Positions 1-48,113 of a stretch of DNA of 48,113 nucleotides are shown here, piece after piece. The notes under the pieces were generated by a model that saw nothing but the letters and a program-made list of their open reading frames with translations, searched no databases and had not been told where the DNA came from. Made by a program: the position numbers and the translations under genes. The stretch comes from Desulfarculus sp. (lineage in GTDB: Bacteria > Desulfobacterota > Desulfarculia > Desulfarculales > Desulfarculaceae), in contig JACRDC010000113.1 in the NCBI GenBank assembly GCA_016218705.1, positions 1 to 48,113 on the forward strand. Reading direction: 5' to 3'. Every line of letters starts with the position of its first letter. The stretch's first letter is position 1.

Positions 1-2
1 AC

Positions 3-200
3 CAGGGAAAGCTCATCGCTCAAACCAAACCCACAACACTCACCGAACCCATCAAGGCTAGAAGCCAACACCGTAACAAAGCCAAGGCCGCATATAACCA
101 ACACCTCGTCTACACGGCCTCGGCAATAAACCAAGGGGACACATTGACTTGGCTTAAACAGGCGGGCGCGCGCCGCGGCGGGCATACACGTGTCGGTTGA
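3..200 (+). CDS. 3' fragment of an unrecognised protein (partial at window edge)
   Basis: An open frame enters from the left edge and ends at TGA 198-200, giving about 65 residues. The first 150 bases are near 50% GC and clearly less GC-rich than the rest of the window, so this may be the tail of an acquired gene. The visible residues are basic and polar (for example KARSQHRNKAKAAYNQHL) with no motif that I recognise. The last 15 or so residues run into a GC-rich repeat-like stretch, so the original stop may have been displaced. It could be a transposase or integrase tail or simply a chance frame. No function is assigned. Confidence 0.3.
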   Translation, partial: QGKLIAQTKPTTLTEPIKARSQHRNKAKAAYNQHLVYTASAINQGDTLTWLKQAGARRGGHTRVG

Positions 201-373
201 GGCCCTCCCCCGGGCCGCTGCCGGCGGCACCCTCCGCTTGGTTACCGAGAAAAAAGGGCCGGCGGGCGCCCCTCTCCTGGAGCCAAAACGGCGGGCGCGC
301 CGGTTGACGCGCCCGCCTTCGGTTGGGTCCGGGGCCCGGGACCCCTACAGGCCCCGGTCCCCGGTGAGGTGGC
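201..373. other. Intergenic stretch downstream of actP, GC-rich repeat-like
   Basis: No gene is seen here. The stretch from 200 to 280 (GAGGCCCTCCCCCGGGCC, then an A-run and a GGCGGGC block) resembles 7370-7435, which suggests a degenerate copy of the same intergenic repeat. The probable actP terminator lies at its right end. Confidence 0.4.
283..317 (-). terminator. Probable terminator of the DUF485-actP operon
   Basis: The inverted repeat GGCGGGCGCG (290-299) and CGCGCCCGCC (308-317) has an 8-base loop. Read on the minus strand it is followed by a short T-run (GTTTTGG). It lies about 55 bases past the actP stop. Confidence 0.5.
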
Positions 374-1933
374 CTATTCGGAGCCGATGCCCAGGTACTC
401 GCGCACCGTCTGGCCGACGTACTTGGCCTCGGCCTCGGGATCGGGGGCCATCAGGGAGACCACCGCGCCCACCACGAAGGCCGCGGTCATGGAGATGATG
501 GCCGGGTTGCGCAGGGGGATGACCGGGGCCTTGTTGCCCAGGACCTCCACCCACACGGTGGGGCTGAGGATAATCATGCCCGCCGAGAGGATGGTGCCTG
601 TGATGATGGACCACACCGCGCCCTGGGTGGTGAACTTCTTCCACACTATGGACATCAAGAGCGCGGGGAAGTTGGCCGAGCAGGCGATGGCGAAGGTCAG
701 GCCCACCATGTAGGCCACGTTCTGGCCCTTGAAGAGGATGCCCAGGAGCACGGCGCAGATGCCGAAGACCACGGTGGCTATCTTGGCCACCTTGACCTGC
801 TCCTGCTCCGTGGCCTGGCCCTTGCGCACCACGTTGAGGAAGATGTCGTGGGACAGCGCCGAGGCGCCGGCCAGGGTCAGGCCGGCCACCACCGCCAGGA
901 TGGTGGCGAAGGCCACGGCGGCGATGAAGCCCAGGAAGGGCGTGCCGCCCAAGAGTTCGGCGCACAGCGGGGCGGCCATGTTGCCGCCCTTGTCCACCGC
1001 CGTGATGAGGTTGCGGCCCACCAGCACCGAGGCGCCCATGCCCACGATGGGGATGATGCAGTAGAAGTAGCCGATGAAGCCCGTGGCGTAGACCACGCTG
1101 ACGCGGGCGGCGCGGGCGTCGGGCACGGTGTAGAAGCGCATGAGGATGTGGGGCAGGCCCAAAAGGCCCAGCATCAGGGCCAGGCCCAGGCTCACGGCCT
1201 CCAGGGGCGTGGTGACCATGGTGCCGGGCTCAAGTTGGGTCTGGCCGTACTTCTCGGCCACCGCCTGGTACAGGTTGGCCGGGTTCATGCCGAACTGGGC
1301 CAGCACCAGGATGGTCAGCAGGGTGACGCCGGAGAGGAGCAGCACGGCCTTGATGATCTGCACCCAGGTGGTGGCGATCATGCCGCCGAAGAGCACGTAG
1401 GCCAGCATGACGCAGCCCACGATGATCTCGGCCACCACGTAGTCAATGCCGAACATCAGCTTGATGAGGTTGCCGGCGCCCACCATCTGGGCGATGGTGT
1501 AGGTCAAGAGGGTGATGACGCCGCCCACGGCGCTGGCGATGCGCACCGGGCGCTGCTTGAGGCGGTAGGCCACCACGTCGGCGAAGGTGTACTTGCCCAG
1601 GTTGCGCAGGGGCTCGGCGATGAGGAACATCAGCACCGGCCAGCCCACCAGCCAGCCCGTGGCGTAGATCATGGCGTCCACGCCCTTGAGCGAGGCGATG
1701 CCGGCGATGCCCAGGAAGCTGGCGGCTGACATGTAGTCGCCGGCCAGGGCGAAGCCGTTCTGCACCGCCGATACGCTACGGCCGGCGGCGTAGAACTCCT
1801 TGGTGGTCTTGGTCCGCTTGGCGGCCCAATAGGTGATGCATAGGGTCAACACGACGATGGCGAAAAAGAAAATGATGCCCGAGGCGGTCGGGCTGCCGAT
1901 GGCGGTCTGCGCGGCGGCTGCTGCTGGCTGCAT
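374..1933 (-). CDS. actP: Cation/acetate symporter ActP (sodium:solute symporter family)
   Basis: A 519-residue integral membrane protein of the SSS (SLC5) family. It probably couples monovalent cation entry to uptake of acetate or a similar short-chain acid. E. coli ActP is about 549 residues. About 13 hydrophobic helices are visible. Residues near 38-60 (AKRTKTTKEFYAAGRSVSA, then GDYMSAASFLG) match the conserved TM1-TM2 region of ActP proteins. The ATG at 1933 is preceded by GGGAGGA. The DUF485 gene lies 15 bases upstream, which is the usual yjcH-actP arrangement. The short Ala-rich N-terminus before the first helix is unremarkable. The substrate is inferred from family and context; other carboxylates are possible. 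Confidence 0.9.
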   Translation of the reverse strand: MQPAAAAAQTAIGSPTASGIIFFFAIVVLTLCITYWAAKRTKTTKEFYAAGRSVSAVQNGFALAGDYMSAASFLGIAGIASLKGVDAMIYATGWLVGWPVLMFLIAEPLRNLGKYTFADVVAYRLKQRPVRIASAVGGVITLLTYTIAQMVGAGNLIKLMFGIDYVVAEIIVGCVMLAYVLFGGMIATTWVQIIKAVLLLSGVTLLTILVLAQFGMNPANLYQAVAEKYGQTQLEPGTMVTTPLEAVSLGLALMLGLLGLPHILMRFYTVPDARAARVSVVYATGFIGYFYCIIPIVGMGASVLVGRNLITAVDKGGNMAAPLCAELLGGTPFLGFIAAVAFATILAVVAGLTLAGASALSHDIFLNVVRKGQATEQEQVKVAKIATVVFGICAVLLGILFKGQNVAYMVGLTFAIACSANFPALLMSIVWKKFTTQGAVWSIITGTILSAGMIILSPTVWVEVLGNKAPVIPLRNPAIISMTAAFVVGAVVSLMAPDPEAEAKYVGQTVREYLGIGSE

Positions 1934-1948
1934 CGTTCTATTCCTCCC

Positions 1949-2251
1949 CTAACCCGTGATCTGTTCCTTGAGGCGCTTGACCTCGGGGTCGTACTTGGTG
2001 TTGGCCCAGACCACGTAGATAAGGGTCAACACGAAGGAGGCCACGATGGTGGCGATGCCGATGGGGATGCCCATGGTGGTGAACTGGCCGATCTTCTGGG
2101 ACATGAAGGGCTTGTTCAGGGCCACCAGCAGGATGTAGCCGTAGTAGCTGGCGCAGCACAAGAAAAGCAGCGTGAGGGAAACCTTCCACCTGGTGGAAAC
2201 CAGCTTCTTGAAGTCTGGCGATTCCACCATTTCCTTTGCCGTCATGCCCAT
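1949..2251 (-). CDS. DUF485 small membrane protein (YjcH-like)
   Basis: A 100-residue protein with two transmembrane helices (about residues 26-46 and 59-84) and cytoplasmic ends, typical of DUF485. The family is almost always encoded directly upstream of an ActP-type symporter and is thought to be an accessory or regulatory subunit, though its biochemical role is not established. Here actP follows after 15 bases. The start at 2251 has a strong ribosome binding site (TAGGAGGAAGT). The pair sits downstream of a sensor kinase and response regulator that probably control it. Confidence 0.88.
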   Translation of the reverse strand: MGMTAKEMVESPDFKKLVSTRWKVSLTLLFLCCASYYGYILLVALNKPFMSQKIGQFTTMGIPIGIATIVASFVLTLIYVVWANTKYDPEVKRLKEQITG

Positions 2252-2454
2252 GACTTCCTCCTACCTTGGGTTCCGGTTTAAGCGGTGGGCCTGGCCAACG
2301 CACGTGCGGCCAGGCTTGTGACCTTGACCCCATAATGGCCAAGGGGGGCCATGGCTGTCCATGGGTGGCAACCCGTATTTTTGGGGGGGAATCCCCTACC
2401 TGGGGGGCGGGGGCTGGATCAGGCCGGCGGGGTGGGCGGGCCGGGGAGGCCCCA

Positions 2455-2478
2455 GGGCCGCCAGGGTGGGGGCGGCCC
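2455..2478 (-). terminator. GC hairpin at the end of the response-regulator gene
   Basis: GGGCCGCC (2455-2462) pairs with GGCGGCCC (2471-2478) across an 8-base loop, overlapping the stop codon of the response regulator. There is no T-run, so termination here is only a possibility. Confidence 0.35.
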
Positions 2479-3146
2479 TAGTCCTGCCAGAGCTGCGGGT
2501 CAATAATGCCTATTTTTACCGCGTACTTGACCATGTCAAGCCGGTCTTTCAGGTTCAGCTTCTTCATGATGTTGGTGCGGTGCTTTTCCACGGTCTTGGG
2601 GCTGACGCACAAGACGTCGGCGATCTGGTTGGTGGAGTTGCCCTCGGCCACCAGGCGGAAAATCTGCTGCTCGCGCTCGGACAAGAGGTCATAGCCCCGG
2701 GGGGTGGGGGCCTGCTTGCGGCTGTCCAGGTAGGCGCCCACCACCTCGGCCTCGATCTTGGAGGAGAGGAAATACTCCCCCCGGTGCACGGCCTTGACCG
2801 CCTCCAGCACGTCGGAGACCGGCGAGGCCTTGAGCACGTAGGCCAGGGCCCCGGCGCTCAAGACCTGGCGCACGAAGGACTCCTTGCCGTGCATGGTCAG
2901 CACCACGATCTGGCAGGAGGGCACCGCCTCCTTGATGAGGCTCACCGCCTCCAGGCCGCTGACTCCGGGCATGCCGATGTCCAGGATGATGACATCGGGC
3001 TTCTGCGACTTGGCCAGGCCCAGGGCCTCCAGGCCGTCGCCGGCCTCGCCCACCACCTCCATGTCGGGCTGGGCGCCCAAGAGCTGCTTGAGCCCCGAGC
3101 GCACCACGGCGTGATCGTCGGCGATCAGGATGCGTATCTTGGTCAT
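2478..3146 (-). CDS. NarL/FixJ-family response regulator
   Basis: A 222-residue two-component DNA-binding regulator. The receiver domain is at about residues 4-120, with acidic pair D10/D11, phosphoacceptor D56 (ILDIGMPG), T84 and K106. A LuxR-type helix-turn-helix lies at about 154-213 (LSEREQQIFRLVAEGNS, then SPKTVEKHRTNIMKKL). An upstream ATG at 3206 would add 20 low-complexity residues; the ATG at 3146 was chosen because MTKIRILIADD begins the domain and GGGGGATC precedes it. The partner is almost certainly the SSS-histidine kinase encoded upstream. By analogy with CrbS/CrbR-type systems it probably controls acetate uptake or activation genes, including the adjacent DUF485-actP pair. That target is inferred. 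Confidence 0.92.
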   Translation of the reverse strand: MTKIRILIADDHAVVRSGLKQLLGAQPDMEVVGEAGDGLEALGLAKSQKPDVIILDIGMPGVSGLEAVSLIKEAVPSCQIVVLTMHGKESFVRQVLSAGALAYVLKASPVSDVLEAVKAVHRGEYFLSSKIEAEVVGAYLDSRKQAPTPRGYDLLSEREQQIFRLVAEGNSTNQIADVLCVSPKTVEKHRTNIMKKLNLKDRLDMVKYAVKIGIIDPQLWQD

Positions 3147-3216
3147 GATTGGCGATCCCCCATGAGGATGGCCGTTTGATTGCCAATTGGGATTGGCGCG
3201 CGCCACCTAGCAAGAT

Positions 3217-3326
3217 GTTGAAAAAGTCCGTCCCTGGACTTTTCCAACTCGAGTTAGCCGAAATGGGTCCGGCTAGCTCTCCCAAAAAGCTTGGCGCCAT
3301 AGCGCCCGCGCTTTTTGGCGGGCCAT
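3217..3326. repeat. Compound palindromic repeat between kinase and regulator genes
   Basis: Two hairpins are stacked here. GTTGAAAAAGTCC (3217-3229) pairs imperfectly with GGACTTTTCCAAC (3236-3248), and CCAAAAAGC (3282-3290) pairs with GCTTTTTGG (3310-3318). The right part, AAAAGCTTGGC...GCGCTTTTTGGCGGGCCAT, recurs at 9656-9696. A further TTTTTCAACGGACT near 3326-3340 mirrors the left end. It may separate transcription of the kinase gene from that of the regulator. Confidence 0.7.
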
Positions 3327-3408
3327 TTTTCAACGGACTGCTCAACTCTACGCCGTGGCCCCCGCCGGGCACAACCCCAGATTGCGGGCGCGCCCGGCCC
3401 CGCTGGCA

Positions 3409-6400
3409 TTACTCCTCGCCGGGGGCGTCGGGCTGCTCCACGGGCAGCTCGGCGCGGATGAGGGTGCCCTTGCCGGGCAGGGAGCGTATCTCGATGAAGC
3501 CGCCCACCGAGGCCACCCGTTCGCGCATGCCGATCAGCCCCACGCCGCCTCGGCCCAGGCCGGCCAGACCGGGGGCGGTCTCCTGCTTGAAGCCCAGGCC
3601 GTCGTCCTGGATGATGAAGATTACCCGGGGATGGCTATAGGTCAGCTTGACGCTCACCTGCTTGGCCTGGGCGTGCTTGGCCACGTTGTTCAGCCCCTCT
3701 TGCAGCAGGCGGTACAGGACAATCTCCAGGCGGGGGTCCAGGCGCTTTTTGATGGCGAAGCCCACGGCCTGGAAGTCCACCTCCAGGGTCGGCCAGCGCT
3801 TACGAAAGTCGCCCACGTACCACTCCATGGTGGAGACCAGGCCCAGGTGGTCCAGCATGTCGGGCCGAAGATCGCTGCTTATCTTGCGGATATTGTCGGC
3901 CAGCCCCTCGATCACCTCCACCAGTTGGCGGCAGCGGTCCCGCCGGGGGTCGTCCTCGGACAGGGTGTCTTCCAGGGCCTGCACGCCGAAGTGCAGGGCG
4001 GTCAGCGCCTGGCCGAACTCGTCGTGCAGATCGGCGGCCAAGCGCTTGCGCTCCTCCTCGATGCCGGCGATGAGCCGCCGCGAGAGGTTGCGGATGTCCT
4101 CCTCGGCCTGGCGGCGGGCGGTGACGTCGCGCACGTAGGCCAGCACCACCGCCTCGCCCCGGAAGGTGGTGGTGGTGGCGCTCACCCCCACCCACAGGGG
4201 GGTGCCGTCCTTGCGCACGCCCTTGAAGTCGTAACGCCGGGGGACATCGCGCCCCTCCTGGCGGGCCAGGCTCAGTTCCATCACCGGCAGCTTCTCGTCG
4301 GGGTGCACGATGGCCGACACCGGCTTGTCAATGATCTCGGCCCGCCGGCTGTAGCCGAACATCTCGGCGAACTTCTTGTTGAAGAAAAAGAAGCGCCCAT
4401 CCTTGATGAAGGCCACGCCGTCGTTGCTGCTCTCTATGGCCGTGCGGTAGCGCTCCTCCGACTCCCGCAGACGGGCCTCGGCCTGCAGGCGCATGAGTAT
4501 CTGGTCCTGCAACTGCAAGACCTTCTCCTCCAGTTCGCTGGCGTGGGCGCTGATGAGTTGCTCGCGCTCCTGGTAGAAGTCAATGCGCCGGATGAGGTCC
4601 TGGGGCCGGGCGCGCAGGTTGGCCAGTATCTCGGCGTAGACCTCGCCAAGCTCCTGGGACTCGCGGCCGCTGAACAGCCCGGCCTTGCCCAGGGCCTTGT
4701 GGGCCGCCGCCGAGCCCACCGAGCCGGCCAGGTACTTCTCCACCTCGTTGTACACCTCGGCCAGCTCGGTGATGGTGATGCGCCCCTTGCCGGTGAGCCC
4801 CACGGCCTGGATGCATCGCTGGGCCATGTAGGCGGCCTTGGCCCGGTCGAAAAAGCGGCCCAGGAGCTTCTCCACCCTCTCGCGCTTGGCGGCCAGGTCA
4901 ATGTAGGCCTCGCGCCGGCCAGTGCGCTCGAACATGGCCCCGCTGGATAGGGCACCCACGAACTCCTCGGCGTGGGACTGGCCCTCCTGGCTGGGCTTGA
5001 AGTACAAGGAGCCCAGCACGTAGAGGCCCAGGTTGCAGATCATGCTGAATAACACGGTGTGGCTCACCGGGTCTATGGCGCTGACGCCCAACAGGTGCTC
5101 GGGCCGAAGCCAGGAGACGCCCCAGGGCCCCTCTTGCATCAGCTCTGGCGTGAACCAGCCGCCGCGCACCAGGTTGGGCACCAGGGAGGTGTAACACCAG
5201 ACCAAGAAGCCCGCCGACAGCCCCAGGATGGCGCCGGCCTTGTTGCCTCCCGGCCAGAATATCCCCCCCAGGATGGCCGGGGCGAATTGCAGCATGCAGG
5301 CGAAGGCGATCATGCCGATGTGCACCAGCATCAGGGATTCGCCCACCCGCCGCTCGAACCAGTAGCCCAACAGGATGTACAACAGCACCGCCACCCAGCG
5401 GCACTCCAGCAGGTGACGCTCCAAAAAGCGCAGGCGCCTCACCCGCCCCACCAGGGGCAGCAGGAGGTCGTTGGTTATCATGGTGGCCATGGTCATGGAG
5501 CTGATGAGCACCATGCTGGTGGCCGCCGAGAAGCCGCCGATGAAGACCAACAGCGCCAGCCAGGGGTCGCCGTTCTGCAACGGCAGGCTGAGCACGTACA
5601 GGTCGGCCTGGTTCACGGGATGGCCCATCAAGAGACCGGCCATGGCAATGGGGTAGACAAAGATATTGATAAGAAGCATGTACAGGGGCAAAAGCCACAT
5701 GGCCTGGCGGATGTGCTTCTCGCTCTTGTTCTCCACCACCGCGATGTGGAACTGGCGGGGCAAAAACAGGATGGCGTTCATGGACAAGAGCAGGTAGGTG
5801 GTCCACTTGACCGCCGAGTTATCCTGGGTGAGGGCCGGCAGCCGCCCGGAGTCCACCGCCCGGGCCAGGCGGCCGAAGAGGTCGCCGAAGCCGTCGAAGA
5901 GAAAGTAGACCACGGAGACGCCGGCGGCCAGGAAGAGCACCAGCTTGATCAGCGACTCGGCGGCCACGGCCATGACCATGCCCTCGTGGCGCTCGGTGGG
6001 GTCCAGGCGGCGCACGCCGAAGATGATGGTGAAGACCACCATCAAGAGCACGATCAGGGGCCCCACGTTGGTGCCCACCCAGGCGGATGCCATGCCCTCG
6101 TCGCTGGTGATGATGGCGAAGGTGGAGTAGATGGCCTTGAGCTGCAGGGCGATGTAGGGCATGTTGCCCAACAGCGCCACCAGGGTGGCGATGGCCGCCA
6201 GGGTCTCCGACTTCTCGTAGCGCACGCTGATGAAGTCGGCGATGGAGGTGATGTGGTGGCTGGCCTTCAGTCGCACCAGCTTGCGCAACAGGGTCCACCA
6301 GAAGATGATGCCCAGGGTGGGGCCCAGGTACACCGTCATGAAAAGCATGCCGCCGGTGGCGGCCACGCCCACCGAGCCGTAGTAGGTCCAGGTGGTGCAG

Positions 6401-6546
6401 TACACCGCCAGGGACAGCGAGTAGATATAGGGGTTGTTGACCTTGCTGCGGCCGGCCAGGCTCTCGCGCTCGGCCCACAGGGCCAACGCGAAGAGCATGC
6501 CCATGTACATGCAGAAGATGGCGATGACCGCCAGGGAGTTGAACAT
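3409..6546 (-). CDS. SSS-transporter/PAS/histidine kinase fusion (CrbS-like sensor)
   Basis: A 1045-residue membrane sensor kinase. Residues about 1-500 form a sodium:solute symporter domain with about 13 helices. A linker follows (about 510-690, ending in a short coiled coil), then a PAS domain (about 702-812) and a HisKA_3-type dimerisation domain with phosphoacceptor H841 (LAADLHDEFGQALTAL). The ATPase domain has an N-box NNVAKH (953-958) and a DDGLGF motif (981-986). The ATG at 6546 overlaps the stop of the upstream small gene as TGATG, which argues for translational coupling. A longer frame upstream is the shadow of that gene. The HisKA_3 type fits a NarL-class regulator, which is encoded next. 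SLC5-kinase fusions such as CrbS and MxtR control acetate metabolism in gammaproteobacteria, so this one probably senses acetate or a related solute. Whether it transports or only senses cannot be told. Confidence 0.93.
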   Translation of the reverse strand: MFNSLAVIAIFCMYMGMLFALALWAERESLAGRSKVNNPYIYSLSLAVYCTTWTYYGSVGVAATGGMLFMTVYLGPTLGIIFWWTLLRKLVRLKASHHITSIADFISVRYEKSETLAAIATLVALLGNMPYIALQLKAIYSTFAIITSDEGMASAWVGTNVGPLIVLLMVVFTIIFGVRRLDPTERHEGMVMAVAAESLIKLVLFLAAGVSVVYFLFDGFGDLFGRLARAVDSGRLPALTQDNSAVKWTTYLLLSMNAILFLPRQFHIAVVENKSEKHIRQAMWLLPLYMLLINIFVYPIAMAGLLMGHPVNQADLYVLSLPLQNGDPWLALLVFIGGFSAATSMVLISSMTMATMITNDLLLPLVGRVRRLRFLERHLLECRWVAVLLYILLGYWFERRVGESLMLVHIGMIAFACMLQFAPAILGGIFWPGGNKAGAILGLSAGFLVWCYTSLVPNLVRGGWFTPELMQEGPWGVSWLRPEHLLGVSAIDPVSHTVLFSMICNLGLYVLGSLYFKPSQEGQSHAEEFVGALSSGAMFERTGRREAYIDLAAKRERVEKLLGRFFDRAKAAYMAQRCIQAVGLTGKGRITITELAEVYNEVEKYLAGSVGSAAAHKALGKAGLFSGRESQELGEVYAEILANLRARPQDLIRRIDFYQEREQLISAHASELEEKVLQLQDQILMRLQAEARLRESEERYRTAIESSNDGVAFIKDGRFFFFNKKFAEMFGYSRRAEIIDKPVSAIVHPDEKLPVMELSLARQEGRDVPRRYDFKGVRKDGTPLWVGVSATTTTFRGEAVVLAYVRDVTARRQAEEDIRNLSRRLIAGIEEERKRLAADLHDEFGQALTALHFGVQALEDTLSEDDPRRDRCRQLVEVIEGLADNIRKISSDLRPDMLDHLGLVSTMEWYVGDFRKRWPTLEVDFQAVGFAIKKRLDPRLEIVLYRLLQEGLNNVAKHAQAKQVSVKLTYSHPRVIFIIQDDGLGFKQETAPGLAGLGRGGVGLIGMRERVASVGGFIEIRSLPGKGTLIRAELPVEQPDAPGEE

Positions 6547-6803
6547 CAGGCGCCGCCCTGGCCGGCGGAGGGGGAATCGCCCGGACGCTGGTTGTCGCGG
6601 GGCAGGCGCGGCCTTAAGGCCCGGCTGAGCAGGTACAGGGCCAGCACCATGAAGGCCCAGACCGCCAGCAGGTAATAGTAGGCCAGGGGCTGGGGCCACT
6701 GCTCGCCGAAGACCAAGAACGGCCAATAGCACAGCGCCAGGCCCAACAGGAACAGCACCCACTGGAAGGCGGGGCGCCGGAGCATCTCGCGCGCTGGGGT
6801 CAC
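6546..6803 (-). CDS. Small two-helix membrane protein upstream of the sensor kinase
   Basis: About 85 residues. Two hydrophobic helices (FQWVLFLLGLALCYWPFLVF and AYYYLLAVWAFMVLALYLL) are followed by a basic, Gly-rich tail. The stop overlaps the kinase ATG (TGATG), so the two are probably co-translated. A GTG start at 6803 is preferred because GGGGAGAGG lies just upstream; a TTG at 6869 or an ATG at 6785 are alternatives. The size and topology resemble accessory subunits found with SSS-family transporters, but I do not recognise the family. A role in assembling or modulating the SSS-kinase is inferred from position only. Confidence 0.72.
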   Translation of the reverse strand: MTPAREMLRRPAFQWVLFLLGLALCYWPFLVFGEQWPQPLAYYYLLAVWAFMVLALYLLSRALRPRLPRDNQRPGDSPSAGQGGA

Positions 6804-6899
6804 AAGCCTCTCCCCGGCTGGACCGGCAGGGTCCGCTCCATCGCCGGCCAGCGGCCGGTGATACTTCAATCTAACACTTTTGCCGGCCCCCTGACCAGG

Positions 6900-6955
6900 G
6901 GCCGCCAGCCGCGGCGGGTATAAACGGGGCCGCCAGCCGCGGCGGGCATGAACGG
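6900..6955. repeat. Tandem 28-bp repeat, two units
   Basis: Two nearly identical units of the type GCCGCCAGCCGCGGCGGG-YATRAACGG lie head to tail. Related cores occur near 170-190, 20897-20920 and, on the other strand, 21165-21180 and 37072-37085. Confidence 0.65.
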
Positions 6956-6970
6956 GCCGGGAGGCGCTGA
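6951..6970 (+). repeat. 20-bp direct repeat, left copy
   Basis: AACGGGCCGGGAGGCGCTGA is identical to 7352-7371. The two copies bracket the 172-bp dispersed element and about 210 further bases, as if that DNA had been inserted between them or had duplicated its flank. Confidence 0.75.
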
Positions 6971-7138
6971 TACCAATTTAATGACAACATACAGTATTAG
7001 GTTGTTGCCCCTTGATTCGGCCATCCTCTGGCCGGCGAGCTTTGGTTTTCTGGCCGCCCAAGCCCCGTGTCCCGCTCTTAGCCCGGCCATTCTTAGGGCA
7101 CCGGCAGGGGGCTGCTATGATCCACCCCGGAAGGGATA
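6967..7138. repeat. Dispersed ~172-bp element, copy A
   Basis: It starts CTGATACC and ends GGGATA. It is clearly homologous to 47939-48113. Positions 7051-7124 (74 bases) are identical in the two copies, while the left part is more divergent but keeps TAGTATTAGGTTGTTG-like sequence and a small ACAAC/GTTGT inverted pair. No convincing protein frame is conserved. It could be a miniature mobile element, a REP-type repeat or a structured RNA. Confidence 0.8.
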
Positions 7139-7411
7139 CGGGGTCCCTGCGGCCCCTGCCCACGCCAGGGCGGACAGTCCACCCCGCGCCGGCACCCGCA
7201 TTAGCAAAGCCAGTATGGCCGGGCGGCTGAGCGGGACACAAAAAGAAACCGCTTAGGTTTTCTTGGGCCGCCGAAACGGTAAGGGTTGTACCCAGGGGAA
7301 ATATGCCGAAAAACTATGCGTCTGATCTGAAATGCGTATGAAATGCGTATAAACGGGCCGGGAGGCGCTGAGGCCCTCACCCGGGCTGGCGCCTCCCGCC
7401 GGGGGCTTGCA
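7139..7411. other. Non-coding remainder of the 6.8-7.5 kb intergenic region
   Basis: No gene is supported. The stretch holds a tandem duplication of GAAATGCGTAT (about 7329-7350) and the right copy of the 20-bp direct repeat at 7352-7371. GC-rich palindromic sequence then runs into the prmC terminator. Confidence 0.5.
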
Positions 7412-7444
7412 CCAAAAAAAAGCGGGCGGGGGTCTACCCCGCCC
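7412..7444 (-). terminator. Intrinsic terminator of the prfA-prmC operon
   Basis: GGGCGGGG (7424-7431) pairs with CCCCGCCC (7437-7444) across a 5-base loop. On the minus strand it is followed by GC and eight T residues. It lies about 40 bases past the prmC stop. Confidence 0.8.
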
Positions 7445-7482
7445 CAGCACGGTTGCCACGAAAACAGAAAAACCCCAGCGGC

Positions 7483-8358
7483 CTAGCCGTAGTCCCCCCG
7501 CTGGCAGCAGAGCACCCGCTCGATGCCGGCCAGGTCCTTGACCGTTGACAACCGCTGGTATATGCCCACGCCCCGGGCCAGTTTCATGGCCCCGGCGGCC
7601 TGGCCTTGGCCCATTTCCAGGAACAGCCAGCCGTTGGCGCGCAGGAATGCCCGGGCGCCCACCAGTATCTGCTCGATCACCTCCAGGCCGTCCGGGCCGG
7701 CCACCAGGGCCTGGCGGGGCTCGAAATCCTTGACCTCGGGGGAGAGCCCGGCCCACTCGCCGTCGCGCACGTAGGGCGGGTTGGCGGTGATGACCTCGAA
7801 GAAGCCGCCAGCCGCCGCCAGGGGCTCCCACAGGTCGCCCAAGAGCCATTGCGCGCGCCCCTCCAGGCCCAGCCTGGCCGCATTGCGGCGGGCGAAGTCC
7901 AGGGCCTGGGGGGAGATGTCCACGCCCACGGCCTTGAGCCCCGGGTGGCCGCTCAGGCAGGCCAGGGCCACGGCCCCGGAGCCCGTGCACAGGTCCAGCA
8001 GGCGGGGGGATTCCTGGTGTTCAAGGCGCTTGAGGGCCTCCTCCACCAGGTGCTCGCTCTCGGGCCGGGGCACCAGCACGCCCGGCCCCACCAAGAGGTC
8101 CAGGCCGTAGAATTCCCGCCGGCCCAGGATGTAGGCCAGGGGCTCCTGGGAGCGCCGGCGCAGCAGCAGGGCCTTGAAGCCGGCCAACTCGTCAGGCGTG
8201 AGGGGCTGTTCGTGGCGCAGGTAGAGGTCCACGCGGGTGCAGCCCAGGACCTGGGCCAGCATCAGCTCGCCCGAAAGGCGCGGGGCGGCCACCTGGTATT
8301 TGGCCAGGTACTGGGCGGCCCAGGGGATGAGCTTGCCGATGGTCCAGGTTTCGGTCAT
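7483..8358 (-). CDS. prmC: Release-factor glutamine N5-methyltransferase PrmC
   Basis: About 291 residues (E. coli PrmC has 277). It methylates the glutamine of the GGQ motif in class I release factors using S-adenosylmethionine. An N-terminal helical release-factor-binding domain (about 1-85) is followed by a Rossmann methyltransferase fold with LLDLCTGSGAVALA (SAM binding) and the catalytic NPPY at residues 193-196. It lies directly downstream of its substrate gene prfA, the common prfA-prmC order. The ATG at 8358 is used; an in-frame ATG at 8367 adds three residues, and neither has a strong ribosome binding site. Confidence 0.93.
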   Translation of the reverse strand: MTETWTIGKLIPWAAQYLAKYQVAAPRLSGELMLAQVLGCTRVDLYLRHEQPLTPDELAGFKALLLRRRSQEPLAYILGRREFYGLDLLVGPGVLVPRPESEHLVEEALKRLEHQESPRLLDLCTGSGAVALACLSGHPGLKAVGVDISPQALDFARRNAARLGLEGRAQWLLGDLWEPLAAAGGFFEVITANPPYVRDGEWAGLSPEVKDFEPRQALVAGPDGLEVIEQILVGARAFLRANGWLFLEMGQGQAAGAMKLARGVGIYQRLSTVKDLAGIERVLCCQRGDYG

Positions 8359-8401
8359 GGGCGGCATTAATCCGATGTCAGCCAGAAGCCAAGAGCAAGA
8401 C

Positions 8402-8422
8402 GGGCGGGGATAAACCCCGCCC
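8402..8422. repeat. GC hairpin repeat, copy 1
   Basis: GGGCGGGG-ATAAA-CCCCGCCC is a perfect 8-bp stem. Copies 2 and 3 are at 21082-21102 and 41575-41595. It lies in the prfA-prmC gap. Confidence 0.75.
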
Positions 8423-8518
8423 CTACGAAAACCGGGTGCAGCCCCGCGGCGGAAGCCGCCGTCAACGGCCACGGCGAAAGCCCCAACCGACCCGTTATCG
8501 CCCGCCGCGGCTCGCGGC

Positions 8519-9604
8519 TCAGGCCCCCGAGGCCTTGAGCGCCTCGGCCTGGAAGTGGGAGATCAGGGGCGGGATCAGTTCGGAGAGGTCCCCCTCCATG
8601 ATGTATTCCAGCTTGTAGAGGGTCAGCCCGATGCGGTGATCGCTGACCCGGCCCTGGGGGTAGTTGTAGGTGCGTATGCGCTCGGAGCGGTCGCCGCTGC
8701 CCACCTGGCTCTTGCGGGAGGCGGCCTCGGCGGCCTGCTGGGCCTGAATCTTGGCGTCCAACAGACGCGAGGCCAGCACCTTCATGGCCTTGGCGCGGTT
8801 CTTGTGCTGGGAGCGCTCGTCCTGGCAGGTGACCACCACGCCGGAGGGCAGGTGGGTCAGGCGCACGGCCGAGTCGGTGGTGTTGACGTGCTGGCCGCCG
8901 GCCCCGGTGGAGCGGTAGAAGTCCACGCGCAGGTCCTCGGGGCGGATGTCCACCTCCACCTCGTCGGCCTCGGGCAGCACCGCCACGGTGACAGCCGAGG
9001 TGTGGATGCGCCCCTGGCTCTCGGTGACCGGCACGCGTTGCACGCGGTGCACGCCGGACTCGTACTTGAGCTGGCTGTAGGCCCCCTGGCCGGAGATCAT
9101 GGCGATGACCTCCTTGAAGCCGCCGTTGGCCGATTCCGAGCTGCTCATGATCTCGGTCTTCCAGCGCTTGAGCTCGGCGTAGCGCAGGTACATGCGAAGA
9201 AGCTCGGCGGCGAACAGGGCCGCCTCCTCGCCGCCGGTGCCGGCGCGTATCTCCAGCAGCACGTTCTTGTCGTCGTTGGGGTCCTTGGGCAACAGGAGCA
9301 GTTGCAGCTCATGCTCCAACTGGGGCAGGCGCGTACAGGCGGCTTCCACCTCGGCCTTGGCCATCTCGGCCATCTCGGGGTCGGGGTCCTTGGCCAGCTC
9401 GCGGTTCTCGGCCAGCTCGGCCTCCAGGCGGCGGTGCTCGCGGAAGGTGTCCACCAACTGCCGCAGGTCGGCGTGGTCCTTGGCCACCTTCTGGTAGGCC
9501 TCGTTGTCGGCCAGGACCTTGGGGTCGGCCAGGCGGTCCTCCAGCTCCTGGTAGCGCGTCTCCACTTCCGTGAGTTTGTTGCTGAGCAAATGGTTAAGGG
9601 ACAT
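8519..9604 (-). CDS. prfA: Peptide chain release factor 1
   Basis: A 361-residue class I release factor for UAA and UAG stop codons (E. coli RF1 has 360). The GGQ motif is at residues 236-238 within [18 protein letters not shown]. The tripeptide PVT in [15 protein letters not shown] is the RF1-type codon-recognition element, as opposed to SPF in RF2. There is no internal frameshift site, consistent with RF1. It is followed by prmC, which modifies its GGQ glutamine, and preceded by the DUF1385 gene, with rpmE and rho further upstream, a gene order familiar from many bacteria. Confidence 0.97.
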
Positions 9605-9655
9605 GGGCTGTGCCGGCCTGACTAGAAGGGGTTGGTTAGCTATTGGCTATTGGCG

Positions 9656-9735
9656 AAAAGCTTGGCATTGCATCCCTGCGCTTTTCGGCGGGCCATCCTT
9701 GGCCCGCCCAGCAGGCTGTTGGGAAACAGCCTGCT
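9656..9735. repeat. Palindromic repeat and hairpins between DUF1385 and prfA
   Basis: AAAAGCTTGGC...GCGCTTTTCGGCGGGCCAT (9656-9696) matches 3286-3326. Two stems follow: GGCGGGCCA/TGGCCCGCC (9687-9708) and AGCAGGCTGTT/AACAGCCTGCT (9710-9735). The last one overlaps the DUF1385 stop and could attenuate transcription into prfA. Confidence 0.7.
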
Positions 9736-10672
9736 AGAGGCAAGACAGCGAGGGCTCGTCGCCCTCGGCGGTGCAGACGGCGGCCCTAAGGGCCGTGAGC
9801 GCTATCTCGATCTGGCCGTCGTCGGGCTCGCGGGTGGTGAGCCTTTGCATCTGCAAGCCCGGCCACAACAAGAGGCTCCAGAAGCCCTGGCCACCCTTTT
9901 TCCCGGCCAGGCGGATCACCTCGTAGGAGATGCCGGCGATGGGCAGCATCAAGAGCACCTTGAGGCCGATCTGGGCCGCCTGGTTGAGCACCGTGCTCTG
10001 GGAGAAGCGCGGCAGCCAGGGGAAGACCAGGGTGAAGACCAGCATGGAGACCACCAGCACCACCAGCAAAAAGGCCGTGCCGCAGCGGGGGTGCAGGCGC
10101 GAATAGCGCCTGGCGTTGGCCACGGTCAGCTCCTCGCCGGCCTCGAAGCAGTAGATGCTCTTGTGCTCGGCCCCGTGGTACTCAAAAACGCGCTGGATGT
10201 CCCTCATGCGCGAGATGAGCCACAGGTAGGCCACGAAGAGCGCCACCTTGATGACCCCGTCGGTGAGGTGGAACCACAGGCTCATCTCGTCGAAGGCCAG
10301 GGCCTTGAGCTTGCCCAGCCACAGGGACAACAGATGGGGCAGGGCCACGAAGAGCCCCAGGCCGAAGACCACGGCCACCACCATGGTGAGCGCCAAGGCC
10401 CAGGAACCCATGGGGGTGTCGTCTTCCTCCAGGGCCTGGTTGGCCGAGAAGGACAGGGCCTTGAGCCCGTGCACCAGGGTCTCGAAGAGCACCACCGGGC
10501 CGCGCAGGAAGGGCCAAGCCAGGAAGGGCAGGCTCTCCGACAGGGGCCGGAAGGGGTCGTTCTTGACCACCACGGCGCCCGAGGGCCGGCGCACGGCCAC
10601 GCACAGCCGCCGGGGGGCCTTCATCATGACCCCCTCGATCACCGCCTGTCCGCCGACGTTGGGAGGGCTCAT
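9734..10672 (-). CDS. DUF1385 membrane protein (YqhQ-like)
   Basis: A 312-residue protein with the DUF1385 signature GGQAVIEGVMMKAP at its N-terminus and several hydrophobic segments. A YHGAEHKSIYCFEAG region (about residue 165-180) and HPRCGTAFLLVV are also typical. The family is conserved next to rpmE and prfA in many bacteria but has no established function; a membrane-associated metal-binding role is often suggested from the His and Cys residues. The rpmE gene is 21 bases upstream, so co-transcription is likely. The start at 10672 gives the normal family N-terminus. Confidence 0.9.
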   Translation of the reverse strand: MSPPNVGGQAVIEGVMMKAPRRLCVAVRRPSGAVVVKNDPFRPLSESLPFLAWPFLRGPVVLFETLVHGLKALSFSANQALEEDDTPMGSWALALTMVVAVVFGLGLFVALPHLLSLWLGKLKALAFDEMSLWFHLTDGVIKVALFVAYLWLISRMRDIQRVFEYHGAEHKSIYCFEAGEELTVANARRYSRLHPRCGTAFLLVVLVVSMLVFTLVFPWLPRFSQSTVLNQAAQIGLKVLLMLPIAGISYEVIRLAGKKGGQGFWSLLLWPGLQMQRLTTREPDDGQIEIALTALRAAVCTAEGDEPSLSCL

Positions 10673-10693
10673 ACCTGCCGGCCCGTCCGTGGC

Positions 10694-10960
10694 CTAGGCT
10701 TCGCCCTCGGCCTTGGCGCGGCGCTCGGCCTCGAGCTCGTCGGCCTTGCCCTTGTACTTGTCCAGATGGCTGTATTTCTTGTAGAAACGCTCCACGCGCC
10801 CAGCGGTGTCCACCAGCTTCTGCTTACCGGTGAAGAAGGGATGGCACTGGGAGCAGATTTCCACGCGAATCTCGCCCTTGGTGGAACCGGCCTCGAACTC
10901 GTTGCCACAGGCGCAACGCACCTTGACCGGCTGGTATTTGGGATGGATGCCCTCTTTCAT
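10694..10960 (-). CDS. rpmE: 50S ribosomal protein L31, zinc-binding type
   Basis: An 88-residue large-subunit protein with the zinc-ribbon cysteines of the C+ form (VRCACGN and ICSQCHPF). The core [19 protein letters not shown] and [21 protein letters not shown] is standard. A charged C-terminal extension ([15 protein letters not shown]) makes it slightly longer than the usual 66-72 residues. It lies between rho and the DUF1385 gene, the common rho-rpmE arrangement. Presence of the zinc ligands implies that this copy is the zinc-replete form; no Zn-free paralogue is seen in the window. Confidence 0.97.
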
Positions 10961-11045
10961 GACTTAGGTCTCCTACGGGGAACTTGGGGTAGCCATCAAG
11001 TATAACCCCGCTCCCTGGTTTTGCAATATGTGACGCGCTAGCGGC

Positions 11046-12386
11046 CTACCTGCTCATGGAGTCCAGGAAGTCGTGGTTGCTCTTGGTGCCGTGCAGCTTC
11101 TCCAGCAAGAATTCCATGGAGTCCACGGCGGTCAAGGGCCCCAGGAGCTTGCGCAGTATCCAGATGCGGTTCAGGTCGGCCTCGGGCAGCAGGAGCTCCT
11201 CCTTGCGGGTGCCGGAGCGGTTGATGTCTATGGCCGGGAAGACGCGCTTGTCGCTGAGCTTGCGGTCCAGATGTATCTCCATGTTGCCGGTGCCCTTGAA
11301 CTCCTCGAAGATCACCTCGTCCATGCGGCTGCCGGTCTCGATCAGCGCCGTGGCGATGATGGTCAGGCTGCCGCCGTCCTCGATGTTGCGGGCGGCGCCA
11401 AAGAATCGCTTGGGCCGGTGCAGGGCGTTAGAGTCCACGCCGCCGGAGAGAATCTTGCCGCTGGGGGGCACCACGGTGTTGTAGGCCCGGGCCAGGCGGG
11501 TGATGGAGTCCAAGAGGATGACCACGTCGCGCTTGTGCTCCACCAGGCGCTTGGCCTTTTCGATGACCATCTCGGCCACCTGCACGTGGCGCTGGGCCGG
11601 CTCGTCGAAGGTGGAGGAGATGACCTCGCCCTTGACCGAGCGCTGCATGTCGGTGACTTCCTCGGGGCGCTCGTCAATCAAGAGCACGATGAGCACCACC
11701 TCGGGGTGGTTGGCGGCCAGCGAGTTGGCGATGTTTTGCAAGAGCATGGTCTTGCCGGTCCGCGGCGGGGCCACGATCAGCCCGCGCTGGCCCTTGCCGA
11801 TGGGCGTCATGAGGTCCATGACCCGGGCGGAGTAGTTCTTGGGCTGGGTCTCCACCTCCAGGACGAAGCGCTCCTCGGGGTACAGGGGCACCAAGTTGTC
11901 GAAGAGTATCTTGTCGCGGGCGACCTCCGGGGCCTCCATGTTGATGGATTCCACCTTCAGCAGCGCGAAGTAGCGCTCGCCCTCCTTGGGGGGGCGTATC
12001 TGCCCGGAGATGGTGTCGCCGGTGCGCAGGTTGAAGCGGCGTATCTGGCTGGGGGAGACGTAGATGTCGTCCGGTCCGGGCAGGTAGTTGTAGTCCGGCG
12101 CGCGCAAAAAGCCGAAGCCGTCGGGTAGTATCTCCAGCACGCCCTCGCCGTAGATGGCGCCGTTGCGCTCGGCCTGGGCGGTCAGGAGGGCGAAGATCAG
12201 CTCCTGTCGCCTCAGTCCCGCCGCGCCCTCGATGGAAAGCTCCTTGGCCAGGCCGGTCAGCTCGGCGATGGGCTTTTCCTTGAGTTCCACGATGTTCATG
12301 CTGCCGCCGGTCTCGCCCAACTCACGTTTGGGGCCGCGGGCGTTCTTCTTCTCGGGGTTCTTGGGCTTGTTGTTGTTTTCGTTCAT
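11046..12386 (-). CDS. rho: Transcription termination factor Rho
   Basis: A 446-residue hexameric RNA-dependent ATPase (E. coli Rho has 419). It has an N-terminal Rho_N helical domain (about 30-75), a cold-shock-like RNA-binding domain (about 80-155) with GFGFLRAP, and a RecA-like motor with P-loop [15 protein letters not shown]. The ATG at 12386 gives a 29-residue Asn/Lys-rich leader ([14 protein letters not shown]). A second ATG at 12299 would start directly at the Rho_N domain. A longer frame upstream is GC-rich noise. A 241-bp leader region separates it from coaE and carries a good -10 box, so autoregulation through a leader is possible. Confidence 0.97.
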
Positions 12387-12627
12387 GATTGTCTTGCTAT
12401 TGAGGATTAGGGGAATGCCACCACAAGGAACCTGGGTTCCGGTGACTTGGGCCAGGCCCCGCCATGGGGCCGGGCGCGTCCAATATATGGAACGGCCAAT
12501 GCCAGGGGAAAGGGTATGGGTATCGCTGGATGCCGCACCAGAGGAGGGTTTGGGGGGATTATAGTCTAACGCCTTGCGGAAACCCAGCGCCCTCCTGACC
12601 ACAGGGGCCCCGCTGGCAATTTGGATA
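12387..12627. other. rho leader region
   Basis: A non-coding gap between coaE and rho. It contains a candidate promoter -10 (see 12558-12563) and several short GC stems, but no gene. Confidence 0.5.
12558..12563 (-). promoter_or_regulatory. rho: Candidate -10 box for rho
   Basis: A perfect TATAAT on the minus strand lies 171 bases upstream of the rho ATG. The -35 region 17 bases away (TGGGTT) is poor. A long leader would fit autoregulated rho genes. Weak evidence. Confidence 0.4.
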
Positions 12628-13266
12628 TTAATTGGGGTCAGTCAATTTCCGGCTGGAATCGGTTTCGGCCAGCGCGCGTAGTTGCGACCAGACTGCCTTG
12701 ACCTGCTTGTGAGTCTCGGCCAAGCCGCCGGAATTGTCAACCACAAATTGGGCTTTGGCGCGCTTTTCTTCAATATCCATCTGGGCCTTCAGGGCCGCCT
12801 GGGCGGAGGCCCGGTTCACGCCGTCCCGGGCCATGAGCCGGGCCACCTGCGCTTCAGCCGGGGCGTAGACCAGCACCACGGCCTGGTAGCGCCCCTGCCA
12901 GTTGGTTTCGTAGAGCAGAGGCACGTCAATCAGGGCCACCCCACCGGGGTCCAGGGTCTCCAGGCGCTTAAGTTCAGCTTGCACTAGCTCGGCCACCCGG
13001 GGGTGCACGATGGCGTTGAGCCGGGCGCGGGCGGTCTCGTCGCCGAAGACCTTCTCGCGCAGGCCCCGGCGGTCCAGATCGCCCCGGGCGTCCAACACCC
13101 CGGGGCCGAAGGCAGCCACGATCTCATCGAAAGCCGGCGAGCCCGGCGCCACGGCCTGGCGGGCCAAGCGGTCGGTGTCCACCAGATGGGCGCCCAGATC
13201 CACGAACATCTGGGCCACCGTGGACTTGCCCGTGGCGATGCCGCCGGTGAGGCCCATGATGAGCAT
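12628..13266 (-). CDS. coaE: Dephospho-CoA kinase
   Basis: A 212-residue enzyme that phosphorylates the 3'-hydroxyl of dephospho-CoA, the last step of coenzyme A synthesis. The P-loop [12 protein letters not shown] is at residues 5-16, followed by the conserved [18 protein letters not shown] segment near residue 115 matches the substrate-binding lid region. The length is typical (E. coli has 206). Its ATG overlaps the stop of rluD as TGATG, so the two are translationally coupled. Confidence 0.95.
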
Positions 13267-14258
13267 CAGTGCTCCATCTCCACCAGCGCCCGCAACACCT
13301 GGCGAAAGTCCTCCGGCAGGGGCGCGGTGATTTCCAGGCGCTGGCCGCTGATGGGGTGATCGAAGGCCAAGCTAACAGCGTGCAGCATCTGGCGGCCGGC
13401 GGCCCCGAGCGCCGCCCCGGCTGCGCCGGGCAGGGCGCGCCGCGCCCTGCGGCCGCCGTAGACCGCGTCGCCCAGCACCGGAAAGCCGGCCTCGGAGAGA
13501 TGCACCCTGATCTGGTGGGTACGGCCGGTGGCGATCTGCACCCTTAAAAGGCTCACGCCGGCGGGCGGGAAGCGGCGCGCCACCCGCCAGTGGGAGCGCG
13601 CGGCCTTGGTGTGGCTGCCCTGGCTGGACATGCGCTTGCGGTCCTGGGGGTGGCGGCCGATGGCGGTCTGCACGCGGCCCATGGCTGGCGGTTGGCCCCA
13701 GACCAGGGCCAGGTATTCCTTGCGCACGTGGCCAGCGGCAAAGGCCGCCACCAGGGCGCGGTGGGTCTGGTCATCCTTGGCGGCCACCAGGGCGCCGCTG
13801 GTGTCCTTGTCCAGGCGGTGCACGATGCCCGGCCGAAGTTTGCCGCCCACCCCGGCCAGATCGCCGCAGTGGTGCAGGAGGCCGTGCACCAGGGTGCCCT
13901 GTCCGTGGCCGGGCGAGGGGTGCACCACCACGCCCGGGGCCTTGTTGACCACGATGAGGTGGGCGTCCTCGAAGAGCACCCACAGGTCCATGGCCTGGGG
14001 GATGAGCTCCAGGGGCTCGGGCTGGGGCAGGCTCACGGCCAGGTCCTCGCCGCCTTGCAGGCGCAGGGAGGCCTTGAGGGACCGGCCGGCCTGGGTGATG
14101 TCGCCCTGCTCGATGAGCCGTTGCACCTGGGCGCGGCTGAAGTCATCGCCCAGGAGCCGGCACAGGGCCTGGTCCAGGCGCTGGCCCCGGGCCTCGGCGG
14201 GCACCTTGAGGCGCAGTAGGGCGCCCAGGCCCTGGTCGCTGGAGGGGTTTTCTGACAA
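13266..14258 (-). CDS. rluD: RluD-type 23S rRNA pseudouridine synthase
   Basis: A 330-residue RluA-family enzyme. An S4 RNA-binding domain (about 26-90) precedes the catalytic domain, which carries HRLDKDTSG at residues 147-155 with D150 as catalytic aspartate. The S4 domain and length fit the RluD branch (helix 69 pseudouridines) better than RluA, which lacks S4, although RluC is hard to exclude by eye. The start is TTG at 14258, supported by AGGGGAA upstream. A Gly/Ala/Arg-rich insertion (RRARRALPGAAGAALGAAG) lies near residue 275. The gene overlaps coaE downstream. Confidence 0.88.
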   Translation of the reverse strand: MSENPSSDQGLGALLRLKVPAEARGQRLDQALCRLLGDDFSRAQVQRLIEQGDITQAGRSLKASLRLQGGEDLAVSLPQPEPLELIPQAMDLWVLFEDAHLIVVNKAPGVVVHPSPGHGQGTLVHGLLHHCGDLAGVGGKLRPGIVHRLDKDTSGALVAAKDDQTHRALVAAFAAGHVRKEYLALVWGQPPAMGRVQTAIGRHPQDRKRMSSQGSHTKAARSHWRVARRFPPAGVSLLRVQIATGRTHQIRVHLSEAGFPVLGDAVYGGRRARRALPGAAGAALGAAGRQMLHAVSLAFDHPISGQRLEITAPLPEDFRQVLRALVEMEH

Positions 14259-14282
14259 TTGCGGGCTATTCCCCTAGGGGGA

Positions 14283-14765
14283 TCAGGCGTAGAAGATGCC
14301 TTCCACCTCGGCTGTGATGGTCTCCTCGCTGGCCTGGCGGGCGATGGAGATTTCCTTGACCAAGAGGCTGCGGGCGGTGTCCAGCATCTTGCGTTCGCCG
14401 AAGGAGAGGTCCTTGTCCAGCTTGAGCAAAAAGAGGTCGCGCAATACCTGGGCCACCTCGAAGACCGAGCCGGTCTTGATCTTCTTCATGTAGTCGCGGT
14501 AGCGGCGGTTCCAGGTCTGGTTCTCAATGATTACGTCGTGGTCCTTGAGGATGGCGTAGACCTGGGGCACTTCCTTGGCGCCGATCACCGGCCTCAGACC
14601 CACGTTGTCGGCGTTGTCGGTGGGGATCATGATGATCATTTCGTTGTCGAGGATGCGCAGGATGTAGAAGGACTGCTCGGCGCCGCCGATATGGCGCTGC
14701 TCCACCGACTCGATCATGCCCACGCCGTGGGCGGGATACACGGCAAGCTGACCCACCCTAAACAT
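14283..14765 (-). CDS. CarD/CdnL-family RNA polymerase-binding regulator
   Basis: A 160-residue protein. An N-terminal Tudor-like RNA-polymerase-binding domain (about 1-60, FRVGQLAVYPAHGVGMIESVE) is followed by a helical DNA-binding domain with the family signature NQTWNRRYRDYMKKIKTG near 82-99. CdnL/CarD proteins stabilise open complexes at housekeeping promoters, rRNA promoters in particular. The gene has its own strong sigma-70-type promoter with an overlapping palindrome and is insulated from hppA by a terminator, so it appears to be an independent unit that may read into rluD-coaE. Confidence 0.93.
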   Translation of the reverse strand: MFRVGQLAVYPAHGVGMIESVEQRHIGGAEQSFYILRILDNEMIIMIPTDNADNVGLRPVIGAKEVPQVYAILKDHDVIIENQTWNRRYRDYMKKIKTGSVFEVAQVLRDLFLLKLDKDLSFGERKMLDTARSLLVKEISIARQASEETITAEVEGIFYA

Positions 14766-14815
14766 AAGGCGTCCCCGCTGAAAAAAGTGCCCGATAACAC
14801 CTTGAATGAATTTCT

Positions 14816-14843
14816 ATTTTACCAATTGTCACCTTGTTGTCAA
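14816..14843 (-). promoter_or_regulatory. Strong sigma-70-type promoter for carD
   Basis: On the minus strand TTGACA (14838-14843) is followed after 16 bases by TAAAAT (14816-14821). That is 6/6 and 5/6 matches, with an AT-rich spacer in a GC-rich genome. The predicted leader is about 44 nucleotides. Confidence 0.75.
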
Positions 14844-14846
14844 CAA
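14834..14846. promoter_or_regulatory. Palindrome overlapping the carD -35 box
   Basis: TTGTTG-T-CAACAA is a perfect 6-bp inverted repeat centred on the -35 hexamer, a position suited to a repressor operator. No regulator can be named. Confidence 0.45.
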
Positions 14847-14881
14847 CAAAAGGCCTTTGGCGTCCCTCCTGGCGCAAAGAA

Positions 14882-14914
14882 GAAGGCCGGCGGAGGGTCG
14901 CTCCGCCGGCCTTC
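14882..14914 (-). terminator. Intrinsic terminator of hppA
   Basis: A perfect 14-bp stem GAAGGCCGGCGGAG / CTCCGCCGGCCTTC with a 5-base loop, followed on the minus strand by TTCTTTG. It lies about 25 bases after the hppA stop. Confidence 0.85.
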
Positions 14915-14939
14915 GCGGGGCCAGGTCAGATGGCGGTCA

Positions 14940-16994
<2,055 letters not shown>

Positions 16995-17032
16995 CTCTCC
17001 TCCGTTAAAAGGGTCTTACTGAAACCCAGTTA

Positions 17033-17653
17033 CTAAATTGATGAAACCTCTTTCCTCAATCCCCTCGCGTTGTATTTGTTCATGGCCGCCGTGGCTCCCA
17101 AGGCCACGATGACCTCCAGGCAGTCGGCGGCCTCGTTCACCGCCTGTTGGATCGTCTCGCGCTGGTCGGCGTAGAAGCCGCTCAACACGTAATCCTCCAC
17201 CGCCTCGCCGAACCGCGGCCGGCCGATGCCCACCTTGAGGCGCAGGAACCGGCCGCTGTGCAGGTGCGCAAGCAGGGAAGCCACCCCCTTGTGCCCGCCG
17301 GCGCCACCCCCGGTGGCCACCTTCAGGCGGCCTGGCTCCAGGTCCAGGTCATCATGCACCACCACCACCCGCTCTAGCGGCAGATCGAAGTAGCCCATTA
17401 TGCCCTGGGCGGCCTGGCCGCTCAAGTTCATATAGGTCTGGGGCTGGGCCATTATTACCTTGCGCCCAGCCAGGCGTCCCTCGCTCCACAAGCTGGAGTG
17501 CCCCCGCCGAGTCAGGGACACGCCCAGGCGCCGCGCCAGTTCCGCCACCACCATGAAACCCAGGTTGTGGCGGGTTTCCGCGTATTGCGGCCCGGGGTTG
17601 CCCAGGCCCAACACCAGGACCGGGCCCGCGGGCAGACCCTCGTCCCTGGTCAA
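17033..17653 (-). CDS. pth: Peptidyl-tRNA hydrolase
   Basis: About 206 residues. It recycles tRNA by cleaving peptidyl-tRNA esters. LVLGLGNPGPQYAETRHNLGF contains the conserved Asn and catalytic His (TRHN), MAQPQTYMNLSG is the second motif, and VHDDLDLEPG carries the catalytic Asp. The GGGAGGHKGVASL loop is also present. The start is uncertain: the only reasonable codon is TTG at 17653, six bases after the rplY stop, giving 13 residues before the first strand. The gene lies directly after rplY, the common Ctc-Pth order, and is probably translated from the same message. Confidence 0.95.
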   Translation of the reverse strand: MTRDEGLPAGPVLVLGLGNPGPQYAETRHNLGFMVVAELARRLGVSLTRRGHSSLWSEGRLAGRKVIMAQPQTYMNLSGQAAQGIMGYFDLPLERVVVVHDDLDLEPGRLKVATGGGAGGHKGVASLLAHLHSGRFLRLKVGIGRPRFGEAVEDYVLSGFYADQRETIQQAVNEAADCLEVIVALGATAAMNKYNARGLRKEVSSI

Positions 17654-17659
17654 GTGACG

Positions 17660-18265
17660 TTACTCGCCGGCTTCGGCCTCGGCCTCGGCCCCGGCCGTGG
17701 CCTTGCCCTCGCTGGGCTCCACGCAGTGCACCACCACGTCGTTCTCGTCGTAGACCGCCTCCACGCCGGCGGGCAGTGGCAGGTCGGCCAGGTGGATGCC
17801 GTCGCCCAGGCCCAGGGCGCTTACGTCAATGGTTATGTTGCCGGGCAGGTCGCTCATGCGCCCGCGCAGCTTGAGGCTGTGCATGGCCGCCGTGAGCACG
17901 CCGCCCAGGCTGGCGCCCTTGGCGGTGCCGGTGAACTCCAGCGGCACCTCCAGGGTGATCTTCTGGTCGGACTTGACCTCGTAGAAGTCCACGTGCAGGA
18001 ACTTGCGGCCCATGTAGTCGGCCTGCAACTCGCGCAGCACCGCCATGCGGGGCTCCCCGCCGTCCACCTGCAAGGAGAGGAAGGCGGTGTCGCCGGTGAC
18101 CTGCCTGAGGACCTTCTCCAGGTCGTTCAGGGCCACGGTAAGGTTTTCGGCCGGGTGACCGGCGCTGTAGATGACAGCCGGGATCTGACCGGCGGCGCGC
18201 AGCTTGCGGGTCACGCTCTTGCCGCTGCCCGTCCGCGAGGCCGCCGAGAGAGGTATCTGTTCCAT
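17660..18265 (-). CDS. rplY: 50S ribosomal protein L25 (Ctc/TL5 type)
   Basis: A 201-residue 5S rRNA-binding protein. The N-terminal L25 barrel (about 1-95, with RKLRAAGQIPAVIYSAGH) is followed by the TL5/Ctc beta domain (about 96-185) with VPLEFTGTAKGASLGGVL. An acidic Ala/Glu tail closes the protein. E. coli L25 is the short 94-residue form; the longer form here is the general-stress Ctc type. The ATG at 18265 follows GGAGG. It is downstream of prs and upstream of pth, a classical gene order. Confidence 0.96.
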   Translation of the reverse strand: MEQIPLSAASRTGSGKSVTRKLRAAGQIPAVIYSAGHPAENLTVALNDLEKVLRQVTGDTAFLSLQVDGGEPRMAVLRELQADYMGRKFLHVDFYEVKSDQKITLEVPLEFTGTAKGASLGGVLTAAMHSLKLRGRMSDLPGNITIDVSALGLGDGIHLADLPLPAGVEAVYDENDVVVHCVEPSEGKATAGAEAEAEAGE

Positions 18266-18324
18266 GGTGTAAAATCGCCTCCAGCCGGTCGCGCCGATCC
18301 CGGCGCGACCTCTAAAGTCAGGGC

Positions 18325-18353
18325 ATGATAATGTAGTTTTTCACAAAAGGCAA
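18325..18353 (-). promoter_or_regulatory. Candidate promoter for rplY-pth
   Basis: TTGCCT (18348-18353 on the minus strand) and TATCAT (18325-18330) are separated by 17 bases in an AT-rich patch between prs and rplY. They match the consensus at 4/6 and 5/6 positions. Confidence 0.5.
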
Positions 18354-18385
18354 ATGTTTTCCCTCGCGGCCCGAAGGCACCAAGG

Positions 18386-19327
18386 TCAAACAAACAAGGA
18401 ACTTACCGAATCCTCCATGTGGATGCGGCGAATGGCCTCACCCAAAAGCCGGGCCACGGAGAGCGAGACGATCTTGCCGCTGGCCACGGCCGCCTCGCCC
18501 AGCGGCACGGTGTTGGTCACCACCACCCGGCTGATGGGGCTGTCCTTCAAACGCCCCACCGCCGGCCCGGAGAGCACGGCGTGGGTGGCGCAGGCCCACA
18601 CCTCGCTGGCCCCATGGTCCTTCAGGGCCTTGGCCGCCTCGGTGAGCGTGCCGGCGGTGTCTATCATGTCGTCCATGACCACCGCCAGCTTGCCCTGCAC
18701 CTCGCCGATGATGTTCATGGCCTTGGCCTCGTTGGCCCGCTCGCGGCGCTTGTCAATGATGGCCAGGCCGGCCTGCAGGCGCTTGGCGATGGCCCGGGCG
18801 CGCTCCACGCCGCCGGCGTCGGGGCTGACGATCACCGCCTCGCCGGTGAGGTGCTTGCGCAGATAATCCAGGATCACCGGCGCGGCGAAGAGGTGGTCCA
18901 CGGGGATGTTGAAGAAGCCGCCGATCTGGCCGGCGTGCAGGTCCAGGCACAGCACCCGCCCGGCCCCGGCGGTGGTCAGGAGGTCGGCCACCAGCTTGGC
19001 GGTGATGGGCACCCGGGGGGCCACCTTGCGGTCCTGGCGGGCATAGCCGTAGTAGGGGACTACCGCCGTCACCCGCCGGGCGCTACTGCGCTTGAAGGCG
19101 TCTATCATGATGAGCAGTTCCATCAGCGTGTCGTTGACCGGCGGGCTGGTGGACTGGATGACGAAGATGTCGGCCCCGCGCACGTTTTCGCCCAACTCCA
19201 CGAAGACCTCGCCGTCGCTGAAGCGGCGCACCACGGCCTGGCTGAGCGGAAGGTGCAGATAGTGGCAGATCTCCTCGGCTAAAAGCGGGTTGGAGTTGCC
19301 GGTGAATACCTTTAGCTTGTTGAACAT
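18386..19327 (-). CDS. prs: Ribose-phosphate pyrophosphokinase
   Basis: A 313-residue enzyme making PRPP from ribose 5-phosphate and ATP. It begins [17 protein letters not shown]. Visible motifs are [29 protein letters not shown] (ATP loop), [28 protein letters not shown] and the PRPP-binding [12 protein letters not shown]. The ATG at 19327 is preferred over one 13 codons upstream because it gives the standard N-terminus and AAGG lies upstream. It is flanked by tRNA-Gln upstream and rplY downstream, with spoVG and ispE before the tRNA. Confidence 0.97.
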
Positions 19328-19417
19328 GTGCCGATGCCTTGGGCGCCCGAAGCGGCGCTCCATCATTGCGCCCGCCTGGGGGGCAGTGTCTTCCCCCGGG
19401 CCGGGCCCGTGAAAAAT

Positions 19418-19492
19418 TGGCTGGGGTGGCAGGATTCGAACCTGCGAATGCGGGTTCCAAAGACCCGTGTCTTACCGCTTGACGACACCCCA
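19418..19492 (-). tRNA. tRNA-Gln (anticodon TTG)
   Basis: A 75-base cloverleaf on the minus strand. The acceptor pair is TGGGGTG/CACCCCA with discriminator G and an encoded CCA. The anticodon arm CGGGT-CTTTGGA-ACCCG reads TTG, and the T-arm is GCAGG-TTCGAAT-CCTGC. It lies between spoVG and prs, as it does in several deltaproteobacteria. Confidence 0.95.
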
Positions 19493-19673
19493 ACGCGGAC
19501 TTGGTTGTCACTCGGCCTGGGTCAATACCCCTGGCCGAAACCTACCCCGGGGGCCGCCTGACGGACTGCGCGGGCAAGAACAGGGCCCGCACCGGGGGAA
19601 GAGGCGCCACGCCTGGGCCGCCTCACGCTGACAAAAACTCTCGAACTGTCGCGCCGGCAGCTGGGGCAGGCTG

Positions 19674-19955
19674 CTAACTGGCCAGCGACTGGTCCCCTCC
19701 CTCTTCCTGCTGGCGATAATACTCGCCTAGGACCTTCTCCTCGATCAATCGCCTAGTTTCGCTGTTCAAGGGATGGGCGGTGTCCTGATAGGTGCCGTCC
19801 TTGCGGCGCTTGCTGGGCATGGCCACGAACAGGCCCTTGTGCCCCATGATGACCTTCAGGTCCCGCACCAAAAAACAGCTATCCAGGGTGATGGTGGCGT
19901 ATGCCTTGAGTCTGTCCTCGTCAACGGGAAAGACCCTGACCTCGGTGACATCCAT
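19674..19955 (-). CDS. spoVG: SpoVG-family RNA/DNA-binding regulator
   Basis: A 93-residue protein with the full SpoVG fold. It starts MDVTEVRVFPVDEDRLKAYA and contains CFLVRDLKVIMGHKGLFVAMPSKR and a DTAHPLNSETRRLIEEKVL segment. SpoVG proteins are small nucleic-acid-binding regulators present also in non-sporulating bacteria. The ATG at 19955 has GAGGGGG upstream; the longer frame upstream overlaps ispE and is a shadow. It lies 23 bases after ispE, the conserved ispE-spoVG pairing, and before tRNA-Gln and prs. Confidence 0.95.
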   Translation of the reverse strand: MDVTEVRVFPVDEDRLKAYATITLDSCFLVRDLKVIMGHKGLFVAMPSKRRKDGTYQDTAHPLNSETRRLIEEKVLGEYYRQQEEGGDQSLAS

Positions 19956-19978
19956 GATCGCCCCCTCACCAGGCCCCT

Positions 19979-20821
19979 CTAGGCCCCGATACCCCGGCAG
20001 GACCGCACCCACCAGTTGTTCATGCCAGCCAGGCGCCGGGCGGCGTGCTCGGCGGCCCGGGCCTCGGCAAACACGCCGAAGACCGTGGGTCCGCTGCCGG
20101 ACATCAACGCCCCCCAAGCCCCCTCCTCCAACAAGGCCTTTTTGATCCTGGCCAATTCTGGATGGGCCCTTGCGGTCACCAACTCCAGGTCGTTGACCAG
20201 CACCTCGGCCAAGGGAAGGGTGCGGCTTAGAGAGCGATTTATTCTATGGCGCCCGTGCGTTTTTGTCCATGCCAAATCAAATTGGCCATATACCCAGGCC
20301 GTGGAGACCGCCAGGCCAGGGTTTACCAGCACGTAGTCCAGCAAGGGGTAGCCGGGCCAGGGCTCGACCAACTCGCCCACGCCGCTGCACAGGGCCGTGA
20401 CCCGGCCCAGGAAAAAGGGCACGTCGGCGCCCAGGCCCCGGGCCAGGTCCCACAGGGCCGTGGGCGTCAGCGGCTGGCCGTGCAGGCGGTTAAGCCCCAG
20501 CAGGGCGGCGGCGGCGTCCGAGGAGCCGCCTCCCAGGCCGGCGGCCACCGGCACCCGCTTGACCAGATGCAGGCGGGCGCGGGGCGGCAACCCCGCGGCC
20601 GAAAAAAAGGCCCGCGCCGCCCGGGTCACCAGATTATTTTCCACCAGGGCCGGGTCGTCGCAAGAAAACTCCAGCCCATCGGCCTGATCGCTGAGCATCA
20701 GCTCGTCGCCCAGGCTCAGGGGCTGCATCAGGGTAACCAACTCATGGTAGCCGTCGGGCCGGCGGCCCAGGACCTTCAGGTGAAGGTTGACCTTGGCCGG
20801 GGCTGTCAGGGTAAGTTCCAT
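19979..20821 (-). CDS. ispE: 4-diphosphocytidyl-2-C-methyl-D-erythritol kinase
   Basis: A 280-residue GHMP kinase of the MEP isoprenoid pathway. It begins LTAPAKVNLHLKVLGRRPDGYHEL and has the ATP-binding PVAAGLGGGSSDAAAALLGLN near residues 91-111. The C-terminal GHMP motif MSGSGPTVFGVF is near residue 240. No ribosome binding site precedes the ATG; instead TATATAAT lies 6 bases before it, suggesting a leaderless or nearly leaderless message. It begins the ispE-spoVG-tRNA-prs-rplY-pth run. Confidence 0.96.
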   Translation of the reverse strand: MELTLTAPAKVNLHLKVLGRRPDGYHELVTLMQPLSLGDELMLSDQADGLEFSCDDPALVENNLVTRAARAFFSAAGLPPRARLHLVKRVPVAAGLGGGSSDAAAALLGLNRLHGQPLTPTALWDLARGLGADVPFFLGRVTALCSGVGELVEPWPGYPLLDYVLVNPGLAVSTAWVYGQFDLAWTKTHGRHRINRSLSRTLPLAEVLVNDLELVTARAHPELARIKKALLEEGAWGALMSGSGPTVFGVFAEARAAEHAARRLAGMNNWWVRSCRGIGA

Positions 20822-20826
20822 GGCTG

Positions 20827-20837
20827 ATTATATACCA
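20827..20837 (-). promoter_or_regulatory. Extended -10 promoter at the ispE start codon
   Basis: On the minus strand TGG-TATATAAT ends 5 bases before the ATG at 20821. The TG plus TATATA pattern is an extended -10 and needs no -35. Initiation would fall within a base or two of the ATG. Confidence 0.5.
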
Positions 20838-21196
20838 AACCCGCGCCCCGGCGGCCGGCGGTCTCGGCATTTTCGAAAAGTTCAGGCGGGGCCGGTAGCC
20901 GCGGCGAGCATAAACGGATCGGCCGCGGCCCTCGCCGGGGCCTGGGCCACGGGCTCCCGTGGAGGGGTTTCGCCATTAAGACGGGCGGGGGTCGAGTGCC
21001 TCGACTCCCAATGCGGGTCGGGAGACGCTCTACCCTGACCAACCCCGTCGGCTCCCGTACAGACCTTGTTGAACATACAAGGGGCGGGGTTTATCCCCGC
21101 CCGGTTTTATCACCTCGCAGCCCCTAAACGGGAGTTCACAGGGCCGGCCTGGGCGGCAACGCCCCCCGACCCGTTTATGCCAACCCAGGCGCTGGG
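20838..21196. other. Intergenic region between ispE and htrA with repeat fragments
   Basis: No gene is seen. It holds a GCCGCGGCGAGCATAAACGG unit (about 20897-20916), an inverted related unit near 21165, an AAGACGGGCGGGGGTC fragment near 20978 and the GC hairpin at 21082-21102. Confidence 0.5.
21082..21102. repeat. GC hairpin repeat, copy 2 (inverted orientation)
   Basis: GGGCGGGG-TTTAT-CCCCGCCC. The loop is the reverse complement of that in copy 1 at 8402-8422. Confidence 0.75.
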
Positions 21197-22675
21197 CTAT
21201 TTTTCGGCGGCGGCCTTGATCACCACGAAGATGGTGCCGTCCTTGCGCTGCACCAGGAGCAACAGGCCCTCGCCGGGCTTGAGCTTGCCGGCCAGGGCGC
21301 CGAACTGCTCCAGGCTGGTGACGGGCTTGTGGGCCGCCTCCAGGATGACGTCGCCGCGCTTGAGCCCGGCCTCCTCGGCCGGGCCGCCGGGCTCCACGCC
21401 GGTGATGACCAGGCCCTTCTTGCCGGGGATGCCCAGTTGCTTGGCCAGGTCGGGGGTAAGCGGTTGCAGGGCCAGGCCCAGGGTGCCCTGCTCGGGGGCC
21501 TCGGCCTTGGCCTCGGGGGCTTCGTCCTTGAGCTCGCCCACCACGGCGGTGAGGTTGCGGGGCTTGCCCTCCCTGAGCACCTTGACCTTGGCCTCCTGGC
21601 CCACGGGCACCTCGGCCACCAGGCGGGGCAGGGAGTGCCAGTCCTTGAGCGGCTTGCCGTTGAACTCCACGATGACGTCGCCGCGCTCGATGCCGGCCTT
21701 GTCGGCCGGGCCGCCCTTGACCACGTCGGCCACCAGCACGCCCTCGGCGCTCTCCAGCTTGAACTTGTCGGCCAACTCCTTGGTCACCTGCTGGATGTAG
21801 ACCCCCAGCCAGCCGCGCACCACCTTGCCCTTGTTGCGCAGTTGCTGCATGACGTCGCGGGCCAGGTTGACCGGGATGGCGAAGCCGATGCCCTGGCCCT
21901 GGGCCACGATGGCGGTGTTGATGCCCACCACCTCGCCCCTGAGGTTGATGAGCGGGCCGCCGGAGTTGCCAGGGTTGATGCTGGCGTCGGTCTGCAAAAA
22001 GTCGTCATAGGGGCCGGCCCCGATGATGCGCCCCTTGGCGCTGATGATGCCGGCGGTGACGGTGTTCTCCAGGCCGAAGGGGTTGCCCACGGCCAGCACC
22101 CAGTCGCCCACGCGCACGCTCTCCGAGTCGCCCAGGGGCAGATGGGGCAGCTCGCGGGTGGCCTTGATCTTTATCAGGGCCAGGTCGGTCTTCTTGTCGC
22201 GGCCCACGATCTCGGCCTTGATCTCCTCGCCGCCCTTCAGCGCCACGGTGATTTCATCGGCCTCGGCCACCACGTGGTTGTTGGTCAGCACGAAGCCGGC
22301 CGGGTCCACGATGACGCCGGAGCCCAGGGAGCGCTGCTTGAACTCCTTGGGCATCTGGTTGCCGGGACCGCCGGGGCCGAAGAAGCGCTTGAAGAACTCG
22401 TGCAGGTCGGGCATTTCTTCCTGGGGACCGCCGTTGGGGCCGCTCTCGGGGCCGCCCCGGGGGCCACGGCCATGGAACTGGAAGAAGTCGGGCACGGCCG
22501 GGCGTTTGACGGTCTTGACCGTGCGGATGTTGACCACCGCCGGCGATACCTGCACGGCCAGGTCGGCGAAGCTGTCGGGCCGGGCCTGGGCCGTGGCCGT
22601 GGCCGCCAAGAGGCACAGCGCCGCCAGCAGGGCCAACAAGGCGGCTGGGGCGGTGGGGCGTTTATGGTGGTTCAT
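21197..22675 (-). CDS. HtrA/DegP-type periplasmic serine protease (Do family)
   Basis: A 492-residue protease and chaperone for misfolded envelope proteins. A signal peptide (about 1-31, ending ATATAQA) is followed by a trypsin-like domain with catalytic H134 (TNNHVVAEAD), D164 (KKTDLALIKI) and S238 (NPGNSGGPL). Two PDZ domains lie at about 280-375 and 395-485. A Gly/Pro-rich insert with many Phe residues (about 60-105, like the LA loop of DegP) lies before the catalytic His. The ATG at 22675 has GGAGAGGAT upstream. DegP, DegQ and MucD cannot be told apart by eye. The DUF1844 gene lies 68 bases upstream. Confidence 0.95.
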   Translation of the reverse strand: MNHHKRPTAPAALLALLAALCLLAATATAQARPDSFADLAVQVSPAVVNIRTVKTVKRPAVPDFFQFHGRGPRGGPESGPNGGPQEEMPDLHEFFKRFFGPGGPGNQMPKEFKQRSLGSGVIVDPAGFVLTNNHVVAEADEITVALKGGEEIKAEIVGRDKKTDLALIKIKATRELPHLPLGDSESVRVGDWVLAVGNPFGLENTVTAGIISAKGRIIGAGPYDDFLQTDASINPGNSGGPLINLRGEVVGINTAIVAQGQGIGFAIPVNLARDVMQQLRNKGKVVRGWLGVYIQQVTKELADKFKLESAEGVLVADVVKGGPADKAGIERGDVIVEFNGKPLKDWHSLPRLVAEVPVGQEAKVKVLREGKPRNLTAVVGELKDEAPEAKAEAPEQGTLGLALQPLTPDLAKQLGIPGKKGLVITGVEPGGPAEEAGLKRGDVILEAAHKPVTSLEQFGALAGKLKPGEGLLLLVQRKDGTIFVVIKAAAEK

Positions 22676-22743
22676 GGGTCCATCCTCTCCGGTGGATGAC
22701 GTTTTCCGCCCCGCCGGCGGAGGGCCGCGCGGGGGCGGGAGGG

Positions 22744-23148
22744 CTAGCGGTTGGCCTGCACGAAGGCCAGGCGCAGCTCGGTCAGCGCGCCCTCGATGAG
22801 CCGGTGCTCGTCCTCGGTCAGGTTGCCCTTGGTCTTTTCCTTGAGCATGCCGATGGTGTCTATGGTGTGCCGGGCCAGGGCCAGTTCCTGGCGGGGCTGG
22901 CCGCTGGCCGGGTCGGGGATGTGCCCCAGGTGCATCATGGCCGCGTGGCTCAAGGAGATGATAAGCCCGCTGAAGTCCACGGGCGGCAGTTGCTCGAAGC
23001 GCGGGGCCTCCCGCCGGGGCTCTTCCTGGGCCTCGGCCTGGGGTTTATCGGCGGCCTGGGGCTGGGGCTCCTCCTCCTGGCGGGTGGAGCCGTCGTCGCT
23101 GAAGATGCGGCGGTCCTTGACGGTGAAACCCTGGTCCTCTTGGCTCAT
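22744..23148 (-). CDS. DUF1844 family protein
   Basis: A 134-residue soluble protein. A charged N-terminal half rich in Gln, Glu and Pro (about 18-50) is followed by the DUF1844 core PPVDFSGLIISLSHAAMMHLG. The C-terminal helices carry the conserved ELALARHTIDTIGMLKEKTKGNLT and EDEHRLIEGALTELRLAFV. The family is common in deltaproteobacteria and acidobacteria and has no known function. The ATG at 23148 has GGGAGAG upstream. It is probably co-transcribed with the htrA gene, which lies 68 bases downstream. Confidence 0.9.
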   Translation of the reverse strand: MSQEDQGFTVKDRRIFSDDGSTRQEEEPQPQAADKPQAEAQEEPRREAPRFEQLPPVDFSGLIISLSHAAMMHLGHIPDPASGQPRQELALARHTIDTIGMLKEKTKGNLTEDEHRLIEGALTELRLAFVQANR

Positions 23149-23241
23149 GGACAACTCTCCCGGCACGGTGAATACGGGTGCGGTGGCCTGGTTAAATATT
23201 ACACCACAACTATAAGTATTTGCCCGCCGGCCCGCAAGCGG

Positions 23242-23278
23242 CCCAGGCCCGGCCTCCACGAGGGAGACCGGGCCTGGG
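23242..23278 (-). terminator. Hairpin downstream of serA
   Basis: CCCAGGCCCGG (23242-23252) pairs with CCGGGCCTGGG (23268-23278), with an inner CCTCC/GGAG extension. It lies 20 bases past the serA stop. There is no T-run, so it may be Rho-assisted or simply stabilise the 3' end. Confidence 0.55.
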
Positions 23279-23297
23279 ATTTGGGGCGGATTGAAGC

Positions 23298-24245
23298 TTA
23301 CTTGGCCGCGTTTACCGCGAAGTCGGCCACGCCGGTCTTGAGATACTTGCTCATCTGCTGGGCCACGGCCACGGCCACGTTGACCTGGGCCTCGTGGGTG
23401 TTGGCGCCCAGGTGGGGGGTGCAGACCACGTCGTCGGCGTACATGATGCGGCTGTCGGCGGGCAGGGGCTCCCTCTCGAAGACGTCCAGGGCCGCGCCGG
23501 CCAGCTTGCCCTTCTCCAGGGCGTCGCACAGGGCGGCCTCGTCCACGATGCCGCCACGGGCGCAATTGATGAGGTAGGCCCCGTCCTTCATCTTGGCGAT
23601 GTTGGCGGCGTTGAACAGCCCGGCGGTCTCCTTGGTCTTGGGCACGTGGATGGACAGGTAGTCGGAGCGGGCCAGGAGGTCCTCGAAGCTCACGGGCTCG
23701 GCGCCCCGGGCCTTGATCTCCTCGGCCTTGAAGTAGGGGTCATAGCCGATGACGTTCATCTTCACGCCATGGCCCAGCTCGGCCAGGATGCGGCCGATGT
23801 TGCCCATGCCCATGATGCCCAACGTCTTGCCCTTGAGCTCGCGGCCCCTAAGCTGCTTCTTCTCCCACTTGCCTTCCTTGATGCCGCGGTGGCCGCGGGC
23901 GATGTGGCGGGACAGGGCGAAGAGGTGGCCCATGGCCAACTCGGCGGCGGCGTTGCTGTTCTGGCCGGGGGTGTTCATGACAATGACGCCCTTGGCCGTG
24001 GCCGCGGGGATGTCCACGTTGTCCAGGCCGGTGCCGGCCCGGCCCACCACCTTGAGGCTGTCGGCGCTGTCCAACAGATCGGGCGTGACCTGGGTGGCCG
24101 AGCGGATCACCAGGCCGTGCACGCCCTTGATGGCGCTTTTAAGCTCCGAGGGGCTTAGGCCGGTCTTGACCTCCACCTCGAAGCCCTCGTCCTTGAATAT
24201 CTGGATCCCCTCCTGGGCCAGGGGGTCGGAGATTAGTATTTTCAT
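23298..24245 (-). CDS. serA: D-3-phosphoglycerate dehydrogenase-like 2-hydroxyacid dehydrogenase, short form
   Basis: A 315-residue NAD-dependent dehydrogenase. The nucleotide-binding GIMGMGNIGRILAELG, the substrate Arg in NCARGGIVDEAAL, Glu in DVFEREPLP and catalytic His in TPHLGANTHEAQVNVA are all present. The protein stops soon after the catalytic fold (DFAVNAAK), so it lacks the ASB and ACT regulatory domains of long SerA enzymes and should not be serine-inhibited through ACT. It starts one base after the aminotransferase stop, so the two form an operon that probably oxidises 3-phosphoglycerate and then transaminates the product. A different 2-hydroxyacid substrate cannot be excluded. Confidence 0.85.
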   Translation of the reverse strand: MKILISDPLAQEGIQIFKDEGFEVEVKTGLSPSELKSAIKGVHGLVIRSATQVTPDLLDSADSLKVVGRAGTGLDNVDIPAATAKGVIVMNTPGQNSNAAAELAMGHLFALSRHIARGHRGIKEGKWEKKQLRGRELKGKTLGIMGMGNIGRILAELGHGVKMNVIGYDPYFKAEEIKARGAEPVSFEDLLARSDYLSIHVPKTKETAGLFNAANIAKMKDGAYLINCARGGIVDEAALCDALEKGKLAGAALDVFEREPLPADSRIMYADDVVCTPHLGANTHEAQVNVAVAVAQQMSKYLKTGVADFAVNAAK

Positions 24246-24246
24246 C

Positions 24247-25386
24247 CTAGTTCTCCCCGAAGATTTTTTGGGCCGCCGCCACGCCCGAGCCCATCTCGAA
24301 GGCGTAGCCCAGGCCCTTCAAGGCCATCTCGATGGCGCTGATGGCCTGCAGGGTGTCGAACTCGTTGATGTAGCCCATGTGGGCCACGCGGAAGATCTTG
24401 CCCTTGGCCTGGTCCTGGCCGCCGGCGATGAAGATGCCGTACTTGTCCTTGAGCCACTTGACCACCTTCTGGCCGTCAATGTTCTCCGGGCAGGCCACGG
24501 CGGTCAGCGCCACCGAGGGGCGCTGCTGGGAGTACAGGTCCAGGCCCCAGGCCTTGACCGCCGCCTTGAAGGCCTTGGAGCGGATCACGGTCTCGGCGTA
24601 GACCTTGTCCATGCCCCACTCGTCGAGCATGGCGAAGATGTCCAAGAGGCCCATGAACAGGGTCACCGGGCTGGTGAAGGCGCCCTTGTTCTCGCCTTGG
24701 CTTTTCAGCTCCTTGGCCCAGGAGAAGTAGAACTTGGGGCACTTGGAGGTTTTCATCATTTCCAGGGCCTTGGGGCCGATGCTGGCGAAGGCCAGGCCCG
24801 GAGGCAGCATGAGCGCCTTCTGGGAGCCACTGAGCACCACGTCCAGGCCCCACTGGTCCACGGGTATGGGGTAGGCGCCCAGGGCGCTGACCGCGTCCAC
24901 CACCAAGACGGCGCCGGTGTTCTTGGTCACCTGGGCCAGTTCCTGTATGGGGTGGTCCACGCCGGTGGAGGTCTCCAGGGCCTGCACGTACACGGCCTTG
25001 ATGGAGGGGTCGTCCTTCAGGAGCTTGGCCACGTCGGCGGGATTGACCGCCTGGCCCCAGGGCACCATTATCTCCACGGGCGTACAGCCGTAGGCCTTGA
25101 GGATCAGGGCCCAGCGCTCGCCGAACTTGCCGCCGCTGACGGTGATGGCCTTGTCGCCGGGCGAAAGCAGGTTGGCCACCGAGCTCTCCATGGCGCCCGT
25201 GCCGCTGCTACAGAAGGTGAGGACCTCGTTCTGGGTCTGGAAGAGCTTCTTGAGGCCAGCGCGCACCTTGCCGATCACCTCTTGGAAGTCTGCCGAGCGG
25301 TGATGGATCAGGGGCTGGGCCATGGCCAGCAGCGTGCGGGGCGGCACCGGCGTGGGGCCGGGCGCCAACAGAGAGACCTTCTTCAT
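24247..25386 (-). CDS. Class V aminotransferase (serine/alanine-glyoxylate or phosphoserine aminotransferase-like)
   Basis: A 379-residue PLP enzyme of the small class V group that includes serine-pyruvate and alanine-glyoxylate aminotransferases. Visible elements are LAPGPTPVPPRTL at the N-terminus, the phosphate-binding SSGTGAMESSVAN (about 60-72), DAVSALGAYPIPVD with the cofactor Asp, and the Schiff-base lysine K190 in VLSGSQKALMLPPG. Because it is fused in an operon with serA, it most likely acts as the phosphoserine aminotransferase step, as related class V enzymes do in some archaea and Thermotogae. No classical serC is seen in the window. A role in glyoxylate or alanine metabolism is the alternative. 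Confidence 0.85.
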   Translation of the reverse strand: MKKVSLLAPGPTPVPPRTLLAMAQPLIHHRSADFQEVIGKVRAGLKKLFQTQNEVLTFCSSGTGAMESSVANLLSPGDKAITVSGGKFGERWALILKAYGCTPVEIMVPWGQAVNPADVAKLLKDDPSIKAVYVQALETSTGVDHPIQELAQVTKNTGAVLVVDAVSALGAYPIPVDQWGLDVVLSGSQKALMLPPGLAFASIGPKALEMMKTSKCPKFYFSWAKELKSQGENKGAFTSPVTLFMGLLDIFAMLDEWGMDKVYAETVIRSKAFKAAVKAWGLDLYSQQRPSVALTAVACPENIDGQKVVKWLKDKYGIFIAGGQDQAKGKIFRVAHMGYINEFDTLQAISAIEMALKGLGYAFEMGSGVAAAQKIFGEN

Positions 25387-25630
25387 TTTAGAGCGCTCCT
25401 TCTGATGATGGGGGACCCAAGACCGCCGACGGCGCCGTCTCCGGTCCCTTGGGCCCTATGGCAGGCGAGCTTGCCTTGCCTGCAACTAAAACGGCCCGCC
25501 AGGGGCGGGGCCGGGGTTAGCGTCTTCGCCGGGTTTCCCTTGTCTATGGCAAAAACCGCACATTGTCAAGGGCTTTGTGCGGGGCCGGCCGCCGGTGGCG
25601 GCCTTTATGACCCAGGCCTGGCGACAGCTC
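25387..25630. other. Gap between porin terminator and aminotransferase gene
   Basis: It contains the ribosome binding site (GGAGCGCTC) and presumably the promoter of the aminotransferase-serA operon. Several short GC stems such as GGCAGGCGAGCTTGCCTTGCC are present. No gene was found. Confidence 0.4.
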
Positions 25631-25668
25631 AAAAAATCGGCGGGCCGGAGACCAGCTCCGGCCCGCCG
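25631..25668 (-). terminator. Intrinsic terminator of the porin gene
   Basis: CGGCGGGCCGGAG (25638-25650) and CTCCGGCCCGCCG (25656-25668) form a perfect 13-bp stem with a 5-base loop. On the minus strand ATTTTTT follows. It lies 24 bases past the porin stop. Confidence 0.9.
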
Positions 25669-25691
25669 GGAAGACCTAAACGCTCAGGAGA

Positions 25692-26876
25692 CTAGAACAC
25701 GAACTGGAACTGGAGGCCACCGACCCACTCGGTGCCGAAGTCCTTGCCGTCCTTCACGTTGTCGCCATAGTTGTAGTAGGCGAACTCGGGATGGATCTTG
25801 AAGTTCTTGGTGACCTGGTAGGGCAGGGCCACGAAGTAGGCGGTGCGGGTGTAGTCGTCGTTCTTCCAGCCGGCGCCGCCCTTGCTGGTGGCCTGCTTCC
25901 AGGCGTCGTTGTTCAGCTTGTCAATACCGAAGCCAGCGGCGATCTCCCACACGGGCAGTATCTTGTACTCCAGGGAGATGAAGCCACCGGTCTGCTTGGT
26001 GTCCTCGATCTTGCCGTTGGTCTTGATGTAGGGCATGCTCTGGGGCAGGCTGCCCAGGGCGGCCAGACGGCCACCGCTCCACTCGGCGTCGTTGTTCTGG
26101 CCATAGTGGACCTCGGCCTTGGCCGTGAAGGGACCCATGGCGAACTTCACGGGCAGGATGACGATCCAGCTGGTGAAGGTGTCGTCGCCGCCGCCGGTGA
26201 CGCCCTCGCTCTTGAGCTGGGACCAACCGAAAGCGGGCTGGGTCAGGAAGCCGCCCGCCGTGAACTTGGCGGCCAGGTCAAAACGGGGCACGTTGGCATA
26301 GAGGTCCTGGCCCGAGGCCACGGTGGGGACCTTCTCGGCGCCAGGCTGCACCACGGCCAACTGCAAGCCGAACATGCCGGACTCCCACTGGAAGCCCGCC
26401 TGGGGGTTACGGCCGCCGTAGATGTAGCCCCAGTTGGTCAGGGTGTTCTTGTTGGCCTCGGTCTGGCCCAGGTACTGCTTGGGCGCAAAAGCGGTGTTGC
26501 CCAGCCAGTTGTCGGTCTGGCCGGCGTACAGCTTGCAGTTGCCAACCTTCCACCAGCCGTAGGCGAAGCGCAGGCCCACGGACTCCTGGTTGTTGATCAT
26601 GGACTTCAGGCTCAACTCCACCATGCCGCCGGTGCTCTTGTCGACGCTGGTGAAGGTGGCCCGCAGGTAGGAGGTGTTGCCCAAGTTGACGAAGGCGCTG
26701 GTCACGTCTTCTTTCTTGTTGTTGGTCAGTTCCTTGCTGTTCCTGTGGTAGCCGATGTCGGTGAGCATGCGGCCACCGACGGTGAAGCTGGGGCCAGGTT
26801 CCTCACCCGCCCAGGTGGGGGCGGTGAAGGCCACCAGGGCGGCCAGCGCCACCAGGATGACAAGTGTCTTCTTCAT
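25692..26876 (-). CDS. Outer-membrane porin-like protein
   Basis: A 394-residue exported protein. The signal peptide (MKKTLVILVALAALVAFTAP, cleavage near TWAG) is followed by an acidic, aromatic-rich sequence with alternating hydrophobic residues typical of beta-barrel strands. It ends in LQFQFVF, with the terminal Phe recognised by the outer-membrane assembly machinery. The low Cys content and repeated GW/GF turns fit a trimeric-porin-like barrel. The gene is monocistronic, with a long (about 200 base) upstream leader and a strong terminator, as expected for an abundant protein. The substrate is unknown. Confidence 0.85.
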   Translation of the reverse strand: MKKTLVILVALAALVAFTAPTWAGEEPGPSFTVGGRMLTDIGYHRNSKELTNNKKEDVTSAFVNLGNTSYLRATFTSVDKSTGGMVELSLKSMINNQESVGLRFAYGWWKVGNCKLYAGQTDNWLGNTAFAPKQYLGQTEANKNTLTNWGYIYGGRNPQAGFQWESGMFGLQLAVVQPGAEKVPTVASGQDLYANVPRFDLAAKFTAGGFLTQPAFGWSQLKSEGVTGGGDDTFTSWIVILPVKFAMGPFTAKAEVHYGQNNDAEWSGGRLAALGSLPQSMPYIKTNGKIEDTKQTGGFISLEYKILPVWEIAAGFGIDKLNNDAWKQATSKGGAGWKNDDYTRTAYFVALPYQVTKNFKIHPEFAYYNYGDNVKDGKDFGTEWVGGLQFQFVF

Positions 26877-27169
26877 GATTTACCCTCTTCTCCTTTTTGA
26901 CGTTTGCCCGCCGGCCCGCATGGGCCGGCACCCTTGTCTCCACCAGCCAGGAAGCATACCCCAGATAGACTACCTGGCCGGTCCGGCACCCCACCCATGG
27001 GGCGCCTACCCCGGGTAGCGCCTGGCCGGGCCCACGCCCGGCCCAGGAACACCACCCAAAATTAGACAGATTTTAGCACCAAAATAAACTTTGGTGAAAC
27101 TTTTTTCTTGGTCCTGTTTGTTACAACTCGGTGAATTACTGGTGATTCCCCCATGGGCGCGCTGGTGTT
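26877..27169. other. Porin upstream region with AT-rich inverted repeat
   Basis: No gene is seen. CACCAAA (27077-27083) and TTTGGTG (27090-27096) form a hairpin in an AT-rich patch. On the minus strand TAAAAT follows directly and could be a -10 box for the porin gene. On the plus strand the same hairpin is followed by six T residues. It may therefore act as operator, promoter element or terminator. Confidence 0.4.
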
Positions 27170-27682
27170 TCAGGCGGTCGGGGCCTGTGCGCCACGGCCG
27201 GCCAGGCGGCGCTTGAGCCGGCCCCAGGCCAGGCGGCCCAGGATGTACAGGCCGATGAAGGCCGGCGGCCAGCCCACGCCCAACTCCAGGCCCGGCAGGG
27301 CGATCACCAGGCCCTGGAAGCGGGCCTCCAACCAACCGGCGGCCAAAAAGGCCGGCCACAGCGAGGCCATGCCCATGGCGGCCTTGAGGAAGAAGCCGCG
27401 GCCAAAGGCCTCGTTGGCCAATTTATTCATGGCCTTGTAGGAGCTTTTGTCGCCCTGCTTGAGGGCCCGCAGGGAGTTGTCGTGCATGCGCCGGGTCTGG
27501 CCGTCCAGCTCCGCGAGGCTGGCGCGGTTGAGACGCTTGCCCAGGCGCAGGGTCAGCTCGCCCAGGGCCACGCAGGCCAGGGCCAGGACAGAGGTGCCCA
27601 GCCACCAGGCCCCCACCGGGCCGTCCAGCCAGCGGTAGGGCACGATGAGAATTGGGTCCAGGAAATGGTTGATCGCTTCCAC
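27170..27682 (-). CDS. Unknown membrane protein downstream of the TSUP exporter
   Basis: A 170-residue protein with three or four hydrophobic segments (about 25-43, 95-117, 120-133 and 135-152). A central cytoplasmic helical hairpin (about 44-92, LRLGKRLNRASLAELDGQTR) is rich in basic and polar residues. The pattern of a first helix, a charged helical hairpin and further helices is loosely reminiscent of small YidC-like/DUF106 membrane proteins, but the resemblance is only by eye. The start is GTG at 27682, without a strong ribosome binding site. It lies 72 bases after the TSUP gene and is probably in the same operon, with a GC hairpin between them. Confidence 0.65.
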   Translation of the reverse strand: MEAINHFLDPILIVPYRWLDGPVGAWWLGTSVLALACVALGELTLRLGKRLNRASLAELDGQTRRMHDNSLRALKQGDKSSYKAMNKLANEAFGRGFFLKAAMGMASLWPAFLAAGWLEARFQGLVIALPGLELGVGWPPAFIGLYILGRLAWGRLKRRLAGRGAQAPTA

Positions 27683-27710
27683 GGGCCGTGCCGCCGTATG
27701 GGGGAGGGCA

Positions 27711-27745
27711 GGCCCTCCCCCCGCCGGGGGGGCGGAGGGAGGGCC
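27711..27745 (-). terminator. GC hairpin after the TSUP gene
   Basis: GGCCCTCC (27711-27718) and GGAGGGCC (27738-27745) pair, with further inner C/G runs. It lies about 10 bases past the TSUP stop. Without a T-run it may only partly terminate or may protect the message end. Confidence 0.4.
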
Positions 27746-27754
27746 GGGGGGTGT

Positions 27755-29146
27755 TTACATGGGCACGATGGCCTTGCCGAAGAAGCCCTTGGTGAAGTAG
27801 CCCAGGCCCACGTACAGGGCCAGGACCACGAACAGGCGCTTCAGCCAGATTTCGGGGATGTACTTGGAGGTGCGCGGACCGATGATGGAGCCGGCGAAGA
27901 TGCCAACCAACTCCAGGCCGATGAAGCTCCACTGGGTGACCACGGCCTGGCCCACCATATAGGAGAAGATGGAGGCGATCATGCTCACGAAGACCGCCAT
28001 GGCGCTGGTGCCGGCCACGATGAACATGGGCAGCCCGGCGATGGAGGTAAGGTAGGGCACGTAGAGGAAGCCGCCGCCCACGCCGATGAAGGAGCTGAGC
28101 GCCGCGATGATCAGGCCGCCCAGCACCGGCAGGTAGGCCTTGAACTCGAACTCCACCCCGTAGAAGGTGAACTTGGTGGTGCCGCCGAAGAAGCTGACCA
28201 CCAGGCCGGCCACCATCATCACCTGGCCCACCCAGGCCGGCTCCTTGATGATGGCCTGGAACAGGGCCCCGGCCACGGCCAGGGCCAGGGCGATGTACAT
28301 GGCCGTGGTGGAGCCGGAGGTCACCTTGACGCCCTCGTCGCCGCTGGTGCCTTCCTTGACCTTCTTCTCAAAGGCCGCCGCGGCCTCCTTGGCCTTCTTC
28401 TTGCCGGCCTGGCCCTTGGGGGTGGTTTCATACAGCAGCACGAAGCCCACCAGGAAGACCAGGAGCCCGAAGTAGCCCACGTAGGAGCGCAGGTCCACCT
28501 TGCCGGCGGTCAGCCAGGGGATCATGGTGCCGCCCACCAGGCTGCCGATGGCCAGGAAGGCGCCCAGGGGAAGGACCAGGCGGCCCATCTTGAGGTAGTT
28601 GAAGCTGGAGATGAAGGAGCTTAAGCCCACCAGCCACTGGTTGGAGACCCGGATGGAGTCGGTGAGCATCTTGTTGACCGGGTGGCCGCGGCCATAGGAG
28701 CTGGCGTAATCGCCCAGGCCGAAGACGGTGATGTGCCCCACGCCGGCCATGATGCCGCCGAAGGCGCCCACCGTGGAGAATATCCAGCCCACCCACAGGG
28801 CCCACAACAGGGCGCCGATGAGGCTGGGGTCGGGCGCGCCGGGGATGCCCATGAAGCCCGCGGGCTTGGCCGGGTCAATCACCTTCTCCACCACGCCGGC
28901 CTGTTTCTCGTCCTTCAGGGTCTTCTTGATGGCCTCCTTGATCTTGTCGGGCATGGTGGGCACCGCCAGGATGGCCTTCATCTTCTCCGAGGGGCCGGCG
29001 GCGGCTGGTTTGGCCGCCGGGTCGGCCGGGGCCGCTGGCGCCGGGGTGGCCGGGGCCGCCTGCTCGGCGGCCAGGGCGGGCAAGGCCCCCAAGACCAGGA
29101 TGGCCGCCAAGAGCAGGGCGGGGATGGTTCTACAGGTTGTTCTCAT
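27755..29146 (-). CDS. TauE/SafE (TSUP) family anion exporter with signal peptide
   Basis: About 463 residues. An N-terminal signal peptide (RTIPALLLAAILVLGALPALA) and an Ala/Pro-rich linker are followed by about 65 polar residues that would be periplasmic. The TSUP transporter domain then has the twin glycine-rich repeats GAFGGIMAGVGHITVFG and SSFIGVGGGFLYVPYLTS. A long charged loop (about 245-285) separates the two halves. TSUP proteins export sulfite, sulfoacetate or related anions; in a sulfur-metabolising anaerobe sulfite or sulfate handling is likely but not proven. The ATG at 29146 with GGAGGGAAGC is preferred over one 19 codons upstream. An AT-rich promoter-like patch lies at 29221-29265. 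Confidence 0.88.
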   Translation of the reverse strand: MRTTCRTIPALLLAAILVLGALPALAAEQAAPATPAPAAPADPAAKPAAAGPSEKMKAILAVPTMPDKIKEAIKKTLKDEKQAGVVEKVIDPAKPAGFMGIPGAPDPSLIGALLWALWVGWIFSTVGAFGGIMAGVGHITVFGLGDYASSYGRGHPVNKMLTDSIRVSNQWLVGLSSFISSFNYLKMGRLVLPLGAFLAIGSLVGGTMIPWLTAGKVDLRSYVGYFGLLVFLVGFVLLYETTPKGQAGKKKAKEAAAAFEKKVKEGTSGDEGVKVTSGSTTAMYIALALAVAGALFQAIIKEPAWVGQVMMVAGLVVSFFGGTTKFTFYGVEFEFKAYLPVLGGLIIAALSSFIGVGGGFLYVPYLTSIAGLPMFIVAGTSAMAVFVSMIASIFSYMVGQAVVTQWSFIGLELVGIFAGSIIGPRTSKYIPEIWLKRLFVVLALYVGLGYFTKGFFGKAIVPM

Positions 29147-29261
29147 GCTTCCCTCCAAAACAGAATTTTCGGATGATTCGCCGCCATGGCGCCCGCCGGG
29201 CAAGTAGCGGACTGGACGTTGTTGTACAATATTTAAAAAGTTAACAAATTTTTAATGTTTT

Positions 29262-29939
29262 TCAACCCACCCGCGAGCTAGGATTGCCAGCCTGGCGGCC
29301 CTGGCCATGCAGCCGGCGGGCCAGGGCCGCCACCAAGTGCCGGCCCACCGCGCCCAGGGGCAGGGGCCGGCCCAGCTCCCGGGCCAGGCTGGTGGGCGAG
29401 GCCGCCAGGCCGCAGCCCCGGATGAGCCCGAAGTCCTCCAGCCGGGTATTGACGTTCAAGGCCAGGCCGTGCAGGCTCACCCCCTGCTTGACCGCCAGGC
29501 CCACCGCCGCCAGCTTGCGCCCGCCCACCCACAACCCCGGCCGATTGGGGTCGTGGGCCGCCGCCACCCCGTGGTAGGCCGCCGTGTCCTGGGCCGCGCC
29601 CAACAGGGCCTCCACCAGGCCGCGCACCCCCAGGCCCCGTTGGCCCAGGTGCAGCACCGGGTAGACCACCGCCTGCCCAGGGCCGTGGTAGGTGATGTCT
29701 CCGCCGCGCTCCACGTGGTACAGGGCCACTCCCCGGGCCGCCAGCTCTTCCGGGCCGGCCAGCAGGTTGGCCGCCTGGCCGTGGCGGCCCATGGTCAGCG
29801 CCGGCGGGTGCTCCACCAAAACCAAGGCGTCGGGCACGCCGCCGGCCACCCGCGCGGCGTGGCGCCGGCGCAGGCGGCCCAAGGCCAGGCCGTAGTCCAA
29901 CAGGCCCCAGTAGCACAGGTGGAATTCTCGCGTACTCAT
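29262..29939 (-). CDS. lipB: Octanoyl-[ACP]:protein N-octanoyltransferase
   Basis: A 225-residue cytoplasmic enzyme that moves octanoyl groups from acyl carrier protein to lipoyl domains, the first step of lipoate synthesis. The conserved RGGDITYHGPGQ is at residues 78-89, catalytic lysine K142 in GGRKLAAVGL, and nucleophilic cysteine C176 in GLIRGCG. The ATG at 29939 (MSTREFHLCYWG) is chosen over one eight codons upstream. No lipA is seen nearby. The gene stands alone between the TSUP gene and the divergently transcribed hemerythrin gene. Confidence 0.95.
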   Translation of the reverse strand: MSTREFHLCYWGLLDYGLALGRLRRRHAARVAGGVPDALVLVEHPPALTMGRHGQAANLLAGPEELAARGVALYHVERGGDITYHGPGQAVVYPVLHLGQRGLGVRGLVEALLGAAQDTAAYHGVAAAHDPNRPGLWVGGRKLAAVGLAVKQGVSLHGLALNVNTRLEDFGLIRGCGLAASPTSLARELGRPLPLGAVGRHLVAALARRLHGQGRQAGNPSSRVG

Positions 29940-30106
29940 TCCTAACAGCTTATACCCCCACATTGCCGGGGAGCAAGGCGGTGGTCTCCCTGGCCCGCAA
30001 AAAAATCAGGCCCCGCCGGCCCGGCGGTGCTATGCTACCCCTGGCTCCGCCCTTCCGGGCACGCCGTCCCCCAAATTCCAGCACCCCCCGGCCAGGAGGC
30101 CGCGCC

Positions 30107-30664
30107 ATGTGGCCCATCGGACCCTTGATGCACGAGCATCGCCTGATCGAGCGCATGCTGGCGGTGATGGTCCAGGAAATCGCCAGCCTGGAGGCTGGCG
30201 CCCCACCCGGCCTGGAGCTGGCCGGCCAGGCGGTGTGGTTCTTCCGGGCCTACGCCGACCGCTGCCACCACGGCAAGGAGGAGGACATCCTCTTTCGCGA
30301 CCTGAAAAAGGTGAGCCTTGCCCCAGACCTGGCGCGCATCATGGCCGAACTGGAGCAGGAACACCGCCAGGGCCGGGCCATGGTGGCCACCCTGGAGCGG
30401 GCCAGGGAGCGCCTGCTGGGGGGCCAGCAGGAGGCCAGGGCGGAGTTCCTGGAGGCCCTCAAGGGGCTGGCCGGATTTTATCCGGGGCATATCCTCAAGG
30501 AAGACAAGCAGTTCTTCTTTCCGTGCATGGAGTATTTCGACGCGGACGCCAAGGCGGCCATGCTGGAGGAGTTCCGGCGCTTTGACCAGCGCTTGGTGCA
30601 CGAACTCTTCGGCCGGCAGGTGGAGCGCTGGGAGGCCGCCCGGGGCCTGGCCTCCCCCCGCTAG
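30107..30664 (+). CDS. Hemerythrin HHE domain protein
   Basis: A 185-residue four-helix-bundle protein that probably binds a di-iron centre. Candidate ligands follow the HHE spacing: H11 (LMHEHRLIERM), H54/H55 and E58 (DRCHHGKEEDILF), H86 (EQEHRQGR), H128 and E132 (FYPGHILKEDKQFFFP). The family senses or binds O2, NO or iron, and in anaerobes is often part of oxygen or nitrosative stress defence. The ATG at 30107 has AGGAGG nine bases upstream; the frame extends further upstream without support. It is monocistronic on the plus strand, followed 350 bases later by the oxygen-sensitive class III reductase gene. Confidence 0.9.
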   Translation: MWPIGPLMHEHRLIERMLAVMVQEIASLEAGAPPGLELAGQAVWFFRAYADRCHHGKEEDILFRDLKKVSLAPDLARIMAELEQEHRQGRAMVATLERARERLLGGQQEARAEFLEALKGLAGFYPGHILKEDKQFFFPCMEYFDADAKAAMLEEFRRFDQRLVHELFGRQVERWEAARGLASPR

Positions 30665-30820
30665 GGGGCCGGCGATAGTTGGCCAGCAATAACCATGCTC
30701 TAACCCCATGGCCCCTGAAATGCGGGGCCAGGGGTGGACCGGCAGCACCAGGGATTTTGGTTTGGTTCCAAGGCCTTGCCCGCCTTAGCCAGTAATTATT
30801 CCCAAAAAACAAAAATCCCG

Positions 30821-30850
30821 TTGACACCCCCACATCTTGTGGTGTAACAA
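30821..30850 (+). promoter_or_regulatory. Candidate nrdD promoter
   Basis: TTGACA (30821-30826) and TAACAA (30845-30850) lie 18 bases apart in a low-GC patch. The -35 is perfect and the -10 is weak, as expected for an activated or repressed promoter. An inverted repeat fills the spacer. Confidence 0.55.
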
Positions 30851-30868
30851 TGGTCTCGGTACAAGATG
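30830..30868. promoter_or_regulatory. Candidate NrdR-like operator pair at nrdD
   Basis: CCACA-TCT-TGTGG (30830-30842) is a 5-bp-arm palindrome inside the promoter spacer. The core CATCTTGT recurs inverted as ACAAGATG at 30861-30868. NrdR boxes are paired palindromes with CACA/TGTG-type arms near ribonucleotide reductase promoters, so this is a plausible but unverified match. The centres are 28 bases apart. Confidence 0.4.
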
Positions 30869-31017
30869 GTGGACATGGCCACCACTTACCCGGGGCGGCC
30901 AGGGGCCGTTAGGAATCGGCGGGCCTGCCGCGTCAAGCCCCGGGGCACCACAAAACCAAGGCCGGTCCGGGGGCGCGCACGCTTCGCCGGGACCGGCCGC
31001 GCAGCCGGGGAGAAAGC

Positions 31018-33153
31018 ATGGGCAAGTTCACGGTGGTGGAAGGCGGTCACAACCACATGCAAAACGCGGAAACCACGGACATGGCCCTGTTCGTCCGTTC
31101 CAGCTCCGAGGAGATGGACGGCTGGAACCGGGCGCGCATCGCCGAGGCGCTCATCCGCGAGACCCTCTTGGACGAGGGCACCGCCCAGACCATCGCCGCC
31201 GAGATAGAACAGATGATCGCCTCGGCCGGCATCAAGATGGTCACCGCCCCCTTGATCCGCGAGCTGGTCAACTACAAGCTCATCGAGCGCGGCCTGGAGG
31301 AAGAGCGCCTGCGCCACACCCGCCTGGGCGTGCCGCTGTTCGACGTGGACAACATGATCCGGCTGCCCAACAAGGAAAACGCCAACGTGCCCCACGGCCC
31401 CGAGGCCACCAACCTCACCCTGGCCGAGTCCATCAAGAAGGAGTACGCCCTTATCAGCGTCTTCTCGCGCGAGGTGGGCGACGCCCACATGCGCGGCGAC
31501 TTGCACCTGCACGACCTGGGCTTCGTGGACCGCCCCTACTGCTCGGGCCAGTCCCTGGAGTACATCAAGAAGTTCGGGCTCAACTTGCCCAACTCTTTAG
31601 CCCTGGCCAAGCCGGCCAAGCACCCCGAGGTGCTCCTGGCCCACATGGTCAAGTTCGCCGCGGCCCTGCAATCCAACTTCGCCGGGGCCATCGGCTGGGA
31701 CGCCGTGAACCTCTTCTTCGCCCCCTACCTGGAGGGTCTGAGTGACCGCGAGGTCAAGCAGATCGCCCAGATGCTCATCTTCGAGTTCAGCCAGCAGGCC
31801 GTGGCCCGGGGCGGTCAGGCCATCTTCACCGACATCAACCTCTACTGGGAGGTGCCTCGGCACTTCGAGGACGTGCCGGCCATCGGCCCCAACGGCCAGT
31901 ACACCGGCAAGACCTACGCCGACTACGAGAAAGAGGCCCAGCGCTTCGTGTGGATGCTGTTTGACGTCTACAAGGAGGGCGACGGCTCGGGCCGGCCCTT
32001 CTTCTTCCCCAAGCCCCTGGTGCACATCACCGAGAAGTTCTTCCAGACCGAAGGCCACATGGACTTTTTGCACCACATCTGCGACGTGGCCGCCGAAAAG
32101 GGCAACACCTACTTCGTCTTCGACCGCGGCCAGACCGCCAAGATCAGCGAGTGCTGCCGCCTGTCCTTCAAGCTGGAGAAATCCGACCTGGACGACGCCA
32201 AGACCCCCTGGAAGATGCGCTACAGCGCCCTGCAAAACGTGACCATCAACCTGCCGCGCGTGGCCTACGAGGCCGGCGGCGACGACGCCAAGCTCTTCCA
32301 CCTGCTCAGGCAGCGCATCGAGCTGGCCGCCCAGGCCCACCTGCAAAAGCGCAACTTCATCCAGGAGCTGCTGGGCCACGGCCCCACCGGGCCCCTGGCG
32401 CTCCTGGCCATGGAACTGGACGGCCAGCCCTACCTGCGCATGCACCGCGTCACCTACCTGGTGGGCATGGTGGGCCTCAACGAGATGGTCAAGGAGCACA
32501 TGGGCCAGGAGCTGCACGGCTCCGAGGAGGCCATGCGCTTCGGGCTGAAGATCATCGCCCACATGAAGCTCATCTGCGATCACTACGGCGCCAAGCACAA
32601 CATGCGCTTCGTGCTGGAGCAGACCCCGGCCGAATCCACGGCCTACCGCTTCGCCAAGCTGGACCTCAAGCACTACGCCGAGCGCGCCCGCCACACCGTC
32701 AAGGGCGACATCTTCCGGGGCGAGGTGTACTACACCAACTCCACGCTCTTCAACGTGGGCGCCAACGTCAACCCCATCGAGCGGGTCAAGCTGGAGGGGC
32801 GCTTCCACCCCATCATCGAGGCCGGGGCCATCACCCACGTCTGGCTGGGCGAGCAGCGCCCGGCCAAGGAATCCCTGGCCAACTTCGTCGTCAAGATCTT
32901 CCGCGACAGCAAGAACGACCAGGTGGCCTTCAGCCCCGAGTTCACCTGCTGCAAGGACTGCGGCCAGAACCACCGTGGCCTCTTGGAAACCTGCCCCTCC
33001 TGCCACTCCCAGGACCTGGAACACATCACCCGCATCACCGGCTACTTCACCCGCGTCTCCTCCTGGAACAAGGGCAAGGTCGGCGAACTCAAGGACCGCT
33101 ACCGCAACCAAGGCCACTTCACGCCAGCGCCCGCGCGGGCCGAGGCGGTATAA
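31018..33153 (+). CDS. nrdD: Anaerobic (class III) ribonucleoside-triphosphate reductase
   Basis: A 711-residue glycyl-radical enzyme making dNTPs without oxygen. The barrel domain includes RGDLHLHDLGFVDRPYCSGQSL with an active-site Cys and a second Cys cluster ISECCRLSF. A C-terminal zinc site uses C645/C648 and C659/C662 (CKDCG and CPSCH). The glycyl radical is G675 in RITGYFTRVSSWNKGKVGEL. There is no recognisable N-terminal ATP-cone of full length, only about 100 helical residues before the barrel. The downstream glutaredoxin-like gene and nrdG complete the system. The ATG at 31018 follows GGGGAGAAAGC. A strong terminator lies 22 bases after the stop. Confidence 0.96.
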   Translation: MGKFTVVEGGHNHMQNAETTDMALFVRSSSEEMDGWNRARIAEALIRETLLDEGTAQTIAAEIEQMIASAGIKMVTAPLIRELVNYKLIERGLEEERLRHTRLGVPLFDVDNMIRLPNKENANVPHGPEATNLTLAESIKKEYALISVFSREVGDAHMRGDLHLHDLGFVDRPYCSGQSLEYIKKFGLNLPNSLALAKPAKHPEVLLAHMVKFAAALQSNFAGAIGWDAVNLFFAPYLEGLSDREVKQIAQMLIFEFSQQAVARGGQAIFTDINLYWEVPRHFEDVPAIGPNGQYTGKTYADYEKEAQRFVWMLFDVYKEGDGSGRPFFFPKPLVHITEKFFQTEGHMDFLHHICDVAAEKGNTYFVFDRGQTAKISECCRLSFKLEKSDLDDAKTPWKMRYSALQNVTINLPRVAYEAGGDDAKLFHLLRQRIELAAQAHLQKRNFIQELLGHGPTGPLALLAMELDGQPYLRMHRVTYLVGMVGLNEMVKEHMGQELHGSEEAMRFGLKIIAHMKLICDHYGAKHNMRFVLEQTPAESTAYRFAKLDLKHYAERARHTVKGDIFRGEVYYTNSTLFNVGANVNPIERVKLEGRFHPIIEAGAITHVWLGEQRPAKESLANFVVKIFRDSKNDQVAFSPEFTCCKDCGQNHRGLLETCPSCHSQDLEHITRITGYFTRVSSWNKGKVGELKDRYRNQGHFTPAPARAEAV

Positions 33154-33175
33154 GAGGAAGAGTTTTGGGAGAGAA

Positions 33176-33213
33176 CCGGGGAGGGGCTTTTTTGAAAAAA
33201 AGCCCCTCCCCGG
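33176..33213 (+). terminator. Strong terminator after nrdD
   Basis: CCGGGGAGGGGCTTTTTT and its complement form an 18-bp stem with a tiny loop. An outer AGTTTTGGG...CCCAAAAAACT pair extends it. It nearly touches the nrdD stop, so the downstream genes are probably expressed separately or by readthrough. The A/T-rich stem makes it usable in both directions. Confidence 0.85.
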
Positions 33214-33247
33214 ACCCCACCCCAAAAAACTTTAGCGGGGGGATACG

Positions 33248-33454
33248 ATGTCTGAGCCAAAAAATCATGGGAATCCCTGCTGGACCCCAGAAGAAGTGAA
33301 AAAGCTTGCTAGCCTAGCGGCTCAGAATACACCGACCAGAGTTATCGGCCTTAAACTGGGGCGCACGCCCGATGCTGTCCGTTCCGAGGCTAGCAAGGAA
33401 GGCATTTCCTTGAAGCCGACGAACCAGTCACCATATAACAGGCGTGGCAAATAG
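33248..33454 (+). CDS. Small conserved SANT/HTH-like protein (68 aa)
   Basis: A 68-residue basic protein with a WTPEEVKKLASLAAQNTP core, a likely three-helix DNA-binding fold, and the tail ISLKPTNQSPYNRRG. The tryptophan-containing WTPEE...L..L pattern and the PTNQSPYN ending are familiar from short proteins in many proteobacteria that have no known role. The ATG follows GGGGGGATACG. It lies between the nrdD terminator and a palindromic repeat, inside what would otherwise be a compact nrdD-grx-nrdG cluster, so it may be a later insertion. A DNA-binding role is inferred from the fold pattern only. Confidence 0.8.
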   Translation: MSEPKNHGNPCWTPEEVKKLASLAAQNTPTRVIGLKLGRTPDAVRSEASKEGISLKPTNQSPYNRRGK

Positions 33455-33477
33455 GTTTTCGAAATCATGCAAATAGA

Positions 33478-33596
33478 TGTCATTGCGAGCGCAGCGAAGC
33501 AATCTCCCGCTTCGTTCCCCTGCCTTGCCGGCCGTAAAGCAGGGAAGCGGGAGATTGCCGCGTCGCATCCCTTCCGGGATGCTCCTCGCAATGACA
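33478..33596. repeat. TCATTGCGAG-type palindromic element
   Basis: The ends TGTCATTGCGAG (33478-33489) and CTCGCAATGACA (33585-33596) are exact inverted repeats. Inner pairs CAATCTCCCGCTTC / GAAGCGGGAGATTG and CCCTGC/GCAGGG continue the symmetry. This family of about 120-bp palindromes is widespread in bacterial intergenic DNA and resembles REP or MITE-type elements. Confidence 0.85.
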
Positions 33597-33752
33597 GCCA
33601 GTCCTGGATTGGTTTGAGTTGACACGCATCGTCCTGGCCTGAGGGGGCCGGGCCGCAGCGGATAATAGAAGCCTCCGTTACTGGGGTGGTAGCAGCGGAG
33701 GTGGCCAGGGACCGAGGGTTATTCAACCGGAGGGATGAGGAGGAGCTGGCAA
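33597..33752. other. Leader region before the glutaredoxin-nrdG genes
   Basis: Non-coding. A hairpin CCTCCG (33672-33677) / CGGAGG (33696-33701) with an 18-base loop lies 50 bases before the glutaredoxin-like gene and may be a leader structure. A TTGACA at 33619-33624 has no good -10 at proper spacing. Confidence 0.4.
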
Positions 33753-34001
33753 ATGACGTTGTTCACCAAACCGGGTTGCGAGAAGTGTCATTACATCACC
33801 GACAAGTTTGATCTGGAGGGCATGGGCATCAAGCAGGACGTGTTGGCGCCGGACAACGCCGACGCGCTGGCCCATCTGGCCTGGCACGAGCTGGTGGACG
33901 TGGCCGAGCGCGAGCTGCCCATCCTGGTCTTGGACGACATGAGCCACATCTCGGGCGCCATCAAGATCAAGTCGTTCCTGAGCCGGGTTGCCCATGCCTG
34001 A
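33753..34001 (+). CDS. Glutaredoxin/NrdH-like thiol redox protein
   Basis: An 82-residue thioredoxin-fold protein with a redox motif C9-E-K-C12 in MTLFTKPGCEKCHYI. The later cis-Pro is probably in ERELPILVLDD. The size and the TKPGC start are those of glutaredoxin or NrdH-redoxin proteins. It overlaps nrdG by 8 bases, so the two are translated together. Its place between nrdD and nrdG suggests that it delivers electrons to the reductase or its activase, since some class III enzymes use thiol redoxins instead of formate. That is inferred. The ATG at 33753 follows GAGGAGGAGC; the frame opens 6 codons earlier. Confidence 0.85.
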   Translation: MTLFTKPGCEKCHYITDKFDLEGMGIKQDVLAPDNADALAHLAWHELVDVAERELPILVLDDMSHISGAIKIKSFLSRVAHA

Positions 34002-34758
34002 GCTGGAGACCCGGCGGCCCGGGGAGGGGGCGGGGCCACCGGATCTGGCCGGGGTGGGTCCTCCACCGCCGGTAAAGGGCTTTTTGGAGACCAGCTTCGT
34101 GGACTGGCGGGGGGCCATCGCCTCGGTGTTGTTCTTGCCGGGATGCAATTTCAACTGCCCCTACTGCCATAATCATCAACTGGCCGCCGACCCCGGCAGC
34201 CTCATGGACCTGTCCCTGGCCGAGGTGCTGGGCCGGCTCAAGCCCTTTGTGGGCTGGGTGGACGGCGTGGTCATCAGTGGTGGCGAGCCCACCCTGCACC
34301 CGGGCCTGCCGGCCCTGTGCGGGCTGCTCAAGGACGCTGGCTTCGCGGTCAAGCTGGACACCAACGGCCACCGCCACTGGGTCATAGAGGACCTGGCCCG
34401 GCGGGGCCTCATTGACATGGTGGCCATGGACCTCAAAGCGCCCTTGAACGACCTGGCCTACCGCCGGGCGGCGGGGTGCAGCGTGGACCTGGACCATCTG
34501 CGGCGCAGCATAGATTTCCTCATCAACTCCGGGGTGGAGCACGAGTTCCGCTCCACCATCTGGCCGGCCTGGCACGGCCCCCGCGAGCTTCAGGACATGG
34601 CCATGGCCATCGAGGGCGCCCAGGCCTGGACCCTGCAAGCCTTGCGCCCCGAGACGGCCTGGGACCAGGCCGCCCTGGGCGAAGGCCGCCCCTATACCGC
34701 CCAGGAGATCAGCCAACTGCAAAAAGAGATCGCCGGCCCCGCCGTGGGCCGGCGCTGA
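33994..34758 (+). CDS. nrdG: Anaerobic ribonucleotide reductase activase (radical SAM)
   Basis: A 254-residue radical SAM enzyme that installs the glycyl radical on NrdD. The iron-sulfur ligands are C51, C55 and C58 in LPGCNFNCPYCHNHQL. GGEPTLHPGL is the SAM-binding GGE motif. The preceding GFLETSFVDWRGAIASVLFL is typical of the YjjW/NrdG-like group. It is longer than E. coli NrdG (154 residues), with an additional C-terminal domain (about 150-250) also found in many deltaproteobacterial NrdG forms. The ATG at 33994 overlaps the glutaredoxin-like gene by 8 bases. Confidence 0.92.
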   Translation: MPELETRRPGEGAGPPDLAGVGPPPPVKGFLETSFVDWRGAIASVLFLPGCNFNCPYCHNHQLAADPGSLMDLSLAEVLGRLKPFVGWVDGVVISGGEPTLHPGLPALCGLLKDAGFAVKLDTNGHRHWVIEDLARRGLIDMVAMDLKAPLNDLAYRRAAGCSVDLDHLRRSIDFLINSGVEHEFRSTIWPAWHGPRELQDMAMAIEGAQAWTLQALRPETAWDQAALGEGRPYTAQEISQLQKEIAGPAVGRR

Positions 34759-34776
34759 GCCGGGCGGGGGGCCGCC

Positions 34777-35715
34777 ATGGCGGGGCTGCGGGTCATCGTC
34801 TTTGACGGCGGCCCGGGCCTGTGCCTGTATCTGCGCCTGCCCGGCGGCCAGCGCCTGCTGGTGGATTGCGCGGCCCGGGCCGGGGCCGAGGCCTTAAGCC
34901 TCTTGCGCGGCCTGGGCGAGGTGGGCCCCCTGAGCCCGCTGACCCGCCATCTGCGTCTGGGCAGCCAGACCAGCGCCGCCGACTGGCTGGGGGTGCTGGG
35001 CCTCTTGCGGGGCCTGGTGCTCAGGCCCGGCGGCTCCTGGGTCTTCTGGCAGGCCGCGCCCCCCCGCGAGGCCGGTTTCGGCCTGACGGCGCGGGTCATC
35101 CCCCGTTGCGGCCTGCCCCATCCCCCCCAACCCGACATGTTCGAGCCGGCGGTGCTGGTGCTGGGCCTGACGCCCCATGAGGTGCTGGCGCTGGGCGGCG
35201 GCCCGGCTGATTGGCTGGCCGCCGCCTCCCTGGCCCTGCACTGGCCGCGCCTGCCCGGCGGTGACGGCGAGCTGTTGGTGGGCGGCGACCTGCCCGAGGC
35301 CGCCTGGGAAAGCCTGCTGAACGACGGCGTGCTCTGCCGCCTGCTGGGGGGCGTGAGCTGCTATGCCGGCGGCCTGGACCAGGCTGGTGGCCAGCCCGAG
35401 GATGGCGCCAGTCTGGACCAAGGCCTCATCGCCGCCGCCCTGCCCTGGCTGCTGCTGGGGGCCTTCAGCGGCGAGGGCGTCAGCTTCCTGGCCTGCCCGG
35501 GGCGCGGCATGCTGCGCACCCCGGCCATCGGCATGCTGACCATAGACGCCGACGAGCGCGGGGTCATCACCGTGGAGGCAAGGCCCCGGGCGGCGAACCG
35601 GGTGGCCTGGTCAGGCCTGGCTAGGCCATTGGATGACGCGGCGCTGCCCGCGCCAGCGGCGTTGAGAAGGGCGTTGGGGTCGAGGAGTTTCACTGGAGAG
35701 AGAAGACATGTTTGA
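34777..35715 (+). CDS. Degenerate metallo-beta-lactamase-fold-like protein
   Basis: A 312-residue protein. The N-terminus (LRVIVFDGGPGLCLYLRLPG, then RLLVDCA) and a later ELLVGGDLPEAAW resemble strands of the MBL fold of the ComEC C-terminal type (VFDVGQG, LVDCG, LLTGD). The HxHxDH metal ligands are absent; TRHLRLGSQTSAADW lies where they would be expected. It is therefore either a pseudoenzyme or a different fold, and the assignment is by eye. It lies 18 bases after nrdG and should be co-transcribed. Its last codons overlap the ATG of the AT-rich 94-residue gene, and its C-terminal 30 or so residues may have been altered by insertion of that DNA. Confidence 0.55.
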   Translation: MAGLRVIVFDGGPGLCLYLRLPGGQRLLVDCAARAGAEALSLLRGLGEVGPLSPLTRHLRLGSQTSAADWLGVLGLLRGLVLRPGGSWVFWQAAPPREAGFGLTARVIPRCGLPHPPQPDMFEPAVLVLGLTPHEVLALGGGPADWLAAASLALHWPRLPGGDGELLVGGDLPEAAWESLLNDGVLCRLLGGVSCYAGGLDQAGGQPEDGASLDQGLIAAALPWLLLGAFSGEGVSFLACPGRGMLRTPAIGMLTIDADERGVITVEARPRAANRVAWSGLARPLDDAALPAPAALRRALGSRSFTGERRHV

Positions 35716-35992
35716 CGAAGAAAAGCTGCAAATAATAAGGGAGTGTCTTCGAAATGATTTCCCTGAATATAACCTGGCTGATAAAAATGATTTTGACCGT
35801 ATAGCTTGGACGTTCAGGCTCACGACGAATGAGAAAATTTATCTAATTACCATCGGACGAGACTATATGGACGACCGGAGCGCCAGTGAGATCAAAGAGC
35901 ATTTAACAAGTTTTGGCTTACGAGAATTATTTAATGATAATAAAATAAAACGTGTTACATTAAAAACAAACCGCATAGAAAAAGAAGCTTAA
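35708..35992 (+). CDS. Unknown 94-residue protein in an AT-rich island
   Basis: A charged, soluble protein of 94 residues (about 30% Asp, Glu and Lys). The predicted order is helix, strands and helix (MFDEEKLQIIRECLRNDF, then WTFRLTTNEKIYLITIG, then SASEIKEHLTSFGLREL). I do not recognise the family. The base composition is about 35-38% GC against 70% in the neighbours, so transfer from another genome is likely. The start follows GGAGAG and overlaps the upstream gene by 8 bases. The HNH endonuclease gene follows 60 bases later. The two may form a unit, but no function is assigned. Confidence 0.75.
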   Translation: MFDEEKLQIIRECLRNDFPEYNLADKNDFDRIAWTFRLTTNEKIYLITIGRDYMDDRSASEIKEHLTSFGLRELFNDNKIKRVTLKTNRIEKEA

Positions 35993-36019
35993 AACATAAT
36001 CAAAACCATTATAATTAAA

Positions 36020-36037
36020 TGATAGCTTTTAGCTATA
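36020..36037. repeat. Short AT-rich inverted repeat between the two island genes
   Basis: ATAGCT-TTT-AGCTAT lies within this interval in the 60-bp gap. It could be an operator or a weak terminator. Confidence 0.35.
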
Positions 36038-36052
36038 GAATGCAAGGCAAGC

Positions 36053-36559
36053 GTGCCCGATCGACCAGCAATTCCCATAGAAGTTAAACGAAGAGTACTT
36101 ATGGAGTCAGGGTATAGATGTGCCATCCCAGCCTGCAGAGCATTGCCAACTGAAATTGCACATATTATACCATGGGCTGATTCAAAAAATAATGACTATC
36201 ATAACCTTATCGCCTTGTGTCCCAATTGCCATACACTTGCAGATAATGGTAAAATTGACCGGAAGGCGCTATTTGCCTATAAAAAGAAATTAATGTTTTT
36301 AAACGATGTTTATAGCAGATTTGAGATTGATGTCCTCGACCACCTAAGGACTAAGCCTCGTGCCGTTATTCCTGGAGAGTTAATAATAAAGAGATTACTG
36401 GAAGAAGGTATTGTTAAACTAGAATATGAAATAATGGTGCACCAATTCGGTGGGAAGGATGGTGTTCTTGGGGTTTTCTCGGTAGTATTGACTGACAAGG
36501 GGAGACGCCTGCTTGATGATTGGCTCAAAGTTGACAATACACTGACGTACGATAACTAA
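36053..36559 (+). CDS. HNH endonuclease-domain protein
   Basis: A 168-residue protein. The N-terminal HNH domain has a zinc knuckle (GYRCAIPACRA), the catalytic region TEIAHIIPWADSKNNDYHNLIALCPNCH and a second CxxC (CPNC). The C-terminal 80 residues look like a winged-helix or unknown domain ending in a charged tail (VLTDKGRRLLDDWLKVDN). The start is GTG at 36053 with AAGG upstream. It lies in the same AT-rich island as the 94-residue gene. Such HNH proteins occur in restriction, phage and defence settings and as solitary genes; a defence role is only a possibility. Confidence 0.85.
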   Translation: MPDRPAIPIEVKRRVLMESGYRCAIPACRALPTEIAHIIPWADSKNNDYHNLIALCPNCHTLADNGKIDRKALFAYKKKLMFLNDVYSRFEIDVLDHLRTKPRAVIPGELIIKRLLEEGIVKLEYEIMVHQFGGKDGVLGVFSVVLTDKGRRLLDDWLKVDNTLTYDN

Positions 36560-37138
36560 ATCTGCCTCTTCGTCGTTTCCTGTGGAATTGGGTTTTGCGG
36601 TTGCTCGGGGCACAAGCTTGTAGGTTGGGTCTCGCGCAGCGAAACCCAACATCTTCATTCCTGCCGCACCCGGCGCATGCCAAATGAAGATGTTGGGTTA
36701 CGGGGCCGTTGGCCCCTAACCCAACCTACAAGAGCCGTGGCCCTCGGCCTGCCGCGGGTGGCCCGGACAACTTGTTGTCCGGGTGCCGAAGGCACAAGAG
36801 GTTCCTTGCTGCGTAGCCTGCCGTCTAACCAGCAGCCTCCTGCCCGTCAACCCTTTCCCCAACCTCTTGCCGCCGCGCGGCCACGCCGTCACCCGTGCCC
36901 ATGGTCACCCATAAAGATCAAGCAGGGTGGATTGCTTCGCCGCACCTCAACCGGGTGCTCCTCGCCATGACACTATTGCCGGAGGCCCCCTCACCCCGGC
37001 CCTCTCCCCCGGTGGGGGCGAGGGTGTGGGACGGGAGCCGCCGGCCCCGGCCAATTCCACCACCCCATTCGGCCCGTTTACGCCCAGCGGCGGGCTCGCC
37101 GCCCAGCGGCGGGCTCGCGGCCCCGCCGCGGCGCGAGG
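36560..37138. other. Repeat-packed intergenic region right of the AT-rich island
   Basis: No gene is supported. From left to right it holds the nested GTAGGTTGGGT palindrome (36617-36732), the perfect palindrome CCGGACAACTTGTTGTCCGG (36763-36782), a fragment resembling the TCATTGCGAG element near 36930-36960, a CCCCTCACCCCGGCCCTCTC block near 36990, and a duplicated CCCAGCGGCGGGCTCG (about 37083-37115). Confidence 0.6.
36617..36732. repeat. Nested GTAGGTTGGGT palindromic element
   Basis: The outer arms CTTGTAGGTTGGGT (36617-36630) and ACCCAACCTACAAG (36719-36732) are perfect inverted repeats. The inner arms AACCCAACATCTTCATT (36643-36659) and AATGAAGATGTTGGGTT (36683-36699) are also perfect. 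The sequence type is common in intergenic DNA of many bacteria and is probably a non-autonomous repeat. Confidence 0.85.
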
Positions 37139-37513
37139 TTACCAGTGGTGCCGGGGGCCGTGGGGCGGCTGCCAGCGGTGCTGATGGTGGTGATGGGGCC
37201 AGGGGCCGGGCAGGCGCACGGTGAGGTGACGCGGCCCCAGCACCAGATGGGGGGGCAGGCTGGGACCCCACAGCCAACGCCCGCCGCTGAGCCAGAAGTA
37301 CTGGCCGCGCAGGGGGTCGTAGTAGACCTGCTGGCCGGGGTAGTAGTGGTAGGTGTAGACCGGGGCCGCCGGCGGGGGCGCCACCACCACGGCCGGCGGC
37401 GGCGGGCAGAGACCCACGGAGATGCTCAAGGACGGGTGGCCGGCCTGGGCGGGCTGGGCCAGCACGGCGGCCAAAGCCGCCGCGCCCAGGGCCAGGGTAA
37501 GCTTCTTGTTCAT
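37139..37513 (-). CDS. Exported His/Tyr/Pro-rich protein
   Basis: A 124-residue secreted protein. A signal peptide (KLTLALGAAALAAVLAQPAQA) is followed by a Pro-rich segment and the aromatic block YHYYPGQQVYYDPLRGQYFW, then LSGGRWLWGPSLPPHL. The C-terminus is rich in His (PHHHHQHRW, HGPRHHW). The pattern YYP..VYYD..R..YFW...W resembles small exported proteins seen in several proteobacteria whose role is unknown. The His-rich tail suggests metal binding. The ATG at 37513 has GGGAGGAC upstream. It lies third in a row of small envelope genes behind a sigma-54 promoter. Confidence 0.8.
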   Translation of the reverse strand: MNKKLTLALGAAALAAVLAQPAQAGHPSLSISVGLCPPPPAVVVAPPPAAPVYTYHYYPGQQVYYDPLRGQYFWLSGGRWLWGPSLPPHLVLGPRHLTVRLPGPWPHHHHQHRWQPPHGPRHHW

Positions 37514-37586
37514 GACGTCCTCCCTGATTGCTTGGCCCAAGGCCCTGGCCGGAGGCCGGGGGATGGCCGGCTCCCTCTGTGGACCG

Positions 37587-37775
37587 TTAGCGCCAATGGC
37601 CATGGTGCCAACCGCCGTGCCGATAGGGTGCCACCCAGGGCGCGGGGCGGTGGTGTCCGTGCCAGCGGCCATGGCCGCCATCATGGTAGGGGGCGGCCAC
37701 CACGCAGCCCATGAGGCTGGTCAAGGCCAGGAGCAGCAGCGAGGCCACGGCGGTGATGAGGGCGCGGCGGGACAT
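37587..37775 (-). CDS. Small His-rich lipoprotein
   Basis: A 62-residue lipoprotein. The signal ends in a lipobox LTSLMGC with the lipidated Cys at residue 24. The mature part is only 39 residues and very rich in His, Gly and Trp (HDGGHGRWHGHH, then RHGGWHHGHWR). The ribosome binding site AAGGAGGT is nearly perfect. It could bind metal ions at the membrane surface, which is inferred from composition alone. It lies 73 bases upstream of the exported His/Tyr-rich gene and about 100 bases downstream of the Lys/Pro-rich exported gene, all in the same direction. Confidence 0.8.
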   Translation of the reverse strand: MSRRALITAVASLLLLALTSLMGCVVAAPYHDGGHGRWHGHHRPAPWVAPYRHGGWHHGHWR

Positions 37776-37875
37776 GGCGATTACCTCCTTGGTATTTGTG
37801 CTGCCTTCTGGGGGGGCGGCGGCCCCGCCGGGCTGGGGTGCCGGGGGGCCGCCGCTGACCAGGAGGCGGGAGAGG

Positions 37876-38307
37876 TTACTTCTTCTCGGGCGCGGCCGGG
37901 GTGACGGTCTTATCCGGCGCGGCCTTGGTCTCCGGGGTCTTGGTGGGCTCGGCCTTGACCGCCGGGGCGGGGATGGCGGCCTTGGTCTCCGGGGCCTTGG
38001 TGGGCTCGGCCTTCAGCGCCGAGGCCGGCATGGCCTTGGCCGGGGTGGCCTTGCTGTCAACCGCCTTGGGCAGGTCCACCATGACCTTCTTGCCCTTGAC
38101 GTCCACCTCCATCTTGCCGTCCTTGATGGCCTTGAGGCTGCCGTCCACCTTGTTGCCGTCGCACTTGTCCTTGGCCTGCATCAGGGTGTAGGCGCCCTGC
38201 TTCTCGCAGAGGTTCAGCTTGTCGCCCACCTTGGGGGCGCTGGCCAGGGCCAGTCCGGGGATGGCCAGGGCGACGATCAGGGCGGTGGCGCTCGCTATCT
38301 TCTTCAT
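37876..38307 (-). CDS. Exported Lys/Pro/Ala-rich protein with internal repeats
   Basis: A 143-residue exported protein. A signal peptide (KKIASATALIVALAIPGLALA) precedes a small domain of about 70 residues with two Cys (NLCEKQGAYTLMQAKDKCDG) likely to form a disulfide. The C-terminal half is a low-complexity tail with two copies of KAEPTKxPETKAA, matched by a direct repeat in the DNA. The ribosome binding site is AAGGAG. It is the first gene after a perfect sigma-54 promoter match about 60-70 bases upstream. No family is recognised; a cell-wall- or surface-associated role is possible. Confidence 0.8.
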   Translation of the reverse strand: MKKIASATALIVALAIPGLALASAPKVGDKLNLCEKQGAYTLMQAKDKCDGNKVDGSLKAIKDGKMEVDVKGKKVMVDLPKAVDSKATPAKAMPASALKAEPTKAPETKAAIPAPAVKAEPTKTPETKAAPDKTVTPAAPEKK

Positions 38308-38380
38308 GGTCCGTGCTCCTTATGTCCGTTGTTGTGGTCTTTTGTTCTTCGCGGGGTTCGCCCCGCTTGCCAGGGGATAG

Positions 38381-38396
38381 AGCAACCGGCGTGCCA
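38381..38396 (-). promoter_or_regulatory. Sigma-54 (RpoN) promoter
   Basis: On the minus strand TGGCACGCCGGTTGCT matches the consensus TGGCACG-N4-TTGCW at every fixed position, with correct -24/-12 spacing. The predicted start point lies about 60 bases before the ATG at 38307. Confidence 0.75.
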
Positions 38397-38401
38397 TGCT
38401 G

Positions 38402-38411
38402 CAACATGTTG
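38402..38411. promoter_or_regulatory. Palindrome CAACATGTTG next to the sigma-54 promoter
   Basis: A perfect 10-bp palindrome begins 6 bases upstream of the -24 element. It could bind a regulator. Weak on its own. Confidence 0.35.
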
Positions 38412-38457
38412 AATTGACGTTGATTATTTGATGTGGCCCTGGCGGGGCCGGGGGGCG

Positions 38458-38474
38458 TGCGCAATCTTTGCGCA
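38458..38474. promoter_or_regulatory. Candidate upstream activator site
   Basis: TGCGCAA-TCT-TTGCGCA is a perfect 7-bp-arm inverted repeat about 60-75 bases upstream of the sigma-54 -24 element, a normal place for an enhancer-binding protein. A further half site TTGCGC lies at about 38491. Confidence 0.5.
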
Positions 38475-38678
38475 AGAGGGGAGCGTTCTTTTGCGCTAGG
38501 AGGGCCAGGATGGGGTGTGCCAAGAAGGGGGGCTGGCGATAGGCCAGGCATGCCCTCAAGGCTAGCCAGCCGGCGGGTTACGCTTGGCTAACCCGCCCTA
38601 CGTTCTCATCCATTCTTGGAAGGCTGCCATGGTGAGCCGGGCGTGAGCTTTTTGAGGCAAAAATTAAGGAACAGGCTC
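38475..38678. other. Intergenic region between the sigma-54 unit and rnc
   Basis: No gene is seen. GGCGGGTTA (38572-38580) and TAACCCGCC (38589-38597) form a hairpin of a type common in intergenic repeats. Confidence 0.5.
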
Positions 38679-39446
38679 TCAGCGGGAGCCGCCAGCATCG
38701 GTTGGCGGAAGGGCCTCGCCCGACCCGTCATCGCCAGCCGCGGCTCGCGGCCAGAGGTCCAGGCCTTGTTGGGCGGCGTGCTGCTCGGCCTCTTTTTTTG
38801 AGCGGCCCTGGCCGGTGGCCACGGCCTGGCCGTCAATCTCCACGCTGACCAAAAAGAGCTTGTCGTGGTCCGGCCCCTCGGCGGAGAGCAGCAGGTAGCG
38901 GGGAGTGATGTGCAGGGCCTCCTGCACCCGTTCCTGCAGGCGGGTCTTGTAATCCTTCTTGGGGGCGCGCAGGATGGCCTGCTCGGCCACCGGCCCCAGC
39001 AGGTTCAGGAGCACCTGGCGGGCGGCCTCCAGGCCACCGTCGAGGTAGATGGCGGCGGCCACCGCCTCCAGGGCGTCGGCCAGGATGCTGGGCTTCTGGT
39101 GGCCGTTCTGGCTTTCCTCGCCCTTGCCCAAGAGAAGGTAATGGCCCAGGCCCAGGGTGCCGGCGGTGGCGGCCAGGCGGCCCTCGTTGACCACGCCGGA
39201 GCGGGCCTTGCTGAGCTGCCCCTCGCTGGCCTGGGGAAAGCGCTCGAAGAGAAGCTGGGTTATCACCAGCTCCAGCACGGCGTCGCCCAAGAATTCCATG
39301 CGCTCGTTGGATTCGCCGGCCTGATCGGGGTGTTCATGCACGTAGGAGGAGTGGCGCAGGGCCGCCTCCAGAAGCCCCAGGTCATGGAAGTGGTAGCCCA
39401 GCTTGTCCGACAATTCCGCCAGGGCGGCGGCGCGTTCCTGGTCCAT
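38679..39446 (-). CDS. rnc: Ribonuclease III
   Basis: A 255-residue double-strand-specific endoribonuclease for rRNA and mRNA processing. The signature NERMEFLGDAVLE is at residues 47-59, with the metal-binding Glu/Asp pair, and ADALEAVAAAIYLDGG holds the second acidic pair. A double-stranded RNA-binding domain follows (about 170-240, TGQGRSKKEAEQHAAQQGL). A 20-residue Gly/Asp tail exceeds the usual length (E. coli RNase III has 226). The gene appears to be alone here, without lepB or era next to it, and is divergent from the glycosyltransferase gene. Confidence 0.97.
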   Translation of the reverse strand: MDQERAAALAELSDKLGYHFHDLGLLEAALRHSSYVHEHPDQAGESNERMEFLGDAVLELVITQLLFERFPQASEGQLSKARSGVVNEGRLAATAGTLGLGHYLLLGKGEESQNGHQKPSILADALEAVAAAIYLDGGLEAARQVLLNLLGPVAEQAILRAPKKDYKTRLQERVQEALHITPRYLLLSAEGPDHDKLFLVSVEIDGQAVATGQGRSKKEAEQHAAQQGLDLWPRAAAGDDGSGEALPPTDAGGSR

Positions 39447-39553
39447 GGGCCTTGCTCCTTGCCAATCCCAGTATCGTCACCCAGCCGGCGCCTGTCAACG
39501 CGCCTCGTGCCCACGGCCCTTGACGCCGTGGCCGGCCTGCCGTATTAAGTGCC

Positions 39554-40666
39554 ATGATGTACGGCGTTTTGCACACCGAATGGTCCAACGGCTGGGGCGG
39601 CCAGGAGATACGCATCCTGGACGAGTGCCTGGGCATGGCCCAGCGCGGCCACCGCGTGGAGCTGGCCGGCTGCCCGGAGGGCAAGCTCAGGGCGCGGGCC
39701 ACGGCGGCGGGGCTGACCTTCCTTCCCCTGGCCATGGCCGGCCCCTGGGACCTGCCGGCGCTCTGGCGGCTCAAGGGGCTTATCAGGGAGCGGGGCATCC
39801 AGGTGGTGCACACCCACTCCTCGGTGGACTCCTGGCTGGGGGGCATGGCCGCCCGCCTGGCGGGGGTGGCCTGCGTGCGCTGCCGCCACCTGAGCGTGCC
39901 GGTGAGCAAGAACCCCCTGAACATCGTCTACCGCCTGCCCGGGGCGGTGATAACCACCGGCCAGGGCATTCGCCGCCATCTGGTGGAGGACTACGGCCTG
40001 GCCCCGGGGCGGGTATTTTCCATACCCACGGGGGTGGACACCGTCCGCTTCGCGCCGGCCCCGCCCGGCGAGGGCCTCATGGCCGAGCTGGGGCTGGAGC
40101 CCGGCCAGCCGGTGGTGGCGGTGGTGGCGGTCTTGCGCTCCTGGAAGCGCCACGATCTCTTTTGCCAGATGGCCCGCCAGGTGCTGGACCAGCGGCCAAG
40201 CACGCGCTTTCTCATCGTGGGCGACGGCCCGGGGCGGGCGCGGGTGGCCGGCTACCTGGACGACATGGGCCTGCGGCCGGCGGCGATAATGACCGGCCAC
40301 CGCGAGGACGTGCAGCGTATACTACCCTTGTGCGCGGTCTGCGTGCTGGCCAGCGACAAGGCCGAGGGGGTCTCCCAGGCGGTGTTGCAGGAATTGGCCA
40401 TGGAGCGGGCGGTGGTGGCCTCGGCGGCCGGCGACTCGCCCGAGGTGGTGCGCCACGGGCAGACCGGGCTGTTGGTGCCGCCGGGGGAGCTTGCGCCCCT
40501 GACGGCGGCGGTGCTGCGCCTGTTGGACGACGAGGACCTGCGCCGGCGCCTGGGACAGAACGGCCGGCGCCTGGTGCTGGAAAGCTACTCGCGGGAGCGC
40601 ATGCTCGAGGCCACCGAGGAGGTATACGCCCAGGTGCTGGCCAATCACGGGGGGGATGGCGCTTGA
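39554..40666 (+). CDS. GT4-family glycosyltransferase
   Basis: A 370-residue GT-B glycosyltransferase. The N-terminal acceptor domain starts GVLHTEWSNGWGGQEIRILDE. The C-terminal nucleotide-sugar domain has VVAVLRSWKRHDLFCQM and the GT4 EX7E-like region DKAEGVSQAVLQELAMERAVVA, followed by GDSPEVVRHGQTGLLVPPG. It likely transfers a hexose during lipopolysaccharide or exopolysaccharide assembly; donor and acceptor are unknown. Its stop overlaps the ATG of the polysaccharide deacetylase (TGATG), so the two act together. Confidence 0.92.
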   Translation: MMYGVLHTEWSNGWGGQEIRILDECLGMAQRGHRVELAGCPEGKLRARATAAGLTFLPLAMAGPWDLPALWRLKGLIRERGIQVVHTHSSVDSWLGGMAARLAGVACVRCRHLSVPVSKNPLNIVYRLPGAVITTGQGIRRHLVEDYGLAPGRVFSIPTGVDTVRFAPAPPGEGLMAELGLEPGQPVVAVVAVLRSWKRHDLFCQMARQVLDQRPSTRFLIVGDGPGRARVAGYLDDMGLRPAAIMTGHREDVQRILPLCAVCVLASDKAEGVSQAVLQELAMERAVVASAAGDSPEVVRHGQTGLLVPPGELAPLTAAVLRLLDDEDLRRRLGQNGRRLVLESYSRERMLEATEEVYAQVLANHGGDGA

Positions 40667-41460
40667 TGGAATGGCTGGCCACCGGCCTGGGCTGCGGCCT
40701 GTTGGCCGCCGGGTTCAGCGCCCGCTACAACTGGTGGCGCCGGCGGCTGACCGGCCTGCCGGTCTTGATGTACCACCACGTCACCGACGAGCTCAACGGC
40801 ACGTCCCTGGCCAAGCTCAGGGTGAGCCCCAGGCGCTTCGCCCGCCAACTGGATTACCTGCTGGACCATGGCTACGTGGCCCTGACCCTCAGCCAGGCCT
40901 TAAGCCACGCGCAGTCCGGCGGGCTCACCCGGGCGGTGGCCATCACCTTTGACGACGGCTACCAGGACTTCCACAGCCAGGCCTGGCCCCTGCTCCAGGA
41001 ACGGGGCATGAGCGCCACGGTCTTTCTGGTCACCGGCGCCCTGGACGACTGCAACCGCTGGGACCTGGACAAGGGCGAACCCCAGGAAGGCATCCTCACC
41101 CGCCAGCAGGTGATCGAGCTGGACGGCCAGGGCGTGGAGTTCGGCGGGCACACCCACCGCCACAAGAACCTGAGCCAACTGGACGAGCGGGGCCTGCGCC
41201 TGGAGATCACCGGCTGCCAGAAGGCCATCTCCGACATTCTGGGCCGGCCGGCCAAGGTCTTCAGCTACCCCTACGGCCTGGTGGACCAGGCCGCCCTGGA
41301 GGCCGTGCACCGCGCCGGCTTCACCTACGCCTGCACCACCAAGCCCGGCCTCTTCGGCGCCGAGACCAACCCTCTTTTGGTGCCGCGCATCATCGTCAAG
41401 CGCTCCGACGACCTGCTGGACTTTCGCCTCAAGCTCACCCGGGGCAGGAGCCGGTTTTAG
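40666..41460 (+). CDS. Membrane-anchored polysaccharide deacetylase (NodB/CE4 family)
   Basis: A 264-residue protein with a short N-terminal membrane anchor (WLATGLGCGLLAAGFSA) and a NodB domain. The metal-binding AITFDDGYQDF (first Asp is the catalytic base) and GGHTHRHKNL (His pair) are intact. Later SYPYGLVDQAALEAV matches motif 3. It probably removes N-acetyl groups from a cell-surface glycan built with the upstream glycosyltransferase. Translation is coupled to that gene by the TGATG overlap. A longer open frame upstream of the ATG only shadows the glycosyltransferase. Confidence 0.92.
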   Translation: MEWLATGLGCGLLAAGFSARYNWWRRRLTGLPVLMYHHVTDELNGTSLAKLRVSPRRFARQLDYLLDHGYVALTLSQALSHAQSGGLTRAVAITFDDGYQDFHSQAWPLLQERGMSATVFLVTGALDDCNRWDLDKGEPQEGILTRQQVIELDGQGVEFGGHTHRHKNLSQLDERGLRLEITGCQKAISDILGRPAKVFSYPYGLVDQAALEAVHRAGFTYACTTKPGLFGAETNPLLVPRIIVKRSDDLLDFRLKLTRGRSRF

Positions 41461-41574
41461 GCCGCGGGCCGGGGTGGGGCGGGGCGCCCGCCGCCGGGCC
41501 ATGAGGGGTAGGGGGTGGGTGGAAGTGCCAGGGCGCTTGGCGGCGGCGGTTGCCAGGCCGCCGAGCCGGAAGAC

Positions 41575-41595
41575 GGGCGGGGATAAAACCCGCCC
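41575..41595. repeat. GC hairpin repeat, copy 3
   Basis: GGGCGGGG-ATAAAA-CCCGCCC lies in the 195-bp gap between the deacetylase and murA. The preceding AGACGGGCGGGG also precedes copy 1. Confidence 0.7.
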
Positions 41596-41655
41596 CCACC
41601 AAATCAACCAAGCAGTTTCCCTTGCCCCGCCCGGGGCAAGCCGCGAGGTATAGCC

Positions 41656-42924
<1,269 letters not shown>

Positions 42925-42943
42925 ACCGTCCCCCAAGACCTCG

Positions 42944-43486
42944 CTAGCGCGCCGTCGCCGGCACGCCTTGCGGCTCGCCCCCCGGGGATGTGGCCGGCGG
43001 GGCGGGCTGGGCCGCTGGCTTGCCGCCTTCCGGGGGCGCTGGCGTGGGCGCCGCCGCCTCGCCGGCCTTCCGGGCGGCCTGGGCCGCGGCTTCTGGCAAT
43101 ATGCGCAACAGAACCGCTATGGGTGGGTCCTTACGGTTCGGGTCGGCCAGGTAGTACTGGTCCAGGGAGGCGGCCAGCTCACCCAGGCTCAGGCCCTTGA
43201 GCTGGGTCAGGGCCTGGGTGGAGCTTTTGGGCGCCAACTGCACGTACTGCAAAGCGTCCAGCACCCCGCGCAGATAGGAGAACTTGAGGAGCATCTCGTT
43301 CTGGTCGGCGTCGCCAGGGTGCCAGGCGCTGGCCGGCAACAGGCGCAGGTCCTGGGCGCCCTGCACCGGCGCCACCACGTAGGGATCCTCGGCCCCGGCC
43401 GGCGCCGCCGCCAGGCACAAGAGCAGGCCGAATAAAATCACGGACGGCTTCTTAAGTTTGTTGACAGTCCTTCCGATAAATGCCAT
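42944..43486 (-). CDS. Exported protein of unknown function
   Basis: A 180-residue protein with an N-terminal signal peptide ([19 protein letters not shown]) and a helical core of about 95 residues ([16 protein letters not shown], then [20 protein letters not shown]). A Pro/Ala-rich low-complexity C-terminus follows (about 135-180). The helical core loosely recalls small periplasmic proteins of the Rap1a/Tai type, but the match is not convincing. It is divergent from the giant coiled-coil gene with only 50 bases between start codons, so the two may share control and possibly function. Confidence 0.8.
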
Positions 43487-43536
43487 GATTTAATGACCTT
43501 TTTTAGGGCCTTCCCCAGGCCCCCCCGAGGGAGTGC
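43487..43536. promoter_or_regulatory. Short divergent promoter region
   Basis: Fifty bases separate two divergent start codons. An AT-rich stretch (TTTAATGACCTTTTTTAGGG) is followed by C-rich sequence and the GAGGGAG ribosome binding site. The promoters must overlap the coding starts or each other. Confidence 0.4.
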
Positions 43537-46500
43537 ATGAGCGATTCTTCTCCCAGCATAGCCCAACTGGTACCGCTGGTCGAGAAGTTGCGCGCCCTTT
43601 TGCGGGAACACCCCGCCGACCGCCCCTGGCAGGCCCCGGACAGTGGCCAGGCCTTGACCAGCCTGGGCCAGGACCTGGCCCAGTTGTGGCCCCACCTGGC
43701 CGAGCCGGGCGAGCCCCTGAGCCAAGATGTTCTCGACCACCTGCATCAGACCCGCCAGGCCGACCGCGACCGCCTGGCCGCCGGTCTGGCGCGGCGCCAG
43801 GAGGTCATGGAGCAGGCCTTGGCCCTGTTGGAGCGGCGGGCGCGCGCCGCCCAGGAGGCCGAGGCCGCCGCCTCCCAGGCCCTGGCGCGGGCCCAGGCCG
43901 CCGAGGAGGCCCCCGCCCAGGACTGGCGGCGGGCGCAGGCGCGGGTGGAGTCGCTGACCAAACAGTGCCGCAACCTGGCCCAGTGGCTGCATGGCGTGGA
44001 GCCCCTGGGCATCAACCGCTTCCGCGACGCCCAGGGCCGGGGCTTTGGCCGCGAGGTGGTGGAGGAATACGCCAGCCGCCTGCACAAGATGACCGAGGCC
44101 CTCAAACAGGTTCGCGCCCAGGAGGACCAGCGCCTAACCGGCCTGCACCAGGCCCGCCAGGCGGTGGCCCAGGCCAGCGAGCAGGCGCGCCTGGCCGGCC
44201 AGCGGCGCCAGGACCTGCAGGACGAGCTGCGCCGGCGTTCCTCCCAGATGACCAAGGGCCGCGCCGAGACGGCGGTCCTGAGGGCCAGCCTGGCCCAGGC
44301 CGAGGAGGACGCCCGCCGGGCCGGCCAACTGGGCCAGTTGTACCGGGAGGCCCTGACCCTGGCCGCCGGCCTGCTGCGGCCGGCCCTGGTGCCGGCCCCT
44401 CCGGCCTCCGACCCCTTGGCCGGGGCCAGCGCCGAACTGGAGGCCGCCGGCCGGGCCGGGCTCAAGGCCCAGCGCCTGGCCCGCCTGATCCAGCGCCAGG
44501 AGCGGCGCCTGGCCCTCTGGGGCGGCCAGGCCCAGGATGCCCTGGCCCAGGCCCGCGAGATTAACCGCGAGATCAAGCGCCTGGAAGAGGGCCTGCCCGC
44601 CCTTTTGGCCCCGCTGACCAGCCGGGACACGGCCACGCCGCCGGCCCGGGCCGGGGCCACGGCCAAGCTCTCCACCCTGCTGGCCCGCCTGGAGGAGCTG
44701 GCCCCCGGCGCCCGGCGGGTGCAGAGGCAACTATTCCAACCGCGCCTGCGCCTGCAACGTGGCCTGGAGCGCTGCAAATCCTGGCTGGAGGCCTGGCGTC
44801 TGGCCGGCAAAACCGAGCGCGCCCACTTGCAGCAGGCCCTGGCCCTCTTGGAGGAGGCCCGCCAGGCCGCCGGCGCCCAGGAGATCATGGCCCAGGAGCT
44901 CACCCGCCAGGTGGGGCCCCTGGCCCAAGCCCTGGAGGGGCTAAGGCCCCTGGACCTGTGGCCCAGCCTGGCCGCCGTGGCCCAGGGCGTGCGCTGCCAC
45001 CAGGACCAGGCCAGCCGGCTGCGGCAGCAGGCCGGCGAGATCAAGTCCCGCCTGGGGCCGCCCACGGTGGCCAGCCTGTCCAAGCCGCCGGCGGTGCTCA
45101 AGGAGCACGGCGCCCTGGCCCGGCGCCTCAGCGGTCAGAAGGTGGAGATGGAGCGCCTGGTTGCCATGCTGCGCTCCGCCCAGGGCTGGCGCACCCTCTT
45201 GGCCTCGCCGCTGTTGGCCCAGGCCCGCCGCCAGGCCGAGGAGGTGGCCAGGAACCTCTGCGGCAGCCTGGGCAAGGCCGCCAGCCAGCACCAGCGCCTC
45301 CAGGCCGGCCGGGGCCGGGTGGCGGCCCAGTTGCTGCGCCTGCGCCAGGAATTGGGCCAGGAACGCCGGCTCAGCGCCAGCCAGGAGCAAGAGCTTAACC
45401 AAACCCGCCTGCGGGCCCAGAACCAGGCCTCCCTCATCGTGCGCCTGGAGGACGATCTCCGGCAGGCCCTGACCGAGTTGGCCGGCGAACGCCAGGCGGC
45501 CCGGCGCCAGGTCCTGGAGCTCAAGGCCAGCCTGGCCCAAGAGGCCCAGGTCCGGGAGCAACTGGAGCGCTCCCTGGCCCATAGCGCCAACCAACTGGCC
45601 GGCCAGGAGTCCCTGCTGGACCAGCGCCTGGCCCGGGTGCAGGGGCTGGAGCGGCAACTGGCCAGCCAGGAGGCCTTGGCCGGCCAGCAGATAGCGGCCA
45701 TGGGCCGCGACCTGGGGCGCGAGCGCCAAACCGGCCAGGAGGCCCGCCGCCAATTGCAGGAGACCCGCCAGCGCCTGGCCCGGCGGGAATCGGCGGCCCT
45801 GGCCATTGCCCGGCAACTGCGCCAGGCCCGCCACCGTCTGGCCGATCTGCGCCAAGAGGCCGAGGCCCAGCGCCAGGCCGCCGCCACGGCCAAGCACTAC
45901 CTGAGCCGCACCCAGGCCCGCAACCTGCGCCTCAAGAACCAGGTGCGGTCCCTGGACGGCCAGCTCAGCCTGGCCCGCCAGGGCCAGGCCGCCGCCGTGG
46001 AGCTGATGGCCCAACTGGAAGCGGCGGGGGTGGACATGCGCCACCTGCGCCAGCGCTTGGACCAGAGCCAGCGCCTGGCCTCGGCCCTCAAGGACAAGTC
46101 CCTGGAGCGCCACCGCCTGCTGCAACAGGCCCGGGTGGCCCTGGCGCCCCTGCCCTACTGGCAGAACCAGGCCCAGGCCCTGGACCAGGAGTCGGCCCGC
46201 CTGCGCCAGGAGCTGCACGAGGCCCGCCAGGAGCTCAGCCGCGCCAAGGGCCAGATCATGGCCCTGGGCGCCGAGCGCGACGAGGCACGCGCCCGCCTGG
46301 CCAACGAGCAGGCCGCCCGTGCCCGCCAGGCCCTGGACCTCTTGCAGGGCCAGACCATGGCCGTGGAGCTGACCGCCACCCAGACCGAGGCCAGCCGCTG
46401 GGCGGCCCTGGCCGGCGACCTGGCCCAGGCCCTGATCCTCACCGGCCAGACACACCAGGAAGAAGTGGGGCGCCTGCGCTCCCAGGTCGGCGACCTGACC

Positions 46501-47913
46501 GCCCAGGCCCAGACCCTCAAGGCCCAACTGGACCGCCTGTCCCTGACCCTGGCCTTGTACAACCGCCCCGGGCAGCCCGGCCAGGGCCAGCCGGCGCGGG
46601 TACGCCTGACCAGCCTTACCCCCGCCCAGATGGACCGCGTGCTGGACCGCCTGGCGGCGGTGCGCGGCCGGCTCAAGCAACTGGGGCGCTCCACCCTGGG
46701 TCACTGGGCGCTCATCTTCGCCCTGACCACCGGCCTGGTCACCATCGCCCCCAGCACCCCCAGCAAGGCCACCCACATGGTCTCGCCGCTGTCGCCCCCC
46801 CGCGAGGAGGTGCGCCAGCTCAAGCAGGGCCTGAACTACGGCCCCACCTTCGACATCCCCGCCCAGGCCAGCCTGCACCAAAAGGCCCCGGCCCGGGCCG
46901 AGCTGGAAATGAACCTGGTGCCCCTGCGCAAGCAAAACCAGGAGCTGCCCGCCGGGGTGCGCGAGCAGGTGGCCAGCCTGGCCCGGCGCTCGGGGCTGTC
47001 GCCCCAGGTGCTACTGACCAGCGCCCGGGCGGCCTTCGGCGACCGCGAGGTGGTGGAGCCCGCCGCCCTGCACGAGCTGGCCGAGAACGCCCGCGGCCTG
47101 GCCCAGCGCCACCCGGCCATCTTCGCCGAGCTGTCCCAGCACGGCCTGCCCAAGCAGGCCCAGGACCTGGCCAAACTGGAGGCGGCCCCCGACAAGGCCC
47201 AGCACCTGTTCCTCGACCGCCTCTACCGCGAGTACCGCTCCCTGGGCTTCAACCCCGACGAGGCCCTGGGCGCGCTCACGGCCAACGAGCGCGCCATCCG
47301 GGGGCTCAAGGAAAACTGGCGCTCGCCCAATCTCTTCCAGGGCCAGGTGCGCCCCCTGGCCAGCCTGGAGACCCTGACGCTGACCGAGTTCATGGCCCGC
47401 ATCACCCCCTACATGGAAAGCCGCCTGGAATACTACCTGCGCGGCGGCGGCGTCACCTTCACCGGCGACATCAAGCTCTACGCCAAGAACCTGGCCTTTG
47501 ACATCTACTGCGCGGCCAAGAAGTTCGAGGTGCCGGTCTCCCTGATGCTCATGATCGCCCACCAGGAGACCACCTTCGCCAACGTGCTGGGCGACTCCAA
47601 CCGCTCGGCCAGCCCCTTCCAGATCTTCGAGCCCACCCGCAAGCTCATCATCGTCTCCATGGAGCGCCAGCGCTTCGTGGGCCCGCCCCAGGGCCTGGCC
47701 CTGGAGCGCCACCTGACCATGGCCACCTACATGGCCGCCTTCCACCTGCGCGAGCTGATGCAGGAGTCCTACCAGCCGGCCAGCGGCGGCCACCAGGCCT
47801 ACGTGGACACCGACAAGGTGCTCAAGCGCTACAACGGCTCCATGGCCTACATCGGGGCCGTGGCCGCCCGCCAGCGCCAGCTCAGCGCCTTCCTCAGCGG
47901 CGGCCGGAGTTGA
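43537..47913 (+). CDS. Giant coiled-coil protein with one membrane helix and a C-terminal transglycosylase-like domain
   Basis: A 1458-residue protein. Residues about 60-1040 are dominated by Gln, Ala, Arg, Leu and Glu in heptad-like patterns, an almost uninterrupted coiled coil. One hydrophobic helix (about 1055-1071, GHWALIFALTTGLVTIA) follows basic residues, placing the coiled coil in the cytoplasm and the rest outside. Residues about 1320-1450 have lysozyme-like features: E1344 in LMLMIAHQETTFANVLG, then SNRSASPFQIFEPTRKL in place of the usual GAxGLMQ, and YNGSMAYIGAVAARQRQL near 1432. Together these suggest a peptidoglycan-cleaving or peptidoglycan-binding domain tethered to a long cytoplasmic rod. 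The ATG follows GAGGGAG. No phage genes are nearby. The function is inferred from architecture only. Confidence 0.85.
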   Translation: MSDSSPSIAQLVPLVEKLRALLREHPADRPWQAPDSGQALTSLGQDLAQLWPHLAEPGEPLSQDVLDHLHQTRQADRDRLAAGLARRQEVMEQALALLERRARAAQEAEAAASQALARAQAAEEAPAQDWRRAQARVESLTKQCRNLAQWLHGVEPLGINRFRDAQGRGFGREVVEEYASRLHKMTEALKQVRAQEDQRLTGLHQARQAVAQASEQARLAGQRRQDLQDELRRRSSQMTKGRAETAVLRASLAQAEEDARRAGQLGQLYREALTLAAGLLRPALVPAPPASDPLAGASAELEAAGRAGLKAQRLARLIQRQERRLALWGGQAQDALAQAREINREIKRLEEGLPALLAPLTSRDTATPPARAGATAKLSTLLARLEELAPGARRVQRQLFQPRLRLQRGLERCKSWLEAWRLAGKTERAHLQQALALLEEARQAAGAQEIMAQELTRQVGPLAQALEGLRPLDLWPSLAAVAQGVRCHQDQASRLRQQAGEIKSRLGPPTVASLSKPPAVLKEHGALARRLSGQKVEMERLVAMLRSAQGWRTLLASPLLAQARRQAEEVARNLCGSLGKAASQHQRLQAGRGRVAAQLLRLRQELGQERRLSASQEQELNQTRLRAQNQASLIVRLEDDLRQALTELAGERQAARRQVLELKASLAQEAQVREQLERSLAHSANQLAGQESLLDQRLARVQGLERQLASQEALAGQQIAAMGRDLGRERQTGQEARRQLQETRQRLARRESAALAIARQLRQARHRLADLRQEAEAQRQAAATAKHYLSRTQARNLRLKNQVRSLDGQLSLARQGQAAAVELMAQLEAAGVDMRHLRQRLDQSQRLASALKDKSLERHRLLQQARVALAPLPYWQNQAQALDQESARLRQELHEARQELSRAKGQIMALGAERDEARARLANEQAARARQALDLLQGQTMAVELTATQTEASRWAALAGDLAQALILTGQTHQEEVGRLRSQVGDLTAQAQTLKAQLDRLSLTLALYNRPGQPGQGQPARVRLTSLTPAQMDRVLDRLAAVRGRLKQLGRSTLGHWALIFALTTGLVTIAPSTPSKATHMVSPLSPPREEVRQLKQGLNYGPTFDIPAQASLHQKAPARAELEMNLVPLRKQNQELPAGVREQVASLARRSGLSPQVLLTSARAAFGDREVVEPAALHELAENARGLAQRHPAIFAELSQHGLPKQAQDLAKLEAAPDKAQHLFLDRLYREYRSLGFNPDEALGALTANERAIRGLKENWRSPNLFQGQVRPLASLETLTLTEFMARITPYMESRLEYYLRGGGVTFTGDIKLYAKNLAFDIYCAAKKFEVPVSLMLMIAHQETTFANVLGDSNRSASPFQIFEPTRKLIIVSMERQRFVGPPQGLALERHLTMATYMAAFHLRELMQESYQPASGGHQAYVDTDKVLKRYNGSMAYIGAVAARQRQLSAFLSGGRS

Positions 47914-47938
47914 CCCAGGATTATCCTCGGACAGCAGT

Positions 47939-48113
47939 CTGATACCATTTTTACAACGATCAAATAGTATTAGGTTGTTGGCTCTTGATCCGGGCATCCT
48001 CTCTGGCCGGGGGACTTTGCTTTTTGGCCGCCCAAGCCCCGTGTCCCGCTCTTAGCCCGGCCATTCTTAGGGCACCGGCAGGGGGCTGCTATGATCCAAC
48101 CCGGCAAGGAATA
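47939..48113. repeat. Dispersed ~172-bp element, copy B (reaches the window edge)
   Basis: Homologous to 6967-7138. It begins CTGATACC and keeps the TAGTATTAGGTTGTTG segment and the 74 identical bases at 48025-48098. Its right boundary may lie beyond the window. It begins 26 bases after the stop of the giant coiled-coil gene. Confidence 0.8.

Follow-up and report, generated by a model that had tools for sequence, protein, structure and literature searches.

A putative sigma-54-dependent operon for three small exported proteins in one genus of the Desulfarculaceae

Three described systems bear comparison with the locus reported here. ZraR and ZraP make up a zinc-dependent sigma-54 envelope-stress response, as described in the available part of PMC4987338; a PEP-CTERM gene depends on RpoN according to the accessible portion of PMC9850573; and the sigma-54 regulome of Desulfovibrio vulgaris comprises 36 regulons, envelope stress included, in the part of PMC4641369 at hand. 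With this last system, as far as it is set out there, the locus has in common a genome with many activators and the format of a small sigma-54 operon with a palindromic activator site. The main text of that paper, in the same part, contains neither the word "lipoprotein" nor the motif GCGCAA, and no paper on the operon itself was found in the literature searched (Desulfarculus/RpoN/lipoprotein, sigma-54).

The window, that is the whole stretch of 48,113 nucleotides of Desulfarculus sp. DNA which was analysed, carries three small genes, here called P1, P2 and P3, behind a putative sigma-54 promoter (Table 1). Promoter, palindrome, gene order and export signals are all read directly from the sequence. 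As in ZraSR/ZraP, a sigma-54 promoter precedes a gene for a small exported protein and possible metal-binding residues are present. The locus differs in that no zraSR-like pair adjoins it, the upstream neighbour being rnc and the downstream one an HNH gene on the opposite strand, in that it has three genes instead of one, and in that none of their products matches a Pfam family.

Table 1. Features of the locus, with positions in the window.
Feature	Position	Strand	Remarks
rnc	38679-39446		RNase III by Pfam; upstream neighbour of the operon
Upstream half-site GCGCAA	38496-38491	minus	6/6 columns invariant in three genomes
Palindrome TGCGCAA-AGA-TTGCGCA	38474-38458	minus	presumed enhancer-binding-protein site (UAS); conserved in three genomes
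Sigma-54 (RpoN) -24/-12 promoter TGGCACGCCGGTTGCT	38396-38381	minus	full RpoN match
P1	37876-38307	minus	exported, 143 aa; predicted barrel domain (low-depth model), then Lys/Pro/Ala/Thr repeat tail
Stem-loop between P1 and P2	37816-37855	minus	strong, G+C-rich, no T-run
P2	37587-37775	minus	62-aa lipoprotein with lipobox Cys; 39-residue His/Gly/Trp-rich mature part
P3	37139-37513	minus	exported, 124 aa, AQA/G-type cut; His-rich tail

Promoter, palindrome and conservation in the genus

The RpoN consensus is defined by GG at -24 and GC at -12, with the flanks TGGCAY-N5-TTGCW. In TGGCACGCCGGTTGCT both dinucleotides are found within consensus flanks, as the sequence-only reading of this DNA had recognised. 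The 4.2-Mb genome holds 22 copies of the exact pattern TGGCACN5TTGCW and a single copy of the reversed pattern, used as control, so that most of the exact matches are probably real; some of the others sit 5' of genes which by eye look like flagellar or transport genes. When one mismatch is allowed the window contains a single match, the exact one, against 2.47 expected from shuffles. This count is by itself no proof, and the case for the promoter is therefore made by the genome-wide control together with conservation. A search of the genome for the sigma-54 activator domain gave 33 matches, which imply that rpoN is present.

The 15-base core of the palindrome (38473-38459) is separated from the promoter by 62 bases, in agreement with the palindrome of 7-bp arms previously placed about 60-75 bases upstream. 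A second exact copy of the core is not present in the genome. Seven near-matches, each with one or two mismatches, occur elsewhere, and within 400 bases of them no convincing RpoN site was found, the one weak candidate being at L071.

Of the 20 family genomes, three contained P1: G000, from which the window comes, G013 and G017. All three belong to one genus of six genomes. In a draw of 395 genomes of the phylum P1 was matched in G000 only, G013 and G017 not being among the matches. In both relatives P1, P2 and P3 follow in this order behind promoter and palindrome. The sequence-only reading had made its promoter depend on conservation in related genomes, and had proposed looking there for the same three genes behind an RpoN site; both were found in G013 and G017. 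The three-way alignment shows invariance in 15/15 columns of the palindrome core, 6/6 of the half-site, 14/16 of the promoter and 19/62 of the spacer. The palindrome falls inside a run of 16 invariant columns, a run reached in 3 of 100,000 column shuffles. An activator-type palindrome is conserved 5' of the promoter, as is typical of sigma-54 control. The combination of palindrome, 45-75 bases and promoter occurs once each in G000, G013 and G017 and in none of the 17 other family genomes (reversed control 0).

This conservation rests on three genomes of which two are close, the proteins of G000 and G013 being 95-96% identical, and for this reason most of the independent evidence comes from comparing with G017 (75% identity for P1, 59% for P2 and 67% for P3). 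The dN/dS values (NG86) of P1, P2 and P3 are, in this order, 0.27, 0.11 and 0.20 between G000 and G013, 0.51, 0.94 and 0.37 between G000 and G017, and 0.43, 0.41 and 0.42 between G013 and G017. The value of 0.94 for P2 (0.41 and 0.11 in the other two pairs) indicates that this protein is weakly constrained. Neither P1 nor P3 was found in G016, a genome which is 97% complete, and the operon is therefore dispensable. G014 and G015 are incomplete and P1 was not found in either; the sole P3-like gene of G014 is a paralogue adjoining a purD-like gene. By these genome comparisons the three-gene set is restricted to the genus.

It could be argued that the promoter match is due to chance and that the genes are expressed some other way, since about two and a half one-mismatch matches would be expected in the window. 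The match is however exact, the pattern is enriched across the genome, promoter and palindrome are conserved, and the operon region yielded no sigma-70-like site, all of which make this explanation highly improbable. An operon controlled by sigma-54 and an enhancer-binding protein is, judging from the sequence, very likely.

Each of the three genes is preceded by a Shine-Dalgarno-like stretch (by eye), and no terminator-like site was found between them. All three genomes retain the stem-loop located in the P1-P2 gap, with z-scores of -4.8, -4.1 and -2.5. In the consensus fold its outer arms, CCTCCTGG, are predicted to pair with the Shine-Dalgarno of P2, and may do so; since two-sided changes are seen in only one of 27 pairs, the fold has no covariation support. 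Other repeats in the surroundings include two inverted repeats that resemble REP elements, with the pattern GGGTTA...GTAACCC (36695-36722 and 38575-38594; 0 in 100 shuffles), one of which falls between rnc and the operon, and an exact 19-nt tandem repeat directly 3' of P3 (37081-37118). In G013 a toxin-antitoxin-like pair, HigB-like plus helix-turn-helix by eye, is located between rnc and the operon (L038:5619-6243).

The three exported proteins

By eye, each of the three proteins carries an export signal in each of the three genomes, and the open reading frames confirm an exported Lys/Pro/Ala repeat protein, a His-rich lipoprotein and an exported protein with a His-rich tail, as originally described from the sequence. 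P1 has a signal peptide of the ALA/S type, two cysteines which are invariant in the three genomes (Cys34 and Cys49) and a Lys/Pro/Ala tail whose coding sequence holds a 57-nt tandem repeat with copies 89% identical. A model built on three sequences gives residues 30-78 five strands with a pLDDT of about 80, against a mean of 55. Foldseek returned for it generic small barrels only (Hfq, Tudor, SH3-like) and no PDB match at E <= 0.001. This part of about 50 residues is modelled as a generic five-stranded small barrel, a low-depth prediction. P1 matches no Pfam family, and in NCBIfam nothing scored above its cut-off.

P3 is taken to start at the ATG at 37513, which gives 124 amino acids; the start proposed by the ORF lister is further upstream, within P2. 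After the export signal it has the core YYPxxQVYxDxxRGxYFW...W.xG..LP, by which it is assigned to a wider exported family, and the structure predicted for it has low confidence, with a pLDDT of 58. Members of this family were detected in 11 of the 20 family genomes (E <= 0.001) and in 38 of the 395 phylum genomes (E <= 1e-4), and no P3 match was found among plasmids. To our knowledge no function is on record for it. Members from sister genera, located beside a gene that by eye looks like purD, share with P3 the core YRYYPxxQVYFDxxRGLYFW...W.xG..LP, but differ in having KPPGGxPPGQAKK after the signal, in lacking the His-rich tail and, mostly, in lacking an RpoN site. Out of 29 loci from the phylum search the motif located the gene in 21, the other eight being dropped as not located. 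A near match to the RpoN pattern precedes just one of these 21 genes (L106). Partners resembling P2 are missing as well, save in one g4 genome, where a tiny lipoprotein is encoded immediately 3' (L105/L043). RpoN control and the partnership with P2 therefore seem to be features of the genus and not of the family. In that sister-genus locus (L043:6943-7618) the P3-like gene is directly followed by a gene for a 61-aa lipoprotein and then by the purD-like gene.

The histidines of P2 and P3 had given rise to the proposal of metal handling. On this reading the two proteins would be envelope ligands of Zn, Cu or Ni, with an activator that senses the metal, as is the case with ZraR and ZraP. Mature P2 of the window has nine His (and two Tyr) in 39 residues, the P3 tail keeps H109, H110, H112, H118 and H122 in the three genomes, and ZraR/ZraP are a real sigma-54 precedent for zinc and envelope stress (PMC4987338, in its available part). 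Against this, only three of the nine P2 histidines are invariant (H35, H39 and H58), and in G017, with five His and seven Tyr in the 33 residues of its mature P2, tyrosine has largely taken their place. No metal transporter or regulator gene was recognised adjoining the cluster, where the upstream neighbour is rnc, and a Pfam search with E up to 10 returned no family for any of P1-P3. The same null result means that no ZraP-like protein, which we take to be of the Metal_resist/Spy type, was found among the three. Metal handling is in our view quite unlikely and was set aside as the main reading for the poor conservation of the P2 histidines; what stands of the original interpretation is the RpoN promoter with its conserved activator-type site, followed by three exported proteins whose order is conserved. 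An envelope stress response is possible. Within the libraries searched, Pfam and NCBIfam, the results are consistent with the statement that no named system has this composition.

PEP-CTERM proteins carry a C-terminal PEP motif, a membrane segment and a basic cluster. When the C-termini of P1, P2 and P3 were inspected directly, by eye, this signal was absent from all three, and the operon contains no polysaccharide or sorting gene. Both observations weigh against a surface or matrix structure, such as a layer of the cell wall or of a biofilm, produced through RpoN and not as a stress response, even if the Lys/Pro tail of P1 and the Gly/aromatic-rich character of P2 and P3 would suit it and there is precedent for PEP-CTERM matrix genes controlled by RpoN (PMC9850573, in its accessible portion). 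We regard such a structure as rather unlikely, with a somewhat better chance than metal handling.

Candidate activators

In G017 a gene for an NtrC-type regulator lies about 195 bases 3' of P3, and next to it, further 3', a J-domain gene preceded by a separate RpoN site. The pair is conserved in the genus (L039:529-3033; L076, about 14665-17337), and its J-protein is, by sequence, apparently under sigma-54 control. The operon could thus belong to the regulon of this regulator together with the J-domain gene, given that they are adjacent on the same strand in G017 and that an RpoN-like site precedes all five located copies of the J-domain gene (the G016 copy was not located). In G000 and G013, however, the pair is on another contig, unlinked to the operon; orthologues (77-80%) occur in G014, G015 and G016, genomes in which no P1 was detected; the palindrome is missing from the promoters of all five J-domain genes; and the G017 contig measures 5.2 kb and comes from a 640-contig assembly. 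As the orthologues occur without P1 and the palindrome is missing at the J-gene promoters, the adjacency is probably incidental, shared regulation is improbable, and this regulator is probably not the cognate activator.

A co-occurrence screen for activators started from 140 domain matches in G000, G013, G017 and G016, of which 134 went into the analysis as loci (33, 30, 34 and 37, respectively) and six short matches in G013 were left out; L187 and L266 had no usable frame. For five activators of G000, reciprocal best hits were obtained with G013 and G017 and not with G016 (L163, L166, L175, L182 and L184). The neighbours of several of them, including by eye kinase- and transporter-like genes, a TRAP-type binding protein and a PEP-CTERM-like gene, suggest other jobs, and for this reason none was picked as the cognate activator. 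L166 (G000:C72, 1027-2439) is a sigma-54 response regulator, for which the AtoC, NifA and PEP-CTERM-box models all scored below their cut-offs. It is divergent from an exported gene (about 2897-3498) with the RpoN-like site AGGCATGAAGTTTGCT, and the two are possibly a PEP-CTERM-type regulon.

Proposed mechanism and meaning

In the mechanism we favour, an enhancer-binding protein would bind GCGCAA-N3-TTGCGC and perhaps also the half-site 17 bases further up, and would contact the sigma-54 polymerase across the 62-base gap. Activation would yield one transcript for P1, P2 and P3, co-transcription being what we infer from their arrangement. The stem-loop after P1 would probably raise P1 over P2 and P3, either by protection of the P1 message or by masking of the P2 start. 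The products would then be exported, P1 to the periplasm, P2 to be anchored as a lipoprotein and P3 to the periplasm or the surface, where their most likely task would be to cover or shield the cell envelope when the inducing condition prevails, in analogy to other sigma-54 envelope responses. This envelope role is the weakest step and, being argued from analogy, is put forward tentatively, with somewhat less than even confidence.

Taken as a whole, a single sigma-54-dependent operon P1-P2-P3 with an enhancer-binding protein acting at the palindrome and products destined for the envelope is the reading we hold to be reasonably probable. A more elaborate version is speculative and has little probability: a genus-specific envelope module, having its own activator motif GCGCAA-N3-TTGCGC for only one promoter of the genome; within this module the barrel/Lys-Pro-tail protein, the aromatic/His lipoprotein and the YYP-family protein would assemble in ratios set by the stem-loop.

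The sigma-54 operon is very probably real and conserved, and its content is unfamiliar. It would provide a clean and testable sigma-54 switch, apparently with one target, in an uncultured group, and brings with it an activator motif without an assigned protein and a set of three exported, so far uncharacterised proteins. One of the three is from a family present in 38 of 395 sampled genomes of the phylum.

Follow-up and report, generated by a model that had tools for sequence, protein, structure and literature searches.

Single proteins that combine a wall-cutting enzyme with a long cytoplasmic coiled coil are, to our knowledge, few. The GH23 enzymes MltC and MltE of E. coli have no long coiled coil and are lipoproteins of the outer membrane. 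PodJ of Caulobacter crescentus has long cytoplasmic coiled coils, a single transmembrane anchor and a peptidoglycan-related periplasmic part that consists of TPR and a peptidoglycan-binding domain. This protein is shortened by proteolysis to PodJS (PMC8980812). In S. aureus, LtaS is cut by SpsB between Ala217 and Ser218, after the transmembrane domain (PMC10865820). The protein described here, P0001, is encoded in a 48,113-nt stretch of DNA from Desulfarculus sp. (the window), and it shares something with each of these systems. It resembles PodJ in layout only: its periplasmic part has a lysozyme fold, the two proteins come from different phyla, and no TPR or peptidoglycan-binding Pfam match was found in P0001. 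Its C-terminal domain is similar to MltC and MltE in predicted fold, catalytic Glu and order of motifs. However, it carries SPFQI in place of GLMQ and forms the tail of a mainly cytoplasmic protein. The likeness to LtaS lies in an extracellular enzyme freed by signal peptidase after a transmembrane part, although in P0001 the cleavage is only predicted, and LtaS is an unrelated enzyme of a Gram-positive organism with a polytopic N-terminus and no coiled coil. Taking all parts together, we put it at about an even chance that P0001 is a trans-envelope cell-wall organiser of the class to which Desulfarculus belongs.

The 1458-residue open reading frame of P0001 (43537..47913, + strand) is a real gene, homologues of which retain both frame and architecture. 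An RBS-like GGGAG precedes its ATG. The only promoter-like site in the region, TTGACA-17-CATGAT with a TG (43461..43489, +), is a consensus match (one found against 0.2 expected) and overlaps the start of the divergent gene for P0002. A terminator-like hairpin, again a consensus match, lies 3' of the gene (47927..47942, +), with five such hairpins found in the region against 2.2 expected, and the contig ends 200 bases past P0001. RNA families were not found at the locus. The full protein was unnamed in single-sequence searches of Pfam, NCBIfam and PHROGs, and a single-sequence search of the PDB gave nothing usable. Judged from its sequence, P0001 is an undescribed family assembled from known kinds of parts. 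What a first-pass annotation had observed here was borne out, as the reading frame, the coiled coil, the hydrophobic segment, the C-terminal motifs and the divergent gene are all present. Its interpretation held for the fold, the coiled coil, the chromosomal origin and the partner gene, while its view of the protein as tethered is doubtful and its suggestion that the domain binds rather than cuts is unlikely (see below).

The cytoplasmic coiled-coil region covers residues about 60-1010 (43714..46566, +) and was recognised by a hydrophobic period of 3.5 residues. Over residues 395-1010 the hydrophobic power at this period was 9.3 SD above that of shuffled sequences, in agreement with the long cytoplasmic-type coiled coil claimed earlier, and residues 601-1000 contain two prolines, giving a proline-poor core at about 600-1000. 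In a protein of the second family described below (L082), residues 718-907 matched the crescentin rod below threshold (PF19220, E 2e-6, 27.5 bits against 100), probably as generic coiled coil.

An AlphaFold model was built on eight sequences. Its pLDDT was 72 overall and 80-94 over most helices of residues 1138-1458. A predicted periplasmic helical domain at residues about 1138-1280 (46948..47376, +; pLDDT mostly 80-90) was delimited by the modelled helices and a profile match; it is common to both families, the second family matching profile positions 66-276. It is followed by a lysozyme-superfamily, GH23-like lytic transglycosylase domain at residues about 1281-1458 (47377..47910, +). When this model was compared with the PDB by VIA-align, the first 33 of 50 matches were all of the lysozyme superfamily (Z 9.4 to 5.3), and the next, unrelated one had a Z of 4.9. 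The best were MltC (Z 9.4; 3.2 A over 122 residues), a Ralstonia GH23 chitinase (9.2) and MltE (9.0); goose lysozyme reached 7.1, and AtlE, EtgA, phiKZ gp144, Slt35, SltB1 and SltB3 were also among the lysozyme-type matches. The tool cautions that Z values below about 13 may be frequent with helical models. Here, the agreement of all leading matches and the motifs in register speak against chance, which supports the lysozyme-like or lytic-transglycosylase-like C-terminus proposed in the first-pass annotation. Foldseek alone gave no PDB match under E 0.001 (best E 0.13), and a profile-to-PDB search with P0001 returned only unrelated entries. Pfam SLT_2, SLT and SLT_4 matched at E 0.0021 to 0.24, all below cut-off, including the curated SLT sequence cut-off, and SLT_2 touched 12 of the 19 members of the alignment. 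With hhalign, the domain could be aligned to eight SLT domains of relatives over 116 columns (P 0.015, weak when taken alone). In the register of this alignment, Glu1344 (47566..47568, +), the predicted catalytic glutamate within HQET, falls on the catalytic Glu (the E of ES), and SPFQI at residues 1359-1363 (47611..47625, +; S, P and Q invariant) falls on GLMQ(I/L). The PT after it is placed on the GT/AT that comes after GLMQ, and YNGS at residues 1432-1435 (47830..47841, +; YNG invariant) on AYN-G. E1344-T-T-F, SPFQI and YNGS thus stand where they had been placed earlier. Among the features of GH23, the domain has the lysozyme-superfamily fold and a catalytic Glu in an E-S/T motif; in the GLMQ motif SP replaces GL, and only the Q and the I/L are kept.

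A divergent gene for a 180-aa exported protein, P0002 (42944..43486, - strand), starts 50 bases from P0001. The protein has a signal-peptide-like N-terminus and a conserved body, and was found in ten genomes, all of which carry a P0001 homologue. It is divergent and adjoins the large gene in G000, G003, G006, G007, G009, G010 and G011, and in G002 and G005 it shares its contig with the N-terminal end of the large gene, again divergently arranged. In G013 it lies 288 bases from the contig end, so that the pairing is beyond view and linkage is seen in nine of the ten genomes. The divergent exported partner suggested by the first-pass annotation is therefore real, with its position beside the large gene conserved. 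P0002 matches were not found in f2, f6, f4 or genus g4, the last of which has the large gene without it. Two P0002 homologues gave matches to Rap1a (PF18602) below the cut-off, one with E 0.014 (16.3 bits against 27.7) and one with E 0.096; a PF18602 scan across relatives gave no match, controls included. The model of P0002 was helical and poor (mean pLDDT 58), and the only match in a PDB profile search, a designed repeat protein, was taken as chance. Immunity proteins of the Tai4 and Rap1a families are likewise small exported proteins encoded beside a wall-acting domain, and they are described as neutralising peptidoglycan-cutting effectors (PMC3852654, PMC3695027). However, the PF18602 matches of P0002 are far below cut-off, its partner domain is transglycosylase-like and not a peptidase or amidase, and no T6SS gene was seen beside it. 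From position and resemblance, our guess would be that P0002 is a regulator or brake of the lytic domain. In G007, a canonical SLT lytic transglycosylase gene (G007:C1:421076-421402, - strand; L116) lies about 500 bases beyond the P0002 homologue.

Homologues of P0001 were present in 18 of 20 f1 genomes, counting its own genome and a contig-end fragment in G003. The gene was absent from two near-complete f1 genomes of genus g4 (G014 and G017), genus mates of which have it, so it is not essential everywhere. The f1 homologues span seven genera, and others occurred in f2 and in a single f6 genome; named carriers are Desulfarculus sp. MAGs, Desulfocarbo indianensis, Dethiosulfatarculus sandiegensis and Desulfarculaceae JdFR-95. 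The architecture is kept in most Desulfarculales genomes (Desulfocarbo, Dethiosulfatarculus, Desulfarculus), where it is chromosomal; G007, a genome in one contig of 3,655,731 bases that carries the homologue, is presumably the cultured Desulfarculus baarsii. In a 345-genome sample of the phylum, matches were confined to members of the Desulfarculus-containing class. Apart from P0002, conserved context of the gene was not found across the Desulfarculales genera. Directly downstream in two Desulfarculus MAGs (L041:7859-8878, -; L009:340-1491, -) is a gene for an exported 340-aa protein with the C-terminus LKAQLSYRF, like an outer-membrane beta-barrel. The genomes each hold 1 to 7 other SLT-family matches, so P0001 is an addition to the usual enzymes.

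A profile search also detected homologues in family f4 of the same class that are longer, at 1650-2250 aa where complete. They retain the coiled coil, the hydrophobic segment and the helical domain and are alignable as far as the Glu region, the profile match stopping near position 276 of 389. Reading single residues by eye from the alignment, we found that Glu was replaced in 11 of 16 f4 homologues and kept in five, all from genus g11. SPFQI and the surrounding segment were missing in 16 of 16 aligned homologues, and YNG was absent in every one reaching that far. In the tree, a branch with 100/99 support separates the f4 sequences from the others; the root was not established. Loss of the lytic site in f4 appears more likely than gain, because GH23 is a family of enzymes and f2 and f6 also have intact sites. 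The trans-envelope body has outlived the enzyme in this second family, and the series from intact to decayed active sites separates a structural from an enzymatic role. In f4 loci (L080-L097; e.g. L083:501-2876, L080:5911-7659), a conserved 350-aa gene with weak likeness to methionine synthase/URO-D comes after the homologue, then FtsK in many loci or a RecN-like gene in genus g11, and in many a RACo-type corrinoid activator is divergent. The proximity of FtsK and RecN hints at the cell-cycle sphere, and it may be plain gene order.

The changed GLMQ motif and the decay in the second family raise the question of whether the C-terminal domain of P0001 itself is a catalytically dead glycan binder, as the first-pass annotation had considered. 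We find this quite improbable, in view of the constraint on the site. Across the query and 18 active-type homologues that are 34-86% identical to it, H1342, Q1343, E1344, A1348, N1349, L1351, G1352, D1353, S1357, S1359, P1360, Q1362, P1366, T1367, Y1432, N1433 and G1434 were invariant; HQE, the S-SP-Q core (S, S-P and Q) and YNG were kept in 18 of 18 homologues. That HQE, N, GD, S, SP, Q, PT and YNG do not vary down to 34% identity goes beyond the apparent need of a binding surface. The lytic domain is thus probably active in the Desulfarculales clade, as far as a fixed catalytic signature (HQE, the S-SP-Q core, YNG) can indicate, whereas binding rather than cutting is likely for the second-family relatives. 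Conservation of E1344 accordingly held for every homologue of its own clade and broke down in most second-family members, a result that is informative and not fatal to the idea. Phage tape-measure proteins can also unite a coiled coil, a membrane segment and a transglycosylase domain, and P0001 could in principle be such a protein after domestication. We regard this origin as extremely improbable and rejected it: the full protein had no PHROG match, no relative was found in 2.9 million viral contigs or 50,697 phage records, and the gene occurs throughout one class and is limited to it. Other genes in the window encode MurA, a glycosyltransferase, RNase III, an anaerobic ribonucleotide reductase (NRDD) and a DegP-like protease, with no phage gene and no tail-gene neighbourhood seen among the genes tested. 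As no homologue was seen in a prophage, the claim of a chromosomal, non-phage gene stands.

How the two halves of the protein are related after synthesis depends on residues 1056-1071 (46702..46749, +), the sole clear hydrophobic segment, which is like the h-region of a signal peptide. A hydropathy scan of all homologues showed a single hydrophobic segment with a basic (K/R) N-terminal flank in nearly all of them, K/R being fixed at one column before the core in 33 of 33 aligned sequences; the single helix after basic residues had been recognised correctly. Because the basic flank is on the N-terminal side, residues 1072-1458 are predicted to be periplasmic. The first-pass annotation took the segment as a permanent single-pass anchor that keeps the lytic domain always joined to the coiled coil. 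Such a tether, to which we give somewhat less than an even chance, agrees with the single positive-inside-flanked segment in nearly all homologues and with the coiled coil and periplasmic domain staying in one frame in both families. However, the segment is short for an anchor (the aligned core has about 13-16 residues, often with a proline next, before the putative cleavage site), and a conserved signal-peptidase-like alanine comes after it. This is Ala1078 (46768..46770, +), at -1 of a signal peptidase I-like site, PSKA|T. Ala stood at -1 in 18 of 18 active-type sequences having the region; position -3 was Ser, Thr, Ala or Gly in 16 of them and Pro in the other two (APEA, SPEA). In f4, a small-or-aliphatic-x-Ala sequence (ATA, ALA, AGA, ADA, AVA, AEA, AIA and similar) was read by eye from the aligned columns, as a motif only, in 15 of 15 sequences having the region. 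The linker around Ala1078 otherwise aligns poorly and has a pLDDT below 50, so structure does not explain the conserved alanine. A small-x-Ala after a short h-region and a basic n-region is thus kept in the homologues (2 of 33 with Pro at -3), and on these motifs the segment looks like a Sec signal peptide that lies a thousand residues from the N-terminus. Because the segment has these signal-peptide traits (length, basic n-region, proline, conserved small-x-Ala), signal peptidase may release the lytic domain, which would then not stay tethered. We tentatively consider, somewhat short of even probability, that signal peptidase I cuts after Ala1078 and so splits the product into a cytoplasmic coiled coil with a membrane tail and a lytic domain free in the periplasm, which is a variant of the organiser explanation that denies the tether. 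The basic n-region, the core of about 16 residues, the proline and the Ala at -1 recur across both families, and the processing of S. aureus LtaS by SpsB is a precedent (PMC10865820); on the other side, two homologues have Pro at -3 (APEA, SPEA), and AxA is fairly frequent by chance in Ala-rich sequence. The claim of a tether through one helix therefore holds for the single basic-flanked segment and is doubtful for the tether. It seems unlikely, if worth stating, that this would be a class-wide, cytoskeleton-like protein whose internal Sec signal peptide is cut by signal peptidase in every member, giving a membrane-tailed coiled coil and a stoichiometric free wall enzyme, with the enzyme half a pseudoenzyme in one family. 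If true, selection would keep coupled delivery and not cutting.

For P0001 as a trans-envelope organiser, we propose that the long coiled coil remains cytoplasmic and probably forms a rod or scaffold by self-assembly, while an internal signal-anchor sequence would send the C-terminus to the periplasm. There, the helical domain and the GH23-type domain, assigned by fold and motifs and with a presumed activity, would meet peptidoglycan. In Desulfarculales the intact site would probably make local cuts in glycan, perhaps once signal peptidase has released the domain, and P0002 may serve as its partner or brake. Second-family domains could at most bind or signal, because their lytic site has decayed. 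Since f4 lost this site and kept the rest, we infer that the conserved job of the whole protein is to link the cytoplasmic coiled coil to the wall, and not cutting as such, with lytic activity being optional. Because the genome that is probably D. baarsii carries the gene, an experimental test is possible. If the proposal is true, the protein would connect cytoplasmic organisation physically and directly with local remodelling of the wall, in a group of sulfate reducers and relatives whose cell shape and polarity have been little studied.
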